Of a DNA stretch of 64,000 nt, positions 1 to 64,000 are shown one piece after another (within the stretch, counting starts at the first letter, position 1; each line of letters opens with the position of its first letter). The stretch lies in NCBI RefSeq assembly GCF_013155385.1, contig NZ_JABJUQ010000007.1:373001-437000 (forward strand). Reading direction: 5' to 3'. Both the position numbers and the translations under genes were made by a program. The stretch comes from Bacillus sp. WMMC1349 (GTDB lineage Bacteria > Bacillota > Bacilli > Bacillales > Bacillaceae). The notes beneath the pieces are model-generated. The model searched no databases. It worked only from the letters and a program-made list of their open reading frames with translations, and had not been told where the DNA came from.

Positions 1-379
<379 letters not shown>

Positions 380-381
380 TC

Positions 382-437
382 ATCATAACAAAAAAATAGG
401 TATTTTATTTTAAGGTGATATTAAGGATAAATTAAAT
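382..437 (-). promoter_or_regulatory. PhoP-box triplet and -10 of the left phytase gene
   Basis: On the plus strand TTAA occurs at 410-413, 421-424 and 432-435, an exact 11-bp phase. Read toward the gene these are three TTWA-type boxes with 5-bp spacers, the arrangement known for PhoP dimers in Bacillus. A TATGAT -10 lies 22 bp further downstream (382-387). Phosphate-starvation control is inferred. Confidence 0.7.
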
Positions 438-583
438 GTGATGTCAAAATGATGTCAGTGGGTATAAAGAAATGAGTCTTTATGTAGAATTTCGCCTAAA
501 AAAAGATAAATTTAAAAAATCTAGACATATTTTGGGTAATAATAGATAGCGAATAAAGATGGTGGAAAAAAACAAATAAAAAA

Positions 584-769
584 GAGGCTGTCCTGAAAGT
601 CGTGTGGATGAATAAAAATTGGGGAATTTGCTCGCTTTCCGCGGGCGATCCGCGAGCCTCCTCGGAGCTCGTTCCTTGCTCCTCTTGGGTCTCGCCTGGC
701 TCGCTGTTTCCGCAGGAGTCTCGCAATTCCCCCTGATTTATGTTGAAAAAGGACTTTTTAGACAGCTCT
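584..769. repeat. Dispersed imperfect-palindrome repeat, long form (copy 1)
   Basis: About 186 bp with degenerate terminal inverted repeats (GGCTGTCCTGAAAGTC at the left; GAGCTGTCTAAAAAGTCC when the right end is read in reverse) and a GC-rich centre containing CTCGCTTTCCGCGGGCG. It is almost identical to 22655-22841 and related to 43001-43110, 47288-47396 and 61245-61360. It has no plausible gene; short frames across it are repeat artefacts. It looks like a non-autonomous MITE or REP-like element. Confidence 0.9.
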
Positions 770-788
770 CATATCCAGTTCATAGTGA

Positions 789-3613
<2,825 letters not shown>

Positions 3614-3875
3614 TCGCAGTACTCCTTCTTTTTTGAACTTATAAAAATCATATTCTTATATAATGATCATGTCAATATTGATTCATTTCACTTAACAGTT
3701 TGCTAGGTCATGAAACCTAGTAAATAAGCGCATTTTATTAAAATAAAAAAATTACTTTTTCTCTACTATATTAAAAAGATTTTTCAATAAAATTTTATCT
3801 AATTGTACAAGCAAATGTTAAACGATTTCCATATAGATAATCGTGAACACAACATTTTAAAAGGAGGCTGACATT

Positions 3876-5624
3876 TTGCTTCAACAGCAACCCGAAGAGA
3901 TGACAATGGTGATTGTCGATGTGAGGATATTTGGCGCTGTTGGTGATGGTAAGACAGACAGTACACAACAGATTAATGAATGTCTGAGATGGACAAAGTC
4001 TATGGGTTACAATACAGTTTGGATTCCCAATGGAACGTACTTGATTGATGGAACGTTCAATGGTGATCCAAACTTTCCATACAAAAATGCGGGGATCAAT
4101 GTTCCAAGTAACATAACGATTTTGATGGATGCGGAAACGATGATCAAAATCAAGCCAAATAGCTCATGGGGGTATTCTGCATTTTATATTGGAACAGAGT
4201 CAAATATCAAAATATCCGGTGGCACACTTATCGGTGATCGGGATGAACACATATACACACCATCTCCAAGACCGACGCATGAGTGGGGGTTTGGATTTTG
4301 CCTTGAAGGCGCTTCACATGTACGAATCGAAAATGTTAAAATGACTGATTTTACTGGTGATGGCATCATTATTAGCTCCTCTGGTGGTGATGATTTTATA
4401 CCTTCAGAACATATTGTTGTAAGAAATTGTGAAATCAGACGTTCTCGAAGAAATAATATCTCGATCACAGGTGTTGACGATGTTTTAGTGGAAGACTGTA
4501 ACATTGAGAATGCAAATGGGACACAACCGGAGCTTGGAATTGATATTGAAGGATATAGTGAAGGTAATAACATATATGAGAAACCTGTCCATGTGATTAT
4601 TCGAAATAATCTCTTAAAAGAGAATTCAAACGGGGCGGTCACCAATTTTAATGGGAAAGCAGTTTTAATAGAAGGAAACCATGTTGATGGTACGATTTCT
4701 TATGGATATGGGACAGAGACGGTGATTGCCAACAATACGATTATCAAAAATCAAAAGAATGAGCAGACAACAGGAATTACTGGATTGGGAACAAGCAACT
4801 TAGAAGATAACAATGATGTCGTTATCCAAGGAAATATCATTATCGATTTTGCAAAAGGGATTGATATTCGTGGAAACAGTGTGCTTGTCTCAGGAAATAA
4901 GATTCGAAATTTTGAACGGATTGGTATTTTAGCATATCAGGCATCACAAGTGAATATCGAGGGCAATGATATTGAAAACGGACGTCCAGAAAAAAAGAAA
5001 AGTATCGGTTTCAGTATCAAACAATCAGACCATATCACTTTTTCAAATAATAAAATCACAAATGTCATCCTTGCGTTTAGGAGTAGAGGTCAAGAGATTT
5101 ATATGAAGGGAAATGTCATCACCCAGTTTTCTCGGGGCATCTGGGTTTCCGAAGGTCATGCTGTTGTTGAGGGAAATCATATTTCTCCAGCCGCTTTTCA
5201 CATGGTTCCCGAATCTTATTCGATATCGGTGACAAACTCAGCTTCCGCTGTCATTCAAAATAATAACATTAGCGACTTTAAAAATTTCCCGATTTACTGT
5301 ACAACAGACAGGCAAACGAAAGTAATCAATAATGTCATTGAAGATTCCCCATTGATCGTCACAATCTTTTTGTCATACGGAACATACGAGGTCATCGGAA
5401 ACACCATTTCTGCAGTTAGAGAAAAACCGTCAGCCGCTATGATTCATCTCAGCCAATCAACAAATTCATTGATCATCAATAACACGCTCCTTAATCAATT
5501 TAATAAGATCACAGCGATTCACACGAAAACAGCTACGCAAACGATAATTGTTGGCAATACAATGATCAACGGAACCATTCAACATCATCAGACAGATGTT
5601 GTGAAAGGAAATATTGAAACATGA
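3876..5624 (+). CDS. yclG: Right-handed beta-helix (pectate-lyase-like) protein
   Basis: The 582-residue product has an N-terminal Pectate_lyase_3-type segment (DVRIFGAVGDGKTDSTQQIN, about residues 15-34), then a long run of parallel beta-helix coils marked by repeated N-N-x-I / G-N-x-I units (VIANNTIIKN, VIQGNIIIDF, VEGNHISP). Proteins with this fold act on or bind polysaccharides. No signal peptide is visible, so it is probably cytoplasmic or spore-associated. The TTG start at 3876 is chosen because AAAGGAGG lies about 9 bases upstream; the next ATG codons, about 25 bases on, have no site. Position between yclF and gerK matches B. subtilis yclG. Substrate unknown. Confidence 0.85.
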   Translation: MLQQQPEEMTMVIVDVRIFGAVGDGKTDSTQQINECLRWTKSMGYNTVWIPNGTYLIDGTFNGDPNFPYKNAGINVPSNITILMDAETMIKIKPNSSWGYSAFYIGTESNIKISGGTLIGDRDEHIYTPSPRPTHEWGFGFCLEGASHVRIENVKMTDFTGDGIIISSSGGDDFIPSEHIVVRNCEIRRSRRNNISITGVDDVLVEDCNIENANGTQPELGIDIEGYSEGNNIYEKPVHVIIRNNLLKENSNGAVTNFNGKAVLIEGNHVDGTISYGYGTETVIANNTIIKNQKNEQTTGITGLGTSNLEDNNDVVIQGNIIIDFAKGIDIRGNSVLVSGNKIRNFERIGILAYQASQVNIEGNDIENGRPEKKKSIGFSIKQSDHITFSNNKITNVILAFRSRGQEIYMKGNVITQFSRGIWVSEGHAVVEGNHISPAAFHMVPESYSISVTNSASAVIQNNNISDFKNFPIYCTTDRQTKVINNVIEDSPLIVTIFLSYGTYEVIGNTISAVREKPSAAMIHLSQSTNSLIINNTLLNQFNKITAIHTKTATQTIIVGNTMINGTIQHHQTDVVKGNIET

Positions 5625-5632
5625 GGCTTACT

Positions 5633-5854
5633 TTATGACTGTTGTTTTTTCTTTTTCAAAATCATGATGACTTCAACAAAAATAATGACGAAAAAGAATA
5701 TAACGATCAGCCAGTCACCTAATGTTAATACTCCAAACGCTGCTACATTATTTTGCGTGGCTTCGGTAAAAGTCATCCCCTGCAAAACATCCAGCATCAC
5801 AGAAACAGTCATCATGCAAATGAATAGAAAGAATGAAATTCCGGTTATTCTCAT
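5633..5854 (-). CDS. yczF: Small two-helix membrane protein, YczF-like
   Basis: A 73-residue protein with two hydrophobic helices (about residues 3-22 and 45-66) and a Lys-rich C-terminus (LKKKKQQS), predicted in the cytoplasmic membrane. The ATG at 5854 has GGAG 8 bases upstream; the TTG 15 bases earlier overlaps that site and is unlikely. It converges on yclG with an 8-bp gap and is divergent from gerKA, the position of yczF in B. subtilis. No enzymatic motif is visible. A link to the receptor operon is suggested only by position. Confidence 0.7.
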   Translation of the reverse strand: MRITGISFFLFICMMTVSVMLDVLQGMTFTEATQNNVAAFGVLTLGDWLIVIFFFVIIFVEVIMILKKKKQQS

Positions 5855-5983
5855 GATATCACTCTCCAATACCGTTATTTTTTCAGAATTCTATTGACAC
5901 TATGCCAAGAAATAAAAACAGGTTTGAATAAATAGTAGTGCATGAGGAAAAATATGAAAAAATGAAGAAAGGGATTCTGATAT

Positions 5984-7600
5984 ATGCCACTATTTTTTAA
6001 ACGACAAAAGAACAAAAATCGGAAATCTCTTCAAAACGATTCGGAGAAAGATGCATCTGACATTAATCATTCACTGGCTGAAAATCTGACATTTATAAAA
6101 GAAAAAATGGGCCACAGTTCTGATATTGTAGTTCGCAATATCAAGACAGGAAAGCAGTCACAATTAGAAATAGCTGTTGTATATATTGAGGGCATTGTCG
6201 ACACAAAAGCGATTCATGAATTTATTCTTGAATCGCTAATCAATGATGCTTCATTAGCGAAAAAAGAAGATGATGATCATCTTCTTCAAATGATAAGTGA
6301 AAAAGCTGTTGCCCTTGGCAGTATAAAAAAAGAAGACAAGTTAGATGCACTGATTGCGGCATTAATATCTGGGGATACCGTTATTTTGCCAGATGGTAGT
6401 AATAGCGCGGTCATTGCAAGTACAAAAGGAGGGGAGAAGCGTTCCATTAAGGAACCAGATAGCCAACAATCGTTCAGGGGACCGCGCGAAGGATTTATTG
6501 AATCGTTGGGGACAAATATTTCGATGGTGAGGCGGTATGTTAAAAGCCCAAACCTATGGGTGGAAACGATGACGATTGGAAGTGTTACAAATACAAATAT
6601 TGCATTAATGTATATTAACGGTATTTGTGATCAAAAAACGGTTACTGAAGTCAGAAAAAGGTTGAAAGGTATTGAAATTGACAGTATTTTGGAATCAGGC
6701 TATATCGAACAGCTGATCGAAGATAATTCATTTACGCCATTTCCTTCCATTTATCATACAGAAAGACCTGATATGGTAGCTGGGAATCTCCTTGAAGGAA
6801 GAATTGCCATTATGGTTGATGGAACACCATTTGTTCTGATTGTTCCAGCTGTTTTTATTCAATTTTTTCAATCGGTTGAGGATTATTATTCGCGGTTTGA
6901 TATTTCTACATCGATCCGATTGTTACGTATTTTAATTTTTTTTATATCATTGATTGCACCCGCTGTTTATGTAGCGGCAACGACCTTTCATCAAGAAATG
7001 ATTCCGACACAGCTCTTAATTGTCATTGCAGCCCAGCGAGAAGTCGTCCCTTTTCCTGCGGTGATGGAAGCATTGATAATGGAAATTGCTTTTGAAATTT
7101 TGCGGGAAGCAGGGATTCGCTTGCCAAAAGCGATTGGATCGGCTGTTTCGATTGTTGGCGCAATCGTGATCGGACAGGCGGCTGTCCAAGCTGGAATCGT
7201 GTCTCCGGCAATGGTCATTATTGTCGCCATCACAGCAATTTCCAGTTTTGCGACACCATCTTTTTCAATGGCCATCTCTGCAAGACTTGTTCGGTTCCTT
7301 TATATTATAGCTGCGGCAACGATAGGATTTTATGGCGTTATTCTAGGGTTAATGATCATGTTTGTTCATTTATGCAGTCTTCGTTCATTTGGTGTTCCAT
7401 ATATGACTCCTATTGCACCTTTTATTCCCAAAAACGCAGGAGATACAATATTTCGGTCACCATTGTGGGCAAATAAAAAAAGACCTGAGTTAATTGGTAA
7501 TGACAATAAAAATAGACAAGGAGATGCCCAGAAGCCTCAGCCGCCAAATCCAAGAGAGATGGTGACAGATCAAGAGGAAGGTGATCAGAATGAGACATAA
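5984..7600 (+). CDS. gerKA: Spore germinant receptor subunit A
   Basis: The 538-residue GerA/SpoVAF-family subunit of an inner spore membrane receptor that senses small nutrients. The N-terminal soluble region (about 1-285) includes NTNIALMYINGICD and LLEGRIAIMVDGTPFVLIVPAVFIQFFQ. Membrane helices follow (about 290-470), including AAQREVVPFPAVMEALIMEIAFEILREAG, a conserved family block (residues 347-375). A hydrophilic C-terminal tail is rich in Asn and Gln. The gene overlaps gerKC by 11 bases. The A-C-B order is that of gerK or yfkQRT rather than gerA; the yclG/yclM neighbourhood favours gerK. No convincing sigma-G promoter was found upstream. Confidence 0.93.
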   Translation: MPLFFKRQKNKNRKSLQNDSEKDASDINHSLAENLTFIKEKMGHSSDIVVRNIKTGKQSQLEIAVVYIEGIVDTKAIHEFILESLINDASLAKKEDDDHLLQMISEKAVALGSIKKEDKLDALIAALISGDTVILPDGSNSAVIASTKGGEKRSIKEPDSQQSFRGPREGFIESLGTNISMVRRYVKSPNLWVETMTIGSVTNTNIALMYINGICDQKTVTEVRKRLKGIEIDSILESGYIEQLIEDNSFTPFPSIYHTERPDMVAGNLLEGRIAIMVDGTPFVLIVPAVFIQFFQSVEDYYSRFDISTSIRLLRILIFFISLIAPAVYVAATTFHQEMIPTQLLIVIAAQREVVPFPAVMEALIMEIAFEILREAGIRLPKAIGSAVSIVGAIVIGQAAVQAGIVSPAMVIIVAITAISSFATPSFSMAISARLVRFLYIIAAATIGFYGVILGLMIMFVHLCSLRSFGVPYMTPIAPFIPKNAGDTIFRSPLWANKKRPELIGNDNKNRQGDAQKPQPPNPREMVTDQEEGDQNET

Positions 7601-8789
7601 ATATTTGCTCGTCCTTTTCATGCTGACCAGTGTGTTGCTTCAAGGTTGCTGGGATAAAAAAGAAATGACAGATTTAGCGCTTATTTCAGCGGTTGGAATT
7701 GATAAGGGTAAGAATAAAAGATATGAGATCACCTTTCAAATTATCAATCCAAGTATGACGGCTGGAGGCCTTCAAGGAGGTCAAGGCGGAGAGCGTCCAC
7801 CGGTGACAAGCTTCTCAGTTGCTGGAGACAACTTTACTTCTGTTAGCCGTAAGGCATCAACTGAAGTTTCCCGAAGACTATATTATGCTCATACAAATGT
7901 GGTTATTATAGGTGAAGATGTAGCGAAAGATGAAGGAATTGTGAAATTACTTGATGTCATTGACCGTGATACAGAGTTCCGTTCGACATCAACACTTGTG
8001 ATTGCCAACGGAACGAAAGCAAAGGACATTGTCAGAACGGTGACAACGATAGAAAAAATACCGGCGAATAAAATTAATAAAGTGTTGCAGTTCACAGAGG
8101 AACAACAAGGTGAACATATCAAAGTGGGTGTTCAAGATGTTTTGCAGTCTTTGGCAGCCAAGACGAAATCTCCTTTGGTTCCCCTTATAAAACTGACTGG
8201 TGATAAGGAGAAGGGTGAATCAATGGAAAATGTTCAAACAACATCTCCTTCTGCGGTGGTAAAGGCTGGAGGTATGGCGGTAATAAAAGATGGGAAATTT
8301 GTTGATCGTTTGACAGGGAAGATAGCAAGAGGGGTTTTGTGGATTCGGGGCCGTGTGAAAAAGACGCACGTCAATATAAGGTGGAATCATAAAGAAGATG
8401 CTGTCACATATGACCTAACAAGACAAAAAACAAAGGTTACCCCACAGCTCAAAAATGGAAAATTAAAAATGACCGTTCATATTGATACAGAGGGAGATGT
8501 TGGAGAAGTCAATACATCAATTCGGTTAGAGGATCCAAAGGTACTTCATCAAATTGAGAAAAAAATTGAGAAGAAACTCAAAAAACAGCTGGAAGAGACG
8601 GTCCGTTTTGCTCAAGAAAACAAAATTGATGTCCTGCAATTTGGAGATATTGTGTATCAGTCCCAACCTGACATGTGGAAAAAAATCGAAAAACAATGGA
8701 ATGATAAGTACTTTCCACAATTAGATGTTGATATTACGGTTAACAGTTTTGTCCATAGAACAGGATTAAAAGCCAATCCAAAAATGTAG
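7590..8789 (+). CDS. gerKC: Spore germinant receptor subunit C, lipoprotein
   Basis: A 399-residue GerAC-family lipoprotein. The ATG at 7590 is chosen over the in-frame GTG at 7581 because GAGGAAGG lies just upstream of it. It starts with a lipoprotein signal (MRHKYLLVLFMLTSVLLQGC) with Cys20 as the acylation site, then WDKKEMTDLALISAVGIDK, the conserved start of mature GerAC proteins. The C-terminal part (about 200-399) is the Ger(x)C domain. It anchors to the outer face of the inner spore membrane and works with the A and B subunits. Translation is probably coupled to gerKA through the 11-base overlap. Confidence 0.93.
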   Translation: MRHKYLLVLFMLTSVLLQGCWDKKEMTDLALISAVGIDKGKNKRYEITFQIINPSMTAGGLQGGQGGERPPVTSFSVAGDNFTSVSRKASTEVSRRLYYAHTNVVIIGEDVAKDEGIVKLLDVIDRDTEFRSTSTLVIANGTKAKDIVRTVTTIEKIPANKINKVLQFTEEQQGEHIKVGVQDVLQSLAAKTKSPLVPLIKLTGDKEKGESMENVQTTSPSAVVKAGGMAVIKDGKFVDRLTGKIARGVLWIRGRVKKTHVNIRWNHKEDAVTYDLTRQKTKVTPQLKNGKLKMTVHIDTEGDVGEVNTSIRLEDPKVLHQIEKKIEKKLKKQLEETVRFAQENKIDVLQFGDIVYQSQPDMWKKIEKQWNDKYFPQLDVDITVNSFVHRTGLKANPKM

Positions 8790-8821
8790 GATCGACACTG
8801 GAGAGAAAGGAGCGCTTTTCA

Positions 8822-9919
8822 ATGGAAAAGGCAAAAATTAGTGCCAAGCAGTTATTTGTCTTAATGGTTCTGTTTGAACTTGGCAGTGCTTTGCTGATTT
8901 TCCCAGGGCTCTCAGCAGAACAAGACAGCTGGCTCGCGATTTTGTTTGGCGGGCTGGGTGGTATTGTTCTATTTTTGATGTACCATTATCTCTATCAACT
9001 CGATCCCAATGCTTCACCATATGAAACGGTCAGCAATCTTCTCGGACAACGGATTGGCTGGATTGTTTCCTTTCTCTATATTATGTATGCTACATATATT
9101 GCAGCAAGGGTGTTGCGCGATTTCGGAGAGATGTTGTTAATATCTGCTTATCCCGGGACACCGCTTCTTTTTGTAAATGGATTGTTGATCATCGTTTGTA
9201 TATTTAGTGTACGTAAAGGGATTGAAGTATTAGCACGGACAGGTGAGATTCTGTTTACAATTATGACTTTACTTGCTCTCATAGGCTGCTGTCTGATCAT
9301 TGCCTCGGGATTGATTCATATAGATAATTTAAAGCCCGTTTTGGCAAATGGAATTAAACCGGTTATAAATTCCACTTTGACACAAACGCTTTATTTTCCG
9401 TTTGGGGAACTGATTGTATTTATCGTCATCCTTCCATATCTTAACCGACCGAAAGAAGTCAAAAAAACAGGAATATGGGCCATCATTATCAGCGCTCTGA
9501 TCTTGGCTGTCAATACTGCGATCAATATTAGTGTGCTTGGTGTTGATCTCACTTTGCGTTCACGATTCCCTCTTCTAAGCACTATTCAAACGATTCAAGT
9601 GGCCGAATTTTTGGACAGGCTTGATGTATTTTTTATGCTGGTGTTGATCATCGGTGGTTTTTTCAAAGTTAGTCTATTTGTGTATGCTGTCAATATAGGA
9701 ACATCTATGTTGTTCAAAGTAGAACATCCGACAAGGCTTGTCGTTCCGAGTGGTTTGATCATCTTAATTTTATCAGTCTCAATCGCAAGTAATATTTCTG
9801 AACATGTCGTTGAGGGACTGGATGTTGCACCTATGTTTGTTCACTTGCCCATTCAGATTATCTTTCCAGCGGTTCTTTGCTTCATAGCTTTCTTCAAAAA
9901 ACGGCGAAAAGGCAAATGA
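8822..9919 (+). CDS. gerKB: Spore germinant receptor subunit B, transporter-like
   Basis: A 365-residue integral membrane protein of the spore permease (GerAB) family, related to amino-acid/polyamine transporters, with about 10 helices. It begins MEKAKISAKQLFVLMVLFEL, typical for GerAB, and contains the central motif FPFGELIVFIVILPYL. It is the likely ligand-binding subunit. The start has AAAGGAG about 10 bases upstream and lies 32 bp after gerKC, completing an A-C-B operon that ends at a strong hairpin (10029-10061). Ligand identity cannot be read from the sequence; the B. subtilis GerK receptor acts with GerB in the AGFK response. Confidence 0.92.
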   Translation: MEKAKISAKQLFVLMVLFELGSALLIFPGLSAEQDSWLAILFGGLGGIVLFLMYHYLYQLDPNASPYETVSNLLGQRIGWIVSFLYIMYATYIAARVLRDFGEMLLISAYPGTPLLFVNGLLIIVCIFSVRKGIEVLARTGEILFTIMTLLALIGCCLIIASGLIHIDNLKPVLANGIKPVINSTLTQTLYFPFGELIVFIVILPYLNRPKEVKKTGIWAIIISALILAVNTAINISVLGVDLTLRSRFPLLSTIQTIQVAEFLDRLDVFFMLVLIIGGFFKVSLFVYAVNIGTSMLFKVEHPTRLVVPSGLIILILSVSIASNISEHVVEGLDVAPMFVHLPIQIIFPAVLCFIAFFKKRRKGK

Positions 9920-10028
9920 ACGGCGGTCAATCAACAGAAATTCTTTGCTGTCCTATACACCGCCGCATTCTCGTCTAATGTTTATGAAGGAATTCGGCTC
10001 CCGTTTAATGATTAACTCGGAAACATCA

Positions 10029-10061
10029 ATGAGGCTGTCGACCAAAAATCGACAGCCTCAT
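10029..10061. terminator. Bidirectional terminator between gerKB and a chemoreceptor gene
   Basis: A 13-bp perfect stem, ATGAGGCTGTCGA (10029-10041) with TCGACAGCCTCAT (10049-10061), lies between two convergent genes. Confidence 0.88.
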
Positions 10062-10071
10062 TTCATCATGT

Positions 10072-11784
10072 TTAGATTTTAAATTTCCGAATTAAATGTT
10101 GCAGTTCTTCCGCATTTTGTGCAAGGATTTGCGAAGAAGCTGCGATTTCTTCCATTGAAGCCAGCTGTTCTTGTGTTGCAGCACTTACTGTTTGTGTACT
10201 TTCTGCTGCTGTTTCGGCAATTTCTTTAACATCGAAAACGGCTGTTTCAATTTCATTTGCTCCAGCATTCAAATTTTTGACTAATGATGCAACACCATTA
10301 ATTTGTGTCACAACATCTTTAATCGAACTTTCGATTTTTTGGAAAGCGCCACCGGCTTCGCTTACAACGACAAGCCCTTCTTTTACTTCACCAGTTGCTG
10401 AGACAACGGTATTCATCGTTTGTTTCGTATCATTTTGAATAATAGTAATTAGTTTTGTAATCTGTTCAGCAGATTGTGCGGATTGTTCAGCTAACTTCCT
10501 GACTTCATCTGCGACAACGGCAAAGCCTTTGCCTTGTTCACCGGCTCTGGCGGCTTCAATTGCTGCATTTAATGCCAACAAGTTCGTTTGTTCTGCAATG
10601 CTTGTAATCACTTCTGTAATATTGCCAATCTGATTAGAGCGTTCTGTTAATTGCTTAAATGCCTCGGCTAGTGAGACAACTGTTTCATTAATAGACTGCA
10701 TTTGAGCGTTGACCTTGTCAATCGCTTTTGTCCCTGTAAGTGACATTTGTGCTGTTTGATCGACGGTTGAAGCTGCTTTTTCAGCATTAGATGCAATTCT
10801 TCCTGCAAATTCTGTCATTCCTTTAATGACGGTTCTGCTTTGTTCAACACTTTCCACTTGTTTATCCGAACCTGAGGCAAGTTCTTGAACCGTTGTGGAA
10901 ATGTATTCACTCGCTTTTGTACTTTCATCTGCACTTGCACTTAACTGTTGGGATGAAGATGCCACTTGATGAGATGTTTCACCGACAGTTTCAATAATTG
11001 AACGAACACCTGAGACCATTTTGTTGAAAGAAGCTGTTAACAAACCTAGTTCATCTTTTGACTGATAGGTTCCTTCGACTGTAAAATCACCTTGCTCCGT
11101 TTTTGCAAATAATGACTGAATGTTTCTGATTGGTCCTGCAATCATTCTTGCCATAATAAGGCTGATTGCGATGGTCAAAAGGAGACTGACAGCAATCACA
11201 ATGATTAACATTGTTGTTGTTGAACTTGCCTCTTCTGAGTCTCGCTCATAAATCGTTTTCGCATTTTCCCCATTTAATGTTTGAATATCTTCAATTAACT
11301 TGGTCACATCATCTCTATGAGATTTCATGTCTGTCAAATAAAGACGATATGCTTTATCATTTTTATTTTCTAAAGCCAAGTCAAGCATCTTTTTGCTCAT
11401 GTCTTGTAGTTCTGTATATTCGGTTTTAAACGTTTGATATTTTTCTTTCACGTTATTCGCTAAAGTAATTTGATCAATTTGTTCCATGATTTTAGCATTG
11501 TCTTCAAGTTTTTTCTCAATATTTTGTTTGCGTTGTTCATTTATACTGTTGTCTTCCGTTGCCATTAATTCAAATTTGTTTGCATCCATTTCAAGGTTAT
11601 TTGCTCTTAGTTTTGCAAATAACTGATTGGGGATCAATTGATTTTGATAAATAATTTCTGACCCCTTCGAAAATTTATTTAGCCCCATCATCCCTTCGAT
11701 TCCAACAATAGATAATGATAGAGCTGATATGACAATAATTATAAAAAATTTATTTCGAATTTTAAGGTTTTTTAGCAGTTTCAT
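10072..11784 (-). CDS. Methyl-accepting chemotaxis protein, 4-helix-bundle sensor
   Basis: A 570-residue chemoreceptor. A first helix (about 12-33) and a second (about 190-213) flank an extracellular, mostly helical ligand domain of the 4HB_MCP type. A HAMP domain (about 213-268) and the signalling domain follow, with the conserved hairpin tip [20 protein letters not shown] and [20 protein letters not shown]. It signals to CheA/CheW to control flagellar rotation. A sigma-D -10 element lies upstream (11815-11822). In B. subtilis this slot between gerK and yclM holds yclHIJK-rapC-phrC, so this gene marks a lineage-specific exchange. Ligand unknown. Confidence 0.95.
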
Positions 11785-12084
11785 ACTTTTTCCCCCGTGG
11801 TTTATTTACTATCCATATCGGCAATCTGGCGAGAGAAGTAAAGTATTAAAAAGAGGAAAATCAGCTGGGAATATACTCTCTGAAGACTTATTAAATTCAA
11901 AGTAAACTTTGTACAGATCCATTTATTATAAAGGGTTCAGAAGATACCCAGTATTTAAAGAGAGTAGCTCAATGTTCTCACTGGTAAATATAAGTAAGCA
12001 AGTTAGCCCTAACAGAGAGAAGTTACCACTTTTTCTTATTTTATTGGAAAACATGGTAAAATGTATAAAAAGGAGATGGCTACA
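11785..12084. other. 300-bp gap between divergent genes
   Basis: It holds the chemoreceptor promoter at its left end and the ribosome binding site of the GNAT fragment (AAAAAGGAG, 12067-12075) at its right end. Nothing else is recognisable. Confidence 0.6.
11815..11822 (-). promoter_or_regulatory. Sigma-D (motility) promoter -10 element
   Basis: Reading toward the chemoreceptor gene the sequence is GCCGATAT, the exact sigma-D -10 consensus, about 30 bp before the start codon. The TAAA-type -35 is only weakly matched (TTTA at a 16-bp spacing). Motility-linked expression is inferred. Confidence 0.6.
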
Positions 12085-12369
12085 ATGATCATTAGACCGG
12101 TTTCAGGAAATGATGCACAACAATTTTTAGAATTAAATAAAAAACTTGATGAGTCTGGTTTTATGTTGTATGAACCTGGGGAACGAAAAACGACTGTTGA
12201 AGAGCAAAGAAAATCATTAGAAAGAATTCAATTTGAAAAGAAATCAATCTTTTTTGTAGCAGAAGTAGATAACAAAATTGTTGGGTTTATTGCAGCGATA
12301 GGCGGAAAAGTAAAACGAAACCAACATTCTGCTTACCTTGTTTTAGGTGTCCTTGAAGAATATCAAGGT
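12085..12369 (+). pseudogene. GNAT acetyltransferase, 3' end lost
   Basis: The ATG at 12085 has GGAG 9 bases upstream; the product begins MIIRPVSGNDAQQFLELNKKL. It follows a GNAT N-acetyltransferase fold through beta-4 (VAEVDNKIVGFIAAIGG; HSAYLVLGVLEEYQG) and breaks off exactly in motif A, where the acetyl-CoA pyrophosphate loop (Q/R-x-x-G-x-G/A) should follow. From about 12370 the frame continues into sequence that is antisense to the LevR-type gene and stops at 12423. Without motif A the product should not bind acetyl-CoA. The partner gene is cut at the same point, so one deletion probably removed both 3' ends. Confidence 0.85.
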
Positions 12370-14393
12370 CTCTCAATCATATCTTCCAAATACAAATCTT
12401 TGTTGAGCATGTCTCCGAGATAAAGTGCCATCTGTGTTGAAACATTATTCATAATGACAACTGGTCCATTGATATGCAGTTTGAATTGTGAGTAAATATC
12501 TTTTAATGACCCCATATCGACCAAGATCACAAGACCTTCAGAGACATCATTGTGTTCAATATAATTCAACACTTGTGCTGCAATGTCTTCGACGGAAACA
12601 TCGATTGGCATATCGAATGCTTCAAACATATTTTTGCGGAGTAAACGGTTGGCAACATTGGCAATACTTGAGGCGGTTGCATAGCCGTGAGCGAGAATGA
12701 TGGCTTTTACTTTGTTATTTGTTTGTTCCATTGCGATACTCCGCAAGTAAAAGGTAAGAAAGATTTTATCCATTTTATATAATTTTACGTCAAGCTTACT
12801 TTCGATAAAATGAACAAGCTGTTTAGCCAGTTGTTGCTCTGTTTTATAATTTAAATCTACGAACTTGGACAAATTTTCAATTAATGTTTTTTGTTTGTTT
12901 AACAACTGCAATTCCGCATTGCCTTTGTAATAAAGAAAGTATGCCATTGTATACACACTGTTGCCATTGAATCTAACATTAAACATGTTTTCGAGATGGT
13001 GAAAGATGTCTTGGACATTTACTGTCGTTAATTCCATCATGACTCCCGCGTGTTTTTTTGACGCATGAAAGATGAGGTTGTCAAACAGGAGGTTTGTTTC
13101 ATTAAATATATATTTTTCAAAAATTGAACGATCAAAGTTTGTAGATTGATGTTCTTCGTAAAATTTCAAAATGTGAGAATAGGTTGTTTTGATTAGACTT
13201 AAATATGAAGTACTTGATTGAAATAATTGATCCAATGTTGTATTTGGTGAGATGATGATCTCATGATTTTGCTTATATTTGTTGTCAGTATAACGAATCG
13301 TGTCTTCCAAAATGCTTTCCGGTAAGTCAAGCAGTGTAATTGACACTTCTTTCTGTGCTTCCTTTTTTACAAATACGGAAGCAGCGATATATTTGATGAG
13401 GTTTTTTAACTCCCCCATGTTTCCGTCATAATGGTGTTTCATCAAGGCATCAAGTGCTCTTGTAGATATTCGCAGTGGTAGCTGAAGCTTCTGTGCTTCC
13501 TTTATCAAAAATAGATAAACAAATTGTTTTTTTTCTTTTTCTCCTCGTTCATCAAGACCTGGAATCCAGACTTTGATGGGAATTCGTCGCAGGAATGTAC
13601 GGAGAAAACTTCTTTCCAACTCCTCGGTTGTAGCAAAAATAAGACGCACATTCGCTTGATGTTCACCTTCGCTTTCTCCCATTCGCCGAAAGATTCCTTG
13701 ATCAAGAAATGTGAATAATTTTTCTTGTCCTTCTTCATTCAGCCGATGAACTTCATCTAAAAATAAGATGCCGCCATCTGCTGCATCAAGCAATCCCCGT
13801 TTTGTCGCATCAGCACCGGTAAAAGCGCCTTTTACATAACCAAATAAGTTGCTTGACAATAGTTCGGCATTATTCGCATATTGTGCACAATTAAAACGAA
13901 TAAACGGGGCATTTTTCGGAAGAATACCTTTTTCTAAACTGTATTGGTAAATCAAATTCGCCAGATAACTTTTTCCTACACCTGTTGGTCCGTGTAAAAT
14001 AATCGGCAACCCGTCCGGATAACAAACCGATGTCTTAATTTGTTCAATTGCTCTCTTTAAACTTCCATCTGCACCGATTAATTGGTCAAACAGATCTAAG
14101 CCGATTACAATCGGCTCCAATTCTTTTAATTCTTGAAAACTATCAAATATACAAGTCGAAAGTTGAAACTTCTTCTCCTCAAAAATTTTCCGACTCAAAA
14201 AATAAACGGGTCTTGTATTAATCTTGACAACGAGCCCCTTATGAACAAGTTGATTTAAATAATGGCTGACCGTATTCCGTTTGACATGAAAGAGTTTCGA
14301 TATTTCCGATGCCGTAAACGAAGCAGCTGACTTGTCCCAGTCAAAATGACACGTTTCTTCATCAAGATATGAAAGCAAATCTTTTTTTAACAT
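12363..14393 (-). pseudogene. LevR-type sigma-54 activator with PRD and EIIA domains, C-terminus lost
   Basis: 676 residues: an N-terminal winged helix (about 28-70), a sigma-54 interaction AAA+ domain (about 100-330; Walker A GPTGVGKS, the sigma-54 loop GAFTGA, Walker B GGILFLDEVHR), a PRD-type domain (about 430-530) and a mannose-type EIIA domain (about 555-676; AIILAHGYATA with the candidate phospho-His). Full LevR-type proteins are about 900 residues and continue with EIIB-like and second PRD modules. Here the frame ends YLEDMIER-P-stop at the junction with the truncated GNAT gene. No PTS operon is adjacent, so the regulator is an orphan. Partial activity of the AAA+ core is possible. Confidence 0.8.
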
Positions 14394-14410
14394 GTATGAC
14401 CCACCTTATT

Positions 14411-14424
14411 TGTAAGCGTTTACA
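14411..14424. promoter_or_regulatory. cre site (CcpA operator)
   Basis: TGTAAGCGTTTACA is a perfectly palindromic match to the cre consensus TGWAANCGNTNWCA, 18 bp upstream of the LevR-type start codon. Carbon catabolite control of that gene is inferred. Confidence 0.8.
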
Positions 14425-14564
14425 TTTATTGTTTTACAGCTTTTCCGAACGTGGAAGCCCACTTCTTTAGATGCGGGGGATGAGAGTGAGTCCTCTCACA
14501 AGTGAACCTACTGCAAATTCTATTGTACAGCATTGAAAACAAAAATCGTACATGGAGTGAAGGT

Positions 14565-14604
14565 GGAACCTCTTTAATCAAATCGAATGAGGTTCCCTTT
14601 TTTA
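14565..14604 (+). terminator. Orphan plus-strand terminator
   Basis: GGAACCTC (14565-14572) pairs with GAGGTTCC (14589-14596), followed by CTTTTTTATT. No plus-strand gene precedes it within 2 kb. The left arm sits in AAGGTGGAACC, which resembles part of a T-box motif. Confidence 0.75.
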
Positions 14605-14964
14605 TTCAGTTTTCTGTTTATCAATTTTTTGCATTTCTAGCTTTGCTCATACTCGAATAGAACTGTCTTCTTCAGTTTCGCCGCAGCTTAAGCTTATGTA
14701 ACACAGCTTTTATCCCAAATCCTTTGTTTTGCCTGGCGATAAAAGGGAAATCAGCGGATTTACGAGCAAAATCCAACTCCGCGATGGTTGATCAAAAGAT
14801 GAAAGTGGATTGAAATTTCTAGACCATTATCAATGCGGAATTTCATTAGATAAGTGATGTAGTTTTTTAAAAAAAGTTCGATGAGTGCTTAAAGATCTTA
14901 TCTGACTGACGAGGGCTGGCTGCCTTTCATTTTGTGTTTGTGCTTATTCTGTATATGTTTTTTT

Positions 14965-16326
14965 TTAGATCAGCGCTTTTTCGAAAAACGCCTTGTATAA
15001 AGCGTGAACCGCCTGTTTTTCTTGAGCTTCTTTAACACCAAACATGATGCTGACCTCAGATGAGCCTTGATTAATCATTTCAATGTTGACCTGTGCGTCT
15101 GAGAGTGCTTTGGCTGCTCTTGCTGTTGTCCCAACATTATGGCGCATCGCTTGACCAACCACCATCACTAAGGCAATGTGGTGTTCAATTGTCACTTCAT
15201 CTGCATCAAGTTCATCTTTGATGCGCTTCATGATCCTGTTTTCAATTGTTTTATCCATCTGATCCTGTCTTAGGATAATGGTGGTGTCGTCAATACCTGA
15301 AGGGATATGCTCATATGTTAGTCGATCATCTTCAAGGATTTGCAGGACACGGCGTCCAAATCCAATTTCGCGGTTCATCAAATACTTGCTAATGTAAATG
15401 CTGCAAAAACCGCTGTCACTTGCGATGCCGACCACTGGTCCATTCGTACTGTCGCGTTTTGGAACAACTGTGGTTCCTTCTGCATCGGGGTTATTCGTAT
15501 TTTTGATTTGAACTGGAATATTGGCACGATAAGCTGGAATAAGAGCCTCATCGTGGAAGACAGAGAAACCGGCATATGATAGCTCACGCATTTCTCGATA
15601 TGTGAGTTCACGGATTTCTTTTGGGTTTGAAACAATTGAGGGATTGACGCAATAGACAGCATCAACGTCTGTAAAATTCTCATATAAATCAGCTTTTAAG
15701 GCATTTGCTAAAATTGAGCCTGTAATATCTGAACCACTGCGCGAGAATGTGATCATGTCTCCATGGTCATTAAATCCGAAAAATCCAGGAAAAATGATAA
15801 TCCCTTGCTGTTTTTTTAGTTTAGATAAATTTTGATATGATTCCGGTTGGACTTGGGCATTTCCGGGTTCACTCGTAACAAACAGCCCAGCATCTTTCGG
15901 GCTGACATAATGGGCGTCAGCTCCTTGATGCCGAAAATAAGCTGCTACTAACTTGGCATGATGATCTTCTCCACTAGCTTTGATCGAATCGATGTAACGA
16001 TCAGGGTCTTGTTGATCACCTTCAAGAAGCTGGCTTAAATCTGAGCGAATCAGATCGATTACATCATTTGAAAGTCCCAGTTCATCAGCAATATTAGAAT
16101 AGCGGCTAACAATGGATTCTTCCAGTTCGGGCGCTTCACCAAATAATAAATACTGCTTAGCACAGTTAATGAGCAAATCTGTTACTTTCGTATCTTCCGC
16201 ATTTCGTTTCCCGGGTGCAGAAACAACGACAACTGTTCGCTCAGGATCTGACGTCACGATTTTAAAAACCTTTTCCAGCTGAGCTCCTGTTGCCAATGAA
16301 CTGCCACCAAACTTTACGACTTTCAT
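14965..16326 (-). CDS. yclM: Aspartokinase III (threonine-type)
   Basis: Phosphorylates L-aspartate, the first step to lysine, threonine, methionine and diaminopimelate. The 453-residue protein starts MKVVKFGGSSLATG (the KFGGSS kinase motif, residues 5-10), has FSRSGSDITGSILANAL in the catalytic half, and ends with two ACT modules (about 310-450; NVEMINQ-type segment VNIEMINQGSSEVSIMFG) for allosteric control. Length and sequence agree closely with B. subtilis YclM/ThrD. It is monocistronic on the minus strand, divergent from yclN, with AGGGGATG before the ATG. No lysine riboswitch was recognised upstream. Confidence 0.96.
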   Translation of the reverse strand: MKVVKFGGSSLATGAQLEKVFKIVTSDPERTVVVVSAPGKRNAEDTKVTDLLINCAKQYLLFGEAPELEESIVSRYSNIADELGLSNDVIDLIRSDLSQLLEGDQQDPDRYIDSIKASGEDHHAKLVAAYFRHQGADAHYVSPKDAGLFVTSEPGNAQVQPESYQNLSKLKKQQGIIIFPGFFGFNDHGDMITFSRSGSDITGSILANALKADLYENFTDVDAVYCVNPSIVSNPKEIRELTYREMRELSYAGFSVFHDEALIPAYRANIPVQIKNTNNPDAEGTTVVPKRDSTNGPVVGIASDSGFCSIYISKYLMNREIGFGRRVLQILEDDRLTYEHIPSGIDDTTIILRQDQMDKTIENRIMKRIKDELDADEVTIEHHIALVMVVGQAMRHNVGTTARAAKALSDAQVNIEMINQGSSEVSIMFGVKEAQEKQAVHALYKAFFEKALI

Positions 16327-16489
16327 AGCTACATCCCCTAATTTTAAATTTTCTAAATAAATTTAATCTTTATTATTGCGTTTTTCGAAAGAAGAATCAA
16401 GCTTTTTCTTTCTGTAGAGCACAAATGCTTTTCTCTAATGGACTTTGATTAGTTCTTTTATAATACTTTTAATTTTTATATCAATCATC

Positions 16490-16517
16490 TTGACTATGTT
16501 AAAAAAGATGATAATAT
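16490..16517 (+). promoter_or_regulatory. Sigma-A promoter of yclNOPQ
   Basis: TTGACT (16490-16495), a 16-bp spacer and TAATAT (16512-16517). The predicted start, about 16524, lies just before the Fur box. Confidence 0.6.
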
Positions 16518-16534
16518 GATGAAAGACCCTTATT

Positions 16535-16553
16535 GATAATGATAATCATTTAC
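16535..16553. promoter_or_regulatory. Fur box
   Basis: GATAATGATAATCATTTAC matches the 19-bp Fur consensus GATAATGATAATCATTATC at 17 positions. It lies between the promoter and yclN, where bound Fur would block transcription under iron sufficiency. Confidence 0.9.
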
Positions 16554-16596
16554 ACTGGGCGATGGGATAGGTTGGTATGCAAGGAGGCGATAGCAG

Positions 16597-17550
16597 ATGA
16601 AATTACGGTATTTACTGCTTTTGCTAATGATTTTTTCGTTTAGTTCCATTTTCATTGGTGTTAAGCAGTTGTCACCGCTCGATCTATTCCACCTTAATAA
16701 GAATGAGATGCAAATCTTATACATAAGTCGGATTCCACGGATGGTCAGCATTGTGCTTGCCGGAATGAGTCTCAGCATTTGCGGTCTTATCATGCAGCAG
16801 TTGACGCGCAATAAGTTCGTGTCTCCGACAACAGCTGGAACGATGGAATGGGCAAGGCTTGGTGTGATTATTGCTATATTGCTGTTCTCGTCTGCCAGCA
16901 TTGTTGTAAAAATGCTATTTGCCTTTGCTTTTGCACTATTTGGAAGTTTTTTGTTTGTGAAAATATTGGAAAGAATCAAGTTTAAAGATACCGTGTTTAT
17001 CCCTCTCGTCGGTTTAATGCTAGGGAGCGTTGTCAGTGCTATATCTACTTTTATTGCTTATCAGTATAACCTCATTCAAAATGTCAATGCATGGTTTGAA
17101 GGGAATTTCTCATTGATGATGCAAGGGAGATATGAGCTTTTATATCTGAGTATTCCGCTCGTTATCATTGCCTATCTATTTGCCAATCGATTTACTGTGG
17201 CTGGAATGGGAGAAAGCTTTTCTGTCAATTTGGGTTTACATTATCGGCGCGTGATAAATATTGGGCTAATCATTGTTGCTGTTATTTCATCAGTTGTCAT
17301 TTTGACGGTTGGTATGCTTCCCTTTTTGGGTCTGATTATTCCCAACATTGTCTCCCTTTATCGAGGAGATCATTTGAAAAACAGCCTTCCCCATACAGCA
17401 ATTCTTGGTGCAGTCTTTGTTCTGTTCTGTGATATGTTGGGGAGATTGGTCATTTATCCATATGAAATCTCGGTCGGTTTAATGGTCGGTATCATTGGAA
17501 GTGTCATTTTTCTTTACTTGCTTTTAAGGAGAAAAGCTTATGCAGCATAA
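16597..17550 (+). CDS. yclN: Petrobactin ABC transporter permease
   Basis: A 317-residue FecCD-family inner membrane permease with about 9-10 helices; with YclO it forms the channel for ferric petrobactin and related catecholates. Family features include ISRIPRMVSIVLAGMSLSICGLIMQQLTRNKF (about 45-76) and TVGMLPFLGLIIPNIVSLYRGDH (the region that meets the ATPase). It is the first gene of a four-gene Fur-boxed operon, overlapping yclO by 11 bases. The start has AAGGAGG about 9 bases upstream. In this family the usual helix-2 motif has ALAG-type residues where this protein has TMEWAR, which also occurs in YclN-type permeases. Confidence 0.93.
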   Translation: MKLRYLLLLLMIFSFSSIFIGVKQLSPLDLFHLNKNEMQILYISRIPRMVSIVLAGMSLSICGLIMQQLTRNKFVSPTTAGTMEWARLGVIIAILLFSSASIVVKMLFAFAFALFGSFLFVKILERIKFKDTVFIPLVGLMLGSVVSAISTFIAYQYNLIQNVNAWFEGNFSLMMQGRYELLYLSIPLVIIAYLFANRFTVAGMGESFSVNLGLHYRRVINIGLIIVAVISSVVILTVGMLPFLGLIIPNIVSLYRGDHLKNSLPHTAILGAVFVLFCDMLGRLVIYPYEISVGLMVGIIGSVIFLYLLLRRKAYAA

Positions 17551-18484
17551 ACGGAAAATGCTCGTACTTTTCATCATAGCAGTCTTTGCGATCGGGTTGT
17601 TCCTGTTTTACGGTTTGCCTTCTGTTTGGGAATATGCATTGCCGCGGAGAATAACCAAGGTGTTAGCGATTATTGCGATTGGTACAGCCATTACGTATTC
17701 AACAATGATTTTCCAAACCATTACAAACAATAGAATTTTGACTCCAAGTATTCTTGGTTTGGATTCCCTTTATGTTCTTTTGCAGACTGCAGTAATTTAT
17801 TTTTTCGGTGCTGCCAGTTTAGCTGATTTGGGAAAGAATGGAAATTTTCTATTGTCAACAGGATTAATGGTTTGCTTTTCATTTCTGTTATTTGTCTTGA
17901 TGTTTCGCCGTGGAGGAAGGCATGTCTTCCTGCTTCTGCTTGTTGGCATCGTGTTTGGTACATTGTTCAGAAGTTTGTCTTCTTTTATGCAAATGCTGAT
18001 TGATCCGAATGAATTTCAGGTAGTGCAAAGTAAAATGTTCGCTAGCTTCAACAATTTAAATACGGACATTTTAGGGCTTGCTTCCATTATGATACTAGTG
18101 ATCCTTGCCTATGCATGGCGGTTTAACAGTTATTTTGATGTGATATCACTAGGCAGAGATCAAGCGATTAATCTTGGAATTGATTATGATCGTATCGTCA
18201 AGAAAATGCTGATTGTTGTCGCTCTACTTGTTTCTGTCTCAACCGCACTAGTTGGACCGATCACATTTCTAGGTTTGCTTGTTGTCAATGTGGTGCGGGA
18301 AGTGTTTAAGACATATAAGCACAGCATTCTCATTCCCGGAGCGGTTCTGTTTAGTATCATCACACTTGCCGGCGGTCAGTTTATTGTTGAAAGGCTGTTT
18401 GGCCTAACAGTGACTTTAGTTGTGATCATTGATTTTATTGGTGGGATTTATTTTATTTACCTGCTGTTAAAGGAGCGTAAATGA
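17540..18484 (+). CDS. yclO: Petrobactin ABC transporter permease, second subunit
   Basis: A 314-residue FecCD-family permease, the partner of YclN. It has about 9 helices; conserved segments are RRITKVLAIIAIGTAITYSTMIFQTITNN (about 37-65) and LVGPITFLGLLVVNVVREVF, the cytoplasmic loop that contacts the ATPase. The start ATG lies inside the 3' end of yclN, and the stop overlaps the yclP start in ATGA, so the four genes are probably co-translated and co-transcribed from the Fur-controlled promoter. Confidence 0.92.
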   Translation: MQHKRKMLVLFIIAVFAIGLFLFYGLPSVWEYALPRRITKVLAIIAIGTAITYSTMIFQTITNNRILTPSILGLDSLYVLLQTAVIYFFGAASLADLGKNGNFLLSTGLMVCFSFLLFVLMFRRGGRHVFLLLLVGIVFGTLFRSLSSFMQMLIDPNEFQVVQSKMFASFNNLNTDILGLASIMILVILAYAWRFNSYFDVISLGRDQAINLGIDYDRIVKKMLIVVALLVSVSTALVGPITFLGLLVVNVVREVFKTYKHSILIPGAVLFSIITLAGGQFIVERLFGLTVTLVVIIDFIGGIYFIYLLLKERK

Positions 18485-19245
18485 TGATAGAAGTACAGCA
18501 TGTTCATAAACAATATGGAGATCAAGTGGTTGCTTGTGATACATCATTAACAATACCAAAAGGCAAAATTACCTCTTTTATCGGACCGAATGGAGCAGGG
18601 AAAAGCACATTGCTTTCTATCATGAGCAGGCTGATAAAAATGGATTCGGGGAAAGTGTTAATTGATGGCAAGGAAATCGATGCGTATAAAAGCAATGATT
18701 TAGCAAAAAAAATTAGCATTTTGAAGCAGTCCAATCAAATCAACATTAGACTGACCGTCAGAGAGCTCGTCAGTTTTGGCCGGTTTCCTTATTCACAAGG
18801 GAGACTAACGAAAGCTGATTGGACATATGTTGATGAAGCGATCGATTATATGAAACTGAAAGACATTCAACATAAACATCTTGATCAATTGAGTGGAGGT
18901 CAATGCCAAAGGGCCTTTATTGCAATGGTCATTGCACAGGATACCGATTATATTTTGCTTGATGAACCATTAAACAACCTTGATATGAAGCATTCCGTAG
19001 ATATTATGAAACTACTGAAAAACATAGTCGAAAAGCTGGATAAAACGATTGTGATTGTCATTCATGATATAAACTTTGCTTCCGTTTATTCTGATCGAAT
19101 TGTCGCCTTTAAAAACGGTCAGATTGTCAAAGAAGGGGCGACAGAAGAAATCATTCAAACATCGGTGTTGAAAGAAGTTTTCGATATGAATATTCCGATT
19201 CAACAAATCGATGATCAAAAAATTTGTGTTTATTTTAAAGGATGA
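18481..19245 (+). CDS. yclP: Petrobactin ABC transporter ATPase
   Basis: A 254-residue iron-siderophore ABC ATPase. Walker A is GPNGAGKST (residues 35-43), the signature is LSGGQCQRAFIAM, Walker B is DYILLDEPLNNLD and the H-loop is VIVIHDINFA. It energises uptake through YclN/YclO. It starts ATGATG in an ATGA overlap with yclO, with GGAG about 8 bases upstream. The 11-base gap to yclQ keeps the binding protein in the operon. Confidence 0.94.
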   Translation: MMIEVQHVHKQYGDQVVACDTSLTIPKGKITSFIGPNGAGKSTLLSIMSRLIKMDSGKVLIDGKEIDAYKSNDLAKKISILKQSNQINIRLTVRELVSFGRFPYSQGRLTKADWTYVDEAIDYMKLKDIQHKHLDQLSGGQCQRAFIAMVIAQDTDYILLDEPLNNLDMKHSVDIMKLLKNIVEKLDKTIVIVIHDINFASVYSDRIVAFKNGQIVKEGATEEIIQTSVLKEVFDMNIPIQQIDDQKICVYFKG

Positions 19246-19255
19246 GGTGATTATT

Positions 19256-20197
19256 TTGAAAAAATTATCATTACTAATTATGACATTAATCGCAGTTCTC
19301 GTAATTGCTGCTTGTGGTAACAAAACATCGGATTCAAATGGAACTAAAAAAGGAGAAACGGTCACGATTAAACATGCCAGTGAGACAACAGATGTTCCAA
19401 AAAACCCGAAAAAAGTTGTCGTCTTGAACTATGGAATACTTGATACACTTGACAAATTAGGACTCAGTGACCGTGTCGTCGGGCTTCCAAAACAACCTCT
19501 ACCAAATTATCTTAAAAAATATAATGATAAAAAATATGAAAGTATTGGCAGCCTGAAAGAAGTTGATTTTGAAAAAATTAAAGAACTTGATCCTGACTTG
19601 ATTATTATTGAACCGAGACAGTCTGAGCAGTTTGAAGAATTTAAAGAAATTGCACCAACAATTAACATTCAAGTTGATCAGAAAAACTACATGGAAAGCT
19701 TTAAAGAGAACACCAAAAAAATCGGCAAAATTTTTGACAAAGAAGATGCAGTCAAAGACGCACTCGCAAAAATTGATGCTCAAGTCAAAAATGTAAATCA
19801 ATTAGCGAAACAAAAAGGCGGAAAAGGACTTGTTGTTTTAACGAGCGATAAACAAATTAGCGCGTTTGGAAGTGGGTCAAGATTTGGTTTAGTTCATGAT
19901 GTACTAGGTGTTGCACCAGCTGACAAAAATATCGAAGCTTCCCTTCATGGAAAAAGCGTAACTTCCGAGTATATTTCAGAAAAAAATCCGGATTACCTGT
20001 TTGTTATTGACCGGAGCGCAGCCATCGGTGAAAAAGGATCAGCTAAAGAAGTGATTGAAAATCAAATCGTCAAATCAACTAATGCTTATAAAAACGGGCA
20101 TATCACATACCTTGACGCAGGTTACTGGTACTTATCAGGTGGCGGTCTTGAGTCTGTAGCAGAAATGACAAACGAAATTGAAAAGGGCTTGAAATAA
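19256..20197 (+). CDS. yclQ: Petrobactin-binding lipoprotein
   Basis: A 313-residue substrate-binding lipoprotein of the iron-siderophore transporter. The TTG start at 19256 is preferred because GGATGAGGTGAT lies directly upstream and the product then begins with a clean lipoprotein signal, MKKLSLLIMTLIAVLVIAAC (Cys20 acylated). The earlier in-frame start at 19211 lies inside yclP. The mature protein has the class III binding-protein fold, with PKKVVVLNYGILDTLDKLGL and FEKIKELDPDLIIIEPRQSEQ. It captures ferric petrobactin outside the membrane. The gene ends at a strong hairpin. Confidence 0.93.
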   Translation: MKKLSLLIMTLIAVLVIAACGNKTSDSNGTKKGETVTIKHASETTDVPKNPKKVVVLNYGILDTLDKLGLSDRVVGLPKQPLPNYLKKYNDKKYESIGSLKEVDFEKIKELDPDLIIIEPRQSEQFEEFKEIAPTINIQVDQKNYMESFKENTKKIGKIFDKEDAVKDALAKIDAQVKNVNQLAKQKGGKGLVVLTSDKQISAFGSGSRFGLVHDVLGVAPADKNIEASLHGKSVTSEYISEKNPDYLFVIDRSAAIGEKGSAKEVIENQIVKSTNAYKNGHITYLDAGYWYLSGGGLESVAEMTNEIEKGLK

Positions 20198-20200
20198 GGA

Positions 20201-20239
20201 AAAACTCCCCTTAAGCTACATTAGCTTAAAGGGAGTTTT
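20201..20239. terminator. Bidirectional terminator between yclQ and ycnB
   Basis: AAAACTCCCCTTAAGCTA pairs with TAGCTTAAAGGGAGTTTT, with one bulged base, between convergent genes. Confidence 0.88.
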
Positions 20240-20244
20240 ATTTG

Positions 20245-21657
20245 TTATGCAAGCTGTTTTTGTTTTTGCGGCTTCTTTTTCAGTGTGAATGAAAGGATAA
20301 AGCCAATCAGTGCCAAAATTGCCGCAACGATAAATGCGGAGTCTATTCCATGTGTCAATGCACTGAGCGGGTTTGTGGTACTGGCATTTTTTGCTGAACT
20401 GCTCATGACAGAGATTAAGACAGCAGTACCGATCGAGCCACCGACTTGGCGCATCGTATTGTTCATTGCAGTTCCATGTGGAATAAGGTGCGGTGGCAAC
20501 GCATTAATACCAGCTGTTGTCAGCGGCATCATGATCATTGAAGTCCCGATCATTCGCACAGTGTATATCACGACGATAAATGGAAGTGGTGTATCCATAT
20601 TCAAATCTGCAAACGGAATCGTTGTCAACAACAAGATCGCGAAACCGATAATGGCTAACCCTTTCCCGCCGATTTTATCAAAAACTCTGCCAATGATCGG
20701 CGACATAATTCCCATGGCAACTGCTCCTGGCAACAGCATCAGACCGGAGTCAAAAGCCGTAACATCTCTCACATTTTGTGTATACAACGGCAAAATTGTT
20801 TCCGTCCCGATCATTAAAGCAAAGACAATCATTCCAAGGAACGTGGTGATGCTGAATGTCCATGATTGAAAAACACGGAATTCGAGCATAGGTCTTTTAA
20901 GCGACATCTGTCTCATAATAAAGAAGAATAAAGAGATCGCTCCAATTAAAAAGGAAATCATGACGGTGTTACTTAGCCACCCGTCTGAACCAGCGCTGCT
21001 GAAGCCATATAATAATCCCCCAAAACCTAAGCTTGACAGGATGACTGAGAACACATCAAGCGATGTTTCTCTCAATTTCGTTACGTTTTTCATCAGTATT
21101 GTGACTAATAGTAAGTCGATAAGAGCAATTGGCAAAATAATATAAAATAACCATCTCCATGTGTAGCTATCAACAATCCAACCGGATAATGTCGGTCCAA
21201 TTGCTGGTGCGAAAGCGATCACCAAACCAACCATTCCCATTGCTGACCCGCGTTTTTCAATTGGGAAAATCGTTAAAAAGATCGTTTGCATCAATGGCAT
21301 CATAATTCCTGCACCTGCCGCCTGAATAATTCGTGCGGTTAAAAGAATTGGAAAATTAGGGGCTAATGCACCGACAATTGTTCCTGCTGTAAAGATCCCC
21401 ATTGCTGTAATCACTAGTGTGCGGCTTGAAAATTTTTCGATTAAAAAAGCGCTTATCGGTATCAGGATACCGTTCGTCAGCATGAAGGCGGTTGTTAGCC
21501 ATTGTCCCTTTGTTTCATCTATGTTTAAATCTGCCATGATGTGCGGCAGTGCAGTCACGAGAAGTGTCTGGTTCAAAATTGCAATAAAAGCTCCTAGTAT
21601 GAGTAAACCGACAATCACTTTTCGATTATATGTGTCATGTTCAGTTTGTGGGTTCAT
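20245..21657 (-). CDS. ycnB: DHA2-family (EmrB/QacA) multidrug efflux MFS transporter
   Basis: A 470-residue protein with about 14 helices of the drug:H+ antiporter-2 family. Early helices carry NQTLLVTALPHIMADLNI, and the motif-C-like segment GPTLSGWIVDSYTWRWLFYIILP (about 150-172) is typical of EmrB-type pumps. It exports an unknown toxic compound. The start overlaps the stop of the TetR gene by 4 bases (ATGA), so the regulator and pump are one operon, as ycnC-ycnB are in B. subtilis. Confidence 0.92.
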   Translation of the reverse strand: MNPQTEHDTYNRKVIVGLLILGAFIAILNQTLLVTALPHIMADLNIDETKGQWLTTAFMLTNGILIPISAFLIEKFSSRTLVITAMGIFTAGTIVGALAPNFPILLTARIIQAAGAGIMMPLMQTIFLTIFPIEKRGSAMGMVGLVIAFAPAIGPTLSGWIVDSYTWRWLFYIILPIALIDLLLVTILMKNVTKLRETSLDVFSVILSSLGFGGLLYGFSSAGSDGWLSNTVMISFLIGAISLFFFIMRQMSLKRPMLEFRVFQSWTFSITTFLGMIVFALMIGTETILPLYTQNVRDVTAFDSGLMLLPGAVAMGIMSPIIGRVFDKIGGKGLAIIGFAILLLTTIPFADLNMDTPLPFIVVIYTVRMIGTSMIMMPLTTAGINALPPHLIPHGTAMNNTMRQVGGSIGTAVLISVMSSSAKNASTTNPLSALTHGIDSAFIVAAILALIGFILSFTLKKKPQKQKQLA

Positions 21658-22526
21658 TGTACATCCCCTCTTAATATGGTTTTCATTTGTGAAATCTCTT
21701 GTTGTAATTCTTTCATTTTCTCTAAATAATCAAGGAGAGCCTCAATTAAGAACATCCGAGGCTCTTCAGCAAACAATTCTTCTTCAAGTAAGGCAACTGT
21801 AGATAATAAATCTTTGTGATTTACATGTGAAGTGATCAAGCCTTTTATTTGCTGTAAATGACTAGCTAGCAGTTCTTCTTTTTGAGGATAGTGGGGTGTT
21901 ATCGAACTGTTGTAGCTGGCAATCATCTCTTCATTTAATAAAGAATTATGACCGCTTGATTTCTCCACATACAAATCTAATACAGTTAAAATGAAGTGGG
22001 GAATGGCATCAATATCCGGTTTTGTTTTTTTGCCGGTCACTAAGAAATAAAATTCCCTCATCAGCCCATGGAAGATCATCACTAGGTCCCATATAAACGG
22101 CTTCACTTTATCTCCATACGCTTGAATGATCGAATCTTTGTGCCAACAGATGATCATTGACTTTGTCTGGCGAAGATGTTTTTTGAAGACTTTTGTGTTT
22201 GGAAATGAACCATCATCTGACATGAGATGAACCCATTGCCGGTTTTCTTTAAACTCCATGATTTCCAAAGCGATTTTTTTCGTTAGTTTTTCCCGCGGAG
22301 ATAAGCTTGAATCAGCATTTATTTTTGCCCCCTTTTTTAACATTTCCTCTTTTCTGAAGTTGGTCAATGCTAGTAAAAGGTCCTCTTTTGATTGAAATAA
22401 TTTATAAATGGAGGCTTTTGATATTTTGCACGCTTCAGCGATCGCCTGCATTGAAACGTTGTGATAACCTTTTTCGGTAAACAACTTTTTAGCAGCCTTG
22501 ATAATAGCTAATTTTTTCTCGTTCAT
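21654..22526 (-). CDS. ycnC: TetR-family repressor of the ycnB efflux gene
   Basis: A 290-residue regulator with an N-terminal TetR helix-turn-helix (about residues 5-50; LFTEKGYHNVSMQAIAEACKISKASIYKLFQSKEDLL) and a long helical ligand-binding part. It is longer than typical TetR proteins of about 200 residues, with a charged C-terminal extension. It is transcribed ahead of ycnB and probably represses both genes; a candidate operator lies upstream (22556-22565). GAAGGA precedes the ATG by 7 bases. Confidence 0.9.
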   Translation of the reverse strand: MNEKKLAIIKAAKKLFTEKGYHNVSMQAIAEACKISKASIYKLFQSKEDLLLALTNFRKEEMLKKGAKINADSSLSPREKLTKKIALEIMEFKENRQWVHLMSDDGSFPNTKVFKKHLRQTKSMIICWHKDSIIQAYGDKVKPFIWDLVMIFHGLMREFYFLVTGKKTKPDIDAIPHFILTVLDLYVEKSSGHNSLLNEEMIASYNSSITPHYPQKEELLASHLQQIKGLITSHVNHKDLLSTVALLEEELFAEEPRMFLIEALLDYLEKMKELQQEISQMKTILRGDVQ

Positions 22527-22555
22527 GCTAGTGTCCTTCTCTCAAAAAAGATAAA

Positions 22556-22565
22556 ACTCATGAGT
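22556..22565. promoter_or_regulatory. Candidate YcnC operator
   Basis: ACTCATGAGT is a perfect 10-bp palindrome 30 bp upstream of the ycnC start. AAAACTC/GAGTTTT half-sites flank it between about 22554 and 22586. TetR binding is inferred from position. Confidence 0.4.
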
Positions 22566-22654
22566 CACTAAAAAACCCAAGAGTTTTGATACGAGAATAT
22601 TAGCAGATTGATTTGGTGTTAGTCAATGATTTTAGCTTATGATGACAAAAGAAC

Positions 22655-22841
22655 GGGGCTGTCCTGAAAGTCGTGTGGCTGAATAAAAATGGGGGAATTT
22701 GCTCGCTTTCCGCGGGCGATCCGCGAGCCTCCTCGGAGCTCGTTCCTTGCTCCTCTTGGGTCTCGCCTGGCTCGCTGTTTCCGCAGGAGTCTCGCAATTC
22801 CCCCTGATTTATGTTGAAAAAGGACTTTTTAGACAGCTCCG
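22655..22841. repeat. Dispersed imperfect-palindrome repeat, long form (copy 2)
   Basis: About 187 bp, nearly identical to the copy at 584-769 including the GC-rich centre and both degenerate terminal inverted repeats. It lies between ycnC and nfrA2. The high identity of copies 22 kb apart suggests recent spread or gene conversion. Confidence 0.9.
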
Positions 22842-22852
22842 AGAGATGAAGG

Positions 22853-23590
22853 TTATTTCAATTTAAATCCCTGTTTTTCAAGCATCATCCGAATGTCGGG
22901 ATAGTAGACGCGGTTGTAATAAGAGGTAATCCCTTGTGACCAGTTTCTTAATTCCTGCCCATTTGTACGTTCTTTCATATATTCAGCTATTTCATCATCA
23001 TATTCATCGATCTGTGCTTTTAAATCGCGTTGATATGTTTCATGATGGATGACCGCTTCTTGAGGCAAGCGTGGTTTTTTAGCAGAACGGTTTGCCGGAT
23101 GTCCAATGACAAGTCCTGATACTGGAAATACATATTTCGGAATATCGAGCAGTTCGATGAGTTCCACAGCTTGACCGCGTACAGCCCCAATCGGTACGAT
23201 GCCAAGTCCCATAGATTCAGCGGCTGTCATCGCATTTGCCAGGGCAATTCCGACGTCACAGGCTCCAACGAGGATGGATTCAATCCCATCTGTAATAGCG
23301 AGCTCTTCACCATTTTTCTCTAAAGCAATCTTTGCTCGATTGAAATCTGCGCAAAATAGAAGAAAGACAGGAGCCTCTTCAATCCAAGGTTGACCGCCGG
23401 CAAGTTCGGCGATTTTCTTTTTCCGTTCCTTCTCCTGAACAGTAATAACGGTAACTTGTTGACCATTAATCGAAGTCGGAGCAGCCTGTACAGATTGGAT
23501 GATACTGTCAAGCTGTGTTTTACTTACCGGTTCATCCGTATAGCTGCGAATGGATCTGTGATCTGTTAATGTTTTTAAAACGTCATTCAT
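22853..23590 (-). CDS. nfrA2: NADPH-dependent FMN oxidoreductase (nitroreductase), NfrA2 type
   Basis: A 245-residue flavoprotein of the nitroreductase family that reduces FMN, nitro compounds or quinones with NAD(P)H. DHRSIRSYTDEPV (residues 10-22) is the FMN-phosphate-binding motif; AAPTSINGQQVTV, GLGIVPIGAVRG and the C-terminal NWSQGITSYYNR are conserved. The ATG at 23590 is chosen because AAGGA precedes it and B. subtilis YcnD starts the same way; a further 23 in-frame residues upstream lie inside ycnE. The start overlaps the ycnE stop by 8 bases, so the two are co-translated. Confidence 0.93.
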   Translation of the reverse strand: MNDVLKTLTDHRSIRSYTDEPVSKTQLDSIIQSVQAAPTSINGQQVTVITVQEKERKKKIAELAGGQPWIEEAPVFLLFCADFNRAKIALEKNGEELAITDGIESILVGACDVGIALANAMTAAESMGLGIVPIGAVRGQAVELIELLDIPKYVFPVSGLVIGHPANRSAKKPRLPQEAVIHHETYQRDLKAQIDEYDDEIAEYMKERTNGQELRNWSQGITSYYNRVYYPDIRMMLEKQGFKLK

Positions 23591-23882
23591 ATGTATGGAT
23601 TCCTTTCTCAGTACGTATAATTTGAAGCGGTTCTGCCAAAGTGTCAGTTGATGAGCCAATAAAGGATTGAAAATGTTCTGTTTGTTGATGAGCTAAAAGT
23701 GCTTTTTCGTCTTCCCATTGTTCAAGCATGACAAAGTGATTTGGGTTTTCTGTATTTTCAAATAGCTGGTATTGCGTATTTCCCGTCTCTTTTCGTGAAC
23801 TCTCGAGAAGGGTTTGAATTCCATTCAAAAAAGATTGACGTTTTTCCGGTTTGACATTCATATAAGCCTGCAAGATAATCAT
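23583..23882 (-). CDS. ycnE: ABM-family heme-degrading/quinol monooxygenase-like protein
   Basis: A 99-residue dimeric alpha-beta barrel (antibiotic biosynthesis monooxygenase) domain protein. Landmarks are MIILQAYMNVKPEKRQSFLNG at the N-terminus and NPNHFVMLEQWEDEKALLAHQ in the middle. Members oxidise quinols or other aromatics without a bound cofactor. It is co-transcribed with the flavin reductase nfrA2, which suggests a two-part detoxification or redox unit. The substrate is unknown. It is divergent from the ArsR gene yczG. Confidence 0.88.
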   Translation of the reverse strand: MIILQAYMNVKPEKRQSFLNGIQTLLESSRKETGNTQYQLFENTENPNHFVMLEQWEDEKALLAHQQTEHFQSFIGSSTDTLAEPLQIIRTEKGIHTYE

Positions 23883-23909
23883 AAGTTTCTTCCTCCATTA
23901 TGACCAATT

Positions 23910-23927
23910 GTTCGATGTTCATCGAAC
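23910..23927. promoter_or_regulatory. Perfect palindrome between ycnE and yczG
   Basis: GTTCGATG and CATCGAAC flank a 2-base centre (TT). It sits 28 bp upstream of the ycnE start in the divergent gap and is a candidate operator for YczG or another local regulator. Confidence 0.5.
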
Positions 23928-24022
23928 TGATTGAATCGTATCATTCACTAGAGTGATTTGGCAACCATTTTGCTTGCTAGAGAACAATTGTTTTCAAGTT
24001 AGGGTTATGATACATTTAACCC

Positions 24023-24319
24023 ATGAAAACATATAAAATGACGTTAACTTCTATTTTACATGCTTTGAACGATCCGATCAGATTGGAAATTGTCAAATGT
24101 TTGTCAAAAACAACCGAAAAAACGTGCGGCGCATATTCCAATATTCATGTTGCAAAATCGACGTTGTCCCACCACTTCAAAGTACTAAGGGAAGCGGGCA
24201 TTATTAAGGTGCGAATTGAAGGAAAGCATCACTATTATTCACTTTGTAAAGATGAGATCGAACGTCAATTTCCAGGGTTGCTGAAAGCCATTCTTCAGGT
24301 TGAAAAAGAGCGATGGTAA
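24023..24319 (+). CDS. yczG: ArsR-family transcriptional regulator
   Basis: A 98-residue winged-helix repressor. It begins MTLTSILHALNDPIRLEIVKCLSK (from residue 5), and its recognition helix is in HVAKSTLSHHFKVLREAGIIKVRIEGKHHYYSL (about 45-77). No CxCxD-type metal motif is seen; the two Cys residues (CLSKTTEKTCG) could be redox sensors. It is divergent from ycnE-nfrA2 and probably represses them. No ribosome binding site precedes the ATG, and a TATGAT -10 at 24006-24011 would start transcription within a few bases of it, suggesting a nearly leaderless mRNA. Confidence 0.88.
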   Translation: MKTYKMTLTSILHALNDPIRLEIVKCLSKTTEKTCGAYSNIHVAKSTLSHHFKVLREAGIIKVRIEGKHHYYSLCKDEIERQFPGLLKAILQVEKERW

Positions 24320-24469
24320 CGAAATTTTTATTGAAATTCACGGATTTCTCACTTAAACATATAATTGGAAAACAGCAGGTTGATTTGCTATCCTCTTAAG
24401 ACTACCTTTTATATCCGGGCACTTGCTCGGTGTAATTGAGTATTTGAGAAACAGGGGAGAGGATTTGAA

Positions 24470-25864
24470 TTGACTAGTAGATTAGAAGTATTTAACCCAG
24501 CGACAGGAGAAAAAATTCGGTCTGTTCCCGAGCAATCCGCTCAGCAAGTCAAAGAATCCATCGAACGATCACATCGAGCGTTTCAACAATGGTCGAAAAC
24601 CTCGGCAACACATCGAGCTTCATTGTTAAAAAAATGGTTCGATCTCATTGGCGAACATCAAAAGGAATTGGCGAAAATCATTACGCTTGAGAATGGAAAA
24701 CCATATCAAGAAGCGCTTGGTGAAGTCACGTATGCGGCGGGGTATATCGAATGGTATGCAGAGGAAGCTAAGCGTGTTTATGGAAGGACAGTTCCTGCAT
24801 CTGTTACAAATAAACGGATTATCGTCACACGTCAGGCTGTCGGTCCGGTTGCGGCAATTACGCCATGGAACTTTCCTGCGGCAATGATTACGAGGAAAGC
24901 GGCACCAGCTTTGGCAGCAGGCTGCACCTTTATCATAAAGCCTGCTCCTGATACACCACTGACCGCGCTTGAACTGGTACGCCTTGGACATGTTGCTGGT
25001 ATTCCAGCAGATGTTTTACAGTGTGTCATTGGTGATGGAGAAGAGATAGGCTCTATTTTTACAAACCATCCTTTCATTCGCAAAATCACATTCACAGGAT
25101 CTACACCAGTCGGTAAGCAATTGATGAAAAACAGTGCCTCTACGGTAAAGCATCTATCTATGGAGCTTGGCGGTCATGCGCCATTGATCGTTGATCAGGA
25201 TGCTAATATTGATCTGGCAGTCAAACAGACAATGCTTTCTAAATTTAGAAATGCTGGACAAACTTGTGTATGTGCAAACCGGCTGATCGTCCATGAATCA
25301 ATTAAAGATCGGTTTGCTGATCGACTCAATCAGGAAGTTGCTAAGTTAAAAGTAGGGAACGGTCTTGAAGAAGGTATTTCAGTCGGTCCCATTATTAATC
25401 AAAAGGGTTTCCAAAAAATCGTTGAGCAAATCAATGATGCGGTTGATAAGGGTGCAAATGTGTTGATCGGTGCGAAATATGATGTTGATGATGAAAAATC
25501 GTGTTATTTTGTTCATCCGACTGTCTTAACGAATGTCGATCTTTCAATGAAAATCATGCATGAGGAAACATTTGGTCCAGTTGCACCAATTATTACTTTT
25601 CAAACATTGGAAGAAGCCATTAAACTGGCTAATGATACTCCATACGGTTTAGCTGCTTATTTCTTTACGGAAAATTACCGCCGTGGCATTTATTTGTCAG
25701 AACAGCTTGATTATGGGATTGTCGGCTGGAATGATGGTGGACCGTCAACCGTACAGGCGCCATTTGGCGGGATGAAAGAAAGCGGAATTGGACGTGAAGG
25801 TGGACAGGAAGGAATAGAACCTTACTTAGAAACAAAATATTTGTCGATCGGATTGGATCAATAA
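24470..25864 (+). CDS. gabD: Succinate-semialdehyde dehydrogenase (NAD(P)+)
   Basis: A 464-residue aldehyde dehydrogenase that oxidises succinate semialdehyde to succinate, the last step of GABA breakdown. The catalytic residues are Glu232 (SMELGGHAP) and Cys266 ([12 protein letters not shown]), 34 apart as is usual; [23 protein letters not shown] and FTGSTPVGK bind cofactor. The second Cys after the catalytic one (C-V-C) is typical of GabD and can form a redox switch. The TTG start at 24470 has GGGGAGAGG upstream. In B. subtilis gabD follows gabR and gabT; neither is here, so it stands alone. A strong hairpin follows. Confidence 0.93.
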
Positions 25865-25870
25865 GTGTGG

Positions 25871-25909
25871 AAAACACCTTCTGAATCACATAGATTCGGA
25901 AGGTGTTTT
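25871..25909 (+). terminator. Terminator after gabD
   Basis: A 17-bp stem with AAAACACCTTCTGAATC (25871-25887) against GATTCGGAAGGTGTTTT (25893-25909), one wobble pair. Confidence 0.9.
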
Positions 25910-25945
25910 GATATTCTCGGGTAACCTTGGCTAGAGGTCAACCGC

Positions 25946-26689
25946 TTAATTATTTAATAGACGAGAAAGAATTCTTAGTATTCTTAGGACTTCTACATAG
26001 ACCCAGACAATAGATATCATAAGTCCCAATGCAAAGTACCACTCCATATATTGAGGGAGTCCTTCATTTGCTCCATCATCGATCATCCGGAAATCAACGA
26101 GCAGATTACTTGCGGCAACAAATAGACAGAAAACACCAATTCCTAAGGTGATCCAGCTGCCTCCAAAGATCAAGCTTCCAGATGCAACATGTAACGACAT
26201 TAACAGTAATTCAATGCAATAAAATAATGCAATTCCGATCGTTAGTCCAGTAATCAATTTCACAAAACCATTTGAAACTCGGAGGACTTTTGCTCTGTAT
26301 AGAATGAACAAAGTGAAAAAAATTACAGCTGTAATGATGAATGCTTCAAGCATAAATTCGTTGAATAGTGTAAAGGAGCCTAGTACAATTCCTTCGGCGA
26401 TGGCATAAATCGGTGCCAAAACAGGACTCCACTGCGGTTTAAAGCATGAAATGATAACGATTAAAAAGGCAATAAAGGCCATAATGCCAATCATAGGACC
26501 AAAAGTTAAATGATAAGTCGTCATATACCATGCAGTCCCTATGAAACTTAAAAACATAATAATGAATAATAAACCGGTCTTTTGCAAGGCCCCGCTTTGA
26601 GTCATTAGACCGTCATTTTCGACACCTATTTGATTTTCCCATCTATTTAGAGATAATGCTGGATTACTAGTCGTTCTATTTCTAATCAA
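25946..26689 (-). CDS. Bax inhibitor-1/YccA-like membrane protein
   Basis: A 247-residue protein with about 7 helices. The cytosolic N-terminus has the short RTTSNPALSLNRWENQ segment typical of the PF12811-type Bax-inhibitor-like family, and the C-terminal part has NLLVDFRMIDDGANEGLPQYMEWYFALGL, with conserved acidic residues (D-F-x-x-I-D-x-G) thought to control calcium leak in this superfamily. The TTG start at 26689 is preferred because AAAGGTAGG lies 7-8 bases upstream; an in-frame GTG further out (26710) would overlap that site. It stands alone. Cellular role in Bacillus is unknown. Confidence 0.85.
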   Translation of the reverse strand: MIRNRTTSNPALSLNRWENQIGVENDGLMTQSGALQKTGLLFIIMFLSFIGTAWYMTTYHLTFGPMIGIMAFIAFLIVIISCFKPQWSPVLAPIYAIAEGIVLGSFTLFNEFMLEAFIITAVIFFTLFILYRAKVLRVSNGFVKLITGLTIGIALFYCIELLLMSLHVASGSLIFGGSWITLGIGVFCLFVAASNLLVDFRMIDDGANEGLPQYMEWYFALGLMISIVWVYVEVLRILRILSRLLNN

Positions 26690-26876
26690 AATACGTTTCC
26701 TACCTTTCACAATATGTAAATAGCTAATTTTAATTTCTGTCTATTTAAAACGATCCTCCTTCTAAATTTCCTGTCTAGACCATAGTCATTTTATAACAAT
26801 AACTCATGTTATGCACCTGAAATCCGTTGAAATATCAAGAATAAGTAAAAGAGACTATGTCCTATTACCTATAAAA

Positions 26877-26910
26877 ATTCAGACGATATGGATAAACATA
26901 TCGTCTGAAT
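26877..26910 (-). terminator. Terminator of the ycnKJI operon
   Basis: A perfect 14-bp stem, ATTCAGACGATATG (26877-26890) with CATATCGTCTGAAT (26897-26910), followed on the minus strand by TTTTTATAGG. Confidence 0.92.
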
Positions 26911-26916
26911 CAAATA

Positions 26917-27549
26917 TTATGATTTTTTTCTGCGAATCGTCACGATTAAGGCAATGCCTCCAAGCAGCACGGCAAGGATCGAAAGAATAAGAGAAGCGGT
27001 TTGAATCCCTTGATTTCCTGCGGATTCCTCTACTGGGCTTTCTTTTGTTGCTGCACCATGTTCATTTACCGTTTCCTGACCGAGTTTAGAAGCATTGACA
27101 ATGTTTGTTAAAGCGTGCGGAGTATCGGCATTTTCGTCACCGGTCCATTCGACGATACTTCCGTCTTTGTAATATTGATAGGCATCCCAAGCCGCTTTTT
27201 GTTCTTTGTCAGGGTTTTTGGCAGTGAAAGTAAACTGTTGAAACTCGCCAGGTTTTATACCGCCGTTCTTTGCTTCCCAAGTCACTCTTATCACTTTTCC
27301 GTTTTTTCCTGTTTCTGAAATGACTTTCCAACCTTGAACTGGTTCATACTGCTGAAATTCAACACCTTTTGGCATACTGAGAACCACTTTTGTTGTTGCA
27401 ATGTTTTTTTCAACAGGAACTTTCATTGTATACGTCTCCCATGAACCTGTCGCAGATTCTTTTGGTTTTATCGTAACATGGGCGCTGGCTGGTACGGTAA
27501 AAAGCAGAAATACAGCAATGATTGCACTTAAACAGATCGTTTTTTTCAT
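26917..27549 (-). CDS. ycnI: Copper-binding membrane-anchored protein, DUF1775
   Basis: A 210-residue exported protein. A signal peptide (about 1-23, ending PASA) exposes a mature N-terminus HVTIKPKESATGSWETYTMKVP, with the first His available for a mononuclear copper site as known for YcnI-domain proteins; a Trp (SWETYTM) that completes such sites is also present. The DUF1775 domain spans about 24-155, and a C-terminal helix (about 183-205) with KKS anchors it. ATG 27549 is used; the earlier TTG is too close to GGAG. It is last in the ycnK-ycnJ-ycnI copper operon and may pass copper to YcnJ. Confidence 0.92.
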   Translation of the reverse strand: MKKTICLSAIIAVFLLFTVPASAHVTIKPKESATGSWETYTMKVPVEKNIATTKVVLSMPKGVEFQQYEPVQGWKVISETGKNGKVIRVTWEAKNGGIKPGEFQQFTFTAKNPDKEQKAAWDAYQYYKDGSIVEWTGDENADTPHALTNIVNASKLGQETVNEHGAATKESPVEESAGNQGIQTASLILSILAVLLGGIALIVTIRRKKS

Positions 27550-27554
27550 TATGA

Positions 27555-29198
27555 TCAATACTCCTTTTTGTTTGTTTTGACATTAAAAACAGTTTTGATT
27601 TCAGTAAATGATGCAGTTAAACCATGAACACGAATTTTCCAGAGACCTTCTTCATTCATGTTTAAATATTTTGAACGGAAGATTCCTTGTTTATTTTTGG
27701 CCAAGTTGAAGGTGCTTTCTTGTTTATCTCCGAAAAGGCTAGTTTTGCTGATTGTCAATTCGATTTTTTGAATATCTTTGCTGATTTCTCCATTACGGTT
27801 TCTGACCCTGACTTCAAACGTATTTGAGCCTGGTATGTTCGGGCTGATTCCAAGAGATAGTGTTTCCCCGTTTTCTAGCTGTTTCGTCTCGTTAAACGGC
27901 AGTGGAAGGGGCGCATGTGGACTAGGAATATTGGTAAAAACAGCTGTTGTCATTAGAATAAGGAGCCCAATCAACCATTCTGCTTTGATCGTTTCTGCTC
28001 GTACGTGTTTCGGTTTTTTTCTGAAACGGACATAGTGAAATGTCCCAAGCCCAATCATTAAACAGAAGAGTGCCAATTTGATCAGCAGAGCTTTTCCATA
28101 ATAGGTCGTAAAAAGATTGTTTAATGTGTGAACGATAAAAAAGCTGTTAATGAAACCTGAGAATACAAGTAGTCCTGCTGAACACAATGCCCAAGGTGAA
28201 AAGCGACGAATCGCTTCCCAAATGTGGGACCTGTCTGATTTTACCCAGTCCTTTCCAAACAATAAAGCGATGACCGCCAATCCTCCCACCCAAACAGAGG
28301 CTGATCCTAAGTGAACAAAGTCCAGGATGATTGTCATCATCCTCGAACTTGTTGAAGCTGCATGACCAGAAAGCGATTTGACAAATAAGAGGCCAATAAG
28401 CGGGATGATGTTCAGCACATAACTTGTTTTCCATGTAAAAACAAAAAGGACAATGAGCAAGCCAATATTGATCATCCATAATGTTCCGCCTGTTGTGTAC
28501 AGTAATGTTTCTTTTAGCAGATTCGGTTGAAAAGCTTCATTCCAAGCAACACCGGCATTTGCTTTTGTTTGAAGTGGAAGCTGAATGAGCAGACCTGCTC
28601 CAATCAGGACTAGAGCCATCTTCATCAGCCGTTGAATACGCCGCTTCATCTGTTGAGACAAGCCCATGATGGGGCGATACCAAACAAGCTGAAAGAGAAT
28701 CAAACCCATCAAAAAAGAAAATCCTGTGTAAAGAAGTACACGTTCGATGATGGTGTCTGCTTTCGGAAGCTGATTTGCAGCCGTACTTTGCTCACCTTTT
28801 GGCAGACTGCCTTGAATTTTTCCAACACTAAAAGGGATTGTCCCTGAGACCGGATGTCCGTCAGCAGAAACAGCTCTCCATTCAGCCGAATAAATATCAT
28901 CTTTTAAGTGTTGCTGGAGTTTTGTTTTCAACACTTTTGCGTTTTTCGGGTCAATTATGGTTTGTCCTTGATCAACGCGTTCACCTGAAGAATCTCTGAC
29001 AATAATGGAATGAAATCCCTCCTGAATCACTTCGTTAAACTCAAGTTTGATCTCGGAAGGTGCTTTATTCAGTTCTTGATTTTCTAGAGGTGTTGAATTG
29101 ACGATGTAAGCGTGTGCGAAAGCGGTTTTGGGAATAATAAAAAAACAAACAATCATCATGATCCAGAGCGTTGCTTTTTTTCTAACCATGTTATTCAT
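27555..29198 (-). CDS. ycnJ: CopC-CopD fusion copper import protein
   Basis: A 547-residue protein. A signal peptide (about 1-28) is followed by an extracytoplasmic CopC-like domain (about 29-125; HAYIVNSTPLENQELNKAPSEIKLEFNE with N-terminal His, and DGHPVSGTIPFSVG), then a CopD membrane domain of about 8 helices (about 145-425), and a C-terminal exported YtkA-like segment. It is proposed to bring copper into the cell under copper limitation. The start overlaps the ycnK stop by 8 bases, so the regulator, importer and YcnI are translated together. Confidence 0.94.
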   Translation of the reverse strand: MNNMVRKKATLWIMMIVCFFIIPKTAFAHAYIVNSTPLENQELNKAPSEIKLEFNEVIQEGFHSIIVRDSSGERVDQGQTIIDPKNAKVLKTKLQQHLKDDIYSAEWRAVSADGHPVSGTIPFSVGKIQGSLPKGEQSTAANQLPKADTIIERVLLYTGFSFLMGLILFQLVWYRPIMGLSQQMKRRIQRLMKMALVLIGAGLLIQLPLQTKANAGVAWNEAFQPNLLKETLLYTTGGTLWMINIGLLIVLFVFTWKTSYVLNIIPLIGLLFVKSLSGHAASTSSRMMTIILDFVHLGSASVWVGGLAVIALLFGKDWVKSDRSHIWEAIRRFSPWALCSAGLLVFSGFINSFFIVHTLNNLFTTYYGKALLIKLALFCLMIGLGTFHYVRFRKKPKHVRAETIKAEWLIGLLILMTTAVFTNIPSPHAPLPLPFNETKQLENGETLSLGISPNIPGSNTFEVRVRNRNGEISKDIQKIELTISKTSLFGDKQESTFNLAKNKQGIFRSKYLNMNEEGLWKIRVHGLTASFTEIKTVFNVKTNKKEY

Positions 29199-29763
29199 TG
29201 TGACAGCAGCAGCTTTCTTTCATTTCCTTTTGAATCATCTGTGCAGCTTCGTCAAATGAGCAAATCATTCCGCCAAACCCTTTTTGAAACTTCTCAGCAT
29301 CAGTAACTGAGGCGAAACAGAGTGCCTGCGGTTGGCAACAATTTAAGTGAAGCTCAGCATGAAGTAGAAAAACGGCCATTTTGGCGCTGATCGTTATGTC
29401 TAATAAAAAATCACGGCAAATGATTTGTGACACATTTTCTTTTAATTTTTCATAGCCAAGCATTGCACAGTGAGCACAGCAAAACTGTTCAATCTGGCTG
29501 TCCGTTTTGACGATTTGTACAGATAGCCTTTGACTGAGCGGTTTCCCGCAAATGAAACAGATCTGTCCTGACGTCTGTTTGGCGCGGTTAATCGTAATTC
29601 CGCCCGCTGTTTTGATCAGCTGTCCCTTTTCGATGAGCGGCTTAATATCGCGATACACCGTCATTTCTGATACATTTAGCCTTTTAGAAATAACGGAAAT
29701 TTTGAGTGTTTCCTCTTCCTGAACCCATGTTAAAATTTGTTGCCTGCGTTTGATCGGTAACAT
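29191..29763 (-). CDS. ycnK: Copper-responsive DeoR/NosL-type repressor
   Basis: A 190-residue regulator. A DeoR-type winged helix occupies about residues 1-55 (RQQILTWVQEEETLKISVISKRLNVSEMTVYRDI). The C-terminal half is NosL-like, with Cys pairs that can bind copper: ICFICGKPLS, FCCAHCAMLGYE and the tail CCCHNE. In B. subtilis YcnK represses ycnJ when copper is present. It is the first gene of ycnK-ycnJ-ycnI and divergent from nasB; a perfect inverted repeat upstream (29844-29869) is a candidate operator. Confidence 0.92.
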   Translation of the reverse strand: MLPIKRRQQILTWVQEEETLKISVISKRLNVSEMTVYRDIKPLIEKGQLIKTAGGITINRAKQTSGQICFICGKPLSQRLSVQIVKTDSQIEQFCCAHCAMLGYEKLKENVSQIICRDFLLDITISAKMAVFLLHAELHLNCCQPQALCFASVTDAEKFQKGFGGMICSFDEAAQMIQKEMKESCCCHNE

Positions 29764-29843
29764 TCTCCTCCCCCTTCATTCTGCATGTCCCTATATAAGA
29801 TTAGTAGATAAATGGTAAAGATACAAGTGAAAAATGATAAAAA

Positions 29844-29869
29844 GTGTTAAAAAGTGTGATTTTTAACAC
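29844..29869. promoter_or_regulatory. Inverted repeat upstream of ycnK
   Basis: GTGTTAAAAA (29844-29853) and TTTTTAACAC (29860-29869) form perfect 10-bp arms around GTGTGA, 80 bp upstream of the ycnK start in the ycnK/nasB gap. Candidate YcnK operator; a nitrogen regulator is an alternative. Confidence 0.55.
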
Positions 29870-29891
29870 CATCATAAAGCGGTAATTTGTT

Positions 29892-29908
29892 TGTAAGAAA
29901 ATGTAACA
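29892..29908. promoter_or_regulatory. TnrA box upstream of nasB
   Basis: TGTAAGAAAATGTAACA fits the TnrA/GlnR consensus TGTNA-N7-TNACA exactly, 58 bp upstream of the nasB start. Activation under nitrogen limitation is inferred from the known B. subtilis nas regulation. Confidence 0.85.
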
Positions 29909-29966
29909 AGTTTAAATCACTGTACGACTCAATATGAAATAATAAGGTTTAAGAGGGGATGGGAAT

Positions 29967-32261
29967 ATGGAGAAACAAAAGCTAATTTTAATAGGGAACG
30001 GTATGGCAGGAATTCGAGTGGTTGAAGAGATCTTAATGCATAATAAAGATCTATTTGATATCACTATAATTGGTCGTGAACCGCATCTTCACTACAATCG
30101 GATCTTATTGTCTTCTGTTTTACAAGGTGAAATGGAGTTGAACGATATTTTCGTGAACAGTCATAGCTGGTATATGGAGAACGGTATTCATCTTTATACA
30201 GGGGAAACGGCTGTTCAAATTGATATTGGGAGACAGACTATAACGACAGATGTAAATCGTGAGCTAACCTATGACAAATTAGTGATTGCTACAGGATCTT
30301 CCCCATTTGTTCCCCCAATTGTCGGCGTAGAAAAACAGGGGGTATATGGATTTCGGACGATTGAAGACTGTCAGATGTTGATCAATGCTGCTAGGCGTCG
30401 TGTTCGAAAAGCAACAGTTATTGGCGGCGGGGTTTTGGGACTTGAGGCAGCGGGAGGATTGGTGAACCTTGGGGTGAAGGTTGATGTCATTCACCAAGCC
30501 CCATATATCATGCAGAACCAACTGGATCACCAATCAGCAGCCATGCTTCAAGATGAGCTAGAACAACAGGGGATTCGTTTTCTGCTAGAAAAAGAGACGG
30601 AAGCTATATTGGGGGAATCCCGTGTCAAAGGTGTACGATTCAAAGATGGTACAGAGATTGACACTGATCTTGTTGTGCTAGCTGCCGGTGTGAGACCGAA
30701 TATAGAACTAGCAAAAATGAGTGCCATCTCCGTAAACCGTGCGATTATTGTCGATGATAAGATGCAGACAAATGTTAACGGGATTTATGCAGTTGGAGAA
30801 TGTGCAGAACATCGCGGAGTCGTCTATGGGCTTATCAACCCCATATATGAGCAAGCAGAAGTGTTGGCAAAACAAATTTGCGGATTGCCATCTGATGATT
30901 ACAAAGGTTCTCTTCAATCGACTGTGCTGAAAATTGCCGGAATTGATGTTTTTTCAGCAGGTAAGGTGATGGAGGATGACACGACAATGGCAATCAAACT
31001 TGTTGATGAGTCAGCTAAAATATATAAAAAAGCCATTTTTCAAGCTGATCGATTAGTTGGTGTGATCTTATATGGGGAGACAAACAGCAAACAAAAACTG
31101 TTAGAAAGTATGGTCAAACAAAGGGATATTTCAATAGTGAAAAAAGAACTTTTGCAATTAGATGAAGAAAGTCCAGTCGCTTCAATGGCGGTTGAAGCGA
31201 CGGTTTGTCAATGCAATGGGGTATCAAAAGGCATGATAATTGAAGCGGTGCAAACGTATCGTTTAGAAACAGTTGAAGATGTAAAGCATTGTACAAAGGC
31301 ATCTGGCTCATGCGGTGGCTGCAAATTGTTGATTGAGGAGTTGTTGGTCGATATAGCGGATCAAGAATATCAAACATCATCTAAATCATTCTGTTCCTGC
31401 ACGACATTACAGGAAGACGAAGTTGTCAACGAAATACAGATGAAAAATCTGACTTCTGTTGAGGATGTCATCACAGCATTGCACTGGAAAAATCGCGATG
31501 GATGCTCTATTTGTCGACCTGCGATTGATTATTATGTGACGATGATTCACGCTGGTTTTAGTAGGAAAATGGGAGAAGTCGATGAGGAACATCGTTTATG
31601 TACAATTGTTCCGCAAATGTACGGGGGAATAACAAATGCTTCCGAACTAAAACGAATGAGCACAGTCATTGAAAAATATCAAATTCCTCAAGTGTTTATT
31701 ACAAATGATCAAAGAATCATGTTGGCGGGGATAGACAAAGAAAATCTCACAAATATAAAAGAAGAATTAGAAATACCGATTTGTTTATTACAAAAACAGG
31801 TGATCGGCTCAATCAAAACGTGTTCATGCAGGCAACCAGATGTGATGCTCGAATTTGCCGCTGAGCTTGAGAAGGTGATCGAGAGGCTTTTACTGCCGGC
31901 ACAAGTATCGATCGGAATTTCCAGTTGTTTGAATGATTGTATTCATGCTTCTTTACAGGACATTGGTGTGATCCAGTCAATCAGCGGTTTTGACATATTT
32001 GTTGGCGGAAAAGGCGGACCGAACCCTTGTGCCGGAGAGCTGCTCGTTGTAGCACATACATTAGCGGAGGCAGGAGAGTTTCTGAAAGGTTTTCTCCAGT
32101 ACTATCGCGAATCGGCAAATTATCGCGAACAAATCAGACAATGGATTAGACGCATTGGTCTCATTCATATTCGAGAAATATTATTTGATCATGGGCTACG
32201 CAGTCAACTGCAAAAACAACTTGAAAACGCGAAACATCTGGAAAGGGTTGAGTTGATGTGA
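29967..32261 (+). CDS. nasB: Assimilatory nitrate reductase electron-transfer subunit
   Basis: A 764-residue flavoprotein that passes electrons from NAD(P)H to NasC. The N-terminal pyridine-nucleotide disulfide oxidoreductase part (about 1-320) has GNGMAGIRVVEEI for FAD and GGGVLGLEAAGGL for NAD(P)H. Two BFD-type [2Fe-2S] domains follow (CQCNGVSKGMI...CGGCK near 413-450; CSCTTLQEDEV...CSICRPAI near 475-520). The rest is NirB-like, but the siroheme/[4Fe-4S] site is degenerate: TCSCRQPDV replaces TC-x5-C, while SSCLNDC remains. It is therefore a NirB paralogue converted to electron transfer. Its GTGA overlap with nasC couples translation. Confidence 0.94.
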   Translation: MEKQKLILIGNGMAGIRVVEEILMHNKDLFDITIIGREPHLHYNRILLSSVLQGEMELNDIFVNSHSWYMENGIHLYTGETAVQIDIGRQTITTDVNRELTYDKLVIATGSSPFVPPIVGVEKQGVYGFRTIEDCQMLINAARRRVRKATVIGGGVLGLEAAGGLVNLGVKVDVIHQAPYIMQNQLDHQSAAMLQDELEQQGIRFLLEKETEAILGESRVKGVRFKDGTEIDTDLVVLAAGVRPNIELAKMSAISVNRAIIVDDKMQTNVNGIYAVGECAEHRGVVYGLINPIYEQAEVLAKQICGLPSDDYKGSLQSTVLKIAGIDVFSAGKVMEDDTTMAIKLVDESAKIYKKAIFQADRLVGVILYGETNSKQKLLESMVKQRDISIVKKELLQLDEESPVASMAVEATVCQCNGVSKGMIIEAVQTYRLETVEDVKHCTKASGSCGGCKLLIEELLVDIADQEYQTSSKSFCSCTTLQEDEVVNEIQMKNLTSVEDVITALHWKNRDGCSICRPAIDYYVTMIHAGFSRKMGEVDEEHRLCTIVPQMYGGITNASELKRMSTVIEKYQIPQVFITNDQRIMLAGIDKENLTNIKEELEIPICLLQKQVIGSIKTCSCRQPDVMLEFAAELEKVIERLLLPAQVSIGISSCLNDCIHASLQDIGVIQSISGFDIFVGGKGGPNPCAGELLVVAHTLAEAGEFLKGFLQYYRESANYREQIRQWIRRIGLIHIREILFDHGLRSQLQKQLENAKHLERVELM

Positions 32262-34414
32262 CCAAACCATTATCAAAATATTTCCAACAACAAACACAAG
32301 TACAGTCAGAAAAAATATATGATACACAGTGCCCGTTTTGCAGTATGCAATGTCAAATGCAGTTGATTGAACAAACAATGCACACAAACAAACAATATAC
32401 AGCTAGAGGAATTGATCATGTAACAACAAAAGGTCGTTTATGTCTAAAAGGAATGAATGCCCACCAACATGTCTTTCATTCGGAACGTCTGACCCATCCG
32501 CTGATGAAAAGAAACGGCACATTTGTCCGCGTATCTTGGGAAGAAGCACTTCAATATATAGGAGAGCAAGTAACAAGCATTCAACATCAAAGCGGGCATG
32601 ATGCCTTAGGTGTTTATGGAAGTGCATCATTAACAAATGAAGAAGCTTATCTGCTTGGAAAATTCGCCCGTGTTGCCTTAAAGACGAAGCACATTGACTA
32701 TAATGGCCGGTATTGTATGTCAGCGGCAGCGACCGCTGCAACTCAAACTTTTGGTATGGACCGTGGTTTTACAAACACACTTTCAGAGATTCCGCATACA
32801 AGGGTCATGATTCTTGCGGGAACGAATATTGCTGAATGTCAGCCGACGATGATGCCGTACTTTAAAGAAGCAAAAGAAAACGGTGCATTTATTATTGTCA
32901 TTGACCCTAGGCAAACATTGACTGCTCAGATGGCTGACCTGCATCTTCAGGTGAAGCCGGGAACAGATGCTATGCTAGCAAACGGTATACTGAAGATCAT
33001 CATTGAAGAACGGCTGACAAATGATTCATTTATCGAGAGGCGGGTGTCTGGATTTGAAGCTGTTAAACACTACGTGACTTCTTTAGATCTTAGAGAAATA
33101 TCAAAAAAGACAGGTGTGCCGATCGAACAAATCCGAAAAACAGCTATAAAATTTGCACAGGAAGAAACAGGCATGATATTTACAGCAAGAGGGGTCGAAC
33201 AACAAACAGATGGGGTGGCAACCGTCAAAAATTTACTGAATATTCTAATATCAGTAGGGAAAGTTGGAAAGTATGGTTGTGGATATGCTGCGATCACTGG
33301 TCAAGGGAATGGGCAAGGGGCAAGAGAACACGGGCAAAAAGCAGACCAGTTACCAGGATATCGTTCAATTGAAAATGAAGCAGACCGTTCCTTTATAGCA
33401 AATGTCTGGAATATTAAAAAAGAAGAATTACCGAGAAAGGGTGTTTCTGCTTATGAAATGATTAAGAAAATTGACAAACAACAGATCACAGGCATGTTGA
33501 CATTTTGTTCAAATCCTGTTGTCTCAAGTCCAAATGCCAACTTTGTCAAGAACGCTTTAAGGAAATTAAAGTTTTTCGCTGTTGTAGATTTGTTTGTTTC
33601 GGAGACTGCAAAACTGGCCGATGTGATTTTACCAGCATCATCTTTTCTTGAAGATGAAGGAACAATGACAAATGTAGAAGGCAGAGTGACTTTAAGGGAG
33701 GCAGCAAAACCTTGTCCAGGTGAGGTGAAGCATGACTGGCAAATTATTTGTGACATTGCAGCTGTACTTGGAAAAAGCCAGTTTTTCTCCTATCAATCAG
33801 CAGAAGACATTTTTAATGAACTTAGAAGAGCGAGTCAAGGGGGAACGGCCGATTATTTTGGCATCACTTATGAGCGCCTTCGACAGGGAGATGGCATTTT
33901 ATGGCCTTGCCCGAAACCTGGTCATTCTGGAACAAAGCGTTTGTTTGAAACAGAGTTTGCTCATCCAGACAAAAAAGCGAAAATGTTTGTCATTCCTAAT
34001 GAACCGATTGTTCAAAAAGAGCAACCAACAGAACAATACCCGTTGTTTTTAACAACAGGGAGGGTGATGTCACACTATTTAACAGGTGTGCAGACAAGGA
34101 AGAGTCCTGCGCTTTTAGCCAGACATGTTGAATCATTTATGGAGATCCACCCAAAAACAGCTGAGAAGTATAAAATTGAAGATCGTGTTTTGGTGAAAAT
34201 CGAATCAAAAAGAGGCAGCATCATCGTCAGAAGTGTGCTGTCTGAAGCGATTAGACCAGATACCGTTTTTGTACCTATGCATTGGTCAGGTATACAAAAT
34301 GTGAATCATTTGGTTGCTGATGATTTAGATCCGTCTTCTAAGATGCCCAGTTTTAAAGTTTGTGCTGTCCGTATCCAGCCTATTCTTGACAATCATGTGA
34401 ATGAATTGTCATAA
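32258..34414 (+). CDS. nasC: Assimilatory nitrate reductase catalytic subunit
   Basis: A 718-residue molybdopterin oxidoreductase reducing nitrate to nitrite in the cytoplasm. An N-terminal [4Fe-4S] site uses Cys25, Cys28, Cys32 and Cys62 (CPFCSMQC, RLCLKG). The molybdenum ligand is likely the Cys of NGRYCMSAA (near residue 152). MGD-binding blocks include LTTGRVMSHYLTGVQTRKSP. The GTG start overlaps the nasB stop in GTGA. There is no C-terminal BFD domain; that role is supplied by NasB. No molybdenum cofactor or nitrate transport genes are in the window. Confidence 0.95.
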   Translation: MTKPLSKYFQQQTQVQSEKIYDTQCPFCSMQCQMQLIEQTMHTNKQYTARGIDHVTTKGRLCLKGMNAHQHVFHSERLTHPLMKRNGTFVRVSWEEALQYIGEQVTSIQHQSGHDALGVYGSASLTNEEAYLLGKFARVALKTKHIDYNGRYCMSAAATAATQTFGMDRGFTNTLSEIPHTRVMILAGTNIAECQPTMMPYFKEAKENGAFIIVIDPRQTLTAQMADLHLQVKPGTDAMLANGILKIIIEERLTNDSFIERRVSGFEAVKHYVTSLDLREISKKTGVPIEQIRKTAIKFAQEETGMIFTARGVEQQTDGVATVKNLLNILISVGKVGKYGCGYAAITGQGNGQGAREHGQKADQLPGYRSIENEADRSFIANVWNIKKEELPRKGVSAYEMIKKIDKQQITGMLTFCSNPVVSSPNANFVKNALRKLKFFAVVDLFVSETAKLADVILPASSFLEDEGTMTNVEGRVTLREAAKPCPGEVKHDWQIICDIAAVLGKSQFFSYQSAEDIFNELRRASQGGTADYFGITYERLRQGDGILWPCPKPGHSGTKRLFETEFAHPDKKAKMFVIPNEPIVQKEQPTEQYPLFLTTGRVMSHYLTGVQTRKSPALLARHVESFMEIHPKTAEKYKIEDRVLVKIESKRGSIIVRSVLSEAIRPDTVFVPMHWSGIQNVNHLVADDLDPSSKMPSFKVCAVRIQPILDNHVNELS

Positions 34415-34450
34415 AAAGTCACAGAAAGTTTACAAAATTAAATTTAATTT

Positions 34451-34467
34451 GTGATAATTTTAAACAT
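34451..34467. promoter_or_regulatory. TnrA-like box upstream of nasD
   Basis: TGTGATAATTTTAAACA matches TGTNA-N7-TNACA with one mismatch. Its centre is about 45 bp upstream of the start predicted from TATAGT (34492-34497), a usual activating position for TnrA. Confidence 0.65.
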
Positions 34468-34487
34468 GTATAGGAAATACATCTTTT
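34464..34487. promoter_or_regulatory. NsrR-like dyad upstream of nasD
   Basis: ATGTAT (34468-34473) and ATACAT (34478-34483) form a dyad with a 4-base centre, extended by AAAC on the left and CTTT on the right. It overlaps the -35 region and resembles the NsrR operator known at B. subtilis nasD. Nitric-oxide-relieved repression is inferred. Confidence 0.55.
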
Positions 34488-34524
34488 AAGTATAGTGTTG
34501 TTTTTTGAGAAGGGGAGGATGATC

Positions 34525-36954
34525 GTGGAAAAAAAACAGTTAGTCCTTGTTGGGAATGGGATGGCTGGGGTTAGGGCCATCGAAGAAATTCTTAAAGTGT
34601 CAAACGATCAATTTCAAATTACAATTTTCGGAAATGAACCATATCCGAATTATAATCGAATTATGCTTTCTAAAGTATTGCAAGGAGATACAAAAATTCA
34701 TGACATTACATTAAATGATTGGGATTGGTATGAAGAAAACGGTATTCAACTGTATACAGGTGAAGCCGTTATCAAAGTTGATCCTACACAAAAGACTGTT
34801 GTGACTGATTCAGGAAGGGTTCAGCCATATGATGAACTGATTTTGGCGACAGGTTCTCTTCCATTCATCTTGCCACTGCCAGGAGCGGATAAACAAGGTG
34901 TCACAGGTTTTCGAGATATAAAAGATACAGATGTGATGTTAGAAGCTTCGAAAACGTATCAAAAAGCAGCTGTCATTGGCGGCGGATTGCTAGGGCTTGA
35001 AGCTGCACGGGGGCTACTTAATCTCGGTATGGATGTCACCGTTATTCATCTTGAACCATACTTAATGGAGCGGCAACTTGATCCAACAGCAGGTCGCCTA
35101 TTGCAAAACGAATTAGAAAAACAAGGGATGAAGTTTTTACTTGAAAAACAAACCGAAGAAATTTACGGTGATCAGCGGGTAGAAGGATTAAAATTTAAAG
35201 ATGGTTCAACACTTCAAACCGATTTAGTTGTCATGGCGGTCGGTATAAAACCGAACGTTCAGCTTGGGAAAGACTGCGGGATCCCTGTTGGCAGAGGGCT
35301 TATTGTTGATGATTATATGCAAACAGAAATCCCTAACATTTATGCTGTCGGTGAGTGTGCAGAACATCGAGGTATTGCTTACGGGCTTGTTGCACCACTT
35401 TATGAACAGGCAAAAGTGCTTGCCAAGAAAATTTGCGGTGTTGATACAGTGCCATATGAAGGTTCTATTACAGCTACACAATTAAAGGTTTCCGGAGTCG
35501 AGGTTTTTTCTGCCGGCGACTTTATAGAAGCAGATGCTGAAGACAAAAAAGCGATTAAAGTGTTTGATGAACAAGAAGGTATCTATAAAAAGATTGTTTT
35601 GTGCGGCAATCAAGTGGTCGGAGCCGTTTTATTCGGTGATACCAGCGAAGGTAACCGGCTGTTTTCGATGATCCAAAAAGGATCTGATATTTCCGAAACT
35701 TCCAAAGTTTCTATTTTGCAACCGTTGAATCAGGAACATGGAACAAGTGTTACTGCAGCCATGAGTGATGAAGAAATTGTTTGTGGTTGTAATGGTGTTT
35801 CCAAAGGAATGATCATCGAGGCGATCAAAAATCAAGGCTGTTCATCAGTTGATGACATTAAAGCTTGTACAGGGGCATCTCGTTCTTGCGGAGGCTGTAA
35901 ACCACTCGTGGCAGAGATTCTTCAACACACACTCGGTTCTGGGTTTGATGCATCTGTGCAAAAAGAAGCAATTTGCAGCTGTACCGATCTTTCGCGAGAA
36001 GAAGTCATCGCAGAAATAAAGGCAAAAGGGCTGACCCATACGAGAGAAGTCATGAATGTCCTCGGCTGGAAAACGGCAGAAGGGTGTTCCAAATGTCGTC
36101 CAGCACTGAACTATTATCTGGGAATGATTAATCCGACTGAATATGAGGATGAACGAGCATCGCGATTTGTCAATGAAAGGATGCATGCCAACATTCAAAA
36201 AGACGGTACATACTCTGTCGTTCCACGGATGTATGGTGGTGTTACGAATGCCAAAGATTTGCGCCGAATTGCTGATGTCGTCGATAAATATGAGATTCCT
36301 TTGGTGAAAATGACGGGGGGACAGAGAATTGATCTGATCGGTGTCAAAAAAGAAGACCTGCCAAAAGTTTGGGAAGATCTTGATATGCCGTCCGGCTTTG
36401 CATATGGAAAAACGGTCAGAACCGTAAAAACCTGTGTAGGTGAGCAATTCTGCCGCTTTGGCACCCAAGATTCAATGGCTCTTGGCATTGCATTGGAGAA
36501 AAAATTTGAAGGGCTTTCTGCACCTCATAAAATTAAAATGGCGGTGTCGGCATGTCCTAGAAACTGTGCTGAGTCTGGTATAAAAGATGTCGGAGTTGTT
36601 GGTATTGATGGAGGCTGGGAAATTTATGTCGGTGGAAATGGCGGAACCCATTTGCGGGCTGGAGATTTGTTAATGAAAGTCAAAACAGCCGAAGAAGTCA
36701 TCGAGATTACAGGTGCTTATCTTCAGTATTATAGAGAAACAGCCAATTATTTAGAACGGACATCGGCATGGATCGAACGGGTTGGTCTGTCCCATGTTCA
36801 ATCAGTATTAAGTGATGAAACAAACCGGAAAGAGCTGAATGACCGTATGAATGAAGCATTGTCTGTCTATCAAGACCCATGGAAGAACTTTTTGGAGGAC
36901 AAAAAAACAGCAAAACAATTGTTTCATCATGTTGTCACAGCTTCATCACGTTGA
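34525..36954 (+). CDS. nasD: NAD(P)H nitrite reductase large subunit
   Basis: An 809-residue NirB-type enzyme reducing nitrite to ammonium. It has an FAD site (GNGMAGVRAIEEI, about 9-21), an NAD(P)H site (GGGLLGLEAARGL), two BFD-type [2Fe-2S] segments (CGCNGVSKGMI...CGGCK; CSCTDLSREEV...CSKCRPAL), ferredoxin-like domains and an intact siroheme/[4Fe-4S] site (TCVGEQFC and SACPRNC). The GTG start at 34525 is chosen: AAGGGGAGG ends 6 bases before it, whereas the ATG at 34519 abuts the site, and the N-terminus then aligns with NasB. It has its own TnrA/NsrR-type promoter and heads nasD-nasE-nasF. Confidence 0.96.
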   Translation: MEKKQLVLVGNGMAGVRAIEEILKVSNDQFQITIFGNEPYPNYNRIMLSKVLQGDTKIHDITLNDWDWYEENGIQLYTGEAVIKVDPTQKTVVTDSGRVQPYDELILATGSLPFILPLPGADKQGVTGFRDIKDTDVMLEASKTYQKAAVIGGGLLGLEAARGLLNLGMDVTVIHLEPYLMERQLDPTAGRLLQNELEKQGMKFLLEKQTEEIYGDQRVEGLKFKDGSTLQTDLVVMAVGIKPNVQLGKDCGIPVGRGLIVDDYMQTEIPNIYAVGECAEHRGIAYGLVAPLYEQAKVLAKKICGVDTVPYEGSITATQLKVSGVEVFSAGDFIEADAEDKKAIKVFDEQEGIYKKIVLCGNQVVGAVLFGDTSEGNRLFSMIQKGSDISETSKVSILQPLNQEHGTSVTAAMSDEEIVCGCNGVSKGMIIEAIKNQGCSSVDDIKACTGASRSCGGCKPLVAEILQHTLGSGFDASVQKEAICSCTDLSREEVIAEIKAKGLTHTREVMNVLGWKTAEGCSKCRPALNYYLGMINPTEYEDERASRFVNERMHANIQKDGTYSVVPRMYGGVTNAKDLRRIADVVDKYEIPLVKMTGGQRIDLIGVKKEDLPKVWEDLDMPSGFAYGKTVRTVKTCVGEQFCRFGTQDSMALGIALEKKFEGLSAPHKIKMAVSACPRNCAESGIKDVGVVGIDGGWEIYVGGNGGTHLRAGDLLMKVKTAEEVIEITGAYLQYYRETANYLERTSAWIERVGLSHVQSVLSDETNRKELNDRMNEALSVYQDPWKNFLEDKKTAKQLFHHVVTASSR

Positions 36955-36969
36955 AAAGGAGGCATTCGG

Positions 36970-37299
36970 ATGGTGAATAAAAACATAACAAAAGTATTTA
37001 TTGCAAAACTGAGTGAACTACCGGAACAGTTGGGGAAAACGGTTTTTATCGATGACAAAGAGATCGCCGTTTTTAAACTATCAAATGGCAGTGTCCGTGC
37101 CGTCGAAAATCGTTGTCCTCATAAAGGAGGCGTTCTTGCTGAAGGAATGGTCAGCGGTGAATTTGTATTTTGCCCAATGCATGATTGGAAGATCAGTCTG
37201 AAAGATGGTAGAGTTCAAGAACCAGACACAGGCTGTATTCAAACCTTTGAAACTGTAATCGAAGGAGAAGACTTGTTTATTATATATGAAAGAGATTAA
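36970..37299 (+). CDS. nasE: Nitrite reductase small subunit (NirD, Rieske type)
   Basis: A 109-residue NirD-type Rieske-like protein that forms the NAD(P)H-dependent nitrite reductase with NasD. A complete [2Fe-2S] Rieske motif is present (CPHKG and CPMHDW, near residues 47-71); many enterobacterial NirD proteins lack these ligands. The ATG is preceded by AAAGGAGG and follows nasD by 15 bp, so it belongs to the same transcript. Confidence 0.94.
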
Positions 37300-37324
37300 T
37301 CGGTAGATGGAAGGATGACCGTTG

Positions 37325-38746
37325 ATGGGGAATGGGAAAGTATATTTTGTCGGAGCAGGACCGGGAGATATGAGGCTTATGACATTAAAGGGAAAAGCGT
37401 TGCTTGAAAAAGCAGATGTCATCATGTATGACAGACTTGTTAACCCCCGTCTGTTAGAATATGCAAAAGCAACATGTGAATTCATCTACTGCGGAAAACT
37501 TCCGACCCGACATTATATGAAACAGACTGAAATCCATGCATTGCTGATTGAGAAGGCTGGAAAAGGTCTTCAGGTTGTACGGCTCAAAGGGGGAGATCCC
37601 AGTGTATTCGGCAGAGTTGGAGAAGAAGCGGATGCCATCAGTGAACATGGTATCCCATATGAAATGGTACCCGGCATTACGTCTGGAATCGCAGCACCAC
37701 TGTATGCCGGTTTACCTGTAACCCATCGAGATTTTGCGTCATCTTTTGCTGTTATGACCGCACATGATCAAGCAGGTAAACCTGCTTTGGATTGGGAAGG
37801 TCTTGGTAGAAGTGTGCAAACCCTTGTTTTTTATATGGGCATCAAAAATGTGGCTTATATATGTGAGAACTTGATCAAACACGGAAAATCTCCTTCTCTT
37901 CCCGTTATGGTGATCCAATGGGGGACTTGGGGACGGCAGCGAAGCATTAAGGGGACACTTGAAAATATTCAGCGAAAACTAAATGAGCACGAAATCAAAA
38001 ACCCCGCCATTATTGTTGTCGGTGATATTGTTTCATTTCAGCGCAACAGCTGGTTTGAAAAAAAACCTTTAATTGGACGGAATATCATGGCGATCCAAAG
38101 TGGGGAAGAGGACTTACCGATAGATGTTTTGCGTGAACAAGGTGCAGAAGTGATTGAATGGCCAAAATGGAAAATGACTGAAGCGACCATGGATCATTTG
38201 GATGTAGATGAACTTGCTGTTTTTGACAGTTTGTTGTTCACCTCAAAAACAGCAGTGCAACAGTTTTTTAGCAATCTTGCAGTCTTGAAAATCGATGTTA
38301 GACAAATAAGAGGACAGTTTTATGCTTCAACTCCATCGATTAAAGTAGCTTTAGAAGAGCGCGGATTTGCAGCATTTTTACACCAAGGTCAATTAAATCT
38401 AGAAACATGTTTAACTGTCGGTAGTCGAGATGCAGTTCAATCCTATTCAATGTGTCAAGCGTTGATCACACACGAGCAAATGATAGATGATCGCTTTACA
38501 GAGATTGTTAAACGAGAGGTTGCAGAGTTTCCCGTTGATATCCTTCTTTTTTCAAATCGAACATGTGTCGAACTTTTCATACAAGAAGCGGAAAGCATCG
38601 GTATGACTATTGATAAAACAACAGCAAATACCCATGCGATTTGTCTTAGTGAAGACGCAAAAGAAGCAGCAATTGAATTTGGGTTTAAGCTCATTCATGT
38701 GTCAAGCGGGGATATGCAACTTGCGGATGATATAAAGAAGCTTTAA
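37325..38746 (+). CDS. nasF: Uroporphyrinogen-III C-methyltransferase with HemD-like C-terminal domain
   Basis: A 473-residue fusion. Residues 1 to about 245 are a SUMT domain making precorrin-2 for siroheme (GAGPGDMRLMTLKGKALLEKADVI; VRLKGGDPSVFGRVGEEA; PYEMVPGITSGIAAPLYAGLPVTHR). Residues about 250-473 resemble uroporphyrinogen-III synthase (HemD), though with little motif conservation. It supplies the siroheme needed by NasD. ATG 37325 is chosen over an adjacent TTG. It is the last gene of the nas cluster; no siroheme ferrochelatase follows. Confidence 0.93.
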   Translation: MGNGKVYFVGAGPGDMRLMTLKGKALLEKADVIMYDRLVNPRLLEYAKATCEFIYCGKLPTRHYMKQTEIHALLIEKAGKGLQVVRLKGGDPSVFGRVGEEADAISEHGIPYEMVPGITSGIAAPLYAGLPVTHRDFASSFAVMTAHDQAGKPALDWEGLGRSVQTLVFYMGIKNVAYICENLIKHGKSPSLPVMVIQWGTWGRQRSIKGTLENIQRKLNEHEIKNPAIIVVGDIVSFQRNSWFEKKPLIGRNIMAIQSGEEDLPIDVLREQGAEVIEWPKWKMTEATMDHLDVDELAVFDSLLFTSKTAVQQFFSNLAVLKIDVRQIRGQFYASTPSIKVALEERGFAAFLHQGQLNLETCLTVGSRDAVQSYSMCQALITHEQMIDDRFTEIVKREVAEFPVDILLFSNRTCVELFIQEAESIGMTIDKTTANTHAICLSEDAKEAAIEFGFKLIHVSSGDMQLADDIKKL

Positions 38747-38911
38747 GATGGAGGGTGTCCAAAAAGTCTAAACTTTGCGGAGGCCCTTTTCGTATGTTTA
38801 CAATGGGATTATATGATAGACCAGCTAAAAGAAAGAGTTTCAAATCGATGTTGACGACTCGAAAGTGTTTGAGTAGACGAGATATAATGGAATCAATTTT
38901 AAGGAGATTAT

Positions 38912-39124
38912 ATGGAACAAAATAAATTAGTGATCATGAATGAAAAGTTTAAAAAAGAGGGATCAGAAGAGGAAATTGAAGGGTTAACAATTATGGTTGA
39001 CGGGATCATGAAACAAGTTTTTGATATCATCAAATTTAATAAAAATTATGATACATATACTGAAGTATTACGTGATGTAATATTTGCAGGAGTAAAGACA
39101 ATTGTACATGATGATCGAAAATAA
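38912..39124 (+). CDS. Small conserved-type hypothetical protein
   Basis: A 70-residue acidic protein (MEQNKLVIMNEKFKKEGSEE) with no helix-turn-helix, signal or membrane segment; the middle part, LTIMVDGIMKQVFDIIKFNKNYDTYTEVLRDVIFAG, is probably helical. A strong TAAGGAG lies 8 bases before the ATG and a hairpin terminator follows, so it is likely a real single gene. It begins the accessory stretch of immunity-type genes, but no function is recognised. Confidence 0.6.
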   Translation: MEQNKLVIMNEKFKKEGSEEEIEGLTIMVDGIMKQVFDIIKFNKNYDTYTEVLRDVIFAGVKTIVHDDRK

Positions 39125-39146
39125 CATGATGTTAGACAAGATCGAA

Positions 39147-39185
39147 AAAACTTTGGGAAGAGGCAATGAACCCAGAGTTTTTTTT
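39147..39185 (+). terminator. Terminator after the small gene at 38912
   Basis: AAAACTTTGGG pairs with CCCAGAGTTTT (one mismatch), followed by a T run. Confidence 0.78.
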
Positions 39186-39234
39186 GTGGCTATTGCAAAT
39201 ATTGAACGACCATGAAAACTAAGCAGGTGAAGAG

Positions 39235-39705
39235 ATGAACAATTACAATTTTCTATTAAAGTATATTGTGAATGAAGACAATACTAAAAATATGAAACAT
39301 CAGTTTTATCCTTTGAAGAAAGAGGAAATAAAAAATGCTGAGGAGCGAATGGGATTAAGGTTTCCAAATGAATTAAGAAACTTTTACATAACAATTGGTT
39401 ATGGATTTATGCATAGGGATCTTGAATATCAATTTAACAGACTTATCGATCCACATAGTGTAGTTGATATCAGATTAAGAGATGATTTCTATGAATATGA
39501 TCCTGATTTAGAATTGTATGAAGATGACGCGAAATTAGTCTTTTTCGAAATAGTAGAAGGGTTCTATTTATCGATTGATTTTAAAGAACAATCCGGAAAA
39601 AATGCAGTTTATTTTGTTGATACACTTATCTGTGATTCGTTTGCCGAGTTTTTAATGAGGTATGACCAAAATGCCGAATTTTACCACGATTTGTTAGAGT
39701 CATAA
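39235..39705 (+). CDS. SMI1/KNR4 (SUKH) family immunity-type protein
   Basis: A 156-residue single-domain protein. The SUKH core motif is FYPLKKEEIKNAEERMGLRFPNELRNFYITIGYG (about residues 25-58), followed by DDAKLVFFEIVEGFYLSIDFK. SUKH proteins are the most common immunity proteins of bacterial polymorphic toxins. No toxin is adjacent; the next gene is another immunity-type protein, so this is an orphan immunity cluster. It may protect against toxins of neighbours. Confidence 0.8.
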   Translation: MNNYNFLLKYIVNEDNTKNMKHQFYPLKKEEIKNAEERMGLRFPNELRNFYITIGYGFMHRDLEYQFNRLIDPHSVVDIRLRDDFYEYDPDLELYEDDAKLVFFEIVEGFYLSIDFKEQSGKNAVYFVDTLICDSFAEFLMRYDQNAEFYHDLLES

Positions 39706-39781
39706 CGTCAGAAGGGAGAAACTCAAGCAGTGATGAATGATTGAAATTTCAATAATGAAACCAACTAAAAAGGAGAATTGC

Positions 39782-40159
39782 ATGATCAACATAGCAAAAT
39801 TGATGAATCCTCAAGCCATTATGAATTTATTTGGTCATATGCCACATTTTATTGATTCACATTTAATGGATGTAGAACTTAAGAGAGATGGTCCTTGTAT
39901 ATTTATTCGATTAATGACAAGAGAAACTGTTGAAAATAAACCTAAACGTTGGGATGAATGGGATGTTGTTTATATCGACATATCCTTTATCGGAGTGCGT
40001 GATTTAGTTATAAAAGGTCTGGGTATAAATAATATGATCAGCCAGTTTGAAATAACTGAAAGATTAAAGATGACATGCAGTAACCAAATGCAAATTGAAT
40101 GCCAGTTTGATTGGGCAAGAATTGAAAAAATTACCCCTGGTTTAATAGGGTCTGTATAA
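39782..40159 (+). CDS. Imm50-like immunity protein
   Basis: A 125-residue protein. The ATG at 39782 has AAAAAGGAG 6-7 bases upstream; an earlier in-frame start at 39737 lacks one. The N-terminal NLFGHMPHFIDSHLMDVELKRDGPCIFIRL resembles the Imm50 motif (F-G-x-x-P-x-F-x-D/H followed by a beta strand). It follows the SUKH gene by 76 bp. Assignment rests on this short motif only, so the family is likely but not certain. Confidence 0.6.
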   Translation: MINIAKLMNPQAIMNLFGHMPHFIDSHLMDVELKRDGPCIFIRLMTRETVENKPKRWDEWDVVYIDISFIGVRDLVIKGLGINNMISQFEITERLKMTCSNQMQIECQFDWARIEKITPGLIGSV

Positions 40160-40440
40160 TATTAATTTTGTGCAGATTCAATAGCCATTTTTCTATGCAA
40201 GAAAAGCCAAATATTGTTTTTTATAATAACATATGGAGGACATCTCATGGATTTGAGACAATACTTTTCGTGTAAAAAAGTTAAGTTTTCATAGTTGTTG
40301 TGCCTGTTATGACATGAAGTTTCATCCTTCAACAGCTGCTTCCTCTATAAAATAAGTAAAATCCCTCCAGAAAAATGACCAAATTGTGACAAAAAATAGA
40401 ATTTTTCGCTATAATGAATTAAATGGGGGGAGGGGTTTTG
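40160..40440. other. Gap with a possible 15-codon reading frame
   Basis: GGAGG at 40235-40239 precedes an ATG at 40247 by 7 bases, but the frame (MDLRQYFSCKKVKFS) stops at 40294. It may be a relic of a lost gene or a leader peptide. The rest holds the upstream region of the sdcS gene. Confidence 0.3.
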
Positions 40441-42060
40441 ATGAAATTAATGGTTTCCTCGGCATGGGATATGCTTTGGACAACACATTGGAAAGCAAAG
40501 GGGTTGCTGTTGTTTTCTGTGCCTACAAATACAGGTAAAGAGCTTGACTCTCAGAAGACAACAATTGGTCAAAAAAAAGACAGACCTCCTAGCTATCAAA
40601 CTGCACAGAAAATCGGTTTAGTGCTTGGTCCAGCCTTGTTTTTGGCTATTTTGTTATTGTTTTTTCCTGAGGGTTTAAGTGATGGCGGACGAATGGTATT
40701 GGCAACCACTATATGGGTGGCTGTTTGGTGGATGACGGAGGCTGTCCCCATTCCTGTAGCTTCACTACTGCCAATCGTGTTGCTGCCGGTGACAGGCGCA
40801 CTTGAGGGATCTGTTGTTACGGCAAGTTATGGTGACCCGATCGTATTTTTGTTTTTAGGAGGATTTATGATTGCGCTTGCGATGGAGCGCTGGAATCTTC
40901 ATAAACGGATTGCACTCAACATTATTTCTGCAGTTGGGACAAGTACTTCAACAATTGTTCTTGGGTTTATGGCCGCCACTGGTTTTTTATCAATGTGGGT
41001 TTCGAACACAGCTGCGGTGATGATGATGCTGCCGATTGGCACAGCGATCATCCATCAAGTGTCTACTGTGATGAAGTCGGAACCTGAAGAAGAAGCGAAA
41101 TTTTCAAAGGCATTAATTTTCAGTATTGGTTATGCAGGGACAATTGGTGGACTAGGTACATTGATTGGTACACCACCAAACATGATCCTAGCGGCAAATA
41201 TTAAAAAGATATATGGCGTTGAAATTTCTTTTGCAGGATGGATGGCCTTTGCTGTTCCAATTGTGGTCATTTTGCTTTTTATTGTATGGTTGTACTTGAC
41301 AAAAGTCGCGTATCCTTTAAAGGGCAAGCAACTTCCTACTGGAAAACAATTAATAGGAACAGAAAAGAAAAAGCTTGGAAAGATCAGCTTTGAAGAATTA
41401 ATGGTGCTTCTCGTGTTTTGTTTTGCTGCATTTATGTGGGTAACGAGAACATTTTTATGGGAAGGTGTAATCACTGGTATTAATGATACAATGATTGCTA
41501 TTTTTGCCGCTTCACTGCTTTTTTTAATTCCAGCAAGAAATAAAAACGGGCGAATTTTGGATTGGAACGTCTCAAAAGAGTTGCCATGGGGTATTCTCCT
41601 CCTGTTTGGTGGCGGTCTTGCATTGGCAGAAGGTTTTGGTAAGACAGGTTTGACAAAATGGATCGGCAGTCAATTAACAATATTGGAAGGTTTTCATTTT
41701 GTGGTCATCATTTTCGTGTCTGCTGGTTTAGTGTTGTTTCTTACCGAAGTAACCTCTAATACGGCAACAGCAACCATGATTCTTCCGGTCCTTTCGTCAC
41801 TTGCCATCGCGCTTCATGTTCATCCATATGCATTGATGATACCTGCTGCAATGGCAGCAAACTGTGCGTTTATGCTTCCTGTTGGAACACCTCCAAATGC
41901 CATTATTTTCGCATCAGGAAAAATAAAGATTAGAGAAATGGTAAGTACCGGATTTATGATAAACATCTTTACCTTAATGATCATTGTTGGAGCTGTGTTT
42001 TATATTTTACCTCAGCTTTGGGGAGTGGATCTTACGGTTTTTCCCAATCAGTTGAAATAA
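40441..42060 (+). CDS. sdcS: DASS-family sodium/dicarboxylate symporter
   Basis: A 539-residue SLC13-type transporter with about 12-14 helices, importing succinate, malate or fumarate with sodium. Two SNT motifs mark the sodium/substrate sites (SMWVSNTAAVMMMLP and LTEVTSNTATATMILP), followed by PVGTPPNAIIF. Similarity along the whole length to staphylococcal SdcS is evident (WWMTEAVPIPVASLLPIVLLP; FLGGFMIALAMERWNLHKRIAL). ATG 40441 is used, as GGGGGGAGGGG lies just upstream; an earlier ATG overlaps that site. A C-terminal hairpin ends the transcript. It is a metabolic gene inside the accessory stretch. Confidence 0.93.
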   Translation: MKLMVSSAWDMLWTTHWKAKGLLLFSVPTNTGKELDSQKTTIGQKKDRPPSYQTAQKIGLVLGPALFLAILLLFFPEGLSDGGRMVLATTIWVAVWWMTEAVPIPVASLLPIVLLPVTGALEGSVVTASYGDPIVFLFLGGFMIALAMERWNLHKRIALNIISAVGTSTSTIVLGFMAATGFLSMWVSNTAAVMMMLPIGTAIIHQVSTVMKSEPEEEAKFSKALIFSIGYAGTIGGLGTLIGTPPNMILAANIKKIYGVEISFAGWMAFAVPIVVILLFIVWLYLTKVAYPLKGKQLPTGKQLIGTEKKKLGKISFEELMVLLVFCFAAFMWVTRTFLWEGVITGINDTMIAIFAASLLFLIPARNKNGRILDWNVSKELPWGILLLFGGGLALAEGFGKTGLTKWIGSQLTILEGFHFVVIIFVSAGLVLFLTEVTSNTATATMILPVLSSLAIALHVHPYALMIPAAMAANCAFMLPVGTPPNAIIFASGKIKIREMVSTGFMINIFTLMIIVGAVFYILPQLWGVDLTVFPNQLK

Positions 42061-42070
42061 ACAAAAAAGC

Positions 42071-42092
42071 AAAGACGGCTTAGACCGTCTTT
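42071..42092. terminator. Terminator between sdcS and the MerR gene
   Basis: AAAGACGG pairs with CCGTCTTT, followed by a T run, between convergent genes. Confidence 0.88.
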
Positions 42093-42095
42093 TTT

Positions 42096-42458
42096 TCATT
42101 TAAGTGATGAATAAAACGCTATTTTATCATTGATTTTTTCTAAATTGGTTTGTAGTTTGTTTATATCCTCCATGATTTTTGTGCGGTGAATCTTCAGCAT
42201 GTTTTTTCGTTCTTCAACTGTTTGACTCCCTTGACTACGAAGGTTGGCGAATGTCTTCATGTTCTCAATTGACATTCCTGTATCTCGCAGGCGAAGTAAA
42301 AAATAGATCCAAGAAATGTCTGTTTCTGTATATTCCCGATAACCGTTTGAATCACGTTGAATCTCGGGAAGAAGACCGATTTTCTCATAATACCGTAATG
42401 TATGTGCCGAAAGATTTGTCAGTTTTGCGGTTTCTTTAATCGTAAATGTTTTGTCCAT
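42096..42458 (-). CDS. MerR-family regulator, AdhR/NmlR-like
   Basis: A 120-residue regulator: MerR winged helix (about 1-70; TIKETAKLTNLSAHTLRYYEKIGLLPEIQRDSNGYREYTETDI), then a coiled-coil dimer helix. No effector domain or conserved Cys is visible in the C-terminal helix. It is divergent from a carboxymuconolactone decarboxylase gene with a MerR-type operator between them, like the aldehyde-responsive AdhR system. ATG 42458 has no ribosome binding site, while TATAAT (42465-42470, minus strand) would place the transcript start at the ATG, so the mRNA is probably leaderless. Confidence 0.88.
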   Translation of the reverse strand: MDKTFTIKETAKLTNLSAHTLRYYEKIGLLPEIQRDSNGYREYTETDISWIYFLLRLRDTGMSIENMKTFANLRSQGSQTVEERKNMLKIHRTKIMEDINKLQTNLEKINDKIAFYSSLK

Positions 42459-42480
42459 ATATTGATTATACAAAAAAAGC

Positions 42481-42511
42481 TTGCCTTAGAGCGAACTCTA
42501 AAGTGTATGAT
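42481..42511 (+). promoter_or_regulatory. MerR-type promoter with 19-bp spacer
   Basis: TTGCCT (42481-42486) and TATGAT (42506-42511) are 19 bp apart, the overlong spacing that MerR-family activators correct. The spacer holds the dyad CTTAGAG-CGAA-CTCTAAAG, like operators of AdhR/NmlR regulators. Confidence 0.8.
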
Positions 42512-42540
42512 TCATTTATTCACTAAAGGAGGAATACAAT

Positions 42541-42924
42541 ATGGACCAACAAAGATATCAACAAGGACTTGAAAATCTCAATGAAATTGATGGTGAAGGC
42601 GGTAGAAAGGTGATTGATTCTTTAAAAGATATTGCACCTGATTTGGGTAGGTATATTATTGAATTTGCTTTTGGTGATATTTATGCACGAGAGGGTTTAA
42701 GCTTGAAAGAACGGGAGCTCATTACAATCTCATCTTTAACGACCCAGGGTGATTGTGAACCCCAGTTGAAAGTACACATCAATGCCGGACTGAATGTCGG
42801 ATTAACACCGTTAGAAATTGTAGAGACACTCATCCAGTGCATCCCTTATACAGGGTTTCCCCGCGTCTTAAATGCAGTCAACATTGCCAAAACTATTTTT
42901 CAAGAACGGGAATGTTCTGCTTAA
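42541..42924 (+). CDS. Carboxymuconolactone decarboxylase-family protein
   Basis: A 127-residue CMD-domain protein with the segment LKERELITISSLTTQGDCEPQLKVHINAGLNVGLTPLEIVETLIQ (about 54-98). It has the E...H arrangement of the gamma-carboxymuconolactone decarboxylase branch and a single Cys, so it lacks the C-x-x-C of AhpD peroxidase-type members. AAAGGAGG precedes the ATG. It is controlled by the adjacent MerR-type promoter, which suggests a role in aldehyde or electrophile stress, as for yraC/adhA genes in B. subtilis. Confidence 0.88.
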   Translation: MDQQRYQQGLENLNEIDGEGGRKVIDSLKDIAPDLGRYIIEFAFGDIYAREGLSLKERELITISSLTTQGDCEPQLKVHINAGLNVGLTPLEIVETLIQCIPYTGFPRVLNAVNIAKTIFQERECSA

Positions 42925-42925
42925 G

Positions 42926-42949
42926 CTGCCATGATTTTGGCAGTTTTTT
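42926..42949 (+). terminator. Terminator after the CMD-family gene
   Basis: CTGCCA pairs with TGGCAG, followed by TTTTTTC. Confidence 0.82.
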
Positions 42950-43000
42950 CGTTTTATAGAATTGAAAAAATTTCATCATTGCGTCTTAACCATGAATAGT

Positions 43001-43110
43001 GATGGACGAAGGATGGGAAATTTGCTCGCTTTCCGCGGGCGGTCCGCGAGCCTCCTCGGAGCTCGTTTCTTGCTCCTGGAGTGTCTCGCCATTCTCCCTG
43101 ATTCATGTTG
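43001..43110. repeat. Dispersed palindromic repeat, diverged copy (copy 3)
   Basis: It contains the central block TTTGCTCGCTTTCCGCGGGC and the following CCTCCTCGGAGCTCG of the long form but lacks about 60 bases of it and most of the terminal repeats. An older, decayed member of the family at 584-769. Confidence 0.82.
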
Positions 43111-43132
43111 TGTCAGTGAGAATTGGGAATTA

Positions 43133-44293
43133 TCATGTCATGCCAATGTTTTTCCTTTTTAAATCTAGTACATCGGTCATTCCCAATGCATTGAATGTTT
43201 CTATTAAATGATCATGCCCTTTTTGTAAAGCGAGCTCTCTTTCTTCTGCATAAATAGGTATGAGAGTATAAAAATTAATGGTTCTATTAAATTTTGAATC
43301 TATCAACTTTGTTTTAGCATCACTTATTAACATACATGATAATTCGGTATTAGAACCAAATGGCATTGGAGGTTCTCCATTTGGAAGAATGACCCCTTCA
43401 TCTAACCAGCCATCATACTGGTGGGGAATATGAGCAACCAATCTCAGCCATTTTAAAGGCCAATCATGATCAATCTGCTGTATTTCCTTTTTGGTTGTTG
43501 GCCAATTAGCAGGTAACTTTAACACTAACTCAGCATACCGATATCCTGCTGTTTCATCCGAAGCATCCATTGCAACATCACTCATTCCGGTAGTGACAAG
43601 CGTTATGAAATCACATTCTTTTGACGGTAGTATCATTTGAATATCAACCGCTACCCGACTTCCAGGTATGATTTCACTTATCGTATGATGAATCGGACCG
43701 AATTTTCTCGTGATATAATTTACAATCTCAGTCTTTGTATCCTGATGAATAGTTTCTGAAATATTTGTTTTTGCTTGTTTGTTTGTATCCTGCTCGCCTT
43801 TAATAGACGCCAATAGTTCAACAATTTCTGTTTGCCCTTGTTCATGTGCAAATGCTAGGGCATCCATTTGTTTCATAGACTCTCCTGTGTATTTAACATG
43901 AATATCAATTCCACTTTCAATCAGAAGTTCTACAATATTTAAATGTCCATTTAAAATAGCGCCAAATAAAGGATTTCTTGCTGGATCACTTACATCTAAT
44001 TCGGCCCCGTAAGATAACAAATATCGAACAATATCAATATGTCCTTTCCAAGCTGCATTGTTAATTGCTCCACCATCAAATACACCACCTCGCTTATTCA
44101 TGTCAGCACCCAAGTTGATAAGATGTTTAACAATTTCTAGTTTTCCATGTGATGCTGCAACATGGAGCCAAGTTCCGAACGGTGTCATCACATTCAATCG
44201 GTCAATATCTGAACGAATGAGTTCAACCACTCTTTCCACATGATTCTGTTTAATCGCTGTGCGAATTTCTTTTAAAACTTGTTTATTATCCAT
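43133..44293 (-). CDS. Ankyrin-repeat and SUFU-domain protein, immunity-type
   Basis: A 386-residue protein. Four to five ankyrin repeats occupy about residues 5-165 (GTWLHVAASHGKLEIVKHLINLGADMNKRG; GHIDIVRYLLSYGAELDVSD; GHLNIVELLIESGIDIHVK). After a linker (about 168-195) a suppressor-of-fused domain fills the C-terminal half (GSRVAVDIQMILPSKECDFITLVTTGMSD; YRYAELVLKLPANWP). SUFU and ankyrin proteins are both known immunity families for polymorphic toxins (for example B. subtilis YqcF); a fusion of the two suggests a broad-specificity immunity protein. It stands alone beside repeat copy 3. Confidence 0.85.
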   Translation of the reverse strand: MDNKQVLKEIRTAIKQNHVERVVELIRSDIDRLNVMTPFGTWLHVAASHGKLEIVKHLINLGADMNKRGGVFDGGAINNAAWKGHIDIVRYLLSYGAELDVSDPARNPLFGAILNGHLNIVELLIESGIDIHVKYTGESMKQMDALAFAHEQGQTEIVELLASIKGEQDTNKQAKTNISETIHQDTKTEIVNYITRKFGPIHHTISEIIPGSRVAVDIQMILPSKECDFITLVTTGMSDVAMDASDETAGYRYAELVLKLPANWPTTKKEIQQIDHDWPLKWLRLVAHIPHQYDGWLDEGVILPNGEPPMPFGSNTELSCMLISDAKTKLIDSKFNRTINFYTLIPIYAEERELALQKGHDHLIETFNALGMTDVLDLKRKNIGMT

Positions 44294-44711
44294 ATTATCA
44301 CTACCTTTTTGCCCATTACTTCAAACTATTGTCCAAGTGACATTGATTGTATCTATGTCATTTATATATTTTCACATAAAATGAAGTGTTTCATCAAATT
44401 CAAGGTTGAAGGGTGGTTTTTGCCTTATTTGTTATAAATGACGGATAGAAGAAATAGGTCTATTGACTGATGATGAATTCGGGTCAGGGTTTCACCTGAT
44501 AGTAGAGCGAAACGATTTACAGCAGCTGCTAATAAGAAGGTCATACCATTAATGTCCAAAAAAAGCCTTTCTACCTATTTACGAGGTTTTTGAAGTGCTA
44601 TATTATGGATATTGTGACCTGAATCATTTTATTCATTTTTTTCGAGAAGAAAGTAACAGAATGAATGACATAGACAAATTGAAATGCTTAAATGATGAAA
44701 GAGGTGATCAT
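44294..44711. other. 418-bp gap upstream of the DUF5082-like gene
   Basis: No gene, terminator or repeat is clear. The frame of the downstream gene stays open back to 44595, but without a ribosome binding site for the earlier ATG codons. Confidence 0.5.
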
Positions 44712-45035
44712 ATGTCTAGTCACGCAGCGAAGATTTCTTCCATAAAAAAAGACATTTCTTCTTTGTCTCATAAAATAAGTGATGCACAAAGTAAGATTGC
44801 TAAACTTAAAAAAGCGAAAACAGCTATTTCAAGTGACCTTAAAACTTTTTCAAACAACTCTTCAAAGATCGATCAGCCGGAAATTACATCAAGTGAATGG
44901 AATGGTCTTCATACGAAAAACTTCATTAACATAAGGCTAGGGATTACGAATAGCTACCAGAAAATTAAAACTGACATAGATGGTTTAATTACAGCTATTG
45001 AGTTGGAGATTAAAAACCTTGAAACACGAGTTTGA
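44712..45035 (+). CDS. WXG-like helical partner protein (DUF5082/YwqH-type)
   Basis: A 107-residue all-helical protein. The ATG at 44712 follows GAGGTGAT. A first coiled coil (ISSIKKDISSLSHKISDAQSKIAKLKK, about 7-33) and a second helix are separated by a turn with SSEWNGLHTKNF (about 62-73), a W-x-G-like motif typical of YwqH/DUF5082 proteins that accompany LXG toxins exported by the type VII secretion system. Here no LXG gene follows; instead a 31-codon scrap and three membrane protein genes do. It is thus an orphan partner of a lost toxin. Confidence 0.65.
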   Translation: MSSHAAKISSIKKDISSLSHKISDAQSKIAKLKKAKTAISSDLKTFSNNSSKIDQPEITSSEWNGLHTKNFINIRLGITNSYQKIKTDIDGLITAIELEIKNLETRV

Positions 45036-45036
45036 G

Positions 45037-45132
45037 ATGGGCGAAGAAGCCTTAAAAAAACTGGCGGAAGATCCAAATGTAGATCCATTAGGTCAACGTC
45101 TTACAGTTGACTTTATAAAAAAACCACGCTGA
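45037..45132 (+). pseudogene. 31-codon remnant, probably the tail of a lost toxin gene
   Basis: An open frame starting one base after the DUF5082-like stop: MGEEALKKLAEDPNVDPLGQ and ending IKKPR-stop. The block GGCGAAGAAG...CTGGCGGAAGATCCAAAT recurs at about 46769-46804, where it is frameshifted and joined to the leader of the third membrane gene. It appears to be the 3' end of a gene whose body was deleted. Confidence 0.5.
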
Positions 45133-45198
45133 GATTGATAATATCTCGTTTATAGAACGTGACGATGTTTCGATTGATAGAAGAAAGGACACGAATTG

Positions 45199-45795
45199 AT
45201 GTTTTCTTTTAAAAAAAGCCGAAACTATTGGTTGAGAAGCAATGCTGTTCTTTTATTATTGGTGGGTTTACTCTTCACCAATCTACCGTACTGGAATAAA
45301 GACGACAGTGGTATATCTATGTTTCTTTTTATCTTTTTTGCGGAGTGTTTTATAATCTTAATTTCATTTGTTTATGGATTTAAAACTAGAAAAGGATACT
45401 CAAGTCCAAGAAAAAGAGTGTTTAATAAGTCAAACTGGGTGAAAGGTTTTTTAGCATTTCTTTTATTAAGTGTCTTTTTTAGTTATGCCTTGCATGGATT
45501 TATTCCTGTTCCAAGTGCATTACTATATATATCATTATCTGTTAATTTAGTAATGGCATTCTATTCATTAATTGCATCTTCTTGGGTCATAAAAATATAT
45601 GAATATAATATATATGAAGCTCCAAAAGGATGGATAAACGATTTAATGCGATATTTATTATTTTTTGTATGGGGATTAAATTACGAAATACAAATTGTGT
45701 TAGCTCGTCTTTCATTTTTTCTTCAGCGTTTAATGGGGATCATCTTTATCGTTATATTGATCTGTTCAATCTTTATGATATCATCCTTGTTTTAG
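45199..45795 (+). CDS. Tandem membrane protein, copy 1
   Basis: A 198-residue protein with about five helices (near residues 14-28, 38-58, 84-102, 109-128 and 171-195). Hydrophilic landmarks are FKKSRNYWLRSN, SSPRKRVFNKSNW and IYEAPKGWINDLMRYLLFFVWGLNYEIQI. AAAGGA lies 9 bases before the ATG. It is paralogous to the genes at 45817 and 46853, which share its leader. The family is not recognised. Location between a WXG-like gene and other immunity-type genes suggests a membrane immunity role, which is inference only. Confidence 0.75.
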   Translation: MFSFKKSRNYWLRSNAVLLLLVGLLFTNLPYWNKDDSGISMFLFIFFAECFIILISFVYGFKTRKGYSSPRKRVFNKSNWVKGFLAFLLLSVFFSYALHGFIPVPSALLYISLSVNLVMAFYSLIASSWVIKIYEYNIYEAPKGWINDLMRYLLFFVWGLNYEIQIVLARLSFFLQRLMGIIFIVILICSIFMISSLF

Positions 45796-45816
45796 TAGAA
45801 GAAAGGATACGAATTG

Positions 45817-46422
45817 ATGTTTTCTTTTAAAAAAAGCCGAAACTATTGGTTGAGAAGCAATCTAGTTCTGTTGTTTTTAGCTACTTTATTACTGATAAAT
45901 AAGCCATACTTCAGTGAAAAATATGGTAATCCTTTATTTTTTTTGTTTGTTGTTACCACAGAGCTGTTTCTAATCTTGCTTTCTTTTGTGTATGGTTTTC
46001 AAACGAAAAAGGTAAGGTATAGTCCAAGAAAACGAGTCTTTAATAAGTCAAATTATACAAAAGGTGTTGCAGTTTTTCTTTGTTTAAGTATCTTTTTTGG
46101 TCTAGCTTTGGGACGGGATATCCCATACCCAAGTTCTTTAATTACTATCTCTCTGGCTATTAATACTCTTGCAGCGATCATTTCACTAATAGCCCCTTCT
46201 GCGGTAATCAACCATTATGAGTCTAGTATATATGAAGAGCCAAAAGGGTTGATTAATGATTTGATGCGATATTTTTTAGTTTTTACTTGGGGAATAAATT
46301 ATGAAGTTCAAATTGTTTTGGCTCGTCTTCCCTTCATTTTTCAACGTCTTATTGGAGTTATCTTGGCAGTGTTACTTTTTTTCGGAACTTTTGCGGTAGG
46401 TGTAATATTTGAAAACTCTTAA
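45817..46422 (+). CDS. Tandem membrane protein, copy 2
   Basis: A 201-residue paralogue of the gene at 45199, starting 21 bp after its stop. The first 10 residues, the SPRKRVFNKSNYTKG loop and the EEPKGLINDLMRYFLVFTWGINYEVQIVLARLP segment are conserved, whereas the first helices have diverged strongly (LVLLFLATLLLINKPYFSEK). This pattern of conserved loops and variable helices fits diversifying selection between copies. The leader GAAAGGATACGAATTG is duplicated before each copy. Two short direct repeats in its 3' half (TTCTGCGGTA near 46196 and TTTTGCGGTA near 46389) explain the deletion in copy 3. Confidence 0.75.
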   Translation: MFSFKKSRNYWLRSNLVLLFLATLLLINKPYFSEKYGNPLFFLFVVTTELFLILLSFVYGFQTKKVRYSPRKRVFNKSNYTKGVAVFLCLSIFFGLALGRDIPYPSSLITISLAINTLAAIISLIAPSAVINHYESSIYEEPKGLINDLMRYFLVFTWGINYEVQIVLARLPFIFQRLIGVILAVLLFFGTFAVGVIFENS

Positions 46423-46852
46423 TGCGAAGTGATTGTCCTAAAAAGAGCAAAATTGTTAAAACTTTAAGTTTCAAGAGTGGTATATCAGAACGTGAAAAGG
46501 TTGTCCAGTAGTAAAAAATTCACTCTACTGGATAGCCTTTTTTTCTCATTTTAACTAAATGACATTGGAAAAGTGGTCTGAACCGAATCTTTCTTACAAT
46601 CAAAACGAAAGGTACACTATATTCACCGTAAAACGAACTGATTGTCCAACAAATCGACCATCAAAATTACCGTTTTTCCATTTTAAAAAGTAGAGAACCG
46701 TTTTTACATCTATTGAAAAGTTTTTATGAATCATATTGCGATAAGAACATAGACGAGGCAACAAATTGGCGAAGAAGGATAAAAAAACTGGCGGAAGATC
46801 CAAATATAGAACGTGACGATGTTTCGATTGATAGAAGAAAGGATACGAATTG
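46423..46852. other. 430-bp gap inside the membrane-protein array
   Basis: It contains a terminator (46496-46543), then anonymous sequence, then a partial duplicate of the toxin-tail scrap (about 46769-46804) joined to a copy of the leader block that precedes copy 1 (GAACGTGACGATGTTTCG, 46807-46824). Confidence 0.6.
46496..46543 (+). terminator. Terminator after membrane-protein copy 2
   Basis: AAAAGG-TTGTCCAGTAG pairs with CTACTGGATAG-CCTTTTTTT with a small internal loop. Confidence 0.7.
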
Positions 46853-47266
46853 ATGTTTTCTTTTAAAAAAAGCCGATACTATTGGTTGAGAAGCAATGCT
46901 GTTCTTATATTGTTGGTGGGTTTACTCTTCACTAATTTACCATACTGGAATAAAGACGACAGTGGTGTATCTATGTTTCTTTTTATCTTTTTTGCGGAGT
47001 GTTTTATAATCTTAATTTCATTTGTTTATGGATTTAAAACTAGAAAAGGATACTCAAGTCCAAGAAAACGAGTCTTTAATAAGTCAAACTGGGTGCAAGG
47101 GTTTTTAACATTTCTTTTATTAATTGTCTTTTTTAGTTATGCCTTGCATGGATTTATTCCTGTTCCAAGTGCATTACTATATATATCATTATCTGTTAAT
47201 TTAGTAATGGCATTTTATTCATTATTAGCCCCTTCTGCGGTAGGTGTAATATTTGAAAACTATTAA
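46853..47266 (+). pseudogene. Tandem membrane protein, copy 3, deletion chimera
   Basis: A 137-residue product. The first 120 or so residues are nearly identical to copy 1 (FKKSRYYWLRSN; YGFKTRKGYSSPRKRVFNKSNW; GFIPVPSALLYISLSV). The last residues, LAPSAVGVIFENY, instead match two separated parts of copy 2: its LIAPSAV segment near 46196 and its terminal AVGVIFENS near 46396. About 190 bp, encoding the conserved PKG-INDLMRY region and the last helix, are missing between two TGCGGTA repeats. It may still be expressed, since its ribosome binding site is intact, but it is probably non-functional or altered. Confidence 0.75.
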
Positions 47267-47287
47267 TATCAGTCATCCTCTAGTGGG

Positions 47288-47396
47288 GTTGAAAAAGTCC
47301 TTTACAACATGGAGTAGAGGGAATTGCGAGACTTTTGCGGAAAGCGAGCAAATTCCTCAATTTTGATTGATGCACACTACTTTCAGGACACTCCGG
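47288..47396. repeat. Dispersed palindromic repeat, short diverged form (copy 4)
   Basis: About 109 bp in inverted orientation to copies 1 and 2: GTTGAAAAAGTCCTTT at the left, GAATTGCGAGACTTTTGCGG and AAAGCGAGCAAATTCCTC in the middle, CTTTCAGGACA at the right. It lacks the GC-rich central block of the long form. Confidence 0.82.
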
Positions 47397-47468
47397 GCTC
47401 GTCTTCACATTTTCTCTCTCCCATCTTTCCTCAACCTTGCTTTTTGTCCCTTTCTATCTCTACGACTA

Positions 47469-47720
47469 TTAAGATTCAATCGTTGTTCTCTCAACGAAAT
47501 TGTTGTTTTCGTTCATAATCATCCTAGCCAATCTTCTCCCGGCTCTTTTAAAAAAGAAATCATCTTTATAATGTTCGGAATCAATTGGAGACAGTTGATG
47601 GATAACACCATTTTTTTTGTCATATTCAATTTGTCCCATTATGTCTTCATTTGGTCCATAACAGTAGATGACTCTTTGCTCGTCTTCAAATTTCTTCAGC
47701 ATGATGATGAAAACAGCCAC
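47469..47720 (-). CDS. Small hypothetical protein
   Basis: An 83-residue soluble protein, KKFEDEQRVIYCYGPNEDI followed by a basic C-terminal helix (FKRAGRRLARMI). The GTG start at 47720 has GGAAGGAG about 9 bases upstream, and the composition looks like a real gene. Small single-domain proteins of this sort are frequent beside immunity genes in Bacillus, but no family is recognised with confidence. It is divergent from the PTS regulator gene. Confidence 0.6.
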   Translation of the reverse strand: MAVFIIMLKKFEDEQRVIYCYGPNEDIMGQIEYDKKNGVIHQLSPIDSEHYKDDFFFKRAGRRLARMIMNENNNFVERTTIES

Positions 47721-47914
47721 TAAATCTCACTCCTTCCAATTCTGTATCTTCTCTAATACTGATTTCATATTGAATGATTGTATATTAAAATCTTCGTAAT
47801 TCCAAGATGATCCACCAGCCCATTTTTGTAAATCTAAAGTCCCATTATTTGTGCTCAATTCACCAACAAAATGTAAATGCTTTATTATATGATGGCATCA
47901 AGGGGGGCAGAGGC

Positions 47915-49957
47915 ATGATAAATGAGAAACGTCCTGCCCGGTTACTTCAATATTTGGTCCGGGCCAGGGAAGTGACAATGTATCAGCTGATCGACCATTT
48001 TCAATTATCTAGACGGCAAATTTGCTATGATTTGGAGAAAATCAATCAATATCTGACTGACCATAAGCTGCCTGTCATCAATTATAAGAGAAAAAAGCAG
48101 CTTAAGATGTCGGATGAGGTACTTGAGTTTGTTTCTCATCAAGCACAATTAGAGATGGTCCGTTCTTTCGTTTTAACAAAAGAAGAACGAATAAAATTAA
48201 TCTATTTGTTCCTGTTTGTTCGCAGGGAACCTGTTTCAAGTGCTCATTTGACACAGTTATTGCAAGTGAGTAAAAACACGGTGATAAAGGATGTGAAAAA
48301 AGCAAATCAAAAGTTACAGTCCTTTTTAGTAGCTATTCATTATACAAGGGAGAGAGGCTATCACTTGAAAGGAAGTGAATTTGATAAAAGAGTTCCGGTT
48401 ATGCATGTTCTTGCTGCTTTTTTACAGAAACCAAATGGAACAGCATTGCTTCAACATATGTTGAAAATATCAGGTATAAACCATCGTCCGCAGGAAATTA
48501 AAATAGTCATTGAAAAGGTTGCCGAAGTTTACAATCTTCAATTTGTTGAAGAAAGGCTGAACGAATTCATCTATTTTTTAATGTTGTATTCCGAAAGAGT
48601 GAAAAGGGGCAAGGTTGTCCGTTTTCACTGGCAAGAAATTGAGCACCTAAAACAAAATCCATTAAGATGTTCAGCTAAAAAACTATTAAACGGTTTGGGT
48701 ATTCCAGAAAGTGACAGCGAGTTGTGCTACATGATGATTCAATTGTTAGGTCTGTCTTTGGGAAAAACATCAGCATGTGATCCGCTTTTTCAACTCTGTA
48801 AGAAACTTGTCTTTGAATTTGAATCAAGAGCCTGTATCACATTTGCCGAGAAAAGCGATGTGGCTGAATCTCTGTACCGTCATTTGAAACCAGCATTTTT
48901 CCGAATGAAATATCGTATTCCGATTCACAATCCTTTACTAAGCAAAATTAAAAAAGAGCATTGGGAACTTTATACGATTGTCCAAAAATTAATCCATCCG
49001 CTGGAGTCTTTGCTTAATGTCCCAGTACCAGAAGAAGAGATTGGTTTTCTGACAATTCACTTTGCCGCAATGCTTGAGAAACCTTCCCAAACCCGATTAG
49101 CCAAAAAGACAGCAGTCGTTATTTGTCCGAGTGGTGTCAGCGCTTCTTTACTGTTGAAGCAGCAGCTCGAATCGTTATTTTCAGAAATATGTGTCGTGAA
49201 AACATTATCTCTACATGAATTTAAATCAGAGTTATTTCTGAAATATGATGCGGTTTTTTCGGCGATTGAACTTGATACAAACGAGCACTACTACCTGGTA
49301 AGCCCATTAATGACACCAGCAGAAAAAAGCCGGCTGGTCCATGATGTGTATCAACATTTGTTTGGTATCAAAAGTAGAGAATTGCTGACAGATGACTTTT
49401 TTCATATTCTTAAAAAATATGCCAAGATTATCGATGAAAAAGGGCTGAGAGAATCATTGAAAGAGGTCACAATTTTACAAAAGATGAAGGAAATAAAGGG
49501 GGAGCAACCAGTGTTGAAAGACTTGTTAACAGAGGAAACAATCCAACTGGCTGAGCAAATGGATAGCTGGGAAGCAGCGATCAAAACAGCTGCCAAACCT
49601 TTACTCGAACAAGGAGCAATCAGTGAAAAATATATAGACGCGATCATTACCAATCTGAAAACAATGGGACCTTACATGATTATCGGACCAGAGATCGCTG
49701 TTCCTCATGCAAGACCTGAAATGGGTGTGAAAAAGGTAGGGATGAGTTTTCTAAAATTGAATGAACCTGTCTACTTTTTAAATGATAAGCAATACCCTGT
49801 TAAGTTGTTATTTTGTATTGCAGCGATTGACCAAACCACTCATTTAAAAGCGCTTTCTCAACTCACACGTCTTCTCAGTCATAAAGAGAACCAAGACATG
49901 CTAAAGAAAGCAGAATCCATTAAATCTATTCAACACTTAATAGAAGTGTATTCATAG
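47915..49957 (+). CDS. PRD-containing PTS regulator with EIIB-like and EIIA domains
   Basis: A 680-residue BglG/MtlR-type transcriptional activator. It has two N-terminal helix-turn-helix segments (about 1-130; TMYQLIDHFQLSRRQICYDLEKINQYL), two PRD regulation domains (about 170-385), an EIIB-like domain (about 398-490; VVICPSGVSASLL, Cys404) and a fructose/mannitol-type EIIA domain (about 530-680; IGPEIAVPHARPEMG, His598). Phosphorylation at PRD, Cys and His residues would tune activity to PTS flux. The ATG at 47915 follows AAGGGGGG; an earlier start at 47807 lacks a site. It is followed after 11 bp by ulaB-like and ulaA-like genes, whose expression it presumably controls. Confidence 0.9.
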   Translation: MINEKRPARLLQYLVRAREVTMYQLIDHFQLSRRQICYDLEKINQYLTDHKLPVINYKRKKQLKMSDEVLEFVSHQAQLEMVRSFVLTKEERIKLIYLFLFVRREPVSSAHLTQLLQVSKNTVIKDVKKANQKLQSFLVAIHYTRERGYHLKGSEFDKRVPVMHVLAAFLQKPNGTALLQHMLKISGINHRPQEIKIVIEKVAEVYNLQFVEERLNEFIYFLMLYSERVKRGKVVRFHWQEIEHLKQNPLRCSAKKLLNGLGIPESDSELCYMMIQLLGLSLGKTSACDPLFQLCKKLVFEFESRACITFAEKSDVAESLYRHLKPAFFRMKYRIPIHNPLLSKIKKEHWELYTIVQKLIHPLESLLNVPVPEEEIGFLTIHFAAMLEKPSQTRLAKKTAVVICPSGVSASLLLKQQLESLFSEICVVKTLSLHEFKSELFLKYDAVFSAIELDTNEHYYLVSPLMTPAEKSRLVHDVYQHLFGIKSRELLTDDFFHILKKYAKIIDEKGLRESLKEVTILQKMKEIKGEQPVLKDLLTEETIQLAEQMDSWEAAIKTAAKPLLEQGAISEKYIDAIITNLKTMGPYMIIGPEIAVPHARPEMGVKKVGMSFLKLNEPVYFLNDKQYPVKLLFCIAAIDQTTHLKALSQLTRLLSHKENQDMLKKAESIKSIQHLIEVYS

Positions 49958-49968
49958 GAGGTAGTCAC

Positions 49969-50250
49969 ATGAAAATATTAGCGGTTTGCGGATCTGGGCT
50001 TGGAAGCAGTTTTATGCTGGAAATGAATATTCAAGATACGTTAAAGGAGCTTGGTGTAAATGATGTTGAGGTCAATCATTCAGATTTGAGCTCGGCATCT
50101 GTAGATCAGGCAGACTTGTTTGTTGTTGCTAAAGATATTGCTGAGGGAGCTTCACACTTAGGAGATTTAGTCGTACTTGAGAGCGTTATTGATCTTGATG
50201 AGCTAAAAACAAAATTAACAGTCAAATTGCAGGCGAAAGGTATGCTTTAA
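49969..50250 (+). CDS. ulaB: PTS ascorbate-type EIIB component
   Basis: A 93-residue soluble phosphocarrier of the L-ascorbate (SgaB/UlaB) family. It starts MKILAVCGSGLGSSFMLEMN; Cys7 in the P-loop CGSGLGSS is the phosphorylation site. It transfers phosphate from EIIA to the substrate moving through UlaA. GGAGG lies 6-7 bases before the ATG. Ascorbate itself, or a related sugar acid, is the likely substrate. Confidence 0.92.
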   Translation: MKILAVCGSGLGSSFMLEMNIQDTLKELGVNDVEVNHSDLSSASVDQADLFVVAKDIAEGASHLGDLVVLESVIDLDELKTKLTVKLQAKGML

Positions 50251-50270
50251 AAAGAAAGGAGAGACTGCAA

Positions 50271-51626
50271 ATGATTGAAAGAGTGATTAAGCTGCTCATG
50301 GATATTTTAGGTCAGCCCGCTGTTTTAATTGCCATCATTTCTCTCATTGGACTGGTGCTTCAGAAAAAGCCCACTAATGAAATTGTCAAAGGGACGACGA
50401 AATCCTTTTTAGGTTTTATCATTATTTCAGCCGGTGCCGGTATTCTTGTGAACTCACTTGAACCATTCGGAAAAATGTTTCAAGCAGCGTTTCATGTGAA
50501 TGGTGTTGTTCCAAATAATGAAGCCATTGTTGCTGTAGCATTGAATGAGTATGGAACAGTAACAGCTTTGATCATGTTTTTTGGAATGCTTGCCAATATT
50601 TTAATTGCCCGTTTTACGAACTTAAAATATATTTTCCTAACAGGACACCATACATTGTATATGGCATGTTTAATTGCTGTTATTTTAGCTGTAGCAGGTT
50701 TGAGAGGACCGCTTTTGATCGGTGCTGGAGCAGTCTCGCTCGGTTTAGTAATGAGTGTATTTCCCGCAGTTGTTCAACCTTTTATGAGAAAAGTAACTGG
50801 AAATGATAAAGTGGCTTTTGGACATTTTTCTTCAATTGGCAATGTCTTGTCTGCCTTAATTGGTAAGATTTGCGGCAAGGGATCACGTTCAACAGAAGAG
50901 CTTCGTTTTCCAAAAGGGTTGGGCTTTTTAAGGGATAGTTCTGTCAGTATTGCACTAACGATGACCTTATTATATGTTTTGATTGCGGTTTGTGCAGGAC
51001 CAGCTTTTGTGGAAGATAAACTAAGTCATGGCACACACTATCTCGTGTTTTCTGTTATTCAGGCTGTTACTTTTGCTGCCGGGGTTTTTATAATCCTTGC
51101 AGGTGTGAGGCTTGTGCTGGCTGAGATTGTTCCAGCTTTTAAAGGGATTTCTGACAAACTTGTTCCAGATTCAAAACCGGCGCTCGATTGTCCGATTGTC
51201 TTCCCGTATGCTCCAAATGCGGTACTGCTTGGCTTTTTTTGCAGCTTCATCGGAGGGATTGTCGGCATGGCTATTCTCGGAGCTTTAGGTCTTGTGATTA
51301 TTCTCCCGGGTGTGGTGCCTCACTTCTTTACCGGAGCTTCAGCTGGCGTATTTGGAAATGCGACAGGAGGTTTGCGGGGGGCTATCTTAGGTTCATTTGT
51401 TAATGGGCTGGTAATTACCTTTCTGCCTGTATGTTTACTGCCGGTTATTGGTGATTTAGGTTTCCATAATACGACATTTTCAGATACCGATTTTGCGGCT
51501 ATAGGTATCATTCTTGGACATACTGTCAAGTTCCTCGGTTCTGTTGGCGTAGCGATCGGCTTAGCAATGGCTGTATTGACAGCGATTCTGTTTGGAATGA
51601 AGCAGAAAAGACAGAAAACGACTTGA
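50271..51626 (+). CDS. ulaA: PTS ascorbate-type EIIC permease
   Basis: A 451-residue membrane component of the SgaT/UlaA family with about 11 helices. Features include GTTKSFLGFIIISAGAGILVNSLEPFGKMFQAAF near the N-terminus, FTNLKYIFLTGHHTLYMACL, and the C-terminal GATGGLRGAILGS-like block (FGNATGGLRGAILGSFVNGLVITFLP). It carries the sugar acid across the membrane while EIIB phosphorylates it. AAAGGAGAG precedes the ATG. No ulaD/E/F-type catabolic enzymes or separate EIIA gene follow; the next gene is a HAD phosphatase. Confidence 0.93.
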   Translation: MIERVIKLLMDILGQPAVLIAIISLIGLVLQKKPTNEIVKGTTKSFLGFIIISAGAGILVNSLEPFGKMFQAAFHVNGVVPNNEAIVAVALNEYGTVTALIMFFGMLANILIARFTNLKYIFLTGHHTLYMACLIAVILAVAGLRGPLLIGAGAVSLGLVMSVFPAVVQPFMRKVTGNDKVAFGHFSSIGNVLSALIGKICGKGSRSTEELRFPKGLGFLRDSSVSIALTMTLLYVLIAVCAGPAFVEDKLSHGTHYLVFSVIQAVTFAAGVFIILAGVRLVLAEIVPAFKGISDKLVPDSKPALDCPIVFPYAPNAVLLGFFCSFIGGIVGMAILGALGLVIILPGVVPHFFTGASAGVFGNATGGLRGAILGSFVNGLVITFLPVCLLPVIGDLGFHNTTFSDTDFAAIGIILGHTVKFLGSVGVAIGLAMAVLTAILFGMKQKRQKTT

Positions 51627-51702
51627 AAAATTGCTTCTTTGTTTCTGGATCATTTTTATATTAGAATATATAGGAGCCTAAAAAGTGGAGGTATCTTATA
51701 TC

Positions 51703-52458
51703 GTGCCAATCAATCAAGAATATCGTGAACAAGTAAAACTCGTTGCATTAGATATGGATGGGACATTATTGAATGCAGAGCATGCCATTTCAGAAGAAAA
51801 TAAACAAGCGATTAAAGAGGCAGAAGAAAAAGGGGTTCATGTTGTGCTCAGTACGGGACGGACGCTGAGGACCGCTCGTGAATTCGCTGAGTCTTTGGGA
51901 CTGACTTCTTATTTAATAACAGTAAATGGCAGTGAAATATGGGATTCTTCTTTTAATCTAGTAGAGCGACAAGTGCTTCATCCCGATCATGTTCAAATGA
52001 TGTGGGGCTTGCGCAATCAGTACGAGACGAACTTTTGGGCGTGTAGTGTTGATAAGGTGTGGCGAGCAGACTTTCCTGAAGATATTTATGCTCATGAATG
52101 GCTAAAATTCGGGTTTGATATTCCTGATCATCATGTGAGAAATCAGGTATTAGAAGAACTGAAAAAAAACAAAGAATTAGAGATTACAAACTCAAGTCCG
52201 ACCAATATTGAGGTTAATACCATTGGCATTAATAAAGGGGCAGCTTTAACAAAAGTATCTGAACGTCTCGGTTTTTCAATGAAGAACGTGATGGCAGTTG
52301 GTGACAGTTTAAATGACATTGCGATGATAAAACAGGCTGGTTTAGGTGTGGCGATGGGGAACGCTCAGGAAATCGTCAAAAAAACGGCTGATTGGGTAAC
52401 AGAAACAAATATCAAAAATGGTGTTGCGAAAGCGATTAGACATTGGGTGTTATCATAA
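51703..52458 (+). CDS. ycsE: HAD-family (Cof-type) phosphatase
   Basis: A 251-residue HAD hydrolase of the Cof/YcsE type, dephosphorylating sugar phosphates or flavin intermediates (B. subtilis YcsE acts on the riboflavin-pathway pyrimidine phosphate). Motif I is LDMDGTLLN (Asp nucleophile near residue 15), motif II STGR, and motifs III-IV are KGAALTKVSERLG and GDSLNDIAMIKQAG. The GTG at 51703 is chosen because GTGGAGG lies about 11 bases upstream; the other in-frame GTG is within that site. It lies 76 bp after ulaA. In B. subtilis it precedes ycsF, as here apart from the inserted toxin patch. Confidence 0.9.
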   Translation: MPINQEYREQVKLVALDMDGTLLNAEHAISEENKQAIKEAEEKGVHVVLSTGRTLRTAREFAESLGLTSYLITVNGSEIWDSSFNLVERQVLHPDHVQMMWGLRNQYETNFWACSVDKVWRADFPEDIYAHEWLKFGFDIPDHHVRNQVLEELKKNKELEITNSSPTNIEVNTIGINKGAALTKVSERLGFSMKNVMAVGDSLNDIAMIKQAGLGVAMGNAQEIVKKTADWVTETNIKNGVAKAIRHWVLS

Positions 52459-52764
52459 TTGCTCACAATCTGATTAAAGGCTTCGAGAAAATCACAGTAT
52501 TAAGAATATATAGTCGGGATTCACATAAAGACAACCTATAAAAACTAAACATCCAGCTATCAAAGAAAAGGAAGCAAGAGGTTAGAACGACTAGTAGAGG
52601 CCGAAGCAACAGGAGAACCTTATGAAGGCAACGTAGCCGGTGCAACTTCTATATTCCCGAATACTGTTATGGTGTGATGAAGGCAAATAACGGGTCGAGA
52701 CGCCAATTTTCTCCTTGGGATGATGAGGATTCATAAAGTGTCTCCATCAAGTAAAACCAAAAAA

Positions 52765-52917
52765 CCGTTTCCGAAGTTTTTGATAGTGGAGTAAGAAATT
52801 TAGTTAAAGAAGTTACGTATTTTGCTGTGAAACCATTAGTTTTGGTGATTGGATGGGGCAAAACAAGAAAACATATAGCTACTCTTGGTCATCACGCTTT
52901 CTTCTCACAATATGCCA
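52765..52917 (+). pseudogene. C-terminal remnant of an unidentified gene
   Basis: An open frame of about 50 codons without a start, containing SGVRNLVKEVTYFAVKPLVL and IATLGHHAFFSQYAK before TAA. A strong hairpin terminator follows 9 bases later, as expected at a genuine gene end. The parent family is not recognised. It is probably what remains of a gene displaced when the toxin patch arrived. Confidence 0.45.
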
Positions 52918-52925
52918 AGTAATTA

Positions 52926-52953
52926 GAAAAACCCTCCATATAGGGTTTTTTTT
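52926..52953 (+). terminator. Terminator after the decayed gene
   Basis: AAAAACCCT (52926-52934) pairs with AGGGTTTTT (52941-52949), followed by a T run. Confidence 0.85.
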
Positions 52954-53123
52954 TGTAAGCAGCGGGTGGATACACGCTTTCTGGTACGTCTTTTGTGTCA
53001 CTATCAGCGGAGAGCCGAATGTTATCTCCCTGAGCAAGACGAAAAAATCTTGCCCACTTTACTCTATTTAATAAGTCACACCGTTGCTTTGGAGGAACAA
53101 CTGGAAAATCTCAACCACTCAAT

Positions 53124-53321
53124 CTACTTTTTTAGCACCTCGTAAACTTTGCACAAGCCCCTCGACTTTCTTATATATTGTGCAACGTCTTCTGCGCTTA
53201 CTTTTTTACTATGTCTCTTGAAGTGTTCAATAACAACTCCGTTTTTATACAACGGCGATTTATTCGGAACCAGGTAGCCAACAAAAAGAACCTTGAGAAA
53301 GTATAAATATACCACCATCAA
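53124..53321 (-). pseudogene. Orphan toxin tip, partial duplicate of the adjacent toxin C-terminus
   Basis: The segment IEHFKRHSKKVSAEDVAQYI followed by RK is homologous to IDHFKRHGKEVGAEDVAQYI of the complete toxin at 53682, in protein and DNA (about 53130-53235 against 53787-53900). The frame then ends early (VLKK-stop), before the region equivalent to the VIRYKKNGKYIDIAPDG end. The upstream part of the frame (to 53321) is unrelated. This is the typical orphan tip of polymorphic toxin loci: spare toxin domain DNA without its own delivery module, here apparently degraded. Confidence 0.75.
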
Positions 53322-53346
53322 GGTTAATAAAACTATTTCTCATTAA

Positions 53347-53670
53347 TCAGAAATCATCTGGGTGAGCCCATTCAAAATCACTCTCAGAAAATACTTCTCG
53401 TTGGTTTAGAAGTTCCATAAAGTTTTTTAAGGTATCTTCTAATGCCTCTGTTATGCTTCTTCCAAATCCAACACCACTTTCAGGAGAACCATCATCCAAG
53501 TTTTTTATTCTAATATTAGTAAACCCTGCATAAGAACCATCAATTCTTTCAAAAACTTTCACTTTAAACTTCCCATAAGGAGTTTTTTGTAACTCCCACA
53601 CTTGAAATTCTCCGACGCATTTTTCAATCTTAGCTATTCCATTAATATTAATATTTTTCCACTCGTCCAT
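53347..53670 (-). CDS. Probable immunity protein of the adjacent toxin
   Basis: A 107-residue acidic soluble protein (MDEWKNININGIAKIEKCVG; PESGVGFGRSITEALEDTLKNFM). AGGAGATG precedes the ATG, and the gene begins 11 bp after the toxin stop on the same strand, the classical toxin-immunity order. It has no signal peptide, so it would neutralise toxin in the cytoplasm. No named immunity family is recognised; the role is inferred from position, size and charge. Confidence 0.7.
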   Translation of the reverse strand: MDEWKNININGIAKIEKCVGEFQVWELQKTPYGKFKVKVFERIDGSYAGFTNIRIKNLDDGSPESGVGFGRSITEALEDTLKNFMELLNQREVFSESDFEWAHPDDF

Positions 53671-53681
53671 TTTTTCATCTC

Positions 53682-55070
53682 CTACTGTTTACCAAATGAA
53701 ATTATTGTACCATCTGGTGCTATATCAATATATTTACCATTCTTTTTGTATCGAATAACTCCTTCAACTTTACCATCTACTCTGCTTTTTTTCGCACCTC
53801 GTAAATTTTGTGCAAACCCCTCAGCTTTTCTTATATATTGTGCAACGTCTTCTGCGCCTACTTCTTTACCGTGTCTCTTGAAGTGGTCAATAGCAGAGTC
53901 ACCTGCTGAATTATAACTTCCCTTATTCCATTTAGATAGGTTTGCTTTGCTTAAATCATAAGCATTACCTACACCCTTAGAAACGTCTTCAGCTGCTTCG
54001 CCAACTTTCGCCATCTTAGAAGTTTCCTCTGTAATCCTCACTGCTTTTCCTGCTATCTTAACAGCACCTGACGTTACTGCACTGATTCCAGCAAGAGCTT
54101 GTTGAAATTCTGATAGCTCCTCTTGTGTAACCAGGTCTTTTCCGGTTGTGGCCTCTATTCCTCCTTTAAAATTTGAGACTATTGGAATGAAATCAAGTAA
54201 AGTGGATAAAGCACGAGCTCCCTCTTTTAATTCCTTTTCTTTTGCTTTTAATTTTTCAGCTTTTCTTTGAGCTGCTTTTAGCTTTTCTCTTTGCTCTTTG
54301 AGTTTTTTTAAGTCTCTCTGTTTACTTTTCGTTTTTTTTGGTTTTTTATTGTATTCATTTATGCGTTTGTAATTTTTATCAATTGCAGTGTTCAGCTTGG
54401 TAGTAGATTTATTTAATTGCTTCATGCCTTTATTTGCCTTATTAATGCCCCTAACCATTTGATTCATACCAGCATTGGCACCATTGATTGCTTTAATCGA
54501 TTCATTTGTGGCTTTTATTGAGACATCCAGCGCTTTATTACAATCATCCATAGCCTTACTGACTTCATTCATAGAAGATACGACATTATCTAGTGCTTTA
54601 TTTGCTTCAGCCACATCTTTATTTAATGCATCTAAATCCTTAATTACTTGATTCTGGGCTTCAATACATTGTTGCATGATTTGATTTACTTCAGATATCC
54701 AGTCCATTACTTCCTTATAAATCCATATTGCTGTTTTAATTGCTGGAATTATTACTGTTTCTATCTCGTGTACTATTTCTTTTGTTTTTTTCTTAATTTT
54801 TTCATGTAATGCTTTAAGCTTGATTTCTACTTTAGCAGCAGCCATTTTCATTTTTTTCTTTAATAGATTCTTTTTTGTTTGATCCAGTGAATCATAGCCT
54901 TTTTTCATTAATTTTAAAAATGCTATATCTTTTTTAATTTTATTAATTTGAGCTTCACTAAGTTCAATCTTTGGAGCCGCCGCATTTGCAACTCCTGACA
55001 TTGATAAATTTGTTGACATAGTAAAAGTTATAAACATTGCTAAAACCAAAATGCTAAGTATCTTTTTCAT
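53682..55070 (-). CDS. Sec-exported coiled-coil polymorphic toxin with PT-TG and C-terminal RNase-like tip
   Basis: A 462-residue protein. The ATG at 55070 has AGGGAG 8 bases upstream. A Sec signal peptide (about 1-30, MKKILSILVLAMFITFTMST ending ANA) is followed by a long Lys-rich helical/coiled-coil region (about 40-285; repeated N-x-A/N-x-G heptads), a pre-toxin TG-type domain (about 291-345; DFIPIVSNFKGGIEATTGKD) and a C-terminal toxin of about 78 residues (385-462) with HFKRHGKE, VIRYKKNGKYIDIAPDGTII. The HFxKH...RY...DG.I pattern resembles BECR-fold RNase toxins. It lacks an LXG domain, so delivery differs from LXG/type VII toxins. Immunity gene follows at 53670. Confidence 0.75.
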   Translation of the reverse strand: MKKILSILVLAMFITFTMSTNLSMSGVANAAAPKIELSEAQINKIKKDIAFLKLMKKGYDSLDQTKKNLLKKKMKMAAAKVEIKLKALHEKIKKKTKEIVHEIETVIIPAIKTAIWIYKEVMDWISEVNQIMQQCIEAQNQVIKDLDALNKDVAEANKALDNVVSSMNEVSKAMDDCNKALDVSIKATNESIKAINGANAGMNQMVRGINKANKGMKQLNKSTTKLNTAIDKNYKRINEYNKKPKKTKSKQRDLKKLKEQREKLKAAQRKAEKLKAKEKELKEGARALSTLLDFIPIVSNFKGGIEATTGKDLVTQEELSEFQQALAGISAVTSGAVKIAGKAVRITEETSKMAKVGEAAEDVSKGVGNAYDLSKANLSKWNKGSYNSAGDSAIDHFKRHGKEVGAEDVAQYIRKAEGFAQNLRGAKKSRVDGKVEGVIRYKKNGKYIDIAPDGTIISFGKQ

Positions 55071-55645
55071 ATCTCTTTCTCCCTTTAAAATAAATTTTAT
55101 TGCAAAAATATACATGAGAATGTCGAAAAAAGCTTTATTTTACTGAATGTTGAAATAATTTTGATTACTTTCTTTCTCATTCCTTGAACTTATTACCATA
55201 AAAGTTCAAACTTTTTATACCTGTAACATTAAGTCGCTTATCTAAAAAGACGGATAAGCTGCTATATATAATGGATCAACCCACTCACCCCCTATTAAAT
55301 ATTTCAGAATAGTCTACCACTAGCCTATTCAAAGAATAGCTATTGTCTCCAATTCTGGTTGCTAGGACTATGATATAAAAAAGAGGTAAACCTATTTAAA
55401 TGTATTTCAATTAAATGTATTTCAGTATAATTAAAGAAAAACCCTTTTAAATTTTGAAAAATAGTAAAAAAGTACCTATTATGGTTAGTTTCTAGTTTGT
55501 TCTTCGGTTAACAGGTCTGGAATTTGCAATAAAACTACATGTTGACATCTTTTTAAAAAATTCGAACATGCTGTCTTCTTTCTTTAACGTTTTTTTTAGA
55601 ACTATGATCATCTAAGTGTTGTGTTTATAGTCTTAATGAATTGAC

Positions 55646-55665
55646 AAAGTGAAACATTTCACTTT
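55646..55665. promoter_or_regulatory. Perfect palindrome overlapping a -35-like TTGACA
   Basis: AAAGTGAAACATTTCACTTT has 9-bp perfect arms. TTGACA at 55641-55646 abuts it, and a weak -10 (TTAAAA, 55664-55669) follows at 17 bp, the layout of a repressor operator. No gene follows within 270 bp; the regulator is unknown. Confidence 0.45.
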
Positions 55666-55836
55666 AAAACCCCAAGTTCTCTTTACAATTAGGGTTTGAT
55701 TAAGGCTCTTTTTTTGTATGCAAAAAATTTTTTCGTTCAGATTGGTTTTAAAAAAACGTGATGTATGACCAATTGATAGCGCTTCACTAGATGTTAGGTT
55801 TTCTAACAAATAGGTGCTAAGAACATAAAACCCTGT

Positions 55837-55890
55837 TATAATTTAATTCAAGTTTGATTATTCGGAATTGTTGTTCCGATAATCGGAACA
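55837..55890 (+). promoter_or_regulatory. pxpA operon promoter -10 and candidate KipR operator
   Basis: TATAAT at 55837-55842; no good -35. A perfect palindrome, TGTTCCGATAATCGGAACA (55872-55890), lies about 25 bp after the predicted transcript start. The NTTCCG...CGGAAN form is typical for IclR-family operators, and an IclR regulator (kipR) is encoded in the operon. Confidence 0.65.
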
Positions 55891-55945
55891 AATCAGACTT
55901 TACTATTTCTTAAAAAAATGCACATGAATATAAAGGAGGGATTTG

Positions 55946-56707
55946 ATGGTTTGTGTTGATTTAAACTGTGATCTTGGAGAGAGTTTTGGTGCATATCAAA
56001 TTGGATTAGACAAAGATATTTTGCAGTTTGTCACATCAGCCAATATCGCTTGCGGATTCCATGCGGGAGATCCGAGTGTCATGCGGAAAACCGTCACACT
56101 GGCAGCTGACAAAGGTGTTGCCATTGGTGCACATCCTGGACTTCCTGATTTAGCTGGATTTGGCCGCCGCAATATGGCGATTACGCCTGAAGAAGCCTAT
56201 GACCTTGTCATTTATCAAATTGGTGCCCTTTCAGGTTTTCTAAAAGCAGAAGGTGTTCAAATGCAGCATGTTAAGCCGCATGGGGCACTCTATAATATGG
56301 CTGCAAAAAATAGACGATTATCAGATGCAATTGCCCGTGCCATATTTAAGATAGATTCTAATCTCATATTGTTCGGTTTGGCAGGAAGTGAACTTGTACT
56401 TGCTGGAGAAAGAGCCGGATTGAAGACAGCTTATGAAGTGTTTGCTGACCGTACATATCAAGAAGACGGTACACTTACTTCACGGGTTCATGATGATGCG
56501 CTGATTCAAGATGATGAAGTGGCTGTCAATCAAGTGGTCCGAATGGTTAAGGAAGGAAAAGTCCGAAGTCGTGAAGGGAAAGATATTTGTCTGAAAGCTG
56601 ATACAGTCTGTATTCACGGAGACAGTGCTCATGCCCTTCAATTTGCAAAAAAAATTCGTGCAGAATTTGAAAAATCAAATATAAAAGTTCAAGCCTTTTC
56701 AACATGA
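55946..56707 (+). CDS. pxpA: 5-oxoprolinase subunit A (LamB/YcsF family)
   Basis: A 253-residue LamB/YcsF protein, one of three subunits of the prokaryotic ATP-dependent 5-oxoprolinase that opens pyroglutamate to glutamate. It starts [20 protein letters not shown] and has [26 protein letters not shown] and [12 protein letters not shown], all family signatures with conserved metal-type His and Asp residues. ATG 55946 is used, 5 bases after AAAGGAGGG. It heads an operon of six co-directional genes. Confidence 0.95.
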
Positions 56708-56731
56708 TCAACAAAAATGGAGGAATGCGAT

Positions 56732-57925
56732 TTGAAGCAAAACAAAAGTAATTTGACATTATTATTGGGTGCAGCCTTTTTGATGGCTACATCTTCAATT
56801 GGACCAGGATTTTTAACACAAACTACAGTTTTCACACAAAAGTTAGCAGCTAGCTTCGGTTTTGTTATTTTAATTTCCATCATTTTGGATATTTTTGCGC
56901 AAACAAATGTGTGGAGAATAATTGCCGTCTCTGAAAAAAGGGGGCAAGAAATTGCAAACCTTGTTTTTCCGGGTCTTGGCTATTTAATCGCCTTCCTCGT
57001 TGTTCTAGGAGGACTAGTTTTTAACATTGGCAATATTGGTGGAGCTGGTTTGGGATTGCAAGTTTTATTCGGGATCACGCCTCAGACAGGGGCGATCATA
57101 AGCGCTGTTATAGCCATTCTTATTTTTATGATTAAAGAAGCGGGAAAAGCGATGGATCGTTTTACGCTAGTTGCCGGTTTTGTTATGATTCTTCTAACCG
57201 TATATGTTGCAATCACGACAGGTCCGCCGGTTGGAGAAGCTGTTACAAAAACAGTAGTACCTGATAAAATTGATATTCTTGCCATTGTCACACTTGTCGG
57301 CGGAACAGTCGGCGGCTATATTACGTTTGCTGGCGGACATCGTTTGCTTGATGCAGGTGTGAAAGGAAAAGACTCGATTTCTGAAGTGACAAAGAGTTCT
57401 GTATCCGGTATCTTAATTACATCTGTGATGAGAATCGCGCTTTTCCTTGCCGTTCTTGGTGTTGTTTCAAAGGGTTTGGCCATTAATCCTGATAATCCGC
57501 CGGCTTCTGTGTTCAAACTTGCTGCCGGAAATATCGGTTATAAAATGTTTGGTCTTGTCATGTGGGGGGCGGCCGTCACCTCTGTCGTTGGAGCCGCTTA
57601 TACTTCGGTATCATTTTTTAAAACATTTTCACCTAAAATTGAAAAAAATTCTCGCGGTATTATCATCGGTTTTATTATCATCTCGACACTCTCTTTTGTA
57701 TCGATTGGAAATCCTGTTAATCTTCTTGTACTTGCAGGAGCTTTAAACGGACTCATCCTCCCAATCGCTTTAGGGGCACTTTTAATTGGTGCCCATAAAA
57801 AGAAGATTGTTGGGGATTATCGTCATCCGATTTGGCTGACGATCGCAGGTATTCTTGTCGTGATTGTGATGGCCATCATGGGGTGGCATACACTTACTCA
57901 TGCGCTTCCTAAGCTATGGGGATGA
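56732..57925 (+). CDS. ycsG: Nramp-related membrane transporter of the 5-oxoproline operon
   Basis: A 397-residue protein with about 11 helices, distantly related to Nramp (SLC11) transporters. Helix 1 has MATSSIGPGFLTQTT where metal Nramps have the D-P-G-N motif, and the helix-6 M-P-H motif is replaced (FGLVMWGAAVTSVVG), so the metal site is absent. In the middle of a pyroglutamate operon it most likely imports 5-oxoproline or a similar compound. The TTG start at 56732 is chosen: GGAGG lies 7-8 bases before it, whereas the in-frame ATG at 56717 overlaps the site. Confidence 0.88.
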   Translation: MKQNKSNLTLLLGAAFLMATSSIGPGFLTQTTVFTQKLAASFGFVILISIILDIFAQTNVWRIIAVSEKRGQEIANLVFPGLGYLIAFLVVLGGLVFNIGNIGGAGLGLQVLFGITPQTGAIISAVIAILIFMIKEAGKAMDRFTLVAGFVMILLTVYVAITTGPPVGEAVTKTVVPDKIDILAIVTLVGGTVGGYITFAGGHRLLDAGVKGKDSISEVTKSSVSGILITSVMRIALFLAVLGVVSKGLAINPDNPPASVFKLAAGNIGYKMFGLVMWGAAVTSVVGAAYTSVSFFKTFSPKIEKNSRGIIIGFIIISTLSFVSIGNPVNLLVLAGALNGLILPIALGALLIGAHKKKIVGDYRHPIWLTIAGILVVIVMAIMGWHTLTHALPKLWG

Positions 57926-57998
57926 TTGATCATATGAAAATCAATACAGAGCAAGTTTGTCTGTATTGATTTTTGATTTTAGGGGGGAGATGAAACCG

Positions 57999-58721
57999 TT
58001 GACCAATTTACATGTTGAAATAGCGCCGCTTGGGGACTCAGCGCTGATCATTAAGTTTGGAACGGATATTAATGAACAGACTCACCGGATAACAAGTGCA
58101 TTGACAAAGCAAATTGAAAGTGCTCCGTTCCCCGGTTTAATAGAATGTGTACCAGCATTTACAAGTGTGACGGTTTTTTATGATCCGCTTGAAGTGTTTC
58201 AACATTCGAGTAAAGGCATGTCTCCTTTTGAAAAAGTAAAAGGGCTGATCAAGTCCACACTTTACAAGTTGACGATAGAGAAAGAAATCGACAGGCGGAC
58301 GGTAGAAATTCCTGTTTGTTATGGCGGTGAATTTGGTCCTGATTTAGAGGAAGTCGCCCAGATCAACAACTTAACAACAGAAGAAGTGATTCATATTCAT
58401 ACAGCTGGAGAATATCTCGTTTATATGCTCGGGTTTGCGCCGGGTTTTCCTTATTTGGGGGGAATGTCAGAAAAAATCGCGGCTCCGCGCCGGTCTTCGC
58501 CGAGAACATCAATTCCCGCCGGTTCTGTTGGGATCGCTGGTATGCAGACAGGCGTCTATCCGCTATCAACACCAGGCGGCTGGCAGCTGATTGGTAATAC
58601 GCCGCTTGATTTATTTCGTCCTTATGAAGAGCCGCCAAGCCTTTTAAGAGCAGGAGATATTGTTAAATTTGTTCGCGTGACAGAAGCAGAGTACGACAAG
58701 TTAAAGGAGGGAACATGTTGA
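57999..58721 (+). CDS. kipI: 5-oxoprolinase subunit B / KinA inhibitor KipI
   Basis: A 240-residue AHS1-domain protein. As PxpB it is part of 5-oxoprolinase; in B. subtilis KipI also inhibits the sporulation kinase KinA. Signatures are [13 protein letters not shown] near the N-terminus, [12 protein letters not shown], and [20 protein letters not shown] followed by [15 protein letters not shown] 57999 is preferred because AGGGGGGAG ends 9 bases before it; the ATG at 57990 directly abuts that site. The length then equals B. subtilis KipI. It overlaps kipA by 7 bases. The B. subtilis ycsI gene usually found before kipI is missing. Confidence 0.94.
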
Positions 58722-59731
58722 GTTTAGAAGTGTTAAAGCCAGGTCTGATGACAACTGTGCAAGACTTGGGCCGCACTGGATTTCAAAAATATGGTGTTCT
58801 CGTGAGTGGGGCAATGGATTGTGATTCTTTACGAATTGCCAATCTTCTTGCCGGCAATAAGCTAGATGAAGCAGCGCTTGAAGTGACATTGTTAGGACCA
58901 GACCTGTCTCTCCGTTTTTCAAACACGACACTAATCGCTGTTACAGGGGCGGATTTTTCATTATCAATTGATCATCAAGAGGTTCCTTTATGGAGACCGA
59001 TTTTAGTTCAAAAAGGAAGTGTTCTAAACTTTGGGATGTGCAAGCGGGGCAGTCGCGCTTATTTGGCTGTTGCTGGCGGATTTGATGTACCATCTGTGAT
59101 GAATAGTAAAAGTACGTATGTAAGAGCCGGAATTGGCGGTTATCAGGGAAGACCGCTGCAAAAAAGAGACCTTTTAACAACCGGTGAGATATCATCCTTA
59201 TCAGAAAAAATGTTGTGGGAGCTGAAAGAGCAAATGGATGAACGGGGCTTTGCTGCTCCAAATTGGGCGGTGAATCGTCACTATTTTCTCCCATTAAAGA
59301 AAAACCCGGTTATTCGTGTGATGAAAGGGGAACAGTTCGATCATTTCACACCGGCCTCACAGGAACAGCTTTTGGCTGAAGCTTTTCGAGTATCGGCAAA
59401 ATCAGATCGGATGGGTTACCGACTTGAGGGACATCCACTTGAAATGGGAATGCCCCTTGAAATGATTTCTGAATCTGTCTCTTTTGGAACCATTCAAGTT
59501 CCGCCTGACGGCAATCCTATTGTGCTTCTCGCTGATCGTCAGACAGCTGGCGGATATCCGCGAATTGCCCATGTTATTTCAGCTGATTTATCTACTGTAG
59601 CGCAAATGATGCCTGGAGAACAGATGCGGTTTCAACTGGTTCAACTTGAACAAGCAGAGCGCCTCTTCATCGACAGGGAGACGAAAATTTGTGAACTAGC
59701 TGCCAGATTACGATTTGAATACGTGGTATGA
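58715..59731 (+). CDS. kipA: 5-oxoprolinase subunit C / KipI antagonist KipA
   Basis: A 338-residue AHS2-domain protein (PxpC), the biotin-dependent carboxylase-like partner of PxpB; in B. subtilis it counteracts KipI. It starts [25 protein letters not shown] and contains [39 protein letters not shown] and [33 protein letters not shown], all family motifs. The start sits in GGAGGGAACATG and overlaps kipI. Confidence 0.95.
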
Positions 59732-59753
59732 TGTATTTCAGGAGGGGAAGGGA

Positions 59754-60503
59754 TTGGAATGCAAGAATAAAACGGTTGTCAAATCAATGGCATTGCTCAA
59801 TCTGTTTTTAACGAAAGAACGGCTCTCACTCAATGAGATGATTGAACTTACGGGAATGCCAAAAACATCTGTTTATCGGATGGTTTGCTCTCTTTGTGAG
59901 ATGGGGTTTCTCAATCGTGATGAAAGTGGAATGTATGGTTTAGGTCTATTATTTTTACAATATGGTCAGCTTGTTTCTGAACGGCTAGATATTCGAAAAA
60001 TGGCATTGCCGGTGATGGAAAAGTTGCGTGATGAAGTAGATGAAGCTGTCCACCTGATTGTTAAACAAGGAAATGAAGCGATATACATTGAAAAATTAGA
60101 AGGGACACAAATGGTTCGTCTCTATACGGCGATTGGGCGACGATCACCGTTATATGCCGGGGCATGTGCAAGAAGCATTTTGACGTTTCTTCCAGAGGAC
60201 GAACGGAAAGCCTATCTTGAGGAAACAGAACTGGTTCCGATTGCTTCAGGAACGATTTGTGATAAAGCTGAACTGATTCGTGTGTTGGATATGTCATATA
60301 AAAACGGCTATACAGTCAGTCATTCAGAACTTGAAGATTACACCTCAGCTGTCGCTGCCCCAATTTTTAACCATCAGAAACAAGCTGTTGCCGGTCTCAG
60401 TATTGCCGGATTTGAAGCGAGGTTTCAGAAAGATCGCTTGCCTTATTTAGCGAAAAAAGTAAAGACAGCAGCACTTGATATTTCGAAAAAACTAGGTTGC
60501 TAA
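59754..60503 (+). CDS. kipR: IclR-family repressor KipR
   Basis: A 249-residue regulator: an N-terminal winged helix (about 1-70; TVVKSMALLNLFLTKERLSLNEMIELTGMPKTSVYRMVCSL) and a C-terminal effector domain (about 80-249; GNEAIYIEKLEG, SPLYAGACARSILTFLP). TTG 59754 is chosen because AGGAGGGGAAGG lies just upstream and the N-terminus then aligns with B. subtilis KipR; the earlier in-frame TTG at 59715 is inside kipA. It probably represses its own operon through the palindrome at 55872-55890 and responds to nitrogen or 5-oxoproline status. Confidence 0.93.
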   Translation: MECKNKTVVKSMALLNLFLTKERLSLNEMIELTGMPKTSVYRMVCSLCEMGFLNRDESGMYGLGLLFLQYGQLVSERLDIRKMALPVMEKLRDEVDEAVHLIVKQGNEAIYIEKLEGTQMVRLYTAIGRRSPLYAGACARSILTFLPEDERKAYLEETELVPIASGTICDKAELIRVLDMSYKNGYTVSHSELEDYTSAVAAPIFNHQKQAVAGLSIAGFEARFQKDRLPYLAKKVKTAALDISKKLGC

Positions 60504-60593
60504 AGAAAGTGTATCCTTTTGCCCGGTTGTCGAGTACGATATGGTAGCTGTCACGATCATGATGGAGTGACAAAAACCAAAGGGGGAAAGGAT

Positions 60594-61232
60594 ATGGCTT
60601 TTCATTATACAGCTCTTGGCGATTCCTTAACCGTCGGTGTTGGTTCTGGTATGTTTGAACCTGGATTTGTTCAGCGCTACAAACGGAAACTTGAGGAAGA
60701 CTTACATGAGCCCGTTATGTTAATGGTTTTCGCTAAATCAGGTCTTGAAACAGCAGAAATTCTACAGCTGTTTGATCGACCGTTTGTTAAAGAACAACTT
60801 AAAAAAGCAAATGTGATCACGATCACAGGTTGCGGAAATGATTTGCTTGAATCTCTGGAAATCTATGAAAAAGAGAAAGATGATGACGTCTTTTTGGAAG
60901 CCTCATTACACTGTCAAAAAAACTACGCTGAAATGCTCCGCAAAATAAAAGATATTAAGGGAAAAGATCATCAGAATTACATGATCAGGTTACTTAACTT
61001 ATACAATCCATTTCCGAAGATTAAATTAGCGGATCGATGGGTATCTGACTTTAATCAGCACCTCCAACAATTAGCAAATCCTCCACAAGTCAAAGTGATT
61101 GATGTTTATTCCATTTTTAAAGGGCATGAAACAGAATATTTATCAATAGATAAGGTTCACCCCAATGGCAAAGGGTATGAGGCGATTGCTGAAAGCCTTA
61201 GGGCGTCCGGGTGTAAACTAGTAGAGCATTAA
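60594..61232 (+). CDS. lipC: GDSL-type spore-associated lipase/esterase
   Basis: A 212-residue SGNH hydrolase. The nucleophile is Ser11 in TALGDSLTVG, the oxyanion residues are in ITGCGNDLLE, and Asp186 and His189 (DKVHPNGKGYEAIA) complete the triad. There is no signal peptide. B. subtilis LipC is a phospholipase linked to the spore coat and germination. The ATG at 60594 has GGGGGAAAGGA upstream. It is the last gene of the pxpA-kipR operon, 90 bp after kipR; repeat copy 5 follows. Confidence 0.92.
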   Translation: MAFHYTALGDSLTVGVGSGMFEPGFVQRYKRKLEEDLHEPVMLMVFAKSGLETAEILQLFDRPFVKEQLKKANVITITGCGNDLLESLEIYEKEKDDDVFLEASLHCQKNYAEMLRKIKDIKGKDHQNYMIRLLNLYNPFPKIKLADRWVSDFNQHLQQLANPPQVKVIDVYSIFKGHETEYLSIDKVHPNGKGYEAIAESLRASGCKLVEH

Positions 61233-61244
61233 ATATATTGATGG

Positions 61245-61360
61245 AGGAGCTGTCTAAAAAGTCCTTTTTCAACATAAATCAGGGGGGATTGCGAGACTCC
61301 CGCGGAAAGCGAGCAAAATCCCCAATTTTTATTCATCCACACGACTTTCAGGACAGCCCC
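61245..61360. repeat. Dispersed palindromic repeat, short form (copy 5)
   Basis: About 116 bp: GAGCTGTCTAAAAAGTCC at the left, GATTGCGAGACTCCCGCGGA and AAGCGAGCAAAATCC in the middle, ACGACTTTCAGGACAGCCCC at the right. The outer parts match the long form in inverted orientation, while the 70-base GC-rich centre is absent. The T run after it may help termination downstream of lipC. Confidence 0.88.
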
Positions 61361-61508
61361 TTTTTTAGTCTCAATCAAAATAATGTTAGACCAAGCGACT
61401 GACCATCTCGAAACCCGTTAAATTTCAGGGATAATCTCACCATTGGAAAGAACACTTGCTGTCTCTTTTTATTTAAAAAAAGTCAATCATGTAATTCTTT
61501 TTAAAAAA

Positions 61509-61516
61509 ACCGATAT
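61509..61516 (+). promoter_or_regulatory. Sigma-D-like -10 element
   Basis: ACCGATAT differs from the sigma-D -10 consensus GCCGATAT at one base and lies about 11 bp before the ribosome binding site of the chemoreceptor gene. No clear TAAA -35 was found at 15 bp. Confidence 0.4.
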
Positions 61517-61540
61517 ATGTCCTAGAGGGAGGAGATTATC

Positions 61541-63298
61541 ATCGTCAAACAGAGAGGCAGTAAACTGAAAAAAGAAAGTCTTTTTATTAAATTAATGGTC
61601 GTTATCGTATTTATTACAGTTCTGACTGGATCAATCGTTGGAATTAGCGCTTACCAAATGGCAAAAAAAGAGTTGGTCAATTCAGGTAAGCAGGATTTAA
61701 AACATTTGGCTGATACGTCGACTGCTGTTTTGAATGTGTTAAATGCTAAAGTAGAGAAAAAGGAAATCACTCTTGAAGAAGCAAAAGCAGAAGCGCGGGA
61801 GATTTTGAGCGGTCCAAAACTGTCAGGTGATCAAGGGTACGATTTCCAAAAGTCGAAGTTTTTATATAAAGACAAAGGATATATTGTGGCATACCAATCA
61901 GACTACTCTACACAGGTCCATCCAAAAAATCAGATCGGACAAGTTCCATCTTCTACTGAAAACCGGCAAAAAATGGTCACTGCTGCTAAGGCATCCACAG
62001 CAGAAGAACATTTTGTCTCATATCCTGATCAAGACGATGAAACCGGCGAAGCTAAGGATAAAATGGCATATATGACTCATTTTGAACCTTGGGACTGGAG
62101 TGTGGGGATTGCCGTTTTTGAAGACGAGTTTTATAAAGGTTTAGAGTATGTGAAAGTATTTATAACCGTTACTGTCTCCGTTATCACTGTGTTGAGTCTA
62201 GTGTTATTTTATTTCTTAATTAGAAAGAAAGTAAAATTGCTGAGTGATGTAACAGCAGCTGCTTTAAAGATTTCTGAAGGGCATCTTGAAGAAACAAACT
62301 TACCGGAATCAAAAGATGAAGTCGGGCTATTGGGTGCGGCATTTAATAAAATGTCTTTTCAATTGAGAGGACTGATGCAAGGCTTGCAAAGTACAAGCAT
62401 CCGATTGCTTGATTCTGCATCAGATTTGTCTGCTATCTCAGAAGAAACTTCAGCAAGCAGTGAAGAAATCGGCAAAGCCATTTCAGAAATTTCTGCTGGA
62501 ACGGTTACACAGGCAAGTGATTTAGAAGGAACAAATGAACGTCTCGTATCATTTACAAAGTCTGTTGATAAGATGAATACACAAAGCGATTTTATTGAAC
62601 AAATGGCTGATGATACCGAAACAGCTGCACGAGAAGGACAAAACATTGTTCAGAAACTCAAATCTTCTAATGAAGAATCATTGAAGGCATCGGGGCAAAT
62701 CCGTAAGGGAATTACGAGTTTGAATGATAAAGTGCAGGATATTTCACAAATTACAGAAACGATTGAAAATATATCAAATGAGACGAATCTGCTAGCATTG
62801 AACGCAAGTATTGAAGCGGCAAGAGCTGGAGCGCACGGCAGCGGTTTTGCAGTCGTTGCTAGTGAAGTACGCAAACTTGCTGAACAATCAAAAATAGCTG
62901 TGAGTCAAATTCAAAACATGATTAATGGGATCAAACAAGAAACAGAAAACACAGTTTCTTTAATGTCAGAAACAATGGAACATACAAGTGAGTTGGATGA
63001 TGCCGTCAAATTGACAGAACAAGAATTTAAAAAAATTGCAGTATCAATTGAGAAAACGATGACAGAAATCAGAGCTCTTAATAAAGAACTTCAAAATGTC
63101 AAAGGGCAAAATGATCAAATTACTGAATCAGTTCAAAGTGCTGCCGGCGTTTCACAGGAGACAGCTGCAGCAGTAGAAGAAATTACAGCTTCAGTGGATG
63201 AACAGGTATTAGCAATTACAAATGTGGCTCAAGCTGCAGAAGCCTTGACTGAACTTAGCAATCACTTGAACCAAGAAATTGAGAAATACAAACTTTAA
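61541..63298 (+). CDS. Methyl-accepting chemotaxis protein, single-Cache sensor
   Basis: A chemoreceptor of about 585 residues: first helix, extracellular single-Cache domain ([41 protein letters not shown]), second helix, HAMP and a signalling domain with the tip [24 protein letters not shown]. The start is unusual. A strong GGGAGGAG (61527-61534) precedes in-frame ATC-GTC-AAA-CAG, giving a basic N-terminus ([20 protein letters not shown]) that fits the first helix, but the codon at 61541 is ATC. The first in-frame ATG (61595) has no ribosome binding site and lies inside the helix. Either a non-standard start, a mutation, or a sequencing error. The coordinate given is the inferred start. Confidence 0.8.
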
Positions 63299-63301
63299 TC
63301 C

Positions 63302-63331
63302 AAAAGCATCAGCATTTTGCTGGTGCTTTTT
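63302..63331 (+). terminator. Terminator after the second chemoreceptor gene
   Basis: AAAAGCATCAGCA pairs with TGCTGGTGCTTTT (one wobble), followed by T. Confidence 0.88.
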
Positions 63332-63607
63332 GAAATGGTCAGGAGAACGGCCTTGCTCAAATCAAATACCCGAAAAGGGACAGCTCTGCTTTCAAAATTG
63401 TACTAGTCAAAGGAATGAACGGGAATCTTGTCACTATGAACAACTGACCCCTGCTGAGAAATTTAAGTGTCATCAGCTTGTCAAAGATAACAGTTTAAAG
63501 AGGTACCTAACAGGAAATTCTAATTTGTTGTACAGCAACCTTTGAAGTTGTCGTGTTTAATATATCGCAAAATGTGGAAAAGTAACAACAAAAAGGAGGG
63601 ACTCTAA
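63332..63607. other. Gap before ydaG with a Cys-rich frame
   Basis: A plus-strand frame at about 63331-63545 has several Cys residues (PCSNQIPEKGQLCFQNC) but no start with a ribosome binding site; it overlaps the terminator and is not called. The right end holds the ydaG promoter. Confidence 0.4.
63555..63581 (+). promoter_or_regulatory. Sigma-B-type promoter of ydaG
   Basis: GTTTAA (63555-63560), a 15-bp spacer and GGAAAA (63576-63581) resemble the sigma-B consensus GTTTAA-N13-15-GGGTAW; the -35 is exact, the -10 partial. ydaG is a sigma-B general stress gene in B. subtilis. Confidence 0.5.
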
Positions 63608-64000
63608 ATGGACCAGCAGCAATTGAAACAAAAAGTGTTTGATATTCTTGATCATCATAAAGTTGGCTCGCTTGCAACAGTTGAAGGAGGTAAGCCACAT
63701 TCACGCTTCATGACATTTTTCCATGATGGACTGACACTTTATACACCGACAAGCGATGAAACACATAAAGCGGAAGAGATTGATCATAATCCAAATGTCC
63801 ATGTCCTATTAGGCTATAATGGTGATGGTTTCGGTGATGCCTATCTTGAAATTGAAGGGACGGCAACATTAAATCATTCGGAAGCATTAAAGGATCGAAT
63901 TTGGAATGATCAGCTTAATCGCTGGTTTGATGGAAAAGATGACCCAAACTTATCTGTACTTGAAATCCATCCTTCACAAATCAAGTTAATGAATGAAGGA
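63608..64000 (+). CDS. ydaG: General stress protein 26-like, pyridoxamine 5'-phosphate oxidase fold (cut by window edge)
   Basis: The first 131 codons of a split-barrel flavin-binding-type protein, begun at ATG 63608 with AAAAAGGAGGG 7 bases upstream. It reads MDQQQLKQKVFDILDHHKVG, then SLATVEGGKPHSRFMTFFHDGLTLYTPTSDETHKAEEI, HVLLGYNGDGFGDAYLEIEG and NRWFDGKDDPNLSVLEIHP, close to B. subtilis YdaG (about 140 residues), so only a few residues are missing at the right edge. Members bind flavin or related cofactors; the stress role is not defined biochemically. Confidence 0.92.
   Translation, partial: MDQQQLKQKVFDILDHHKVGSLATVEGGKPHSRFMTFFHDGLTLYTPTSDETHKAEEIDHNPNVHVLLGYNGDGFGDAYLEIEGTATLNHSEALKDRIWNDQLNRWFDGKDDPNLSVLEIHPSQIKLMNEG

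Follow-up and report, generated by a model that had tools for sequence, protein, structure and literature searches.

How would a Bacillus cell use a toxin that carries a PT-TG pre-toxin domain behind a Sec signal peptide, with no LXG domain for export through type VII secretion (T7SS)? We studied this question on a gene at positions 53682-55070 of the window, i.e., the whole stretch of 64,000 nucleotides analysed here. The gene lies on the reverse strand and is a real open reading frame in the ORF list (53685-55070 without the stop codon), encoding 462 aa from an ATG at 55070 that follows a strong ribosome-binding site (GGGAGAAAGAGAT-ATG); a longer version of 477 aa starting at 55115 was judged less likely. 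Its product consists of a predicted Sec signal peptide (residues 1-30, 54981-55070), a Lys-rich, heptad-patterned coil (residues 31-285, 54216-54980), the PT-TG domain (residues 286-343, 54042-54215), a junction between the constant part and the tips, placed by DNA similarity breakpoints (residues 344-380, 53931-54041), and a toxin tip of 82 aa (residues 381-462, 53685-53930), all on the reverse strand. The coil contains 54 Lys and has a net charge of +26, and none of 500 shuffles reached its mean heptad score; PT-TG was recognised in a Pfam scan (PF14449, E 2.4e-17, 63.1 bits against a gathering score of 23.5). The original prediction had described just this arrangement of signal, Lys-rich coil, PT-TG and tip without LXG, and the sequence confirmed it, including a coil length of some 240 residues that was about right. 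The reading that we favour, and consider probable from the sequence comparisons below, is that of a polymorphic toxin-immunity module on a Sec-exported, lineage-restricted chassis.

The signal peptide was judged by its charge, hydrophobic core and cleavage site, and by comparison with relatives. It runs from MKKILSILVLAMFITFTMS to VANA, has a hydrophobic core score of 2.84 and ends in an A-x-A site with the predicted cut between ANA and AAP. Its composition is accompanied by similar signal peptides in six relatives: six of the seven chassis proteins with a visible N-terminus have an AxA cleavage site, and the seventh, L017, has VYA. This form is kept in chassis proteins that are only about 24-29% identical, which supports the predicted cleavable Sec signal, and Sec export of the window toxin is well supported by these features.

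The available text of two sources places PT-TG on WXG100 proteins (PMC6171300) and, together with LXG, in EsaD (PMC10941976). A census of the genus gave the same general picture as the original prediction, in which PT-TG was said to be carried usually by LXG proteins. PT-TG was present in 43 of 44 same-genus genomes, LXG likewise in 43, and 82 of 97 PT-TG ORFs matched an LXG profile at E up to 1e-5, the profile having been built from eight sequences of the same 97-ORF set, which match by construction. The 97 ORFs include duplicates (L013/L111 and L014/L110 are the same loci, and L094/L105 overlap) and exclude the window's own copies; further PT-TG places outside this set were put aside by eye, with LXG beside them among the matches listed. 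The 15 ORFs that did not match the LXG profile were eight chassis ORFs, i.e., five proteins (two counted twice) plus the cut L015, and seven ORFs of 135-331 aa. A hydrophobic start of at least 2.83 was found in seven ORFs, representing five chassis proteins, and the score was at most 1.51 in 89 of the 97 (including L015) and 2.10 in a single ORF with an apparent wrong start; the window toxin and L134, a chassis protein from another family, scored 2.84 and 3.08. Both the LXG counts and the hydrophobic-start counts therefore make the Sec form a minority among the PT-TG ORFs of the genus. Among 14 control genomes, B. subtilis alone was positive for both PT-TG and LXG.

Given these numbers, the window toxin might be regarded as a T7SS substrate whose N-terminus derives by divergence from an LXG/WXG-like helical domain and whose hydrophobic start is incidental, especially as these genomes are rich in LXG proteins (G000 has 22 PF04740 matches among those listed), PT-TG is mostly found on LXG proteins, and the chassis relative L016 showed weak WXG100 matches below the cut-off. 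However, Pfam scanning revealed no PF04740 in the whole toxin (E up to 1) and none in residues 31-285 (E up to 0.01), whereas two same-genus LXG proteins used as controls gave 3e-54 and 3.5e-42; when the coil and LXG domains were compared profile to profile, the probability was 0.3%, and the LXG profile matched neither the window toxin nor L134 nor any of the eight chassis ORFs. Inspection by eye revealed no Lap-like partner genes upstream of the window gene or of the chassis loci. With the signal-peptide form also maintained across so much divergence, we consider T7SS export very improbable and retain Sec export. At the chassis locus L115, ORFs of 84 and 64 aa lie directly upstream of the chassis gene.

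The original prediction called for a search for the same N-terminus with other tips. It was carried out as a protein search in the 44 genomes of the genus and with a profile of six N-termini against 80 genomes of the family and 397 of the order. The full-length N-terminus was present in six of the 44 same-genus genomes (G000, G003, G016, G017, G028 and G031), and in a seventh, G037, it is cut by a contig end and begins at about residue 81. The other 36 family genomes gave PT-TG matches only, at E up to 1e-8 and covering at most part of the coil. A full-length chassis was also found in at least one genome of another family (G122, locus L134); at most four candidates were scored per genome, which makes the number for the order a minimum. 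Sixteen further profile loci were examined (L125, L126, L128, L130, L132-L138, L140, L141, L144, L147 and L149) and yielded one full relative, L134 (E 8.2e-59); the other 15 (E 3.4e-21 to 5.8e-9) shared PT-TG or generic coil only, as judged by eye. Weaker loci, e.g., L127, L129, L131, L139, L142, L143, L145, L146, L148 and L150-L159, were left out of this inspection. L133 (1531-2169), which belongs to the window's own genome, encodes a protein made up of tandem units (MDGRFDGLDDRLE-like) that are short, hydrophilic and degenerate; its match is one of generic coil only.

Alignment with the relatives separated a constant part from exchangeable tips. The window toxin was 54% identical to L013 over 385 aa and 53% identical to L014 over 381 aa, and both alignments then diverged; identity of the constant part was 50% with the cut copy L015 and 26-29% with the remaining relatives. 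Six tip types were distinguished on the one N-terminus: those of the window, L013, L014/L015, L016/L018, L017 and L134. Those of L013, L017 and L134 could not be given a name. The L016/L018 tip is barnase (PF00545, E 2.1e-14 in L016; for L018, a match of 1.3e-14 in its genome, G016), followed directly downstream by barstar (PF01337, E 1.9e-28 in L016 and 2.5e-26 in L018), and the L014 tip is of the colicin E3 type (PF09000, E 5.8e-5, 23.8 bits against a cut-off of 22). A small ORF on the same strand, at most 20 bp behind the toxin gene, was present in all eight loci with an intact 3' end, namely the window, L013 (read in L113), L014, L015, L016, L017, L018 and L134; it could be assigned to a family, barstar, in L016 and L018 only. 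The search thus returned what had been predicted, and because the N-terminus pairs with other tips and with small downstream genes, it can be taken as a distinct polymorphic-toxin chassis. The marks of a polymorphic toxin found here are a constant N-terminus with unrelated tips, an adjoining small gene and displaced remnants.

Displaced remnants and replaced tips were most evident in two genomes. In G017 (locus L113), a newer tip and its 79-aa neighbour gene are followed by the remnant of a barnase end, 90.9% identical to the L016 tip over 22 aa, and by a barstar-like gene that is 57% identical to the L016 barstar over 91 aa. The window locus likewise keeps a remnant (53127-53234), here of the tip type that is also present intact. 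In G017 and G028 the chassis gene sits at a shared site, with a Rap-like gene ahead of it and genes for a urea transporter and urease behind it (identified by eye); the DNA of the two is 82% identical through the whole constant part, the tips differ, and past the constant part no DNA match was found (E up to 1e-10) before the urea transporter. Tip types were also shared with other carriers: that of L013 with L128 (54% over 187 aa including PT-TG), which did not match the LXG profile; that of L014 with L105 (45% over 162 aa of PT-TG and tip), which did match it (E 5.7e-23); and that of L134 with the fragment L019 (58%). In G028 and G017, quorum control is hinted at by the Rap-phosphatase-like TPR gene (L112:3436-4599 and L113:4180-5310; named by eye), which precedes the toxin gene by 0.55-0.65 kb; no such gene was seen beside the window locus.

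The gene next to the window toxin, P0002 (53347-53670, reverse strand), begins 11 bp downstream and encodes 107 aa with a net charge of -7. Neither Pfam nor NCBIfam gave a match for it (E up to 1), the PDB gave only chance-level ones, and no signal peptide was seen (hydrophobic score 0.53); the barstars behind the chassis likewise showed none by eye. Since P0002 and the barstars are without signal peptides, the target of the tips is probably cytoplasmic. Relatives of P0002, 40-50% identical, follow the same tip in L003, L004 and L009 at 10-11 bp and in L012 at 138 bp, which makes P0002 the likely immunity gene of the window tip. Other ORFs stand behind the tip in L005, L006 and L007 (by eye), and at L008 (5694-6287, Paenibacillus maysiensis) P0002-like DNA adjoins the tip in inverted orientation, the end of the tip being disrupted; the pairing is therefore common, not strict.

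Relatives of the window tip were found at 10 loci in Paenibacillus, Clostridium/Lachnospiraceae-type and Sporosarcina contigs, and the tip profile was positive in nine of 398 phylum genomes, G000 included. The carriers are of other kinds than the chassis: L003, an RHS/Hint protein of 2038 aa, has RHS repeats (PF05593), PT-HINT and an N-terminus resembling a signal peptide, and L012 (155 aa), L161-L164 and L166-L168 are short secreted proteins. The expectation that tips of this kind ride on LXG or WXG proteins failed here, as the relatives are on RHS-type and short secreted proteins and none on an LXG protein was seen among the tip-relative loci. At the DNA level, similarity between the window and the constant part of L013/L014 ends at 54002, and similarity with L003/L004 begins at 53930, covers the tip and the start of the immunity gene, and stops at the chassis. 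Such breakpoints are as expected of a tip and immunity gene that would have moved as a cassette.

Barnase itself has a wide range of carriers in the genus. PF00545 gave 33 matches in 30 of the 44 genomes: 29 in open frames of at most 182 aa (three with stop codons or partial), two on the chassis, one in a 492-aa frame and one in a 1774-aa frame. The abundance of short frames, together with the occurrence of the window tip in short secreted form (L012, L161 and L166-L168), would suit a secreted degradative nuclease for nutrient scavenging, comparable to short extracellular barnase, in which the long N-terminal part is a pro-region and the immunity genes guard the producer only. We think this unlikely, as the six tip types, the displaced remnant and a cassette in common with RHS-type proteins are marks of conflict systems and not of a housekeeping enzyme, and we keep to the toxin-immunity module. 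The 492-aa frame lies beside an LXG match (G028:C1:3710939-3711220, L201) and the 1774-aa frame at G020:C87:12651-12917, so that the barnase family has about four kinds of carrier within one genus.

The original prediction had called the tip RNase-like. A tip is indeed present; the RNase assignment found no direct family or structure match, and only an indirect link to the structure 8ey4_A. The scans covered the whole protein, the tip with diverged relatives (Pfam, E up to 10) and 12 tips (NCBIfam), and no credible direct match of the window tip was obtained in Pfam, NCBIfam or the PDB; PF00545 in particular is absent from it, and hhalign comparison with 95 C-termini (some double) gave 2.3% at best. 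A search for Ntox35, chosen for the likeness of its published "H, KH" signature to HxxKH, was negative in 348 genomes; the controls were blank as well, so that this negative carries no weight. Designed beta-trefoils in the PDB matched a short stretch near RYKKNGKYIDIAPDGTI and were rejected as chance. In the alignment of the window tip with 10 relatives, H396, H400, Y412 and A416 are invariant in all 11 sequences; the two invariant His are accompanied by a late S, replaced by T in L168, the most distant member. L008 was part of alignment A3 and left out of A5, A6 and A9, L004 was in A3 and A5 and left out of A6 and A9, and L010/L011, whose frame is broken, were in none. The late Ser/Thr and the two His call to mind the BECR RNases of PMC3482391, whose fold is a helix followed by a four-strand meander with His and S/T in the active site, and the tip, judged by eye, has a helix-then-strand order.

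The link to 8ey4_A runs through L168. The tip profile picked up this relative (E 9.9e-5 over 34 positions). Against a profile built without it, L168 scored 12.0 bits, and none of its 1987 scored shuffles went above 7.8. L168 matches 8ey4_A, a "PT-VENN domain-containing protein", with E 6.4e-12 over 79 of 88 residues. The tip-only profile A9, which contains L168, reached 8ey4_A at E 0.028 over 29 positions, ranked below the designed beta-trefoils; profile A6, with signal peptides included, gave E 0.21; and the window tip alone did not list 8ey4_A at E up to 1. We take 8ey4_A to be a CdiA tip. In the accessible portion of PMC13068155, 8ey4 is described as an E. coli toxin-immunity protein. A relationship of the window tip with the 8ey4_A domain is suggested by these comparisons; 8ey4_A is matched by L168 and not significantly by the window tip, and it has a different carrier. 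The two invariant His, the helix-then-strand order, the 8ey4_A link and the company of nuclease tips make a nuclease, perhaps a metal-independent RNase, the most likely function of the tip, on slender evidence. L168 itself (1348-1839) is an exported-looking protein of 163 aa whose C-terminal part matches 8ey4_A and which has no Pfam family.

The proposal that the protein is held at the wall, with the coil as a stalk, found no support. Motif checks of the window toxin revealed neither a lipobox nor an LPxTG-type sorting signal, and the Pfam scan gave weak matches, below the cut-off, to YkyA (a putative wall-binding family) and DUF948; nothing recognisable as an entry domain, a receptor-binding part or a releasing peptidase was seen. 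These sub-threshold matches, the strong basic coil and the decayed further copy of the window tip type beside the gene (53127-53234, reverse strand; tblastn 58% over 36 aa, DNA 87% over 109 positions including one gap) would agree with a wall-bound coiled-coil protein, such as an adhesin or a biofilm component, that has lost the activity of its tip. It is a remote prospect, though, as the tip has kept its invariant residues, the immunity gene is whole and an anchor motif is lacking, and we prefer an active toxin with its immunity protein.

All parts of the locus lie within a 3.2-kb block (52465-55696) that is missing from the nearest relative. By its pxpA-like neighbour gene this relative is G006 (95% there), which gave no match to the window toxin in the genus protein search; in its locus L233 the flanks, 93-95% identical, are 7 bp apart. 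G028 and G012 are also without the block at this site. The G+C content is 26-36% between 53500 and 55500 and 37-46% in most of the flanks. Contamination of G000 was estimated at 5.56%; the block is inside a 4.0-Mb contig and its flanks match G006. No integrase or transposase was recognised by eye among the ORFs of the block, and its ends have only short, chance-level matches in common. Rfam had no match in 52000-56200, promoter-like sites around the locus were no commoner than in shuffles, and five terminator-like sites were found (1.9 expected), none clearly placed behind genes. The search of viral contigs confirmed no relative of the tip or of the N-terminus, phages gave no match, and plasmids had no match to the tip. 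With the whole protein, plasmids gave four weak matches in the coil region, three in Streptomyces clavuligerus and one in Priestia megaterium; one of these, on an S. clavuligerus megaplasmid (NZ_CP045850.1:1187867-1188520), is a tblastn match of 27% over 52% of the query, in coil and PT-TG, with no annotated gene listed under it.

If the locus is a toxin-immunity module as we favour, the precursor would be exported through Sec and cut after ANA, the basic coil would hold the toxin near the envelope or bind neighbouring cells, and PT-TG would serve as a linker or processing site. The tip would then enter competing cells and act in their cytoplasm, and the signal-less immunity protein would neutralise it.

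The closest known arrangement is that of Neisseria MafB/MafI. Sec-exported polymorphic toxins with lineage-specific N-domains, MafB among them, are described in the part of PMC3482391 available to us, and the secretion of MafB depends on its signal peptide according to the available text of PMC4287609. As far as these sources (PMC4287609, PMC3482391) go, the chassis resembles MafB/MafI in its signal peptide, its lineage-restricted, repeat-free N-domain, its variable tip with a downstream immunity gene, and the leftover C-terminal cassettes. It differs in belonging to another phylum, in having a coiled coil and PT-TG, and in the lack of a MafB-N (DUF1020) match in the window toxin (Pfam, E up to 1) and of a MafA-like lipoprotein gene beside the window gene. 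Bacillus has LXG-PT-TG toxins of T7SSb, e.g., YeeF, YobL and YxiD, with which the chassis has the PT-TG linker and variable tips in common, and even a tip type in the case of L014 and L105; unlike them, the window toxin has a Sec signal peptide instead of LXG. WapA is a known Sec-type toxin of Gram-positives (PMC12704120, PMC5566331, as far as their available text goes). The RHS/WapA group resembles the window toxin in Sec export in a Gram-positive and, through L003, in the same tip-immunity cassette, but the window toxin is without RHS repeats (no PF05593) and without Hint, and has 462 aa versus the 2038 of L003. The barnase-barstar pair appears here as one chassis tip with its adjacent barstar; the window toxin carries a tip other than barnase. 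A signal peptide is also used by the short, secreted form of barnase. Sec-exported alarmone synthetases without immunity genes, as described in the accessible part of PMC12691689, are another kind of exported enzyme.

The titles and abstracts of the literature searched, mostly open-access, contained no description of this chassis; with MafB and WapA as Sec-exported precedents, the kind is known and the chassis appears to be undescribed. The original prediction of a little-described delivery architecture holds in part: Sec export was already known from WapA and MafB, and the coiled-coil chassis appears to be the new part. A bolder reading, which we put forward tentatively and would not quite bet on, is that of a Gram-positive counterpart of MafB, in which a Sec-exported coiled-coil chassis, apart from T7SS and RHS/WapA, delivers interchangeable intracellular nucleases, barnase included, into neighbouring cells with the coil as a delivery or docking device. 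If this were true, the barnase-barstar pair could serve an antibacterial delivery system as one of its cassettes, and the short secreted form of barnase might be a reduced descendant of such systems or a donor to them. Discussion of contact killing by protein toxins in Bacillus has mostly centred on T7SS LXG toxins and WapA. The present chassis would be a third, Sec-exported, repeat-free and of about 500 aa, with barnase as one of its tips. It would give barnase-barstar a plausible setting in bacterial conflict, and it poses, in a small and testable system, the question of the route by which a Sec-exported nuclease crosses the envelope of a neighbour.

Diverged tips of the window type also occur at L161-L172, mostly in genus g268, on secreted proteins of about 270 aa, several of them in tandem. 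They are followed by a gene for 116-119 aa, and a tyrosyl-tRNA synthetase-like gene adjoins them (by eye); the tandem genes could possibly form a small-toxin array.
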